Source of the DNA: a virus
Strand: one strand, 5' to 3'
Virus record (IMG/VR): IMGVR_UViG_3300013132_000163
Coordinates: 1-31,483 of that record
Length of the DNA: 31,483 bases
Below are positions 1-31,483 of the stretch, piece after piece. Positions within the stretch are counted from its first letter, which is position 1, and every line of letters starts with the position of its first letter. The notes beneath the pieces were generated by a model that worked only from the letters and a program-made list of their open reading frames with translations, searched no databases and was not told the DNA's origin. Made by a program: the position numbers and the translations under genes.

Positions 1-5
1 TCATT

Positions 6-33
6 TTGAAATTAAAAACATAATACTTATATT
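6..33 (+). promoter_or_regulatory. sigma70-like promoter of homing endonuclease gene
   Basis: TTGAAA at 6-11, a 16-nt spacer, then TATATT at 28-33. The same boxes with the same spacing occur at 26862-26889 in front of the polymerase gene. This fits a host-type vegetative promoter and differs from the ATATTTAT motif seen before the structural genes. Transcription would start near 40, giving a short leader before the GAGG at 54-57. Confidence 0.5.
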
Positions 34-61
34 AAGGAATAATAATTATATTAGAGGTATT

Positions 62-1438
62 ATGAAACGTCAAATCGATAAAACACCCGTCACTTGTAAA
101 CTATGTAATCAAATTTTTACAGTCGGTGGGTTTAGAACTCACCTACAAAATAAACATAAAGATTACAATACAAAAAAATATGTGGATCAATTTGGTGAAT
201 TTAGACCAAAAATAATACAAGAAAATCTATCCGATAATGCCGGTGATATTTTGTGTTTGGAATGTGGTGTTAAATTCAAATCACATAAAAAATTGATGCA
301 CCACATATCAAATCATAACATGAACTATGTGGATTACCACATCAAACATAGTTTTAATGGCATACCACCAACTTGTAAGTGCGGATGTGGTAATAATGTT
401 AAAATAATAAAAGGCGGTATAGTCACACCCAACGGTAGAATATATGCTAGAGATTTTTTATCGGGACACAATACTGCATTGCAGGTTGGTGTCCAATCCC
501 GTTCATTTGATAGTAGAATGAAAATGAGGGAGAGTGCAATAAAGAGAATGGAAAGAGACGGCAAAAGGTTTTCTCCCAAAATATCAACTGCACAACAAGA
601 ATTATTTGGGTATGTCAATTCATTGAAAAATGGTTTTTTACAAAATGATATAACTTTATTACACGGTAAGGAAATTGATATAATAAATCATAATCTAAAA
701 ATCGGTATTGAGTATAACGGATTAACCTTTCATAGTGATAAATACAAAAACAGACAATATCATATTTCAAAATTAAAAGAAATGGAATATCATGGATATA
801 GATTGATTTATATTTGGGAAGATTGGTGGGTTAGAAAACAAGAAATTGTAAAATCTATGATTAAAGTATTGTTAAATAAGGCGGATGAACGAATATATGC
901 TAGGAAATGTGAGATACGAGAAGTTGGTGATAATGAAGCAAAGATATTCTTAAACCAAACACATATTCAGGGGTCGTGTGTTTCAAAAGTAAGAATTGGT
1001 TTATTTTATGATAACGAATTGGTATCTATAATGACATTTGGAAAATTGAGAAAAGTTGTTGGTCATACATCGAAGGATGATAATTGGGAATTATTAAGGT
1101 TTAGTTCCAAACTAAATACAGTTGTTGTTGGTGGCGCTAGTAAATTACTAAATAATTTTATATTGAAGTATAAACCTATACGTATTTTATCGTATGCAAA
1201 TAGAGATTGGTCACTTGGTAATATGTATACTAAAATTGGATTTACTTTTAGTGGGAATACCGAACCTGGATATTTTTATGCAAAGGGAAAGAGACGATTT
1301 AATAGATTTCAATTTGCAAAACATAAACTGATTGGTATGGGATATGATGAAAATAAAACTGAAAGTCAAATAATGAATGAAATTGGTTATATGAAAATAT
1401 GGGACACCGGTAATAGCAAATTTGAATGGACTTCTTAA
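62..1438 (+). CDS. free-standing homing endonuclease, Vsr-like (EDxHD) with zinc fingers
   Basis: Probable site-specific DNA endonuclease of a mobile gene. The N-terminus has two C2H2-type fingers (CKLC...HLQNKH near residues 12-32, CLEC...HHISNH near 65-85), then a cysteine cluster CKCGCG and a later SGH, a module common in phage homing nucleases. The central region carries GKEID, IEYNG and FHSD followed by GYRLIYIWED, the pattern of the Vsr/EDxHD nuclease fold, with an acidic residue in each of the first two blocks and a His in the third. The C-terminal third (ILSYANRDWS, GYFYAKGKRRFNRF) looks like the GNAT-like domain often fused to such nucleases. The start is the ATG 4 nt after GAGG (54-57). 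It has its own promoter and terminator, typical of an inserted mobile gene. I see no flanking intron or split gene. The family call is good; the cleavage site is unknown. Confidence 0.8.
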   Translation: MKRQIDKTPVTCKLCNQIFTVGGFRTHLQNKHKDYNTKKYVDQFGEFRPKIIQENLSDNAGDILCLECGVKFKSHKKLMHHISNHNMNYVDYHIKHSFNGIPPTCKCGCGNNVKIIKGGIVTPNGRIYARDFLSGHNTALQVGVQSRSFDSRMKMRESAIKRMERDGKRFSPKISTAQQELFGYVNSLKNGFLQNDITLLHGKEIDIINHNLKIGIEYNGLTFHSDKYKNRQYHISKLKEMEYHGYRLIYIWEDWWVRKQEIVKSMIKVLLNKADERIYARKCEIREVGDNEAKIFLNQTHIQGSCVSKVRIGLFYDNELVSIMTFGKLRKVVGHTSKDDNWELLRFSSKLNTVVVGGASKLLNNFILKYKPIRILSYANRDWSLGNMYTKIGFTFSGNTEPGYFYAKGKRRFNRFQFAKHKLIGMGYDENKTESQIMNEIGYMKIWDTGNSKFEWTS

Positions 1439-1445
1439 AATAAAG

Positions 1446-1472
1446 GAGTGAGAAAAATCTCACTCTTTTTTT
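1446..1472 (+). terminator. intrinsic terminator after homing endonuclease
   Basis: An 8-bp perfect stem, GAGTGAGA (1446-1453) with TCTCACTC (1458-1465), an AAAA loop and a T7 tail. It isolates the homing gene from the downstream units. Confidence 0.9.
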
Positions 1473-1491
1473 GTTTTTTTTATTTTGAAAC

Positions 1492-1499
1492 ATATTTAT
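1492..1499 (+). promoter_or_regulatory. ATATTTAT motif, putative late promoter
   Basis: Exact ATATTTAT, 67 nt before the ATG of the first ParB-like gene and the farthest from a start among the gene-proximal copies. A weak hairpin GAGTG/CACTC with a T5 tail (1504-1529) lies between motif and start and could attenuate transcription. Confidence 0.55.
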
Positions 1500-1566
1500 T
1501 TGTGAGTGTTCAAACGGATCACTCTTTTTACAAATATGTAATTTTTAGTAATAATGGGAAATTGAT

Positions 1567-2580
1567 ATGAGACAGACTAACAAAAAGAGAAGACTGTTTG
1601 AAGACGATGAAATTCTAGGAACTACCGGTGTTTTACCATTAAGTAAAGTTCCAAAAGATGCGGCAAAGGCCGCTATCGGTGCAGGAACAAAAGACGGTGA
1701 TCCAAAAGACGATGCTGCTCCTGGATCTAAAAAGCCATTTTCGGCAAGTGAATTGAAAGCTGCACAAACTGAAATTATTCCTGAAAAGGCATTGGGTATG
1801 GCAATTGGTATGATAAATAAAACCGGTATTTTTACTGGTGGACCTGGAGGCGATTTGGAATCAATAGTTTCGGGTGATAGTCCACCATATATTATGGATG
1901 GCCACCACAGGTGGGCAGCAACATTTCTTGCTGATCCTAGTGCAAAGATACTGGCAACTCAAATTGAACTTCCAGGCAAAGCACTTGTTAGTGCTCTAAA
2001 TGTCATTACAGTCGGTCAATTTGGTCGTGGTGGAAATGCTGGAAAGGGTAACATCGCGGATTTCAAAGGTCCTGTATTTGGAAAATTGATAGACGAATGG
2101 AAAGAAAAAGGTTTTACAGCCGGAGAGAATAAAATAACTCCAGAAGACGTAACAAAGGCAATGGAAACACTGGGCGATGGTGATTTTGAAAAGGGAAAAC
2201 AGACAATAATGGCGAATGCAGATAAATTGCCAAAAGATATTATGCCAGGTGCACCTGCAAGAATTGAAATGCCAGTTATTAACGGTAAAGAAGTTGATGC
2301 CGTTGCTAAGGCGATTGCAGCTGGTGAAATAGATATTAAACCACCATATAGTCAAGATGTAAAAGATAAAATGGAATCATATTATCAAATGCGTCGTGGA
2401 TTAAAACCATTGAGAGAATCTGTAATTAAAAAACTTGTTGAATATAATACAAAAAATAAAAAAAGATTACAAGAATCTTATGTTAAGAAAGTTAAAAAAC
2501 AAAGACTTCAAGAAAAATTAACACGATTACTTAAACCAATTGTTGCTGAAATACTCAATAGTAAATTAAAGAGAAGATAA
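1567..2580 (+). CDS. ParB-like nuclease-domain protein (paralogue A)
   Basis: 337 residues. A glycine-rich central region contains YIMDGHHRWAA near residue 115, the signature of ParB/sulfiredoxin-like putative nuclease families (DGHHR type). No helix-turn-helix or partition partner is visible, so a plasmid-type partition role is unlikely. The C-terminal 60 residues are very basic and helical (LRESVIKKL, KKQRLQEKLTRLLKPIV). A paralogue with the same motif and a matching downstream GAP-R-MP patch lies at 30478-31314, so the two copies bracket the tail module. The basic N-terminus followed by RRLFE could be a capsid-targeting leader cut after Glu. The start is the ATG after GGGA at 1557. Possible roles are a virion-borne or injected nuclease or a DNA-binding protein; activity is unproven. 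Confidence 0.65.
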   Translation: MRQTNKKRRLFEDDEILGTTGVLPLSKVPKDAAKAAIGAGTKDGDPKDDAAPGSKKPFSASELKAAQTEIIPEKALGMAIGMINKTGIFTGGPGGDLESIVSGDSPPYIMDGHHRWAATFLADPSAKILATQIELPGKALVSALNVITVGQFGRGGNAGKGNIADFKGPVFGKLIDEWKEKGFTAGENKITPEDVTKAMETLGDGDFEKGKQTIMANADKLPKDIMPGAPARIEMPVINGKEVDAVAKAIAAGEIDIKPPYSQDVKDKMESYYQMRRGLKPLRESVIKKLVEYNTKNKKRLQESYVKKVKKQRLQEKLTRLLKPIVAEILNSKLKRR

Positions 2581-2602
2581 GTTAAGTCAATGTTAAGAAA
2601 TC

Positions 2603-2633
2603 AAACCCCGTAAATTTTTATGGGGTTTTTTTA
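2603..2633 (+). terminator. intrinsic terminator
   Basis: Stem AAACCCC (2603-2609) with GGGGTTT (2622-2628), a 12-nt AT-rich loop, and a continuing T run. It closes the first ParB-like transcription unit. Confidence 0.85.
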
Positions 2634-2643
2634 TTTTAATTTT

Positions 2644-2651
2644 ATATTTAT
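2644..2651 (+). promoter_or_regulatory. ATATTTAT motif, putative late promoter
   Basis: Exact copy just after the preceding terminator. It is 10 nt before the first in-frame ATG (2662) but 40 nt before the ATG at 2692. The usual 27-40 nt spacing in this window favours the second start. Confidence 0.6.
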
Positions 2652-2691
2652 TTAATATATTATGATAAATCTCAAACCGTTGGAATCAAAT

Positions 2692-4017
2692 ATGAAATCA
2701 GTAATTAAAGACACAAATTATCTATTAAATCTTATGAATGAAGAAATTTCACAGAGAAATACATTCAAAAGATTTGACACAGTTCGTAAAGGTGCAATAT
2801 CACTTGATGAACAAGCAATACTCTCATTGTTAAAATCAAAAGTTTTTACAGTAAATGAACAAAAGGCATTAAAAGTATTATTTTCAAAAACAAAAACAAA
2901 ATCATTAACAGAATCATCAATTCGTTCTTTGGATAGAAATGTAAGAATTATATCCAATTCATCAGAAAAAGAATTAAGATTGAAAGAAGGATTCTTTGGC
3001 GATATATGGGATGGTTTGAAAGGATTGGGTAACAAAGCTAAAGAAGCTATTGCCGGTGGATGGGGTAAATTGAAGGCGATATGGGCAGAGTTCAAAGAGT
3101 TGGTTCAAGAAGTAATCAATTCTGCAAAAAATGGTTTAGATAAATTGTGTGGTATGCTTAAAGGTGGATCTATTTCTGCAGATGAAATTATGGGTAAATT
3201 GAAAGATAAAAAAATAATTGGAGATCCAGACTTTGTTAAAGAAATGAAAGAATTATATCAAACTGGCAAATGGTGGACAACATCATGGTATGCATCATGG
3301 GTTACTTCTCCAACTTGGGAAAAAGAAGTATTGGCCGGTAATGGCAATATACAAGAAGAACCAAAAGTAGATGCAAGTGCAGCACAAAAAGGTTTGGATG
3401 CAATTCCTCAATTGGAAAGTTTAATTCATAAAAGAAATGTATTACTCTCAAATAACCAAGTAGTTACAGAATTGCTTCAAAGAAATAAAAGAAGAAACAG
3501 ACTTTCGGAAGGTCATGCAGTGGAACACCTTGACGATGCTATTAAAAATCCTGCATTAAAAAAAGTAATACATTATGCTATTGAATTGATACAATGGGTT
3601 TTTATGCCACTTGCCAAATTAGGACAAGTTGTTGCTAAAGCAGCTGCTCCAAAAATACTTGGATTGTTTTCAGACGCTACATCCAAAATAGGTGGTCCTG
3701 GTGCATTTGCATTTGAATTACTTGGAACAATGCTCGGTGAATTTGTTGAAATTTATGTAAAGAAAAAATATGAAGAAGTACAGGTAGATATGGTTGCAAG
3801 TATATTATTTCCTGGATTAGGAATCGGTGTAAAAATAGTAAATCATATACACACCGTACTTTTCCTTTGGACTTGTGCAAATATAGTAATTAATTTGTTT
3901 GATGTTGTTAATAAAAGTGATGTTGCAGGTGAAATTAGAAAAGGTGTTAAGGAATCATATAAACCATATGGAAAATTTAAGATAAAGAATGGAAATTTAA
4001 TTTATATTGCGAAGTAA
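2692..4017 (+). CDS. unrecognised protein with hydrophobic C-terminal half
   Basis: I do not recognise the family. From the ATG at 2692 it has 441 residues; a start at 2662 would add ten. I prefer 2692 because the ATATTTAT motif ends at 2651 and TGGA lies 7 nt upstream of this ATG. The first 100 residues are helical and contain several (L/I)xE-type sites (LMNEE, LTESS, LRLKEG). Next comes a Gly/Lys/Trp-rich amphipathic stretch (FFGDIWDGLKGLGNKAKEA), a tryptophan-rich patch (WWTTSWYASWV), and then long hydrophobic segments (LIQWVFMPLAKLG, ASILFPGLGIGVK, VLFLWTCANIVINLF) that could insert into membranes. It is a single-gene unit between two terminators. A virion protein that interacts with the membrane, or an internal head protein, is possible but not shown. 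Confidence 0.6.
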   Translation: MKSVIKDTNYLLNLMNEEISQRNTFKRFDTVRKGAISLDEQAILSLLKSKVFTVNEQKALKVLFSKTKTKSLTESSIRSLDRNVRIISNSSEKELRLKEGFFGDIWDGLKGLGNKAKEAIAGGWGKLKAIWAEFKELVQEVINSAKNGLDKLCGMLKGGSISADEIMGKLKDKKIIGDPDFVKEMKELYQTGKWWTTSWYASWVTSPTWEKEVLAGNGNIQEEPKVDASAAQKGLDAIPQLESLIHKRNVLLSNNQVVTELLQRNKRRNRLSEGHAVEHLDDAIKNPALKKVIHYAIELIQWVFMPLAKLGQVVAKAAAPKILGLFSDATSKIGGPGAFAFELLGTMLGEFVEIYVKKKYEEVQVDMVASILFPGLGIGVKIVNHIHTVLFLWTCANIVINLFDVVNKSDVAGEIRKGVKESYKPYGKFKIKNGNLIYIAK

Positions 4018-4040
4018 TTATACAAAAATAAATTTACATC

Positions 4041-4067
4041 AAGGGTGGCATTTGTCACCCTTTTTTA
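4041..4067 (+). terminator. intrinsic terminator
   Basis: A 7-bp stem, AAGGGTG (4041-4047) with CACCCTT (4056-4062), followed by a T run. Confidence 0.9.
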
Positions 4068-4078
4068 TTATCACTTTG

Positions 4079-4086
4079 CTATTTAT
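4079..4086 (+). promoter_or_regulatory. variant CTATTTAT motif, putative late promoter
   Basis: Shares the TATTTAT core and the following TACA with the copy at 31445-31452. It lies only 5 nt before the ATG at 4092, so either the message is nearly leaderless or translation begins further in (an in-frame ATG is at 4143). Confidence 0.4.
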
Positions 4087-4091
4087 TACAA

Positions 4092-4691
4092 ATGGAAACT
4101 CAACTTCAATATATTGACATAATAAAATTGGCGGTATCCAGTATGGCTACACTTCTCGGTGTTTTCCTTTCTTGGTTCCTAAAATACAAATACGGTGAAT
4201 ATAAACAAAAAAAGATTGACCGAGAGATTTCTCATTCCAAACTAATCCAAACCATATTAGACCAACTGTTAGAAGAATATAAATGTCAGCGTGCATTTAT
4301 TCTTCAAAGACACAACGGTGGTAAATACAAAACAGGCAAATCAATGACCAAACTCTCAACCTCATTTGAATCACTCGATGAAGGGGTTAGCACGGAGTTT
4401 AAGCAATATCAAAATTTACCGATGTCTCTTTACTCAAACTTCGTTGAAGATGTAGTAAATCATAAGGCGGTATATCCTGTTGTAGATAATATAGAGGACT
4501 TAATTACTAAAGCATTTTTTTCACAGAGAGGGTCTAAATCAGCAGTGGTTTATCCGATATTAAAAGGATCGGAATTTATCGCTATTGTAGGTTTTGAATG
4601 GACCCATAAAGTTGAGAAATTGGATAATATATTTTCCAAAATTGAAGCTGACGTAAAATCAATGGGAGACACCCTTTCTAAATTATTATAG
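4092..4691 (+). CDS. membrane-anchored GAF-like domain protein
   Basis: 199 residues. One membrane segment near residues 9-30 (AVSSMATLLGVFLSWFL) is followed by a basic stretch that would keep the rest cytoplasmic. Residues about 50-199 look like a GAF-type sensor fold: a helix, then RAFILQRHNGG (68-77), a long insert, VYPVVDNIED, and a hydrophobic pair SAVVYPILKG / FIAIVGFEW. N-terminal-anchor proteins with such an 'RHNGG' core recur in phage genomes as unknowns, in my recollection. It is first in the operon that runs through PhoH and the neck genes, 8 nt before the next gene. No Shine-Dalgarno is visible at 4092. A start at 4143 would cut the membrane segment, so I keep 4092. It could be a sensor, a holin-like protein or an inner-membrane effector; the function is unknown. 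Confidence 0.6.
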   Translation: METQLQYIDIIKLAVSSMATLLGVFLSWFLKYKYGEYKQKKIDREISHSKLIQTILDQLLEEYKCQRAFILQRHNGGKYKTGKSMTKLSTSFESLDEGVSTEFKQYQNLPMSLYSNFVEDVVNHKAVYPVVDNIEDLITKAFFSQRGSKSAVVYPILKGSEFIAIVGFEWTHKVEKLDNIFSKIEADVKSMGDTLSKLL

Positions 4692-4699
4692 GAGCTAGT

Positions 4700-5449
4700 A
4701 TGAGTTCTGAACATAACGAGGAAATTAATAACAAAGAACATTTGTTGAGTGAAGAAGAACTTTCAAGTCTTAACACAACGGGTATAAAAAAAGGAAGAAA
4801 AACTATTAAAAATAAAATACAGTTCCAACTTACTCTTAATGAGGAACAAAAAAGAATAAAGGCAGATGCTCTTCGTGATACAATTTCAGTATTCGTTGGT
4901 AAAGCTGGCTCCGGTAAAACATTACTGGCAACGCAAATTGCTCTCGAATGTTTTTTCTATCGTGAAGTAGAAAGGATAATAATAACAAGACCAACGGTAT
5001 CGAATGAAGATTTGGGATTTCTTCCGGGTAATATAAAAGAAAAAATGGATCCTTGGTTGTCTCCTATACAGGCAAATATGTTTCAACTTTATCATAAAGA
5101 AAAAATTGAAAAGTTAATGGCAGAAGATAAAATAGAAATTGCTCCAATTAGTTTTCTTCGTGGTAGAACATTTGTAAATTCTTGTGTGATAGTTGATGAA
5201 TCGCAGAATGTAACTAAACCACAAATGGAAATGATATTGTCTCGTCTTGGTATAAATTCAAAAATGATTTTAACCGGAGATATATCACAGATAGACTTAA
5301 AACAGAAAAAAGATTCTGGTCTTCCATATTTATTTAATATGAAGGATAAAATAAATGGGTTGGGGGTATATGAATTAAAAACAAACCACCGTCATCCTAT
5401 TGTTGATGATATATTGAAGTATTTTGAAGAAACAAAAACCGAGAAGTAA
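4700..5449 (+). CDS. phoH: PhoH-like ATPase
   Basis: A P-loop ATPase of the PhoH family, 249 residues. Walker A is GKAGSGKT (67-74), Walker B is VIVDESQN (163-170), followed by ILTGDISQID (190-199), which matches the PhoH sensor region, and KTNHRHP near 227-233. The N-terminal 40 residues are a charged extension. PhoH is frequent in marine and other environmental phages and is proposed to act in RNA metabolism or phosphate stress; its role in infection is unsettled. It starts at the ATG after GGAG (4692-4695). Its stop abuts the next start (TAA then ATG at 5450), so it is translationally coupled to the neck protein, an unusual place for a metabolic-type gene. Confidence 0.92.
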   Translation: MSSEHNEEINNKEHLLSEEELSSLNTTGIKKGRKTIKNKIQFQLTLNEEQKRIKADALRDTISVFVGKAGSGKTLLATQIALECFFYREVERIIITRPTVSNEDLGFLPGNIKEKMDPWLSPIQANMFQLYHKEKIEKLMAEDKIEIAPISFLRGRTFVNSCVIVDESQNVTKPQMEMILSRLGINSKMILTGDISQIDLKQKKDSGLPYLFNMKDKINGLGVYELKTNHRHPIVDDILKYFEETKTEK

Positions 5450-6580
5450 ATGACTGAAATTCCTATTTGGCCTGGTAGTTCAAGTTTTACTACGGGTAGT
5501 ACACCGTTTGGAACTTTTGATGCAGATGCGCATTTTCAAGCAGAAGCCGATCCTTTTGCGGATTGGTGTGCTAAAAGATTAGGTTATCCACTCGTTGATG
5601 TTGAATTGCAAGATGTAAATTTTTATACATGTTTTGAAGAAGCAGTTTATGAGTATTCCTATCATGTAAATCAATTCAATATACAACAAAATCTTTTGAG
5701 TTTGATGGGATCATCAACTGGATCAAATTTAACACAACGAAACATATCAACCAACATGGGTGGACTTGTTCAACTTGCAACAGAATATGGATCCGAAACA
5801 TTTACAAACGGTAATGTTAAATTCTATTCGTCATCTATTGATATAACAATTGGTAAACAACGATATGATTTGGATACACTCATTCGTGATGTAAAGGTTC
5901 CATCTGGTTCAATAGAAATTAAAAAAGTTCACCACTATGGACCACCAGCATCAATTCGTTTTTATGATCCATACTTAGGCAATCAGGCAATGCTTGATAC
6001 ATTTGGATTTGGTGCATATTCCACTGGTGTATCTTTTATGTTAATGCCTATGTATGCAGATTTATTGCGTATTCAGGCCATAGAATTTAACGATTTGATG
6101 CGTAAATCTGCGTTTACATTTGAAATAATAGATAATGAATTGAGGATATTTCCAGTTCCAACCAAAGATTTCAAATTGTGGATAGAATATATTGTAAAAG
6201 AGGAAAGAAGTAATCCATTAAAATATCCAAATGGACAAGTTTCTGATATGTCAAACGCTCCTTATGATTTTATGACATATTCACAAATAAATTCTGTTGG
6301 AAAGAGTTGGATATATTCATTTGGATTGGCATTAGCAAAAGAAATGTTGGGGTATGTTAGAGGTAAATATGGTAGCATACCTATACCAAATGGGGAAACA
6401 ACCTTAAATGCTGCAGATTTATTGGGTGCAGCTGGAACAGAAAAACAAGCATTAGTGGATCAATTAAGAACAATGTTAGATACAATGACAAGAAGTAAAT
6501 TACTTGAAGCGAAAAGATTAGAAACCGAGGCACTTGCTGCTAGTTTGAATGGGACACCTTTAGCGATTTACATAGGATAA
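5450..6580 (+). CDS. gp13-like neck (head-completion) protein
   Basis: 376 residues. A block near residue 40 (RLGYPLVDVELQD, then a Cys/Glu-rich helix and EYSYHVNQFN) matches the start of T4 gp13 (RRLGAPIINVELT...). T4 gp13 is 309 residues; this one has extra loops. gp13 forms the collar ring that joins the portal vertex to gp14 and the tail. The gene directly abuts phoH and is followed 4 nt later by the gp14-like gene, as in T4 where 13, 14 and 15 are consecutive. The low-complexity start (WPGSSSFTTGSTPFG) is flexible. Assignment rests on pattern memory and gene order. Confidence 0.75.
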   Translation: MTEIPIWPGSSSFTTGSTPFGTFDADAHFQAEADPFADWCAKRLGYPLVDVELQDVNFYTCFEEAVYEYSYHVNQFNIQQNLLSLMGSSTGSNLTQRNISTNMGGLVQLATEYGSETFTNGNVKFYSSSIDITIGKQRYDLDTLIRDVKVPSGSIEIKKVHHYGPPASIRFYDPYLGNQAMLDTFGFGAYSTGVSFMLMPMYADLLRIQAIEFNDLMRKSAFTFEIIDNELRIFPVPTKDFKLWIEYIVKEERSNPLKYPNGQVSDMSNAPYDFMTYSQINSVGKSWIYSFGLALAKEMLGYVRGKYGSIPIPNGETTLNAADLLGAAGTEKQALVDQLRTMLDTMTRSKLLEAKRLETEALAASLNGTPLAIYIG

Positions 6581-6584
6581 CAAA

Positions 6585-7109
6585 ATGCCATTATTTCACG
6601 GTCAAAGAGATGCAGGACTTGTTCATAAATTTAATATGGAATTAGTGGTTGATATAATTGATACCCAAGTTGCTATTTACAAACTATCAATAGAAGATAC
6701 AAAAACAAATTTGTATAATGAATCGGATAAGAAAGTATATCATTTGCCAATAAAAATATCGGCATTGGTAGATTATCAACCACAAACATATGAAGGAACT
6801 GAATTTGGTCAAGACTATCAACAGGCGGCAAATTTTGCATTTATACGAGAGTATTTGAAAGAAGTTGATATATTTGTTGAAGTTGGTGATGTTATAGAAT
6901 ATAATGGTGATTTTTGGGAAGTTGATGCAATTCAAGAAAATCAATTTTTCGGTGGAAAAAATCCTGACTATTCTTTTGCTACTGAACGATGGGGTCATAA
7001 TGTATCTATTATAGCAAACACTCACTTGACGAGAAGGTCTAGAATAAACATAGAAGAATTTAGATCTGCAATTCCAAACGATAATAATGATATACCGAGA
7101 AACATATAA
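6585..7109 (+). CDS. gp14-like neck protein
   Basis: 174 residues, shorter than T4 gp14 (256). The C-terminal half has FIREYLKEVDIFVEVGDVI followed by FWEVDAIQENQFFGG, which resembles the T4 gp14 stretch [20 protein letters not shown]. gp14 sits with gp13 at the head-tail junction. Position between gp13- and gp15-like genes supports the call. Start is the ATG after AGGAT at 6574. The stop overlaps the next start (TAATG at 7107-7111), so coupling is expected. Confidence 0.65.
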   Translation: MPLFHGQRDAGLVHKFNMELVVDIIDTQVAIYKLSIEDTKTNLYNESDKKVYHLPIKISALVDYQPQTYEGTEFGQDYQQAANFAFIREYLKEVDIFVEVGDVIEYNGDFWEVDAIQENQFFGGKNPDYSFATERWGHNVSIIANTHLTRRSRINIEEFRSAIPNDNNDIPRNI

Positions 7110-8119
7110 TGAAGAACTCTAGTAAATATAGAAAACCACCATTAAGAAGAACAAGGGATTCTTTCATAGATGATGTAAATTCTGAACAACATCCCAGAGA
7201 AGATTTAGGAAAAGGTAGGCATTTACAAACCCGTAGAGATAAAGATAAAACTAGAAATGTTGGTATAACATTATATGATATAGATTTTTCGGTTAAATCA
7301 TTTGTTAATCAAAAGATGATGATAAAAGTTGAGGATGGAATTGAATCAATATCCGTTCCAACTATTTATGCAAATGCAGAAAAATGGGCATCCATTCAAA
7401 AAGACGGATTTCTAAAGGATAAAAAAGGAAAAACTATTGTTCCTTTGATAACCTTTAGAAGATCAAGTGTATCATTCCGTTCAGATTTGAGACGAAATAA
7501 AGTTGCAACAACAAATCAAATTGCATATGTAATGCAACAACGATATAATAGAACTGCACCGTATGACAGATTTAGCACACAACAAAGTAAAAAGAGACCG
7601 TATGAATACTTTGTTACACCTATGCCTGATTATGTTGATCTTTCATATGACTTCATAGTATGGTGTGAATATCAGGATCAATTAAATTACATAATTGAAA
7701 ATTTTATTTGGTATTCCGGCCAAGCATTCGGTGATAAAAATTATTTTAAGTTTTCAACTATAATGGATTCTATTGCAATTGAGGATAATAATACAACGGG
7801 ACAAGATAGAGTTATCAGAGCTTCGTTTCAAATAGTTGTTCATGGTTATCTATTACCAAAACACATTGCAGCTGAATCAACAACAAAGAGACTCATTACA
7901 CCGAATAGAATAAATTTTGTTTCGGAACTGTTTGGTGACATAAATTCAATGCAGGATCCAAGTCGTTCTAGATTGGGTGATGGAACAGGTAGATCACAAT
8001 TTGGTAATTTGAATGATGATGCTGCCGCTAGATTGAGAGAATGGGAATTGCGTAAACAGAGATTGTTTGCAATTTCAGAAGGAAAAGCACCAGGAGTATA
8101 TCCTGAAGAAAATGATTGA
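7109..8119 (+). CDS. gp15-like tail completion / sheath terminator protein
   Basis: 336 residues. After a basic, likely disordered N-terminus (1-50), ISVPTIYANAEKW matches T4 gp15 IRVPITYASKEHF. The following VPLITFRRSSVSFRS and DLSYDFIVWCEYQDQLNYII correspond to T4 LPRINLHLVDFSYN and ELSIFTRYEDDMFQIVEQ. gp15 caps the sheath and tube and binds the neck. T4 gp15 is 272 residues; the extra length is at both ends. Order 13-14-15 is kept. The stop TGA (8117-8119) overlaps the first base of the next ATATTTAT motif. Confidence 0.75.
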   Translation: MKNSSKYRKPPLRRTRDSFIDDVNSEQHPREDLGKGRHLQTRRDKDKTRNVGITLYDIDFSVKSFVNQKMMIKVEDGIESISVPTIYANAEKWASIQKDGFLKDKKGKTIVPLITFRRSSVSFRSDLRRNKVATTNQIAYVMQQRYNRTAPYDRFSTQQSKKRPYEYFVTPMPDYVDLSYDFIVWCEYQDQLNYIIENFIWYSGQAFGDKNYFKFSTIMDSIAIEDNNTTGQDRVIRASFQIVVHGYLLPKHIAAESTTKRLITPNRINFVSELFGDINSMQDPSRSRLGDGTGRSQFGNLNDDAAARLREWELRKQRLFAISEGKAPGVYPEEND

Positions 8120-8126
8120 TATTTAT
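8119..8126 (+). promoter_or_regulatory. ATATTTAT motif, putative late promoter
   Basis: Exact copy beginning at the last base of the gp15-like stop codon and 36 nt before the ATG at 8163. No terminator precedes it, so the downstream gene may be read both from here and by read-through. Confidence 0.65.
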
Positions 8127-8162
8127 ATGTGTTATTTTACTTATTATTAAACGAGGTTTTAT

Positions 8163-8459
8163 ATGGCTGAGAATGCTGAAATTGTTATGGAAAAAGATTT
8201 TTCACAAGAAGATGTTACTGTTGTTAAAGAGTTACAATCAAAGTATGCATCAACAACTGCACAACTTGGACAAGTTGAAATAGAATTGTATATTTTGAAT
8301 AAAAGATTAGAACAGATGAACAGTTTACGTGAACAACTTTTTCAAAGATATGACGGATTGCAAAAAGAAGAAACTGATTTGGTAAAGTCACTAAATGAAA
8401 AATATGGTGATGGTGTTTTAGATTTAGATTCTGGAAAATTTATCCCATCTAAATCATAG
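8163..8459 (+). CDS. small coiled-coil protein
   Basis: 98 residues, unrecognised. Residues about 15-80 form a heptad-rich helix (VVKELQSKYASTTAQLGQVEIELYI, LNKRLEQMNSLREQLFQRY), and the tail ends GVLDLDSGKFIPSKS. Start is ATG after GAGG at 8153. It has its own ATATTTAT motif and lies between the gp15-like and sheath genes. A small scaffold, chaperone or minor virion role is plausible. The position suggests a structural-gene partner, but nothing in the sequence gives the function. Confidence 0.7.
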   Translation: MAENAEIVMEKDFSQEDVTVVKELQSKYASTTAQLGQVEIELYILNKRLEQMNSLREQLFQRYDGLQKEETDLVKSLNEKYGDGVLDLDSGKFIPSKS

Positions 8460-8476
8460 TTTGGACTTTTTCATTC

Positions 8477-8484
8477 ATATTTAT
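8477..8484 (+). promoter_or_regulatory. ATATTTAT motif within a palindrome, putative late promoter of sheath gene
   Basis: Exact copy, 36 nt before the GTG at 8521. It is centred in a near-perfect palindrome TTCATAT-TT-ATATGAA (8474-8489), so the motif overlaps a possible small hairpin. Confidence 0.7.
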
Positions 8485-8520
8485 ATGAAGACTTAATTCT
8501 ATAATTTTTTGGAGAAAATA

Positions 8521-10959
8521 GTGGCTAATGAAAGAATTGTAAGTCCTGGAGTGTTTACCAATGAAAATGATCTCTCATTTCTTCCACAAGGAATTGGAGC
8601 TATTGGTGCGGCATTGATAGGACCAACGCTAAAAGGACCAGCCTTCGTTCCTACTCTAGTTGAAGGATATAGTGACTTTGTGACTAGATTTGGTGGAACA
8701 TATGAACAATCATATTTACCTTACACTGCAAAAAACTACTTAAATAATGCCGGAAGTGCGACTATTGTTCGTGTTCTTGGATCTGGTGGATATTCAGTTA
8801 AACATCCTATTGCAATTGTTGCAACTGGTTCATGGGGTAAACAGTTAATATCATTTTTACACCCAACATTTGTTGTTACAGATAGCGATGCAACTTCATT
8901 ATTTGCTAAATCAACAATATCTGCAAATGCAAGTGGAAGTTTCAATCTTGTAATTTCCGGTGGATTCCAAACTGATCAAAGTGCATTTACAAATGCATCC
9001 GATGAAAATGGACAACAATTTTCACTATCAATAAATCCAGAAAGCACAGCATATATTGGTGATATGTTCGGATATAATCCCTATGGAACTCATGCAGTTT
9101 ACAATTATGTTGCTTTTAAGAAAGCCGCATCGTCATCACTTGCATCTGATCCATCAACCACAATTATTATGGAAACAGGATCAGCTGGTTCTCCGTGGGA
9201 TTTCACAAATGATTATCTTGAAGCATCTACACCATATATCACTTCTCAAAAAGTTGGTGGTTCAGCAACAAATCTTTTCCGTTTCCACACACTTTCTCAT
9301 GGTATTCATGCAAATTATGAGATTAAAGTTGGTATATCTAACATTCGTCCTGCTGGCACAATTGCTGGTTCTGAATACGGTGACTTTGATGTTGTTGTTA
9401 GATTTGTTGATCAATCTAAACTCCCACAGACACCATTTACAAGTGAAGATGATGATTTGAGACCATCTGTGGTAGAGCAATTTAAGTGTAATCTTGATCC
9501 AAATTCTCCAAAATATATCACAAGAGTTATTGGTGATAGATATTTGACAGTAAATGATGATGGAAAAGTTATCGTAAATGGTGACTATTCAAATAAATCA
9601 AAATATCTTCGTGTTGAAGCAACAGAGGCAGTTGCTAATGGTGGTGTATCACCAAATCTTGTTCCATTCGGATTCCGTTCTTTAACATCACCCATACCAA
9701 GTGGATTTTCACAACCTGCTGCAGCTTCTTATGTATCTGCACAAACAGCAGGTGGTTCTTACAATAGGAGAGTTTATTGGGGATTCAATTATGATTTCGT
9801 AAATACCGATAACTTTAATTATTTGAGACCACTTCCAATTATTGCAAACCAAACAACTGGTAGTAATACAGATTTCTATTTGGGCGATTACCAACAGGAT
9901 CCTGGTGCTAACTTCCCAACATCTGCAATTGCATATAGTTCATCAATAGATTTAACAACAAATACTGCACTGGATTCTCGTAAATTTATGGTGCCTTTCC
10001 AGGGTGGATTCGATGGTCATAAACCAAATCTTCAAAAGAAACTTGGTTCATATATTGAAGCCGGAAACACACAAGGATTTGATATATCAAATTCATCTAC
10101 AACCGGATATACTTCATATAAGAAGGCAGTCGCAACAGTTTCTAATGCAGACGAATTTGATATTAACATGATTGCAACTCCAGGTATTCTTCACTCATTG
10201 CATTCCGCATTGACATCATATGCTAAAGATATATGTGAAGACCGTGGTGATGCTTTCTATGTGATGGATTCAACTGGTATCAATGACAACATTGCAACCG
10301 CAGTTGCAACAACAGAAGGATTTGACAGTAACTACGCTGCAACATATTATCCTTGGGTTAAAATTATAGATATGGATAGAAACAAACCTGTTTGGGTTCC
10401 ACCATCAGTTGTTCTTCCGGGTGTAATCGCTTTCAATGACCGTGTATCTGCTGAATGGTTTGCTCCTGCTGGTTTGAATCGTGGTGGACTAACAGAAGTC
10501 GTTGAAGTGAAATCAAGATTGACACAAACAGAAAGAGATACATTGTATGAGGCAAGAATCAATCCTATTGCAGTTTTTCCTGCAACAGGCGTATGTGTGT
10601 GGGGTCAAAAGACATTACAAGGTCGCCCATCTGCACTTGACCGTATCAATGTTCGCCGTTTGTTGATTGCTTCCAAGAAGTTTATTGCTTCTTCTACGAG
10701 ATACCTTGTGTTTGAACAAAACACATCACAAACAAGAACTCGTTTCTTGAACATTGTGACACCATATCTTGAATCAATCCAACAACGACAAGGTTTGTAT
10801 GCTTTCCGTGTTATCATGGATGAATCAAACAATACACCTGACATCATTGACCGTAACATCCTTTATGGACAGTTGTTCTTACAACCTGCCAAGACCGCTG
10901 AATTTATCATTCTTGATTTCAACATTCAGTCTACTGGTGCTGCGTTCCCTGGTGCTTAA
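8521..10959 (+). CDS. gp18-like tail sheath protein
   Basis: 812 residues from the GTG at 8521, which has GGAG at 8511-8514. A TTG at 8509 would overlap that ribosome site and is rejected. The N-terminus ANERIVSPGVFTNEND is the typical sheath start (..SPGVxxxE). The C-terminal domain is also typical: RINVRRLLIASKKF, GLYAFRVIMDESNN, and ILDFNIQSTGAAF. This is the contractile sheath that surrounds the tube. It is longer than T4 gp18 (659), with the extra length in the variable middle (roughly 120-450), expected to be surface-exposed. A strong terminator follows. High-confidence family assignment. Confidence 0.93.
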   Translation: MANERIVSPGVFTNENDLSFLPQGIGAIGAALIGPTLKGPAFVPTLVEGYSDFVTRFGGTYEQSYLPYTAKNYLNNAGSATIVRVLGSGGYSVKHPIAIVATGSWGKQLISFLHPTFVVTDSDATSLFAKSTISANASGSFNLVISGGFQTDQSAFTNASDENGQQFSLSINPESTAYIGDMFGYNPYGTHAVYNYVAFKKAASSSLASDPSTTIIMETGSAGSPWDFTNDYLEASTPYITSQKVGGSATNLFRFHTLSHGIHANYEIKVGISNIRPAGTIAGSEYGDFDVVVRFVDQSKLPQTPFTSEDDDLRPSVVEQFKCNLDPNSPKYITRVIGDRYLTVNDDGKVIVNGDYSNKSKYLRVEATEAVANGGVSPNLVPFGFRSLTSPIPSGFSQPAAASYVSAQTAGGSYNRRVYWGFNYDFVNTDNFNYLRPLPIIANQTTGSNTDFYLGDYQQDPGANFPTSAIAYSSSIDLTTNTALDSRKFMVPFQGGFDGHKPNLQKKLGSYIEAGNTQGFDISNSSTTGYTSYKKAVATVSNADEFDINMIATPGILHSLHSALTSYAKDICEDRGDAFYVMDSTGINDNIATAVATTEGFDSNYAATYYPWVKIIDMDRNKPVWVPPSVVLPGVIAFNDRVSAEWFAPAGLNRGGLTEVVEVKSRLTQTERDTLYEARINPIAVFPATGVCVWGQKTLQGRPSALDRINVRRLLIASKKFIASSTRYLVFEQNTSQTRTRFLNIVTPYLESIQQRQGLYAFRVIMDESNNTPDIIDRNILYGQLFLQPAKTAEFIILDFNIQSTGAAFPGA

Positions 10960-10969
10960 TTAAAATAAA

Positions 10970-11001
10970 TGGGGAGTTGAAATACACTCCCCACATTTTT
11001 T
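10970..11001 (+). terminator. intrinsic terminator after tail sheath
   Basis: Stem TGGGGAG (10970-10976) with CTCCCCA (10987-10993), 10-nt loop, then CA and T6. Confidence 0.92.
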
Positions 11002-11010
11002 AATAGTCTT

Positions 11011-11018
11011 ATATTTAT
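11011..11018 (+). promoter_or_regulatory. ATATTTAT motif, putative late promoter of tail tube gene
   Basis: Exact copy 10 nt after the sheath terminator and 31 nt before the ATG at 11050. The terminator-then-motif layout allows separate, strong expression of the abundant tube protein. Confidence 0.7.
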
Positions 11019-11049
11019 GTAAAAGAACATTTTTAATTTGGAGATATAA

Positions 11050-11538
11050 ATGGCTGAATTACTCGATCCCAATGAAATTTTTTTCACACCGTTTGAACCA
11101 AAATTACAGAACCGATTTATTCTGTATGTTGAAGGCGTTCCTGCCTATTTGGTTAAAGGTGCAGGTAGACCAAACATCAGTTTCAACCCAATCACGCTTG
11201 ACCATATAAATGTGAAACGAAAAGTTAAGGGAAAGGGTGAATGGCAAGATGTTTCAATTAAATTGTATGATCCTATTGTTCCGTCTGCTGCTCAAGCAGT
11301 AATGGAATGGGTGCGTTTATCACATGAATCCGTAACAGGTCGTGATGGTTATTCTGACTTCTACAAGAAAGATATAACACTTCACATTCTTGGTCCGGTT
11401 GGTGATAAAGTTGAAGAATGGACACTCAAAGGTGCATTTATCACTGGCACAACATTTGGTGATATGGATTGGTCATCCGATGCATTTGTTGAAATATCTT
11501 TGACACTTGCATATGACTATGCTATCCTTCAATACTAA
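11050..11538 (+). CDS. gp19-like tail tube protein
   Basis: 162 residues, almost exactly the length of T4 gp19 (163). The pattern fits: an N-terminal FEPKLQNRFILYVEGVPAYL strand pair, then NITLDHINVKRKVKGKG-like and EWQDVSIKLYDPI strands, and the terminal FVEISLTLAYDYAIL. This subunit forms the inner tube through which DNA passes. Start is ATG with GGAG at 11041-11044. It directly follows the sheath gene, as in T4-type phages. Confidence 0.9.
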   Translation: MAELLDPNEIFFTPFEPKLQNRFILYVEGVPAYLVKGAGRPNISFNPITLDHINVKRKVKGKGEWQDVSIKLYDPIVPSAAQAVMEWVRLSHESVTGRDGYSDFYKKDITLHILGPVGDKVEEWTLKGAFITGTTFGDMDWSSDAFVEISLTLAYDYAILQY

Positions 11539-11577
11539 TACAATCTTTATTATTATATTGAAATTGAATTGAAATAC

Positions 11578-11604
11578 GGGTATACTGATTTTTTCGGTAT
11601 ACCC
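11578..11604 (+). terminator. hairpin after tail tube gene (probable terminator)
   Basis: Stem GGGTATAC (11578-11585) with GTATACCC (11597-11604) and an 11-nt loop containing six T. No T run follows; instead the ATATTTAT motif begins at the next base. It may terminate weakly, or may protect or process the tube transcript. Confidence 0.6.
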
Positions 11605-11612
11605 ATATTTAT
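11605..11612 (+). promoter_or_regulatory. ATATTTAT motif, putative late promoter of chaperone genes
   Basis: Exact copy directly abutting the 3' side of the hairpin at 11578-11604, 48 nt before the ATG at 11661. Confidence 0.65.
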
Positions 11613-11660
11613 ACTTGTATATTAAAACGTTTTATTAAAAACTATGTTATAGGATTAGTT

Positions 11661-12527
11661 ATGACAAAAATTCCAACCGGGTATGAAATACCCACAGAAG
11701 GACCACTATCTGATGCTGATATTAAAGCGCAATTATTGGCAGAACATAAACAGACTTCTGTTAAAAAAACAAATTTCCCTACTGAAATAATACCATTGCC
11801 ATCCAAGGGATATATTTATCCTCCCGATAGTCCATTGGCCGCCGGTGTTATTGAAATGAAGTATATGACGGCAAAAGAAGAAGACATTTTAACATCACAG
11901 AATCTAATTAAACAGGGTGTTGTTTTGGATAAATTGTTTGAGTCTTTGATTGTTACACCTATCAACTATAATGAGTTATACACTGGTGATAAAAACGCAA
12001 TTATGGTTGCAGCTCGTATATTAGGTTATGGCAAAGATTATGTAGTTGAAGTAGATGATCCATTTTCTCCTGGAACAAAACAAAAATTAACAATAGATTT
12101 AACTCAAATCGAGCACAAGGAGGTCGATTATAGCTTATTTGAGGCAGGAAAAAATGAATTTGACTTTGAATTGCCTACATCTAAAAGAGTTATTACATTC
12201 CGATTGATGACACATGGATTAGACAAAGAAGTTCAGGCAGAAGTAAAGGCCATGAACAAAAATCGTATGAAAACTGGAATTGATAGGGAATTAACAACAA
12301 GACTCAAACATATTATTACATCAATTGATGGTGAGACAGGAAGAGCTGCTATAAATAATTTTGTTGATAATGAGTTGTTTGCAGCAGATTCAAGAGCATT
12401 AAGACAGTATATTAAATCAATATCACCAGATTTGGATTTAACATATACATTTGTTTCAGATGCAACTGGTGAAGTAAAGGAGATGGATATCCCGATTGGG
12501 ATTTCATTTTTTTGGCCTGGATCCTAA
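11661..12527 (+). CDS. gp26-like baseplate hub / tail assembly chaperone
   Basis: 288 residues. LPSKGYIYPPDSPL followed by EMKYMTAKEEDILTSQNLI is the pattern of the T4 gp26-type baseplate family (T4_baseplate). The middle has DLTQIEHKEVDYSLF and a FRLMTHGLDKEV helix; the end is DIPIGISFFWPGS. In T4, gp26 takes part in hub assembly and gene 26 lies just before gene 51; here the gp51-like frame overlaps the 3' end. Placed directly before the tape measure gene, the pair sits where other phages encode tail assembly chaperones. Start is ATG after AGGA at 11652. The frame ends two codons after a T7 run at 12507-12513, so some ribosomes may shift into the gp51-like frame. Confidence 0.75.
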   Translation: MTKIPTGYEIPTEGPLSDADIKAQLLAEHKQTSVKKTNFPTEIIPLPSKGYIYPPDSPLAAGVIEMKYMTAKEEDILTSQNLIKQGVVLDKLFESLIVTPINYNELYTGDKNAIMVAARILGYGKDYVVEVDDPFSPGTKQKLTIDLTQIEHKEVDYSLFEAGKNEFDFELPTSKRVITFRLMTHGLDKEVQAEVKAMNKNRMKTGIDRELTTRLKHIITSIDGETGRAAINNFVDNELFAADSRALRQYIKSISPDLDLTYTFVSDATGEVKEMDIPIGISFFWPGS

Positions 12528-12732
12528 TTATAGAATTGGATTGCATGAGGAAATTTTTAGTCTTTGTTATTACGGTCAGGGTGGATTTACTTGGAATGAC
12601 GTTTACAATCTACCAATACATTTAAGACGATTTTACATAAAACAAATTGTTAAAATAATGGAAGAAAAAAATAAAAAAGACACAGAACAATATAATGCAA
12701 GAAAGAGGCCAGTCCCAACATTTACCCGGTAA
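12496..12732 (+). CDS. gp51-like chaperone frame, probably expressed by frameshifting
   Basis: The open frame runs from a TTG at 12496 to 12732. Its conserved part (HEEIFSLCYYGQGGFTWNDVYNLP, cited here as HEEIFSLCYYG and GGFTWNDVYNLP, then LRRFYIKQIVK) resembles T4-type gp51, which helps assemble the baseplate hub. The frame has no ATG until near 12658, no Shine-Dalgarno, and overlaps the gp26-like gene by 32 nt. It is in the +1 (equivalently -2) frame relative to that gene, and the T7 run at 12507-12513 is in the overlap. I infer that it is made as a C-terminal extension of the gp26-like protein, beginning around 12514, rather than as an independent protein. Confidence 0.7.
   Translation: MGFHFFGLDPNYRIGLHEEIFSLCYYGQGGFTWNDVYNLPIHLRRFYIKQIVKIMEEKNKKDTEQYNARKRPVPTFTR
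12507..12513 (+). other. candidate programmed frameshift site (T7)
   Basis: In the gp26-like frame the codons are TCA TTT TTT TGG. Skipping one T (+1), or slipping back two on the poly-T (-2), places GGC CTG GAT of the gp51-like frame next. No in-frame start serves the downstream frame, so slippage here is the simplest way to express it. A +1 or -2 event would differ from the -1 shift of the classic lambda G/GT chaperones. Confidence 0.6.
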
Positions 12733-12741
12733 AATAATCAT

Positions 12742-12776
12742 GGTTCGTATATTTATCTATACGAACCTTTTTTTTT
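12742..12776 (+). terminator. intrinsic terminator with ATATTTAT in the hairpin
   Basis: Stem GGTTCGTATA (12742-12751) with TATACGAACC (12758-12767), loop TTTATC, T9 tail. It ends the chaperone unit. The putative promoter motif (12749-12756) is inside the hairpin itself. Confidence 0.9.
12749..12756 (+). promoter_or_regulatory. ATATTTAT motif inside terminator, putative late promoter of tape measure gene
   Basis: Exact copy spanning the stem-loop junction of the 12742-12776 terminator and 36 nt before the tape measure ATG. One short sequence seems to end one transcript and begin the next. Confidence 0.65.
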
Positions 12777-12792
12777 AATATAAAATGAAACT

Positions 12793-15700
12793 ATGGCAGA
12801 AGATATTTCAAGGAGAGATGCGGAAGCTCTCGCCGGTTTAAGAAAACAAGAAGTTGATATAACACGGGAACTTATTGATCTCCGTGATAAACTTGTCACA
12901 CTTTCACGCGCTGATGTTTTGAATCTTGAAGAAGTTGCAAACATTCAATCTAGATCATTAGAATTAGAAAAACAAAGACAAGGGGTAACAAAACAAATAG
13001 TTTCTATAACCGGACAAGTGTTAGAAAGTGATGAAAAACGAGCAGAATTACAAGAAAGATCCAATAAAAATGCAGAAGATGCATTAAAAACAACCCGTGA
13101 AGTTCAAAAAATCCAGACAGAGGAATTAAAAGCTCAAAAAGAAAATGAACTTATATTGAAAAAGGCAAGTGATGTTAAGCGAGAAATGTTGGAAACCTAC
13201 AATGATGTAGTAAAATCAATAGGGGATGAAAAAAAATATGCAGAAGAACTGTTAAAGGTAAAAGAACAACAAAATGATGTAACAAACCTTTTACAATTAT
13301 CCGCTGAAAATTCTGCAAAAGAAGGTGGGGAAGTATTAAGAGCAGCTCAAGAACTTGCAAATACAACACAATTGATAACAAAAAATGTGGCTGAAAGAGC
13401 TGTTGCTGAAGCCGCCGCCCGTGAAGGTAAATTTGTAGAACTAAGCGTTGCAGCAGAACAAAGGGGACTTGATAGAGCTGCCATAGAACTCGTAACTGCG
13501 AAAAACCTTGGAAATATGGAAACGGTTGCTTTATTACAAAAAGAAATAGACTTTTTGAATGAAGAAGTTGCCATAAAAACAGAGTCTAATATGCTTAATA
13601 AGCAAATGGCTCAAGACATGGCAAAGGTGCTTGAAACAACAAAAATGATGAAAGACGCAATACAGTCGTCACCGATAGGGAGTTTAATAGATGGGGTGTC
13701 TAGTGCCGTAAAAAATTTACCAGGTGGCGAAATGATTGCAAAAACTCTTGGTGTTGATAAATTATCCGAAGATATTAAAACGAATTTGGGCGATACTATG
13801 TCAAATGTAGTTGCCGGATTCAAACAAGGTGGATCAGAAGGTATGGCTGCACTTTCAGATGGTGCCAAGGCATTTGGAAAAACACTTATGACAGGACCAC
13901 AGGCAGTTATAGTTTTGATGGTTGCTGCTGTTGCAGGTTTGGTTGCCATATTAAAAAGTGGTTTTGATACAATGGTTGAGCAATTTAATAAAGCTGACCA
14001 GGCGGTTTCCGATATGCAAAAGGCATTTGGTGGAACCAAAAAAGATGCAGTAGAAACTTTCAAAGCTGCTCAAGGTATGGCACAAGAAATGGGAATCGTT
14101 GGTGTAAATTCAAAAGAAGTTGCCAAGGGTATGGGTATTGTAAGTGAATTGATGGGTGGATTGGATGTTGCTTCTCAAATAAAATCTGGAAATAAAGAAC
14201 TTGAACAATTTGCTAAAGATGCAACTGTTTTGAGTGAAAAATTTGGAATGAGTGCAGATGAAATTGGTAATATAAAGGCACTTGCAACTATGACTGGTGA
14301 ATCTATGGGTTCTCTTGTCAAAAAAGGAACTGGTCTTGCAAAAGGATTGATGACGGATAAAGAGGCAATGAAGACACTTGCTTCTGTTCCAAAATCGGTA
14401 TCGGTTGCTTTCAAAGGTGGAACGGAATCACTTATCAAGGCAGCACAAAAAGCAAAAATGCTTGGAACAGATTTGGGTAGAATCCAATCAATCGGTGACG
14501 GTATGCTTGATATTGAATCATCACTTGCAAAAGAAATGGAAGCCCGAGTATTGACTGGTAAACAATTAAATCTTGATTCTGCAAGACAACTTGCACTTGC
14601 TGGTGACATTGCTGGATTGCAAGATGAATTGTTGAATCAAGCTGGATCACTGGAAGAGTTTCAAAATATGAATAGACTTCAACAAAAATCTATGGCAGAT
14701 GCAATGGGTATGACTGTTGAAGAAATGACTGAAATGCTTACAAAGGCACAAGAATACAGAGATGTTGGATTGGATTCTGCTAAAATAACAGAATTGCAAA
14801 ATATGAATCAAGAACAACTTGCAGAAGAAATGAAAAAGGCATCTAGTGCCGAACAAAAGGCATATATCGAAAAAATGGCAAAAGAAAAAGAAGCGGCAAC
14901 TATGGCTGAACAATTTGCAGATATTATGACAAAAATTCAGGAAAAGATAACATCTTTCATTGCACCAATTATTGATGTGATACATGGTCTATTTGATGCA
15001 GGTGATGCCGCTGGTGGCATAACCGGAGCATTGGATGGTGTGTTTGCAATACTAACTCCAATTTTTGATATAGTAGTTGGTTTGGGTAAGATACTTTTCA
15101 ATGCAATTATAGCACCATTCAAAATAGTATTTACAATACTTGGTTCTATATTTGATGTTGTTTCATCGGTATTCTCGCTTTTCACAAGTGCTGGTGGGGA
15201 AATAGGAGATACATTTGGCAGTATAGGTGATATATTTACATCAATACAAGATACCTTTATGAGTATCGGTCAAGCTATTTTAGATACATTTCTTGCACCG
15301 TTAAAAATAGCATATGAAACTGCTATCACGCCTATATTCGATGTATTTGAATTATTGAAAAAAACATTTAGTGAAGTATTTGAATCCGTTAAAAAAGCGT
15401 TTGAACCATTATTTCCTGTTTCAAAACAAGGCGAAGAAACTGCGGGCATAATGGACACGATAAAAGGCATATTTGAAAAAATGAAACCAGTCATAACAAT
15501 GATTGGAACTATAATTGCCGCATTTATTGTTAAACCCATTGAAATTTTTGCAAGTGTGATAACTGGTATAGTTAAATTATTTACTGGTGATTTTGCGGGT
15601 GCTGCCGATAGTGTTGGTAAAATAATATATGATTTGTTTATAGGATTGCCTAAAACAATTTTGACAGCCATTGCAGGTGCAATAGATGCCATATTTGGAA

Positions 15701-16884
15701 CAAATTTAACTAAATCTGTTGGTGACTTTTTTGATTTTGTAACTGGCATATTCGGTGATATTGGCGACTATGTTATGAATATAGGGGGTTTGATATTAGA
15801 TTATCTAATGTCACCATTTGATTTAGTATCTACCGTTATAGATGGAATTGTGCAAATGTTTAGCGGCGATTTCATGGGTGGTTTAGAAACAATTGGCGGT
15901 GGTATTAAAGATTTCATCATGGCACCGTTTGATTTAGTTAGCGGATTGTTTGATAATTTAATGGGAACAATTGGAAAGATAACCGATAAAGTTTCAGGAG
16001 CTCTTTCTTTTTTTGGAATCGGTGGCGATGAAGCTGAAGAAGAAACCCAAAAAAAGGCAGAAGAAACAAAGAAAGGTGGATCAGCAAGTCCTATAAAATC
16101 CGCATCTGCCGGTGCATTGAATCCTGCCAATGAAGCGTATATGGGCCCCAAGGGTGGTGGTCCATCCATGAATCCAAAGGATTATCCAGATGGATCTCGT
16201 GCACAACAATTGGCAATGGATGGTGATGTTGAAGGATTGCAGAAAGAAGTTCAAATGTTAGGTGCCGCTGCTAGTGGTGGTATTATCAAAAAAGGTGGAG
16301 CAACATTGGTTGGTGAAAACGGACCTGAGGTTGTATCATTACCACAGGGTTCAGTTGTTGCTAATGCAAGTGCAACACAACAAGTTGGTGCTGCTATGGA
16401 CGCAATGGGCGGTGGTGCCGCAGAAGGGCAAGCCGAATCACCTGAATTATTGGTGTTACAAAGCATAGATTCAAAAATATCTGCGTTACTAGAACCTTTC
16501 CAAAAAATAGGTGAAATAGTTGGTAGTTTGGGTGGTGGTTTAGGATCAATTGCTGGTGGAATAATGGGTTCGGTTGGTGGAGCAATGAAAAGTTTATTCG
16601 GTGGTGGAGAATCAGAATCAGGAGCATCAACTGTTTCAGAAACACCAATGGGTGTTCCATCTGCCTTGGTATCAGGTGGTGAAGGTGCTGCCTCCGCTCC
16701 TGCTATTAACTTATCCAATGTTGAGGCAAAATTAGATAACATTGCAAATATATTAAATTCTGCCGCAAATCAACCAACATATATTAACATTGGTGAAAGA
16801 ACAATAGAAGAAATAAAATCTACATTAAATATGAAAGAATCCTATAACATAACATCTAACATTGGTAACGGAAGACGGGTTTAA
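12793..16884 (+). CDS. tail tape measure protein
   Basis: 1363 residues. The first 280 are charged coiled coil (EEVANIQSRSLELEKQRQG). A hydrophobic segment lies near 370-392 (AVIVLMVAAVAGLVAIL). A helical middle is followed by degenerate hydrophobic repeats (about 720-1090) with the recurrent elements APFKIV / SPFDLVS / APFDLVS and FTGDFAGA / FSGDFMGG. The C-terminus has GGIIKKGG...VGENGPE near 1174, a widespread tape-measure ending. The motif QLA..GD..GLQ.E occurs twice (about residues 597 and 1136). The protein sets tail length and is ejected during infection. At the usual ~0.15 nm per residue it predicts a tail near 200 nm, about twice T4. It follows the chaperone pair, as expected. No clear Shine-Dalgarno precedes the ATG. 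Confidence 0.92.
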   Translation: MAEDISRRDAEALAGLRKQEVDITRELIDLRDKLVTLSRADVLNLEEVANIQSRSLELEKQRQGVTKQIVSITGQVLESDEKRAELQERSNKNAEDALKTTREVQKIQTEELKAQKENELILKKASDVKREMLETYNDVVKSIGDEKKYAEELLKVKEQQNDVTNLLQLSAENSAKEGGEVLRAAQELANTTQLITKNVAERAVAEAAAREGKFVELSVAAEQRGLDRAAIELVTAKNLGNMETVALLQKEIDFLNEEVAIKTESNMLNKQMAQDMAKVLETTKMMKDAIQSSPIGSLIDGVSSAVKNLPGGEMIAKTLGVDKLSEDIKTNLGDTMSNVVAGFKQGGSEGMAALSDGAKAFGKTLMTGPQAVIVLMVAAVAGLVAILKSGFDTMVEQFNKADQAVSDMQKAFGGTKKDAVETFKAAQGMAQEMGIVGVNSKEVAKGMGIVSELMGGLDVASQIKSGNKELEQFAKDATVLSEKFGMSADEIGNIKALATMTGESMGSLVKKGTGLAKGLMTDKEAMKTLASVPKSVSVAFKGGTESLIKAAQKAKMLGTDLGRIQSIGDGMLDIESSLAKEMEARVLTGKQLNLDSARQLALAGDIAGLQDELLNQAGSLEEFQNMNRLQQKSMADAMGMTVEEMTEMLTKAQEYRDVGLDSAKITELQNMNQEQLAEEMKKASSAEQKAYIEKMAKEKEAATMAEQFADIMTKIQEKITSFIAPIIDVIHGLFDAGDAAGGITGALDGVFAILTPIFDIVVGLGKILFNAIIAPFKIVFTILGSIFDVVSSVFSLFTSAGGEIGDTFGSIGDIFTSIQDTFMSIGQAILDTFLAPLKIAYETAITPIFDVFELLKKTFSEVFESVKKAFEPLFPVSKQGEETAGIMDTIKGIFEKMKPVITMIGTIIAAFIVKPIEIFASVITGIVKLFTGDFAGAADSVGKIIYDLFIGLPKTILTAIAGAIDAIFGTNLTKSVGDFFDFVTGIFGDIGDYVMNIGGLILDYLMSPFDLVSTVIDGIVQMFSGDFMGGLETIGGGIKDFIMAPFDLVSGLFDNLMGTIGKITDKVSGALSFFGIGGDEAEEETQKKAEETKKGGSASPIKSASAGALNPANEAYMGPKGGGPSMNPKDYPDGSRAQQLAMDGDVEGLQKEVQMLGAAASGGIIKKGGATLVGENGPEVVSLPQGSVVANASATQQVGAAMDAMGGGAAEGQAESPELLVLQSIDSKISALLEPFQKIGEIVGSLGGGLGSIAGGIMGSVGGAMKSLFGGGESESGASTVSETPMGVPSALVSGGEGAASAPAINLSNVEAKLDNIANILNSAANQPTYINIGERTIEEIKSTLNMKESYNITSNIGNGRRV

Positions 16885-16887
16885 TAA

Positions 16888-16913
16888 TTTAGTATTTTCA
16901 TATTTATACTAAA
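16888..16913 (+). terminator. weak hairpin overlapping ATATTTAT motif
   Basis: Stem TTTAGTAT (16888-16895) with ATACTAAA (16906-16913) and a 10-nt loop. It is AT-rich and lacks a T tail, so terminator function is doubtful. The motif overlaps loop and 3' arm, as at 12742-12776. Confidence 0.35.
16900..16907 (+). promoter_or_regulatory. ATATTTAT motif, putative late promoter of giant gene
   Basis: Exact copy 27 nt before the ATG at 16935, inside the weak hairpin at 16888-16913. Confidence 0.65.
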
Positions 16914-16934
16914 AAGGTATAACGAGGAAATTTA

Positions 16935-19900
16935 ATGTCATTGATGGACCTAAAATCAGATTTATCAAAATATAGATCGGAAGTTACTAGTGAAGATAAA
17001 GCAACAAATTATTCTTCTCAAGCAACTAATGCTAAAAACTTTGCAACAGTTCAACCTATTAGTGACAGTTTAATAAAACAAATTCCTAATATACAAAAAC
17101 CAAAAACAAGTGATGTTACTAAAAAACTTGGATCAACAGGTCTTGATGATATAAAAAAACCAAACATTAAAAGTATATCATCTAAATTGGATTCTACCAA
17201 ATTTGATGATATAATTAAACCAGAATCAACGGGAGGAAATCTTGAAGAACTGGCTGCAAATGCTGGTATTGATCCAATAAAAACTTCATTAGAAAGTTTG
17301 TTGGTAAATTCTATTTCACAATACTCACCTCAAACTTCACAAATTCGTAGTCAAGGATTGGGTTCTGCGCCATTGGAAAGTATAATGTCAAAGTTCTCCG
17401 AAATACGTAGAGAACAACTTTCAAGTAACCTAACCAATTCAGATATAGAAATAAATAGAACAACGCCTGGCCAAAATAATACAGAATCTAACATTTCAGT
17501 AGAAAGATCAATTTTATCAATAGACCGTCAAATAACAAGTCCTGAGATAAATACAAATTTATCTGAAACTACTAATAATATAACCAACCCAAATATAGTA
17601 ATAAACAGACCTGTATTGTCTTTTGATCGTAGTGGACAATCAATTGCAGACAATAAAGGTTTGGTCAATATAAGTGGAAATATAACCAATCCAAATTTGG
17701 TAATAAATAGAACCGCACTATCCATTGACAGAGAAGGTCAATCTGCAATTATAGATACAGAATTATTGTCCCCTATCAACAATGTAATAAATCCAAATAT
17801 ATCACTATTACGAAAAGAATTATCATTTGATAGAAATGAACAGACACCAAACATAATAACAAATACTATAAAACAAGGTTTGGTTGTAAATCCAGATATA
17901 AAAATAGTTAGGATAGAAGCTGGAACAAATCATTTTGAAGATGAAAGTGAATTAAATTACGATATTCCGCCTATACGCTTTGTTGCAACATCGAGATTAG
18001 ATAAATTAACACCATTGCAAGAAGTAACATCAGAAAGATATTCACAAAATTCTATACATGAAAAAGATAATAGTGAATTTAATCTTGATGGAATAACACC
18101 AACTAATCCTGGTGGTAGATATGAGAAACCGGTTCAATCTTTATTTTCAATAGTTGGTGTTCAAGAAGTAAATAATTTTACAAATATACACGCAATAGGA
18201 TTCAATGCTAATGCACAATTAAACGATACAAAGTTTGTAGGTGCATCACAATTTGTTTGGACTGGATTGGCAGACTCTGCACCTGCTGTTAATTTTATGC
18301 CAGATGTAAATTCATTTGGTTTTACTAAATTTGCACAAAAAGGAATAAGTAATTACAATCCTAATTCATCGGCATATGGTTTCATAAAAATACCATCAGT
18401 AAATTTCTTTGATGTTCAAGAAGGTTCGACTGTAAGCGGATTCACAACATTTGCAACTCCTTTACTAACGGAATACAATGTTGAATCATCTACATTTGGA
18501 TGGCCTGGAAAAAAAGATGCAGTTCCTGTTGTTAATTATTTTGATTTAAGTGGGCAATCAACAACAGAAGGATTTACTCCATTTCAATTGACATATGATA
18601 GTAAATACATTCCAGATGCATCATCATTTACTTGGCCTGGAACAAAAGATCAATCACCGGAAGTAAACTATTTTGATACAACTATTCCAAAAACAACTGC
18701 TGGATTTCATAAATTTGCAATATATCAAGATTCAAAATACATTTTAGATGTTTCGGATCATGTGTGGAAAGGGAACAGAGTTCAGGCACCTGTGGTTAAT
18801 TACTTTGATTCATCCAATGAATTTACAACTGCGGGATTTCAAACATTTAATGGATTTTTACAAAGTTTCTACAAAAAGGATTCATCTAGATTTGATTGGG
18901 ATGGTTTCGCATCACAAAACGCACCAGAAGTTAATTACTTTGATTTATTAGGCAAATATACAACAAACGGTTTTCATAAATTTGCCCAAAAATATGATAG
19001 TAAATACATACAGGATTCTTCTGATTTTGGTTGGATCGGTGCTAGAAGTGAATCCCCATTTGTTAATTATTTTGATATTGCAAATGAAAAAACTACTACG
19101 GGATTCCATACATTTGCACAAACATACGATTCAAAATATGTTCCAGAATCATCACTTTTTGATTGGAACGGATCAAGGGAAGATGCTCCTGTTGTAAATT
19201 ATTTTGATTTAACCGGTAAAAATACAACAGTAGGATTCCATTCATTTGCTGAATTGAGAGATACTAAATATATTCCAGAATCATCCGATTTTGATTGGAA
19301 CGGATCTAGAGACCAGGCACCATCTGTTAATTATTTTGATTTGATTAAAAAGAATACAACTGCGGGTTTCCATAATTTTGCAGAAATATATGATACCAAA
19401 TATATCCACGGTTCATCCATTTTTGATTGGGATGGTGTTCGTAATGATGCACCTGCTGTTAATTATTTTGACTTAAATTCAACTAATACAAAAATTGGAT
19501 TCCACACATTTGCACAAATATATGATTCAAAATATGTAGAAGAATCTTCCGTATTTGATTGGGATGGTGCAAGAAATGCTGCACCATCGGTTGATTTCTT
19601 TGACTTATCGAAAAAATTTACAACAGTTGGTTTTCATACTTTTGCACAAATAAGAGACACTAAATATATTCCAGAATCATCTGAATTTGATTGGGATGGG
19701 AAAAGATCAGATTCTCCAGAGGTAAATTATTTTGACTTGGGTAGTGATTTTACAACTGCTGGTTTTCATAGACTTGCAAGAATGTTGGATAGTAAATATG
19801 TAAAAGAGTCTTCACGATTTGATTGGGATGGATCTCCAGAAGAATCACCAGAGGTTAATTATTTTGATATTGGTGGTAAATTTACAACAATAGGGTTTCA

Positions 19901-22900
19901 TAGAAAGGCAAAAATCTACGATTCAAAGTATGTTCCAGATTCATCGGAATTTACTTTTGTTGGTAAATTTCCAAAGGCAGGAACTGATTATTTTGATAAA
20001 GAGGGAAAAAATCAAACGGGATTTACGTTAAACATTCAACCAAAGGGTTCAAGCAAACCACCTGAAACGGAGTATTTTCACGAAAGTTCATTTTATACAT
20101 TTGTAGGAAATAGACCATCAGAACCTGCAAACTGGTTTGAAAATACAAATGCCTCTGGATTTACACAAGATATAATGCCAAAGGGTTCAAGTAATCCGGA
20201 TACAGAATACGAACACGAAACTTCTACTTATGGATTTGCTGGTAGAAGACCTGGTGCTGGTGTAAACTATTTTGATCAACAGGTGAAAAATCAAACAGGA
20301 TTTACACTTGACATAATGCCAAAGGGATCTGGAAATCCTGATACAGAATATAAAACAGAATCATCTGTATATCCAATAGGTTTTGGATTTCAAGGTAAAT
20401 ACCCCCAACCACAAAATTTCTTTCCAGATTCAAATGCAACTGGATTTACATTAAACATATTCCCGAAAGGCGGTGCAAGGCCATTAGCGACTGAATATAC
20501 ACACGAAACATCTGGATATACTTGGGCTGGAACACCAATTGATGCACCAACTATAAATGCATTTGATATAAATGGGGTTTACACACAAGAGGGATTTCAT
20601 AGTTTTGCTGCTTTATATGACAGTAAATTTATTTTGGTTGATAAAAATAACAATAAAAAACACAGTTCAAAATTTGGTTGGGCTGGTGCTAGAAGTGAAG
20701 CACAATCTGTAAATTATTTTGGATTGAATAGACAGCCAATAGGTAAACAATATATTGACGATATTCAAGCGAATAATAGAACACAATCTGCTAGAGGATT
20801 TAATACATTCTTTACGGATAAAACACAGACAAAATTTAATTCATCGTTTTCTGCGTTCGCAACAGAAAATGGGCAAAATAAATCATCTGTTGTTGATATA
20901 CCTGTAACAAACTTTTTTGGTTTTAACTCAACAGTTCGTTCTGCATTTTTGGCAAAAATGACTTTAACAAATGGAACATTATATCCTATAATATCCCCAT
21001 CGTTAGATGCGAATGCTTCTGCAGTTGATCGTTCAAATGTAGAATCACGCCGAGGATCTTTAGAATTAAATAGAGACCGTGCTAAGTTTGAAAAATTTGC
21101 TCCTTTGTCTCTTGGTAAACGTCCTTGGGCAAATGGTAATTTATATTCAACACTTGACAATCAAATACCGAATATAAAAACAAAGGCACCCGCTGGTTCT
21201 TATGTTGAACCATACGAGGAACAATTACGTATAAAAACCAGTGATTTTGGTTATCTGCATAATTGGGCAATTAAAGGATCTACTTTTTCTAAATCACCAT
21301 TGGATGAACAATATGAAAAGTATTCTCTTCCGGATGCCGCCTACAATACTGATAGTGCAAGTCCACAGCCGTTTGTAATTCATGGTATACAGGGATCTAA
21401 AGTTGTAAAAAATGAAACAATCAAAAAGTTTTCGGAATTTGGAGACTTGGATGTTAAGAGAATTGAAAATTGGTTAAAGACAACAAAGGGTAAACTTTGG
21501 CAAGAACGTCAGAGTATGTTGTATAAGATGAACCCAATAGTTGATTATGATCCTGATGATTCTGGTACACAAGAATCTAATTTCCCAATAAATCATGTGT
21601 ATAATGTTGGTTCTTTGATAGATAACGTCAGAAATATGGGGCAGTTTCCAAAAGGAGATATTTTGGCTACACATGGAACTGCACAATCTTTGAACAAATA
21701 TGAAATAACCACCATTAAAATGAATCCAATGAATAATGGTGAATTAACAAAAATTCCTAGAGGGAATACACCATCTGATAGTAACAGATACCCATACAAA
21801 TATAATCGTTTAATTGCATTACTTGGTGAGTTGATTCCATCAGCAAATAAACCATTAAATGCAAAAATAACAGATACGCCTGCCGCTCCAACATCAACGA
21901 AGATATTGAGATTATCTGCGGCTGGAAGGGGTCCAAATTCATATATGGGTATGGGATCAACAGACATAAATCGTGCTAGTCATCCGTATTTGTCATATTA
22001 TAGAACTGACGGTATTCTTGCAAATTATCCAGAAACTGCACAGTTTCAAACATACTATGCCGGTGCATCGGTTGGAGACGGTGGATCAGATGACACATAT
22101 TCATATGCAAATAGATTGAAGAAACAAAATAATGAAACCGGTAATAAGTTTGGTGGTATATTAACTGCATTGTCATACCTGATAGAATCCGGATCTAAAT
22201 ACGAAAATGATACATCTACATATTCTTATGAAAACGGTGTATTAGATATTCAACCAAATGTTCTTGGGTTGATTAGACAGAAAGATGTATTCAATCCTAG
22301 ATATGTTCCATTTATTGAAAGATTAAGAAAAACAAATTTAGGTTTTACAAAAGGAGAAACTATTGCTTCTGTGCCACCATCCAACCAAAAACCAGTGGAT
22401 GCACCACATAAACAATTTTCAACTGTTGCATATAGTAAATTACAAAAGGCAAAAAGAGGAACGGGTGGTAGATCACATGACTTTAACGATTTCAGACATG
22501 ATATAGATAATGTGGATAATACTGATGGAAACAGAGGAACTGCACCTGGATATTTTTCAACCGATGCTAAGGTTGCAAGATACCATGAATATAATCTTGA
22601 AAAAAATCATGGATTTGGAAAACAAGGTGAACCCGGCAATCAAAGAAACTTACCATTCAAATCAAATATATTCTACGAAAAATCTACAAAAGGTAGTGGG
22701 AAATATGCCGTTCCAAAAGAAAAAGGACAAGGGTATAAATTTAGAGGTGATAGAATAAACATTATAGATTTTAAGAGAGGTAGCACTAATAAAATTGATA
22801 GTGATTATGTATATGAAACAGGAAGATATGCGGAAAGTTTACCTGGTGCACAAGATTTGATAGAATTTTACTTTACAACTGCGAGGATAAAGGGTAAAGA

Positions 22901-23708
22901 AGCAGCTGCAATAGTTTTTAGAGCTGCATTTGATACTATAACTGATAATCATAAACCAGGATGGTCTGCTGTTAAATACATGGGTCGTGCTGATCCAGTT
23001 TATATGTATGATAATTATGAACGTGATGTTAGCTTTGGTTTCACGATACATATAGGATCAAGAGATGAAATGAAAGCAACTTGGCGTAAGTTAAATTATC
23101 TTGCATCTTGGACTGCTCCAGAGTATGTTGGTCATTTTATCCGAGGTCCTTTATGCAGATTAAATATAGGACATCTGTTTAGAAAAACACCTGGATTCAT
23201 AAATTCATTGTCATATAGTTTTGATAATGTTGGTTCAACATGGGAAACTGCACAATTGAAAGAGGATTGGGATTTGGCGGGCTCATCTGCAAACGCATCT
23301 AAACCTGGCGTATTGCAATTGCCAAAAACAATTCAAGTATCTGTTGGATTTACTGTAATAGGTGTTTACAGACCACAATTTAACGGAACAATGTATCAAT
23401 TGTATGATGATGACCTTGCAGGAACTGCTGATGGTATTATACCAACTCCAGATACGGTTGTTAATTATTTCAGAACATTTGATAATGTTTCAATAACTGA
23501 TCCGGATGCTAAGGAATATACACCAATAGAAGCTGGTGCTACTAATGTTGCATTGATTGCAACAACATCGTCTGCTAATCCAGTTCCAGATGATTTAACA
23601 AATGATCCAGTTCTAAAGAGCATTGTTATAGCTGATGCTGCAACTGGTGTTATTTTAACTGCTCCAACGGGTTCAAGTGTTCCATTTACAGGTCCGGTTC
23701 CACCATAA
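16935..23708 (+). CDS. giant repeat protein with baseplate / tube-initiator-like C-terminus
   Basis: 2257 residues, the largest gene here. It starts MSLMDLKSDLSKYR, with GAGG at 16924. Residues about 170-320 hold a few copies of a first repeat, N-P-x-I-x-I-x-R-x-x-L-S-x-D-R. Residues about 450-1280 hold about 18-20 copies of a second, 44-residue repeat (VNYFD, TTxGFHxFA, YDSKYxxESS, FDWDGxR). A later region has WLKTTKGKLWQERQSMLYKMNP-like sequence near 1512, resembling a patch I recall from other environmental phage baseplate proteins. The C-terminal domain (about 1965-2145: MGRADPVYMYDNYERDVSF, RDEMKATWRKLNYLAS, FIRGPLCRLNIGHL) resembles baseplate or tail-tube-initiator proteins (gp48/gp54 role in T4). 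It lies between tape measure and hub genes. I infer a baseplate component in which the repeats form a long fibrous or ring element. Confidence 0.65.
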   Translation: MSLMDLKSDLSKYRSEVTSEDKATNYSSQATNAKNFATVQPISDSLIKQIPNIQKPKTSDVTKKLGSTGLDDIKKPNIKSISSKLDSTKFDDIIKPESTGGNLEELAANAGIDPIKTSLESLLVNSISQYSPQTSQIRSQGLGSAPLESIMSKFSEIRREQLSSNLTNSDIEINRTTPGQNNTESNISVERSILSIDRQITSPEINTNLSETTNNITNPNIVINRPVLSFDRSGQSIADNKGLVNISGNITNPNLVINRTALSIDREGQSAIIDTELLSPINNVINPNISLLRKELSFDRNEQTPNIITNTIKQGLVVNPDIKIVRIEAGTNHFEDESELNYDIPPIRFVATSRLDKLTPLQEVTSERYSQNSIHEKDNSEFNLDGITPTNPGGRYEKPVQSLFSIVGVQEVNNFTNIHAIGFNANAQLNDTKFVGASQFVWTGLADSAPAVNFMPDVNSFGFTKFAQKGISNYNPNSSAYGFIKIPSVNFFDVQEGSTVSGFTTFATPLLTEYNVESSTFGWPGKKDAVPVVNYFDLSGQSTTEGFTPFQLTYDSKYIPDASSFTWPGTKDQSPEVNYFDTTIPKTTAGFHKFAIYQDSKYILDVSDHVWKGNRVQAPVVNYFDSSNEFTTAGFQTFNGFLQSFYKKDSSRFDWDGFASQNAPEVNYFDLLGKYTTNGFHKFAQKYDSKYIQDSSDFGWIGARSESPFVNYFDIANEKTTTGFHTFAQTYDSKYVPESSLFDWNGSREDAPVVNYFDLTGKNTTVGFHSFAELRDTKYIPESSDFDWNGSRDQAPSVNYFDLIKKNTTAGFHNFAEIYDTKYIHGSSIFDWDGVRNDAPAVNYFDLNSTNTKIGFHTFAQIYDSKYVEESSVFDWDGARNAAPSVDFFDLSKKFTTVGFHTFAQIRDTKYIPESSEFDWDGKRSDSPEVNYFDLGSDFTTAGFHRLARMLDSKYVKESSRFDWDGSPEESPEVNYFDIGGKFTTIGFHRKAKIYDSKYVPDSSEFTFVGKFPKAGTDYFDKEGKNQTGFTLNIQPKGSSKPPETEYFHESSFYTFVGNRPSEPANWFENTNASGFTQDIMPKGSSNPDTEYEHETSTYGFAGRRPGAGVNYFDQQVKNQTGFTLDIMPKGSGNPDTEYKTESSVYPIGFGFQGKYPQPQNFFPDSNATGFTLNIFPKGGARPLATEYTHETSGYTWAGTPIDAPTINAFDINGVYTQEGFHSFAALYDSKFILVDKNNNKKHSSKFGWAGARSEAQSVNYFGLNRQPIGKQYIDDIQANNRTQSARGFNTFFTDKTQTKFNSSFSAFATENGQNKSSVVDIPVTNFFGFNSTVRSAFLAKMTLTNGTLYPIISPSLDANASAVDRSNVESRRGSLELNRDRAKFEKFAPLSLGKRPWANGNLYSTLDNQIPNIKTKAPAGSYVEPYEEQLRIKTSDFGYLHNWAIKGSTFSKSPLDEQYEKYSLPDAAYNTDSASPQPFVIHGIQGSKVVKNETIKKFSEFGDLDVKRIENWLKTTKGKLWQERQSMLYKMNPIVDYDPDDSGTQESNFPINHVYNVGSLIDNVRNMGQFPKGDILATHGTAQSLNKYEITTIKMNPMNNGELTKIPRGNTPSDSNRYPYKYNRLIALLGELIPSANKPLNAKITDTPAAPTSTKILRLSAAGRGPNSYMGMGSTDINRASHPYLSYYRTDGILANYPETAQFQTYYAGASVGDGGSDDTYSYANRLKKQNNETGNKFGGILTALSYLIESGSKYENDTSTYSYENGVLDIQPNVLGLIRQKDVFNPRYVPFIERLRKTNLGFTKGETIASVPPSNQKPVDAPHKQFSTVAYSKLQKAKRGTGGRSHDFNDFRHDIDNVDNTDGNRGTAPGYFSTDAKVARYHEYNLEKNHGFGKQGEPGNQRNLPFKSNIFYEKSTKGSGKYAVPKEKGQGYKFRGDRINIIDFKRGSTNKIDSDYVYETGRYAESLPGAQDLIEFYFTTARIKGKEAAAIVFRAAFDTITDNHKPGWSAVKYMGRADPVYMYDNYERDVSFGFTIHIGSRDEMKATWRKLNYLASWTAPEYVGHFIRGPLCRLNIGHLFRKTPGFINSLSYSFDNVGSTWETAQLKEDWDLAGSSANASKPGVLQLPKTIQVSVGFTVIGVYRPQFNGTMYQLYDDDLAGTADGIIPTPDTVVNYFRTFDNVSITDPDAKEYTPIEAGATNVALIATTSSANPVPDDLTNDPVLKSIVIADAATGVILTAPTGSSVPFTGPVPP
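17450..17895 (+). repeat. second coding repeat family (INR..LSxDR)
   Basis: Within the giant gene, units read NPNIVINRPVLSFDR, NPNLVINRTALSIDR and NPNISLLRKELSFDR, with degenerate copies before and after. The regular copies are about 40 residues apart. They are unrelated by eye to the FDWDG repeats downstream. Confidence 0.7.
18288..20725 (+). repeat. array of ~18-20 degenerate 132-nt coding repeats
   Basis: The repeats encode the 44-residue unit VNYFD-(x5)-TTxGFHxFA-(x2)-DSKY-(x3)-SS-x-FDWxG-(x6). For example the VNYFD codons at 19194 and 19326 are exactly 132 nt apart. Copies from about 18530 to 19940 are the most regular. After about 19970 the unit shifts to a variant (NQTGFTLxI-PKG-TEY-HE(S/T)S), then one classic copy returns near 20550-20710. 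The repeats are protein-level; nucleotide identity is moderate, so they are old. Confidence 0.85.
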
Positions 23709-23748
23709 ATATAGTATTTAATAAATGATTTAATTGTGAGTTTGGTCA

Positions 23749-23756
23749 TATTTATT
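23749..23756 (+). promoter_or_regulatory. ATATTTAT motif, putative late promoter of hub genes
   Basis: Exact copy 33 nt before the ATG at 23790. It probably drives the LysM-like, hub and following virion genes, which are tightly packed. Confidence 0.65.
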
Positions 23757-23789
23757 GGTATGAATTGTCTATAAATAATAGAGGTTTTT

Positions 23790-24125
23790 ATGCCAAGTAG
23801 ATATGACCAAACGAGCATAATAACAAATGCAAAGAAAATAAATCCAGATGGAACAGAAAGAACTGTTCGTAGATTTTCCAGTTTGTTTTATCCTGAATTT
23901 ACAAGAATGCAAGATGTTCAAATTATCTCACAACAAGGTGATAGATTAGATTTACTTGCACTTGAATACTATTCCGATGAAACACTTTGGTATGTCATTG
24001 CTCATGCAAATGATTTAGGTAAGGGAACTCTTTTAATACCACCTGGAAAAGTAATACGAATACCATATTATGACGAATATCAAGGTATAACCGCCCTATT
24101 TAATTCATTCAATAGAGAAAGGTAA
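23790..24125 (+). CDS. LysM-like baseplate protein (gp53-like role possible)
   Basis: 111 residues. VQIISQQGDRLDLLALEYYSD followed by LWYVIAHANDL and LIPPGKVIRIP is a LysM-type fold pattern (here cited in pieces: QGDRLDLLALEYY, LWYVIAHAND, IPPGKVIRIP). In contractile tails LysM-like domains occur in small baseplate proteins, including T4 gp53, where they make structural contacts rather than bind peptidoglycan. Start is ATG after GAGG at 23781. The hub gene begins 8 nt downstream, supporting a baseplate role. The exact T4 equivalent is uncertain. Confidence 0.7.
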   Translation: MPSRYDQTSIITNAKKINPDGTERTVRRFSSLFYPEFTRMQDVQIISQQGDRLDLLALEYYSDETLWYVIAHANDLGKGTLLIPPGKVIRIPYYDEYQGITALFNSFNRER

Positions 24126-24133
24126 AATAAGTT

Positions 24134-26194
24134 ATGGCATATTCATTGGGAATAAGAAGCCCATTCGTTAAACCACCTGGCGCTGCTGCAGGTGAAGTTG
24201 CTGCTAGAGCAGCTTTATACGGTAGAGTAATACGATCATCTGCGGATGAAAGTGAACGAGCACTTTATTGGTCTTATGGAAAAAAATCTTGGGGTAGAAT
24301 AGGCGGTGGTGGCGCATCTCTTGGTTTTGCCGGAAGTCCACTAATGTCTTCTTCAAACGGTGATTTAGATTTGTATTCATCCAGAAGACATTTGCCTAAA
24401 TTACCATTGTTAAACTCAATCAGCTGTTTCAATGAGGGAGCACTTGGATCATTGATAAAGGGTTCATTCTCGTTTACAGTATATCCAGAAGTTAATATGA
24501 GTTCAATGGCATTGGGTGCAATTGAAGGGGCTTATTTTGTTCCTGGAAAAAATGTATCAATATCATTTGGATGGTCTGCTTATGCAAAAGCAGCTTGTGC
24601 ATCTAGATTTGCATTTAGTGGAATTATATTCAGTTTTAATTGGTCGGTTCAACAAGATATGTCAGTTAGTGCTACAGTTGAATGTGTTACTGCTGCAACA
24701 ATATCTGTTGGTGCTCCAGGTGCACAAAATAAAAAATCCGCGCCTGCTGGAGTTGCTGGCGCCGGTCCATCACCTGCTCCTGCCACACCCGCACCAGCCA
24801 CACCCTCACCTGCACCCGGTAGTGCAACATCTTCTGGTGCTGGATTTGCTCCTTTAGATCCTAAACAATTAACCATTCTTGGAACTAATTTGGTTACATG
24901 TATAGATCAAGATATGGCAGTTTTAGATCCAATATCGGCTGGAACAGCTGGATCGGGTGGTGGATCAGGAACACCACCACCTACACCTGGTTCACCAGAG
25001 GAATTATATGGAGTAAAAGCTGGACAAGTTTTAACACACCCAGCACCTGCTTCCGGAGAAAAACTGCTTTATTATGCCGTTGGTATTCCATGGCAACCAG
25101 ATCCACCAACAGAAGACGAAGTTATACCACCTATTGGCGGATCTTCTGGAACAGCAGGATCTTCTGGTACAGTAACACCGCCACCTGGTGGAACTTCTGG
25201 AGAAATAACAAAACCTATTGTTAAAAAGTATTGGTTTGTTGAATTTGGATCAATAGAAGATTTCATAAATGATCAATTTCAGGGTTCAAAAATAGGTAAT
25301 GTAACACGTGTTGATATAAAATTCAACTTAACAGACGGTTATCCTCACTTAAAATCTGCATTTCCAACTGAAATAATCTGGGGTCCAGTTGATTATGGCA
25401 CACTTAAAATAGAGGCACTCGGTAGACCACCATATACAAAATCGGCAAAATGGGCAGCTATCGGTAGTGTTTGTTTGGGAGTGGATTATGTTAGAGAAAC
25501 TTGGCGTAAATTTTTTAATGAAGAACAAACAAAATATAATGAAAAAAATATATTAGGATTTCTGAATGAATTATGTAAAAGAATAAATGAGGCATCCGGC
25601 GATCATTGGTCTTGGCATGCAACTGTAATAGAAGACAGTAATAGTTGTGGTGGCCCTGGAGTATCGCGTGCAGTTATTTCTGTTGAAGATGCAAATTACA
25701 AAGATGATGTTGGTCCTTTCAAATTTGTTGCTAGTGCAGGAAGACCTATGATAAAAACGGTTTCTATTTCATGCAAACCGCCTGGACCAATTACTACTGC
25801 TGCATTTGTTGCCGCTAGGGGTGGTAATCAAGAAACTGATGTTGCTGTTAGTGGTCAAACACCAGGACCTGGTCCAGGTGCAGCTATAACTAAATTGGAA
25901 GAAGAAGCAATGAGTTATGGTATAAATAAACAATGGGAAGATGCATATAGATCTGCGTTGATGTCATTGCGAAAATCATTTGATGGTTCCTGGATGAAAA
26001 GTGCTCTTTATCCGGTGGACTTTTCAGTTACAGTTGATGGTGTATCAGGATTTGAATTTGGTGAGGCCGTATCAACAAATCTTTTACCGTCAAGCTATGC
26101 TGGGAGAATGTTTTTCACCATAACAAAAATAAGTCATAGTGTAAATTCAGCAACATGGGAAACTACTATAAATACGGCGGCTAGATTGAAATAA
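24134..26194 (+). CDS. baseplate hub protein (gp27-like) with low-complexity linkers
   Basis: 686 residues. The C-terminus (YPVDFSVTVDG, NLLPSSYAGRMFFTIT, ISHSVNSATWETTIN) is typical of hub proteins of the gp27 / late-control D type, which form the tube-like centre of the baseplate. The hub frame is interrupted between about residues 200 and 365 by Ala/Pro/Ser/Gly-rich linkers (PAPATPAPATPSPAPG, GGGSGTPPPTPGSPEE, GGSSGTAGSSGTVTPPPGG) that tether a small extra segment (LYGVKAGQVLTH ... YYAVGIPWQPDPP). I see no lysozyme domain such as the one in T4 gp5. The linker DNA is more GC-rich than its surroundings. It overlaps nothing; the next gene starts 1 nt after its stop. Confidence 0.7.
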   Translation: MAYSLGIRSPFVKPPGAAAGEVAARAALYGRVIRSSADESERALYWSYGKKSWGRIGGGGASLGFAGSPLMSSSNGDLDLYSSRRHLPKLPLLNSISCFNEGALGSLIKGSFSFTVYPEVNMSSMALGAIEGAYFVPGKNVSISFGWSAYAKAACASRFAFSGIIFSFNWSVQQDMSVSATVECVTAATISVGAPGAQNKKSAPAGVAGAGPSPAPATPAPATPSPAPGSATSSGAGFAPLDPKQLTILGTNLVTCIDQDMAVLDPISAGTAGSGGGSGTPPPTPGSPEELYGVKAGQVLTHPAPASGEKLLYYAVGIPWQPDPPTEDEVIPPIGGSSGTAGSSGTVTPPPGGTSGEITKPIVKKYWFVEFGSIEDFINDQFQGSKIGNVTRVDIKFNLTDGYPHLKSAFPTEIIWGPVDYGTLKIEALGRPPYTKSAKWAAIGSVCLGVDYVRETWRKFFNEEQTKYNEKNILGFLNELCKRINEASGDHWSWHATVIEDSNSCGGPGVSRAVISVEDANYKDDVGPFKFVASAGRPMIKTVSISCKPPGPITTAAFVAARGGNQETDVAVSGQTPGPGPGAAITKLEEEAMSYGINKQWEDAYRSALMSLRKSFDGSWMKSALYPVDFSVTVDGVSGFEFGEAVSTNLLPSSYAGRMFFTITKISHSVNSATWETTINTAARLK

Positions 26195-26195
26195 T

Positions 26196-26852
26196 ATGGC
26201 AACAAGACTTAAAATATATTATCCAGAAGACCAGATAATTCGTAATCTTTTCACGAAAGGTAACGAGTATATGTATATGCAAGATTTCAAAGAATATGTT
26301 GGTTTTTATCATAGATACACAACTGGTGAAATATATTCCGGATATGATTGGGATGGGTTGAGATCTAGAAGACTAATACGGTTTAGACCATTATCCGAAT
26401 CACAATCGAAATACTATCAATTGAAGCATTTTATGGTTGATAGTGTTGGTGACAGAATTAAAGTAAAAGATGGTACCGGAGATCAGTATTACAAATATAG
26501 GGCACCTAGATATGTTAGACGTAAATTAACGGATCAAGATTTGCAGAATGGACACATCAATCGGTATTTTGTATTCAAACGAAATGAACCAAGACGTGTT
26601 TTTTTTGAAATAGATCAATCTCAATCTGCAAACTACATTACAAATGCTAGTGGTATAAATCAATATCTTTATGGTTTGGTTGTTATTCCATGGAAAGTTA
26701 ATGGACCAGAATATGATATATTGATAAATGGTATATTAACTAAACCTGGTGTAGTAAATACTAATTTGCGAATAATAGAAAAATATAGTCCAAAATATCC
26801 GATCATCAAAAAAATACTTCGTAGTCCTAGAGAATTAACGATATATGAATAA
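26196..26852 (+). CDS. putative virion protein with KGNEYM / EYVGFYH motif
   Basis: 218 residues. It begins with LKIYYPEDQIIRNLFTKGNEYM, then EYVGFYHRYTTGEIYSG; I recall this pattern from unnamed conserved proteins beside tail genes of T4-superfamily environmental phages. The rest is basic and beta-rich, with RAPRYVRRKL and YLYGLVVIPWKVNGPEYD. It starts one base after the hub stop codon, so it is surely cotranscribed and probably translationally coupled with the hub gene, which favours a baseplate or tail role. No Shine-Dalgarno is visible. The function is unknown. Confidence 0.6.
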   Translation: MATRLKIYYPEDQIIRNLFTKGNEYMYMQDFKEYVGFYHRYTTGEIYSGYDWDGLRSRRLIRFRPLSESQSKYYQLKHFMVDSVGDRIKVKDGTGDQYYKYRAPRYVRRKLTDQDLQNGHINRYFVFKRNEPRRVFFEIDQSQSANYITNASGINQYLYGLVVIPWKVNGPEYDILINGILTKPGVVNTNLRIIEKYSPKYPIIKKILRSPRELTIYE

Positions 26853-26861
26853 TTTTTTATT

Positions 26862-26889
26862 TTGAAATTATGTAAAAAGTTTGTATATT
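26862..26889 (+). promoter_or_regulatory. sigma70-like promoter of polymerase gene
   Basis: TTGAAA (26862-26867), 16-nt spacer, TATATT (26884-26889), 32 nt before the ATG at 26922. Boxes and spacing equal those at 6-33. No ATATTTAT copy is present here, which suggests that the polymerase gene is on a different (earlier) programme than the tail genes around it. Confidence 0.55.
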
Positions 26890-26921
26890 TGTGATTATCT
26901 ATATTCAAAATAAAATATACT

Positions 26922-28136
26922 ATGAAATTCCAACAAAAACCTTCGGTTTGCATTCCAATCATAAGCAACCCAAACAAACACCCGTCTGATGTTAGTATTA
27001 TCGGTATGTATTTTTTATTTACTGATGGAGAAGAACAATATATCAACTTTACACATCCAGATGAAATTGATAGTGATATTAGTTTACAAGATATTCATTT
27101 ACATTCCAAAACCCTTGTATTCAATAAAAAGACATTAGTGTATAACAATATAACCGATGGAATTGATGTAAATTCATATCTACATTACTACATATCAGAC
27201 CACATCAACCCACATGAATTTTATCCAAAAGGAATGGAAATACTTGCAAAAAAATTTTACAAGATAGAAGATTTAGGCCAAGTCATACCACTTTCAAAAC
27301 AATTTGAATGGGCGAGAAAGATTGCAAAATATGTTATGAGAGTTTACATAGAAAACCCTATTGATCAAAATTGTATTGATTATTGTAATGATTTCATAAA
27401 TGTATTCCATGAAATAGAAAAGAACGATATTCTTGTCGGTGATGAAACCAAGAAACAAAACTATATGTGGTATACGGCAACTGGTAGACCAAGTAATGCT
27501 TGGGATGGTTTTAATTTTTCTGCAATGAATAAGAAAGATGGTAGTAGAGATAAAATTCGTTCAAGATTTGAAGACGGTAAGATAGTTCAATTTGATTATG
27601 ATGCATTTCATATTAAACTTCTGGCAAAGATATTAGATTATCAATTTGAATATCATCCATACGAACAAATACAAAATGATTTACACATGGATATTGATTA
27701 TGATCAATTCAAAGGAAAGGTATTTCAAAACATATATGGGACAATAACTCCAGAATTTATGAACCACACTTTCTTCAGATCAGTTCAAGCACTTATAGAT
27801 GAAATGTATTCTCTATATGAAACTGATGGGTTAGTGAAATCTTGGTTTTATGAAAAAAGATTTAGTGATATTCAAGATGCAACACCAAATAAAGTATTCA
27901 ACTATGTTCTTCAATCATTAGAAACGGAATATAATGTCCGTAAGATAAAAAGTATTTTGCCACATTTGAAGAATAAGAAGTCTGTGTTTATGATGTATCT
28001 ATATGATGCCTTTATTTTTGATATTCATCCAGAAGAAATGAATTTAATTCATATATTACAGTCTGCATTTGAGACAGATAATATGTCAGTAAAAATTTAC
28101 TCTGGTGATGACTTTGGACACATTAAACAAATTTAG
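26922..28136 (+). CDS. compact family A DNA polymerase, exonuclease region degenerate
   Basis: 404 residues. The polymerase signature is present in order: TGRPS (187-191, pol I TGRLS), motif A DYDAFHIKLLA (225-235, pol I DYSQIELRVLA) with catalytic Asp225, motif B K264-x3-F268-x3-Y272-G273 (pol I K-x3-F-x3-YG), and motif C YDAFIFDI (361-368, pol I HDELVFEV) with Asp362. Differences: steric-gate Glu becomes His230, motif C His becomes Tyr361, its following Glu becomes Ala363, and the motif B Arg is absent. Residues about 20-140 follow the pol I 3'-5' exonuclease outline (VSIIGMYF..DGEEQYINFTHP, LVFNKKTLVYN), but I see none of its catalytic acids. The thumb region is very short. It could be a proofreading-free polymerase with a separate exonuclease elsewhere, or a specialised repair or translesion enzyme. 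Confidence 0.7.
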   Translation: MKFQQKPSVCIPIISNPNKHPSDVSIIGMYFLFTDGEEQYINFTHPDEIDSDISLQDIHLHSKTLVFNKKTLVYNNITDGIDVNSYLHYYISDHINPHEFYPKGMEILAKKFYKIEDLGQVIPLSKQFEWARKIAKYVMRVYIENPIDQNCIDYCNDFINVFHEIEKNDILVGDETKKQNYMWYTATGRPSNAWDGFNFSAMNKKDGSRDKIRSRFEDGKIVQFDYDAFHIKLLAKILDYQFEYHPYEQIQNDLHMDIDYDQFKGKVFQNIYGTITPEFMNHTFFRSVQALIDEMYSLYETDGLVKSWFYEKRFSDIQDATPNKVFNYVLQSLETEYNVRKIKSILPHLKNKKSVFMMYLYDAFIFDIHPEEMNLIHILQSAFETDNMSVKIYSGDDFGHIKQI

Positions 28137-28140
28137 AAAC

Positions 28141-28148
28141 ATATTTAT
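28141..28148 (+). promoter_or_regulatory. ATATTTAT motif, putative late promoter
   Basis: Exact copy starting 4 nt after the polymerase stop codon and 39 nt before the ATG at 28188. Confidence 0.65.
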
Positions 28149-28187
28149 ATTGAGTGATTATTAAATACATTGAAAGGGTTTTTACTT

Positions 28188-28418
28188 ATGGACTTTTTTG
28201 AAATTGCAAAAGAATGGAGTAGAAGAATTGGCGTATCTGTTCCAAGTTTCAAGGATCGTTATCATCTTTATGAATTAAAACAACTTTTAATGGAAAATAT
28301 AAAAGATGATAAAATGGTCGAACATATGATGGATTACTTTGAAAAAAATAATAGTAAACCAAAAATAAGAAGAAAACCAATAGATGCAAATAATCCACAT
28401 AATAGTGACGATATTTGA
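28188..28418 (+). CDS. small unrecognised protein
   Basis: 76 residues from the ATG at 28188, which has AAAGGG at 28173-28178. An upstream TTG at 28172 overlaps that ribosome site and is not used here. The protein has helical EIAKEWSRRIG and YHLYELKQLLMENIKDDKMVEHMMDYFE, then a basic tail KPKIRRKPIDANN. A compact helical domain with a charged C-terminus suggests a nucleic-acid- or protein-binding adaptor, but I do not recognise a family. The following gene begins close to or overlapping its stop. Confidence 0.6.
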   Translation: MDFFEIAKEWSRRIGVSVPSFKDRYHLYELKQLLMENIKDDKMVEHMMDYFEKNNSKPKIRRKPIDANNPHNSDDI

Positions 28419-28438
28419 TAAAAAACGAGAGAGAAGTA

Positions 28439-28828
28439 TTGAAGACACAATTGGTATGCACCTTTACTAAAAAATACAAACTTGATGAAAGTATTGAAGA
28501 TATAACATCAAATTTTTCTATATTAAATAATAAGATATTTGTTTTGAAATCTTTTGAAATAAAAGATGATTATATCCTTTCCTATAATATAGTGATGGAC
28601 ACATATAAAAAATTTCTACCAAATTCAATAATGGTTCATCAAAAACGTGAAACAAATACCATTTATACTATAAATGCTCTCAATGAACTAATAATGAATC
28701 TAAATAATGGTATTCTCGATAAAAAATACCCTATCGAATGGGAAAGATATAGAAACTCTGCTTTATTGAAGAATAAAGAAGGATTCCGTGTAGTAAAAAT
28801 TTTCTTGGTTAAAGTTTATAGCTGGTAA
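28439..28828 (+). CDS. unrecognised protein with NTIYTINALN motif
   Basis: 129 residues from a TTG at 28439, which is preceded by a purine-rich GAGAGAGAAG (28427-28436). A TTG at 28415 would overlap the previous stop codon and has no ribosome site. The C-terminal half, NTIYTINALNELI, GILDKKYPIEWERYRNS and FRVVKIFLVKVYSW, has a pattern I recall from unnamed short proteins of several T4-superfamily environmental phages. No catalytic motif is visible. It is probably cotranscribed with the preceding gene. The function is unknown. Confidence 0.6.
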   Translation: MKTQLVCTFTKKYKLDESIEDITSNFSILNNKIFVLKSFEIKDDYILSYNIVMDTYKKFLPNSIMVHQKRETNTIYTINALNELIMNLNNGILDKKYPIEWERYRNSALLKNKEGFRVVKIFLVKVYSW

Positions 28829-28842
28829 TTTATTAAAAAAAT

Positions 28843-28850
28843 ATATTTAT
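28843..28850 (+). promoter_or_regulatory. ATATTTAT motif, putative late promoter
   Basis: Exact copy 35 nt before the ATG at 28886. It would drive the four-gene cluster 28886-31314, in which genes are 7-11 nt apart. Confidence 0.65.
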
Positions 28851-28885
28851 TACTATGTAGTATAATCAATAAATTAAGTGCAAAA

Positions 28886-29215
28886 ATGAAACATAAAATT
28901 AAAAAAGAAACTTTAATAAAAGAAATTACAAAAAAACTTGTAGATACATTCATAACAAAAGGAATTGTAACTGAATCAAGTGGTTTTGATGGCATATTTG
29001 AAGATCTAAAAAAGAAATTGACCGATATTTCAATGCTTCCAGATAATGTTATAGATGTATCGAAATATAAAGAACACGAAATAATAGATGCGTTAAAGTC
29101 CATAGGTTATGAATATAAAAAACCAATATCTGGTAAATTGCATTTTTTTAACAAAAAAACAAGTATAAGTTTATATCTAATTCAAAGAGATTCAAAAATA
29201 ACTTTAATACCGTGA
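28886..29215 (+). CDS. small unrecognised protein with basic helical N-terminus
   Basis: 109 residues. The N-terminus MKHKIKKETLIKEITKKL is lysine-rich and amphipathic and contains LIKE, an (I/L)xE-type site like those of T4 prohead protease. The remainder (GFDGIFEDLKKKLTDI, HEIIDALKSIGYEYKKP, LHFFNKKTSISLYLIQ) looks like a small alpha/beta domain. First of a four-gene run. An internal head or packaged protein is possible; no family is recognised. Confidence 0.6.
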   Translation: MKHKIKKETLIKEITKKLVDTFITKGIVTESSGFDGIFEDLKKKLTDISMLPDNVIDVSKYKEHEIIDALKSIGYEYKKPISGKLHFFNKKTSISLYLIQRDSKITLIP

Positions 29216-29222
29216 GTAAAAT

Positions 29223-29813
29223 ATGAAACGAAAAATAATAAAAGAATCAATCCAAGAAGCTGCTATAAGCCCATTCACATACATTGTATTGATTGACGCG
29301 GTGTCTGTTATAGAAAAGAGTAAAGGGAATATAACATATTTGTTTCCAAATGAAAGCCCTTCAATAGTAAAGTCTTGGTTTAAGAAATTACTGTCTTCCG
29401 ATAATTACAAGAAAGGAAAAGAACCGTTAAAATCTATTTCCGCTAGATTTTACAATAATTCGAGTTTAGTGGCTCTTTACAAGGCAGTTAATACATTGAA
29501 AAAAATGTCATATGCTGAAAAAGACAAGGAACGCCATGAAAAAGAAATTCAAAAATTAACAGAAAAAATATCTGGTTATATCAAAAGAAGATTAACCGAT
29601 GAAGATGATAAAGTAATTGAACTTTTTTTATCCGAATTGAATCATGTTGCCGAGAAAATTTCATTAAAAATTCAAGAAGAAGTTGATAACAATGTTGAGC
29701 CAGAAGAAGATTCTTCTGCCGAAAAAGATGTTAAAGTCCAAGAACGTTTGAAAAATAAACTTCGTAAAAAAATAAAAGAAATTGTTAGAACACATTTGTT
29801 ATCAAATAGATAA
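29223..29813 (+). CDS. charged helical protein, possible internal head protein
   Basis: 196 residues. The N-terminus MKRKIIKESIQEAAIS resembles the capsid-targeting leader of T4 internal proteins (MKTYQEFIAEA), with IQE followed by Ala as a candidate cleavage site. The rest is highly charged and helical (AEKDKERHEKEIQKLTEKIS), ending in a very basic helix (KNKLRKKIKEIVRTHLL) that could bind DNA. Starts 7 nt after the previous stop. I recognise no enzyme family. Confidence 0.6.
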   Translation: MKRKIIKESIQEAAISPFTYIVLIDAVSVIEKSKGNITYLFPNESPSIVKSWFKKLLSSDNYKKGKEPLKSISARFYNNSSLVALYKAVNTLKKMSYAEKDKERHEKEIQKLTEKISGYIKRRLTDEDDKVIELFLSELNHVAEKISLKIQEEVDNNVEPEEDSSAEKDVKVQERLKNKLRKKIKEIVRTHLLSNR

Positions 29814-29821
29814 ATTGTTGT

Positions 29822-30466
29822 ATGATAAAACTAATAGATATATTGAGGGAAATGGGAATACAGAAGGGCGCCTTTCACGGGTTCGGAATGAAACCACAAG
29901 ATATGAGAGTTGATACCTGTAATGTGGAATGGACAAGTCCTGATCAAGATACTGGATGTCCTGCCTTTTCAGATTCAACTAAAGTAACTGATGATGATAT
30001 TCAAAAGGCAATTACTTATTTGAATGAAGAAAACTTGAGCACATTGATTGCTTATTCGCGCGGTGGAGCAATACTACTGCAGGCATTATCAATGGGTGCG
30101 AAAAAGCCAGATACCGTTTACCTTGTTGCTCCTGCATGGAATAGACAATGGCCAACTGTAACTCTAACTGGTTCGGAAGTTAGTGGAAACGGTGCAATTA
30201 TTCATGGTGGTAGTGACAATATAGTTCCACTAAAACACTCTGTAATGTTAGCTAAAGAAAGTGGTATGCCATTATATGTTTTTCCTGGTGCAAATCATGT
30301 AAACATATTAAAACATAAAGACAATCCAACGGCAGGAAAGTGGATGAAAGATGTTAGAAGTGCTAAGTCATTTCATATAATGTCTGTTCTTCCAGATTGG
30401 GGTAAAACTGGTCAAGCATCTGCAGAAGAACTTAAAATACAAGAAGAATTTGTTAATACAATTTAG
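29822..30466 (+). CDS. alpha/beta-hydrolase-fold protein
   Basis: 214 residues. The fold signature is a nucleophile elbow AYSRGGA with Ser79 (the usual first Gly of GxSxG is replaced by Ala or Tyr), then Asp132 in HGGSDNIVP and His159 in FPGANHVNI, in the right order and spacing for an esterase, lipase or depolymerase type catalytic triad. The N-terminus MIKLIDILREMG is a short amphipathic leader with LRE, a possible prohead protease site. No signal peptide or cell-wall-binding domain is visible. Neighbours are small charged proteins and a ParB-like protein. It could be a packaged or late-acting host-modifying hydrolase. The substrate is unknown. Confidence 0.7.
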   Translation: MIKLIDILREMGIQKGAFHGFGMKPQDMRVDTCNVEWTSPDQDTGCPAFSDSTKVTDDDIQKAITYLNEENLSTLIAYSRGGAILLQALSMGAKKPDTVYLVAPAWNRQWPTVTLTGSEVSGNGAIIHGGSDNIVPLKHSVMLAKESGMPLYVFPGANHVNILKHKDNPTAGKWMKDVRSAKSFHIMSVLPDWGKTGQASAEELKIQEEFVNTI

Positions 30467-30477
30467 AGAGATTACTA

Positions 30478-31314
30478 ATGAAAAATTCATTGAAAAAATT
30501 AGTTAAAGAAGTTAAAGTGAAACTCAATGAAGATGAGGCACAAGAAGAACTGAAAACTATTCTTAAAAAAGATTATGTTGCATTTGTAAAAGAATTGGGT
30601 GATAACATAAAGGATCCTAAATTTGTTGATGCAATTAAATCATTATCTGGAACTGCACCTGTTAAAACATCTGCAATTACTCCGGTTTGCACAGATTTAC
30701 AACCAACACAAAATGAAGTTGTTATGGACAAATCATTAGCATATCCATTGAAAGATGCTGCAAGTGCAGAGGCAAATTTGAAAGGCGGTGTTGTTGCTCC
30801 CGGTGGTAGATCGATAGTAACTGGTGGCGGTGGTAAGTTTGTTATTGACGGACATCATCGTTGGTCACAAGTATTCTGTATAAATCCAGAAGCGAAGATG
30901 AAAGCTATTGATTTAACAGATATTAAAAAACCGCTCGAAGCACTTAAAGCAACACAAATTGGTATCGCTGCTCAAACCGGAACTGTTCCAACTGCAGCCG
31001 GTGGCGGTGTAAATCTTTTTACAGTTGGTGAGAGTGAATTGAAAAAATATGTAATTGATAACATACAGGACCCAGTTGTTGAAGTATTTAAGAAATACGG
31101 AAAGGGCGATACACCAGAAGCGATTGCGGATTACATTTGGGGTAATGTGGAGATATTGAAGAAACAAAGTCCACCAGTTGCAGGTGCTCCAAAGCGTGAT
31201 GTTATGCCTCAAACTGATGATGCACCCGATTGGGTTGCCAACACATTCAATGTGGAAAAAATGCCAGAAGGTGTTGTGAAAAGATTGAAAAAATTGATGA
31301 ACTACAATAAATGA
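30478..31314 (+). CDS. ParB-like nuclease-domain protein (paralogue B)
   Basis: 278 residues. GKFVIDGHHRWSQVF near residue 125 is the same DGHHRW motif as in the protein at 1567-2580, followed by a comparable INPEAKMKAIDL strand and a later GAPKRDVMP patch (GAPARIEMP in the other copy). The N-terminus MKNSLKKLVKEVKVKLNEDEA is a basic amphipathic leader with two (L)xE-like sites. Start is ATG after GAGAG. Last gene of its cluster, followed by a very stable terminator. It is probably a virion-associated or injected nuclease-fold protein; a partition role is unlikely without ParA or HTH elements. Confidence 0.65.
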   Translation: MKNSLKKLVKEVKVKLNEDEAQEELKTILKKDYVAFVKELGDNIKDPKFVDAIKSLSGTAPVKTSAITPVCTDLQPTQNEVVMDKSLAYPLKDAASAEANLKGGVVAPGGRSIVTGGGGKFVIDGHHRWSQVFCINPEAKMKAIDLTDIKKPLEALKATQIGIAAQTGTVPTAAGGGVNLFTVGESELKKYVIDNIQDPVVEVFKKYGKGDTPEAIADYIWGNVEILKKQSPPVAGAPKRDVMPQTDDAPDWVANTFNVEKMPEGVVKRLKKLMNYNK

Positions 31315-31320
31315 TAAAAT

Positions 31321-31340
31321 GGGGAATCTTCGGATTTCCC
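31321..31340 (+). terminator. terminator hairpin with UUCG tetraloop
   Basis: Stem GGGGAATC (31321-31328) with GATTTCCC (31333-31340), including one G-U pair, closed by C(TTCG)G, an exceptionally stable loop. No long T tail: ATATTTATTTAT follows at once. Confidence 0.75.
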
Positions 31341-31348
31341 ATATTTAT
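31341..31348 (+). promoter_or_regulatory. ATATTTAT motif, putative late promoter
   Basis: Exact copy directly after the UUCG hairpin, the same layout as at 11604/11605. It is 124 nt before the next start, farther than usual. The intervening stretch also has a possible TTGCTT-N17-TATATT (31370-31398). Confidence 0.5.
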
Positions 31349-31369
31349 TTATAGAAATAAAAAAATTGC

Positions 31370-31398
31370 TTGCTTATTAAACATTAAATTCATATATT
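31370..31398 (+). promoter_or_regulatory. possible sigma70-like promoter
   Basis: TTGCTT (31370-31375), 17-nt spacer, TATATT (31393-31398). Weaker -35 than the two TTGAAA promoters, but correctly spaced, in an otherwise empty 158-nt intergenic region before the next gene. Confidence 0.35.
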
Positions 31399-31444
31399 AG
31401 TATTGTTCTATTAGACATAACATTCTTTTAGTAACGATTAAACA

Positions 31445-31452
31445 TTATTTAT
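31445..31452 (+). promoter_or_regulatory. variant TTATTTAT motif, putative late promoter
   Basis: Shares the TATTTAT core and following TACA with 4079-4086. It is 20 nt before the ATG at 31473, with GGAG between them. Confidence 0.5.
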
Positions 31453-31472
31453 TACACATTTGGAGAAACATC

Positions 31473-31483
31473 ATGGCTATTAA
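31473..31483 (+). CDS. start of next gene (truncated by window end)
   Basis: ATG GCT ATT AA, preceded by GGAG at 31462-31465 with good spacing. Two or three promoter-like elements lie upstream, which suggests a strongly expressed gene, but only three codons are visible and the product cannot be named. Confidence 0.6.

Follow-up and report, generated by a model that had tools for sequence, protein, structure and literature searches.

The tail assembly chaperone gene of this myovirus is, on the sequence evidence, very probably a single gene read in two ways, with a short protein translated in the 0 frame and a long protein produced by +1 programmed ribosomal frameshifting. The window, which is the whole stretch of 31,483 nucleotides analysed, is a 31.5 kb viral fragment in which the tail genes, all on the plus strand, are in the usual order of sheath, tube, gp26-like gene, second frame and tape measure. 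The tail sheath protein (8509–10959) matched PF04984 (E=1.5e-19), the gp19-like tail tube protein (11050–11538) matched PF06841 (E=5e-7) and phrog_4542 (E=1e-27), and the tail tape measure protein (12793–16884) matched phrog_58 (E=3.5e-16). The chaperone locus (11661–12732) lies between the tube and tape measure genes, as is typical for chaperones of the G/GT type. No phage genomes near-identical to the window were found.

The gp26-like gene (11661–12527) encodes the short chaperone TAC-N, a protein of 288 aa that matched PF12322 (E=1e-6; 29.0 bits against a curated cut-off of 24.5), phrog_150, labelled 'baseplate hub' (E=3e-10), a profile of cyanophage gp26 (E=9e-6, a single-pair hhalign value) and many gp26-like entries of BFVD (best E=9e-20). 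Its 3' end reads GGG ATT TCA TTT TTT TGG CCT GGA TCC TAA, with a T7 run at 12507–12513 and the 0-frame stop codon at 12525–12527. The second frame, offset by +1 from this ORF, has a nominal TTG at 12496 and a stop codon at 12730–12732, and overlaps the gp26-like gene at TCA TTT TTT TGG CCT, just 5' of the tape measure gene. The portion of this frame from 12511 to 12732 constitutes the extension, TAC-C, and would be translated only after a shift. The proposed shift site, TTT TTT TGG (12507–12515), is preceded by an A (12506) and followed by CCT (12516–12518), which encodes Pro in the 0 frame and contributes positions 1 and 2 of a conserved Leu codon to the +1 frame. The preliminary description had recorded the T7 run, the overlap and the need for a shift of +1 or −2, all correctly.

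Conservation of this junction was examined in loci that were mostly metagenomic fragments. Scans of IMG/VR detected 49 loci with the downstream protein and 80 with the upstream protein; together with a scan around the homologue in Flavobacterium phage immuto, two isolates and MAG contigs, these provided 147 distinct junctions, of which 146 entered the main comparison and one (L352) was a further variant. Relatives that keep the slip site came from both sea and fresh water. The most common motif was TTTTTTTGGCCT (106 of 147), followed by TTTCTTTGGCCT (28) and TTTTTTTACCCT (7), with TTTCTATGGCCT (n=3), CTTTTTTGGCCT (n=1) and TTTCTTTACCCT (n=1) being rarer and TTTTTTTTCCCT, i.e. TTT TTT TTC CCT, being found in L352. 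The variants TTT CTT TGG, TTT CTA TGG and CTT TTT TGG retain +1 re-pairing at the first codon. The offset was +1 in all 128 loci containing both parts. The third base of the first shift codon was T in 146 of 146 junctions, as was the T of CCT, while upstream codon usage in the first 85 junctions was 77 % TTT for Phe and 26 % CCT for Pro; the naive probabilities of such invariance are ~3e-6 and ~2e-15, respectively, for 25 clusters at 70 % identity treated as independent. The alignment of relatives that had been suggested as a check therefore showed conservation of both the T-run site and the overlap.

Differences in the +1 frame beyond the 0-frame stop were distributed over codon positions 1, 2 and 3 as 4671, 3389 and 12091. 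As these concentrate at third positions of the +1 frame, the extension is translated and under purifying selection. The alignment of the extension opens with FF(G/T)L at the T run, and the residues F, F, L, P and R are invariant. The extension does not include an N-domain and is not a separate full-length gp51 gene. The earlier term 'gp51-like frame' was therefore apt in that this frame is probably homologous to the C-terminus of gp51, but not as a name for a whole gp51. The +1 offset, the frozen motif and selection in the +1 frame together support the earlier proposal that a programmed frameshift joins the two frames.

In the proposed mechanism, most ribosomes would translate 11661–12527 and terminate, yielding the short form. 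A minority would slip +1 with tRNA-Phe on UUU at 12507–12509 re-pairing at UUU at 12508–12510 and would then read UUU GGC CUG GAU..., producing a long form of 356 aa (...IGISFFGLDPNYR...) with a gp51-like C-terminal extension. For the window-type +1 product, the predicted tryptic junction peptide is EMDIPIGISFFGLDPNYR. By analogy with lambda G/GT, the role of the short form may be to coat the tape measure protein and that of the extension to recruit the tube protein. We infer that the shift occurs, that its rate is that of a minority event, that the first codon is the one that slips and that the products have these chaperone roles.

Several junctions bear on which codon slips. The L117 site (CTT TTT TGG) offers the CUU-U move known from prfB. 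The TTT-Y pattern is fitted by LR756508 (TTT CTA TTC CCT), which had no close relatives in IMG/VR, by Listeria and Bacillus relatives (TTT TTT AGT and TTT TTT CAC) and, at the second codon, by GXN1 (TTC TTT CGT). The residue that follows a first-codon slip is conservatively F or Y in the +1 frame while the 0 frame alternates between F and L, a pattern suggesting that ribosomes have entered the +1 frame by this codon. In RM378, the 0-frame Pro is replaced by Asn and the +1-frame Leu, otherwise invariant, by Ile, indicating that coding in the +1 frame is what constrains CCT and that the slip site is upstream of it. Slippage at CCT itself (CCU to CUN) was ruled out, because RM378 keeps the +1 arrangement without CCT and the +1-frame Leu explains the conservation of CCT. 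No downstream RNA structure was detected as a stimulator, with folding z scores near zero (mean −0.3 to −0.6 for 49 representatives) and no match in an Rfam search for such a structure. No close SD-like stimulator was conserved in the +1 family, in which there was a weak mean signal of −4.0 kcal/mol at −6 and a stronger SD-like signal at ~−28, too far upstream to serve as a close SD.

The same frame could be reached by a −2 frameshift of the phage Mu type, with tRNA-Phe on 12510–12512 re-pairing two bases further 5' in the T run to give SFFFGL. Such a shift is known in Mu (PMC5009743), is feasible on paper for runs of six or seven T, including the L117 site, and would likewise account for the T at the third position of the first codon. 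However, 32 of 146 junctions have a C within the run (TTT CTT or TTT CTA), and at these a −2 move would place Leu-tRNA on UUC, whereas the first codon allows a +1 move with perfect re-pairing from UUU to UUC. As TTT CTT TGG and TTT CTA TGG allow the +1 slip of Phe-tRNA but not the −2 slip, +1 is favoured; LR756508 (TTT CTA TTC) and GXN1 (TTC TTT CGT) are equally incompatible with −2. A −2 shift is hence improbable, and the original choice of +1 or −2, although right about the frame, can be refined to +1. Less probable still is an arrangement of two separate genes in which the extension has its own TTG or non-canonical start, or arises by a restart near the 0-frame stop. The nominal TTG at 12496 does have an AGGAG upstream, and some SD-like match precedes the nominal start in 8 of 85 loci, but the AGGAG is 13 nt away, too far for a normal ribosome site. 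Among the relatives, 49 of 146 junctions lack ATG, GTG and TTG codons throughout the stretch that runs from the preceding +1-frame stop to the motif's end, the positions of starts vary with no conserved one found, and a search for a proper start codon for the second frame was negative. The earlier view that this frame lacks a credible start or ribosome site is borne out. Conservation that starts exactly at the T run and synonymous sites that are frozen within the motif also argue against a second gene.

Two further explanations are prompted by the homopolymer itself. Transcriptional slippage on the T run would generate mRNAs one base shorter, but T7 is short for such slippage, and the +1 arrangement persists in the 32 of 146 relatives in which runs do not exceed three, so this is highly unlikely. 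A sequencing error would typically fall at a homopolymer, as the break does here, and a decayed gene would also present a broken frame. Either is scarcely credible, as the same break occurs in 147 distinct junctions, including those in the complete genomes of the isolates Microcystis phage Mel-JY01 and immuto, and purifying selection acts 3' of it. A +1 ribosomal frameshift thus remains the preferred reading.

A homologous extension is present in the −1 frame, at a canonical heptamer, in cyanophages, KVP40, HTVC008M, phiM12, Cr30 and phiW-14. For the window itself, a canonical −1 heptamer (X XXY YYZ) was ruled out, with the extension in the +1 frame and an A before the run. The base preceding the run separated the two types of site. 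It was T in none of the 147 +1 junctions and in all 61 cyanophage-type −1 loci, as well as in all eight named −1 phages (Syn9, P-SSM2, S-PM2, Cr30, phiM12, phiW-14, KVP40 and HTVC008M). A T before TTT TTY creates the canonical U UUU UUY heptamer, the cyanophage-type site being T TTT TTY. Codons ending in T account for 43–78 % of Ser, Gly, Asn and Asp codons and 40 % of Thr codons in genes of the +1 lineage; given this usage, the absence of T has a log10 P of ~−12 on 70 % clusters treated as independent. The −1 family has an SD-like GAGGG ~12 nt upstream of the site (mean −7.9 kcal/mol at −13). The jumbo phages XacN1 (L350) and LR756511 (L170) have the −1 arrangement with T before the run (GCT TTT TTT and GGT TTT TTC), and in LR756511 the 0-frame stop is ~60 nt past the shift site. 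It is probable that this chaperone family switched frameshift direction between lineages, with the preceding base setting the direction (T for −1; non-T with TTT-Y for +1) and selection having removed T. The pattern is strong, and from it we infer that the −1 slip was eliminated from the +1 lineage by selection. A single origin of +1 had support of 100/100 in the first N-domain tree; once the long-branched −1-type XacN1 and LR756511 were added it was no longer resolved and was not rejected (p-AU 0.37). If the rule is true, it would define a +1 signal independent of both a stop codon and a detectable stimulator.

The relationship to T4 was investigated by profile comparison, all hhalign E-values being single-pair values. 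Both gp26 and gp51 of T4 matched PF12322 end to end (E=9e-64 and 4e-52, respectively); gp51 is ~48 residues longer than gp26 and their profiles matched at E=6e-17. The window-type extension matched the cyanophage −1 extension (E=3.5e-10), which in turn matched the gp51 C-terminus (E=3e-8), while the direct profile match between the window-type extension and the T4 gp51 C-terminus was not significant. The extension is, as judged from these profiles, probably homologous to the gp51 C-terminus via cyanophage intermediates. The window extension had no direct phrog match, and phrog_634 was matched at E=0.14–0.2 in two relatives. Genes 26 and 51 of T4 are adjacent, back to back, on opposite strands, and the opposite strands rule out that they are two frames of one gene. 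The preliminary description was accurate in placing 26 and 51 next to each other and in its view that they correspond to G/GT-type chaperones, but they are divergently transcribed paralogues for the short and the long form rather than two frames. In the N-domain tree, the gp26 and gp51 clades were sisters (95/87) among the −1 phages, a placement that opens up once jumbo phages are included. The gp51 of cyanophages and marine vibriophages is without the first ~200 residues (Sullivan et al. 2010, PMC3037559); on present evidence, this short gp51 would be the frameshift extension. In one T4-like contig, the gp51 homologue matched over 746 nt (L146:4001–4746), a length that implies a frame change inside it, either real or a sequencing error.

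The AlphaFold2 model of the +1 product had a mean pLDDT of 84, with a confident N-domain and a mostly helical, less certain extension; a model of a T4-like gp51 had a pLDDT of 82. The best second-look (VIA) match of the N-domain model was the HK97 tail assembly chaperone 2ob9 (Z 5.4, 72 residues, 3.1 Å), a modest match yet ahead of unrelated chains. Foldseek gave E=1.4 with the chaperone model, and a PDB sequence search had no match. The assignment as a tail chaperone is carried by gene order, homology and frame architecture, which agree with the G/GT-type identity proposed previously.

A terminator-like element, a perfect 10 bp hairpin followed by T9 (12742–12767), lies 3' of the chaperone extension and 5' of the tape measure gene. 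A perfect stem with a T-rich tail occurred at the same place in 26 of 48 relatives, with differing stem sequences, and through this hairpin the chaperone may be produced in larger amounts than the tape measure protein. Terminator-like hairpins were also present 3' of the tube (11578–11604) and sheath (10970–10993) genes, and the region 8000–17500 contained 11 terminator-like sites against 4.9 expected. The T4 late-promoter-like sequence TATAAATA occurred at 10 sites against 5.1 expected over both strands, for example at 12350–12357 (plus) and 11606–11613 (minus). An ORF of 2257 aa 3' of the tape measure gene (16935–23708) contained many diverged repeats of ~35 residues (VNYFDL...TTxGFHxFAQIYDSKYVPESSxFDWDG) and had no match in a Pfam search. 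A 458 aa ORF (62–1438) had only sub-threshold matches, to restriction-endonuclease-like, zinc-finger, ROS/MUCR and Mom family entries.

Public annotations split or drop the long chaperone in Mel-JY01, immuto and SP-15, the frameshift being missed in L132, L133 and L349. Mel-JY01 is annotated with two hypothetical proteins at the chaperone locus, while immuto35A_232 (36 aa) and SP15_046 (39 aa) each represent a piece of the extension. MAGs with the labels Flavobacteriales, Winogradskyella and Sphingobacteriales contain relatives (L351–L354) that hint at Bacteroidota hosts for such phages, although these contigs may be mis-binned phage. The +1 reading supplies the missing long tail chaperone for a widespread, mostly uncultured T4-related lineage, and provides a +1 motif for gene finders: [not T] YTT Y(TT/TA) T(GG/AC) CCT. 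As one lineage has this gene with a +1 shift, another has it with −1 and T4 has it duplicated, the choice of direction can be tested on near-identical sites.

Tail chaperones made by −1, −2 or +1 frameshifting have been reviewed, with T4 named as the exception (PMC5009743). Vladimirov, Gautam & Davidson 2022, as cited in PMC12846349 and PMC10885494, identified chaperone genes of T4-like phages and proposed a non-frameshift route for some; to judge from these citations, that work may already cover some of the phages considered here. According to the PRFect authors, a general motif for forward frameshifting was not known (PMC10885494). Frameshifted tail chaperones have been published, as has the assignment of T4 26 and 51 as chaperone genes. 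The +1 version carried by a large environmental lineage appears to be new, and so does the sequence rule that separates +1 from −1. The open papers searched did not describe the +1 site of this lineage.

Compared with known systems, the locus resembles T4 gp26/gp51 in its homologous N-domain (PF12322) and, via cyanophages, in a probably homologous extension at the same place at the end of the N-domain, whereas the short and long forms are divergent paralogous genes in T4 and would be products of one frameshifted gene here. Cyanophage gp26 and 'short gp51' (P-SSM2, S-PM2 and Syn9; also KVP40, HTVC008M and phiM12) likewise overlap at a poly-T tract a few codons before the stop, but the cyanophage type would shift −1 on T TTT TTY with GAGGG, while the present type would shift +1 with no T before the run and without such an SD. 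Lambda G/GT similarly has a short and a frameshift-extended chaperone ahead of the tape measure gene; its shift is −1 rather than +1, and the likeness is one of architecture. In prfB (RF2), CUU UGA undergoes a comparable forward slip of the P-site tRNA to UUU, and CTT TTT TGG (L117) and TTT CTT TGG contain CUU-U; prfB has a stop codon in the A site and an SD 3 nt upstream, in contrast to the sense codons UGG, UUU or CUU and the lack of a conserved SD here. In Mu, likewise a myovirus, a −2 shift in the chaperone gene leads to this same frame, but the site variants found here are incompatible with −2.

Follow-up and report, generated by a model that had tools for sequence, protein, structure and literature searches.

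The locus and its genes

The analysed stretch, the window, is a 31-kb fragment of a viral genome (31,483 nucleotides) in which gene starts were set mechanically. A T4-type contractile tail module extends across it, with genes for a PhoH-like ATPase, a neck protein, the sheath, the tube and a hub protein of the T4_baseplate family. These are followed by the tape measure gene, a gene for a protein of 2257 residues, a gp53/LysM-type gene, a gene for a 686-aa protein and further genes (Table 1). The 686-aa protein, assigned as hub by position only, had no family match. The order tape measure, repeat protein, LysM/gp53 and hub is common to the relatives examined. The first-pass annotation was right to place the 2257-aa gene after the tape measure gene and ahead of the hub gene.

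Table 1. Positions in the window of the tail genes and of the features within the 2257-aa protein
Feature	Position	Strand	Basis
Tail sheath (816 aa) and tail tube (162 aa) genes, upstream	8509..11538	+	PHROG 23 and 4542
Tape measure protein, 1363 aa	12793..16884	+	PHROG 58/305/4372 tape measure
2257-aa repeat/tube-initiator-like protein, whole gene	16935..23708	+	ORF; Mel-JY01 homologue
N-terminal tip, 'MSLMDLKSDLSKYRS' / MSLMDLKSDLSKYR, 14-residue motif	16935..16979	+	Conserved in most array-bearing relatives
K-type units, ~20 aa, 'TKLDDI..KPI..L', 2 copies, residues 66-96	17130..17222	+	Motif
NP/SP-type units, ~34 aa, 'NIxNPNIxIxRxxLSFDRxxQSP', about 5 copies, residues 186-330	17490..17924	+	Motif
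FDWDG array, 20 units, mostly 44 aa, residues 412-1308	18168..20858	+	Iterated profile, DNA repeat
Middle region, conserved, residues 1425-1930, partly helical (moderate confidence)	21207..22724	+	61-relative alignment, AlphaFold2
C-terminal tube-initiator-like domain, residues 1933-2168	22731..23438	+	Profile matches, Foldseek, VIA-align
gp53/LysM-type baseplate protein, directly downstream of the 2257-aa gene	23790..24125	+	phrog_7145 baseplate wedge, E 2.5e-10
686-aa protein, hub by position only	24134..26194	+	Gene order as in relatives

A homing/HNH endonuclease gene (window 2-1438; phrog_3339, E 5e-98) borders the tail module, and a gene resembling it is found just ahead of the tail genes in L003 (21-1361). 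The proteins encoded at 1567-2580 and 30478-31314, which flank the module, both contain a ParB-like nuclease motif, DGHHRW, and show weak matches to phrog_2859. A 404-aa protein among the baseplate genes (26922-28136), for which we found no Pfam match above the cut-off and no PHROG match, contains stretches that by eye resemble motifs of family-A DNA polymerases ('QFDYDAFHIKLLAK' and 'FKGKVFQNIYG'). A counterpart occupies the equivalent place in the uncultured phage LR756508 (L003, 16082-17440), and a 408-aa ORF lies there in Microcystis phage Mel-JY01. Also by eye, a small protein (29822-30466) has an alpha/beta-hydrolase-like stretch, AYSRGGAILL.

The repeat arm and the C-terminal domain

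An iterated profile resolves 20 units in the FDWDG array, in agreement with the first count of about 18-20 copies of 44 residues. Their spacing is 37-52 aa and exactly 44 in most, and a simple motif split cuts the part between residues 489 and 973 into runs of exactly 44 aa, with a single exception of 45. The same annotation had described two unrelated repeat arrays; both are real, but the kinds of unit are three, of ~20, ~34 and 44 aa. K-type units reach 6 copies in relatives. At the DNA level the FDWDG copies recur at a spacing of 132 nt and are 60-75% identical, which makes the array an old one. Chance is not its origin, since a profile scan found the repeat in 94 other viral contigs, the protein of Mel-JY01 aligns over 98% and the phase of the units is conserved. 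Orthology of unit positions is partial, with an identity of 0.37-0.47 at the same position versus 0.19-0.27 elsewhere. The N-terminal tip motif is present in 47 of 50 relatives with a tape measure of at least 1150 aa, but in only 1 of 79 whose tape is below 700 aa; most of those with a tape of 700-1150 aa have it in slightly varied form.

In an alignment of six FDWDG units 29 of 264 positions are invariant, yet AlphaFold2, run on six units with 72 aligned sequences, returned no secondary structure (pLDDT 58, pTM 0.18), a monomer prediction with which a trimeric fibre fold is compatible. Repeats that are conserved and still lack a fold of their own point to binding motifs that would become ordered upon contact with a partner. 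From the model, the FDWDG array thus resembles a chain of successive binding motifs rather than a rigid skirt or fibre. PHROG matches of the repeats were discarded as inflated by repetition because they come from pieces of ~20 residues, none of which passes alone as a stretch in the window protein; the matches listed are of unknown function, except for one to a 'thioredoxin domain' in two members.

For the C-terminal domain AlphaFold2 with 61 relatives gave a confident tube-like fold (model residues 528-743 mostly at pLDDT 80-93). VIA-align superimposed it on baseplate and tail-tube initiator chains with Z 8.1-9.6 over 142-162 residues. The top match was P1 9ay5_G (Z 9.6, rmsd 3.2 over 149 residues), followed by 9f4a_BL (9.1), PVC 6j0n_b (8.7), AFP 6rao_G (8.4), pyocin R2 6u5b_g (8.4), the T4 baseplate chain 5iv5_BE (8.3) and cyanophage A-1(L) 8kea_P (8.1). 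Foldseek agreed on initiators with E values of 5e-5 to 1e-3. Z scores of 8-9 are modest taken alone. However, the best structural matches are nearly all initiator chains (P1, a KP1-type phage, PVC/AFP, pyocin R2, T4 and A-1(L)), the list is coherent, and the gene stands where a tube initiator is expected, after the tape measure and before LysM and hub. By predicted fold the domain is thus tube initiator-like, as the first-pass annotation had proposed. No match to described initiators was found by sequence in Pfam, NCBIfam or PDB, and PHROG matches of single members were at chance level, a result with which membership among the initiators is compatible. The likeness to T4 gp48/gp54, pyocin R2, PVC/AFP, A-1(L) and P1 initiators lies in the C-terminal fold, and in P2-like gene orders the initiator likewise stands between the tape measure and a LysM protein. 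Whereas the aligned chains of known initiators measure about 160-290 residues, here the domain is preceded by the middle region and an arm of ~1300 residues.

The only named relative of the whole protein is a 'hypothetical protein' of Mel-JY01 (WWT39329.1, 2255 aa, 22 units), which is 38% identical over 98% of the length and lies in the same gene order. The C-terminal domain occurs in at least 566 stretches of the viral collection; all intact repeat proteins carry it, and none of the other ORFs at the repeat-bearing loci contained the FDWDG repeat. Its ~240 residues also occur in Flavobacterium phage immuto (716 aa), Rhodothermus phage RM378 (458 aa), the 484-kb LR756508 (1579 aa) and two gut phages. 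Immuto and LR756508 share domain and gene order with the window but have no FDWDG array; LR756508 carries another, acidic repeat array instead, and RM378 has the domain without an array. Outside the clade of the window the arm is built from different repeats, 14 to 56 aa long, or is all but missing. Unrelated arrays occupy the equivalent place on the ring protein in L145, L136, L132, L141 and L003, among them units of 17 aa (PGVGTGTPPNSYENEPL), 16 aa (GRHTEGKEV), ~15 aa (TPxKPGKxV) and ~20 acidic residues. The L145 array, whose copies are nearly identical, was recently expanded, and its tape is not longer.

A single-protein scan with the whole 2257-aa query gave no match, a query with the LR756508 protein returned no relatives, and neither the protein as a whole nor its C-terminal part is covered by any family in Pfam, NCBIfam or PHROG. 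The earlier remark on the lack of a named family is thereby supported for the whole protein and its core. The search that could have refuted the first reading led to no described fibre family and placed the C-terminal domain with tail proteins. The bacterial genome contigs searched contained no relative and thus provided no link to a prophage or host.

Unit number and tape measure length

Copy number varies among the relatives and, within this clade, follows the length of the tape measure protein, which serves here as a proxy for tail length. In 45 relatives with intact neighbouring genes both unit number and array length rise with tape length. Among 35 diverged members free of inserts, the length from the N-terminus to the end of the array correlated with tape length at r=0.93, phylogenetic contrasts retained r=0.84 (p=4e-10), and 0 of 1000 tip permutations were as high. 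The slope corresponds to 26 tape residues per 44 aa of arm (CI 22-31). When units of every kind and size (17 to over 70 aa) were counted, their total in 46 members gave r=0.91 (contrasts r=0.70, p=5e-8) and 22.0±3.0 tape residues per unit (RMA 24.2). Broken down by kind, the tape residues per unit (±SE) were 23.3±4.0 for K units (~20 aa), 17.5±2.8 for SP units (17-34 aa) and 21.1±2.7 for 44-aa units (44-70 aa), with a lower contrast coefficient, 8.7, for K units.

The number of units predicted tape length better than the number of residues (standardised, 0.81 versus 0.15). Residue length alone was rejected as predictor because it was off by 85-220 aa in most insert-bearing members, where unit counts fit: units lengthened by inserts to 57-70 aa and more keep the unit rule and break the residue rule. 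In L374, L322 and L341, 8-10 long units are preceded by 10-13 short 17-aa 'DKxxSSPDVF' units, and the totals fit. For 11 members outside the fit, tape length was predicted with an RMSE of 32 aa from all units and of 109 aa from 44-aa units only, a prediction that is not fully blind since the same data had served to set up the unit rules, with the SP rule written once L374 had been seen. That rule finds 3.6 units per protein compared with 0.8 in shuffled sequence. Inserts of ~12 to 85 aa between or inside 44-aa units were seen in L068, L069, L071, L053, L038, L050 and L063, which have 16-19 units.

Removal of any of four subclades left r at 0.86-0.94, and the lower or the upper half of the range alone gave a slope of ~15. 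The scaling belongs to this clade. It fails outside (798 aa/1009 in L133, 764/950 in L148, 962/1889 in L186 and 1017/2038 in L183, with tape length as the second figure), where the exceptions are long-taped relatives with other repeat types or short arrays; the clearest are L183 and L186, with short arms and tapes of 2038 and 1889 aa. L145 and L143 have nearly equal tapes and arrays ~150 aa apart, and L156 is off the fit by about 150 aa. Indels in the tape fall in several segments; in the closest pair, L012 and L015, a 45-aa difference lies near the tape C-terminus, outside the hydrophobic tape. In the contig of L080 (G005 C1:6315-7202) the tape measure frame contains an in-frame TAG, which may reflect recoding, an intron or a sequencing error.

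Possible roles of the arm

In T4 a tape of 590 residues corresponds to a tail of 925 Å with 138 gp19 in 23 rings (PMC8570332, PMC3004832), and in phage G a tape of 2893 residues corresponds to 4500 Å with a rise of 41.5 Å (PMC8570332); a customary figure is 0.15 nm per residue (PMC9040626). From T4 and phage G we calculate about 26 tape residues per ring, and the slope observed here fits one unit per ring. The intercept of the fit is large (813 aa), so that full extension of the 1363-aa tape would imply about 51 rings, for which ~27 units were counted. The ruler may be a part of the tape only, or some rings are bare, or units were missed.

T4 gp48 and gp54, present in six copies each, form the platform for tube polymerisation (PMC3004832). 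We give about an even chance to the reading that the 2257-aa protein is a hexameric tube initiator with six arms that run along the tail as ladders of motifs, one motif per ring. Six C-terminal domains would then make up the baseplate ring on which the tail tube begins, and the N-terminal ~1300 residues of each copy would extend unfolded along the growing tail, with the conserved N-terminal tip marking the far end. Along the chain, three or four kinds of short binding motif would be arranged as a ladder. Each motif, long or short, would dock to the tube or sheath subunits of one tail ring, most likely on the outer face of the tube. As the tape sets the number of rings, one motif per ring would make motif number evolve together with the tape measure. 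Somewhat short of even is the chance of the fuller version, in which the arms are co-extensive with the tape along a contractile tail and couple the baseplate to the neck or help to count rings, the kinds of unit being interchangeable and only their number selected.

A position of the arms inside the lumen is unlikely if the protein is hexameric. By our own estimate a bore of ~40 Å offers about 41 kDa per ring of ~40 Å height at full packing, and six 44-aa chains (about 29 kDa) plus the tape would overfill it; units of 70 aa would aggravate this, which makes the outside the most likely position. A tail-long element of this sort has a parallel in the outer coil of phage G, which runs along the tail and is thought to be anchored at the baseplate or tail tube and at the neck (PMC8570332); no phage G record matched the 2257-aa protein in the homologue search. 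Tape measure proteins such as T4 gp29 and lambda gpH scale with the tail themselves, whereas the array tracks tape length from another gene and does not take the place of the tape. It is also predicted by AlphaFold2 to lack helix, unlike the long, predominantly alpha-helical tape measure, which is encoded separately.

The chief rival, which we hold to be unlikely, is that the unfolded array coats the hydrophobic tape with one unit per ~22-26 residues, so that the tape stays soluble and stretched out until the tube encloses it, acting like the lambda gpG/GT chaperones and built into the initiator ring. It shares most predictions with the ladder of ring-binding motifs, including the scaling of units with the tape. 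The repeat gene adjoins the tape gene, the aromatic-rich units could cover hydrophobic helices, and no PHROG tail-assembly chaperone match was found among the proteins scanned between the tube and tape genes. However, the whole tape length tracks the array better (contrasts 0.84) than any single segment does (at most 0.63, with 0.77 for everything beyond residue 720), which fits tail geometry better than binding to one segment, and a search of tape hydropathy over 20-30 residues revealed no periodicity of ~22-26 residues, the strongest lags being 49-64.

Less probable still, the six arms could act as polymerisation antennae that gather soluble tube or sheath subunits for the growing tail, similar to the repeated actin-binding motifs of actin nucleators, with larger stocks for longer tails. 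Attachment to the initiator ring and the many similar unfolded motifs would suit this role, but nothing in such a role requires one unit for each ring, nor that units of 20, 34 and 44-70 aa count equally.

The first-pass annotation had considered a baseplate skirt, a central fibre or a host-contact element. The size of the protein, its repeats and the long inserts within units of some relatives (L068 group) are in line with such a structure, but the units show no autonomous fold in AlphaFold2, no fibre, lectin or spike family was matched, and the unit count follows tape length within the clade. In addition, the N-terminal tip is a conserved 14-residue motif and shows no sign of the rapid change that is typical of receptor-binding tips, and there are relatives in which the same ring protein bears different repeats or hardly any. 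We therefore regard this role as very doubtful. Least probable is a correlated history without contact, in which the length changes of the two genes would simply coincide in a few lineages: although a few deep splits hold much of the variance, the half-range slopes are low and the scaling is lost outside the clade, contrasts, permutations, held-out prediction and subclade removal all keep the relation, and the lengths of the hub and of the C-terminal part do not track the tape.

Phage tail length is explained by a single ruler, the tape measure within the tube. A second protein that follows this ruler with one motif per ~22-26 tape residues would act as a co-ruler, as a tether spanning the tail or as a chaperone of the tape, and to our knowledge none of these has been described for tube initiators. 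The family, previously unnamed, is widespread among environmental viruses, with at least 566 matching stretches.
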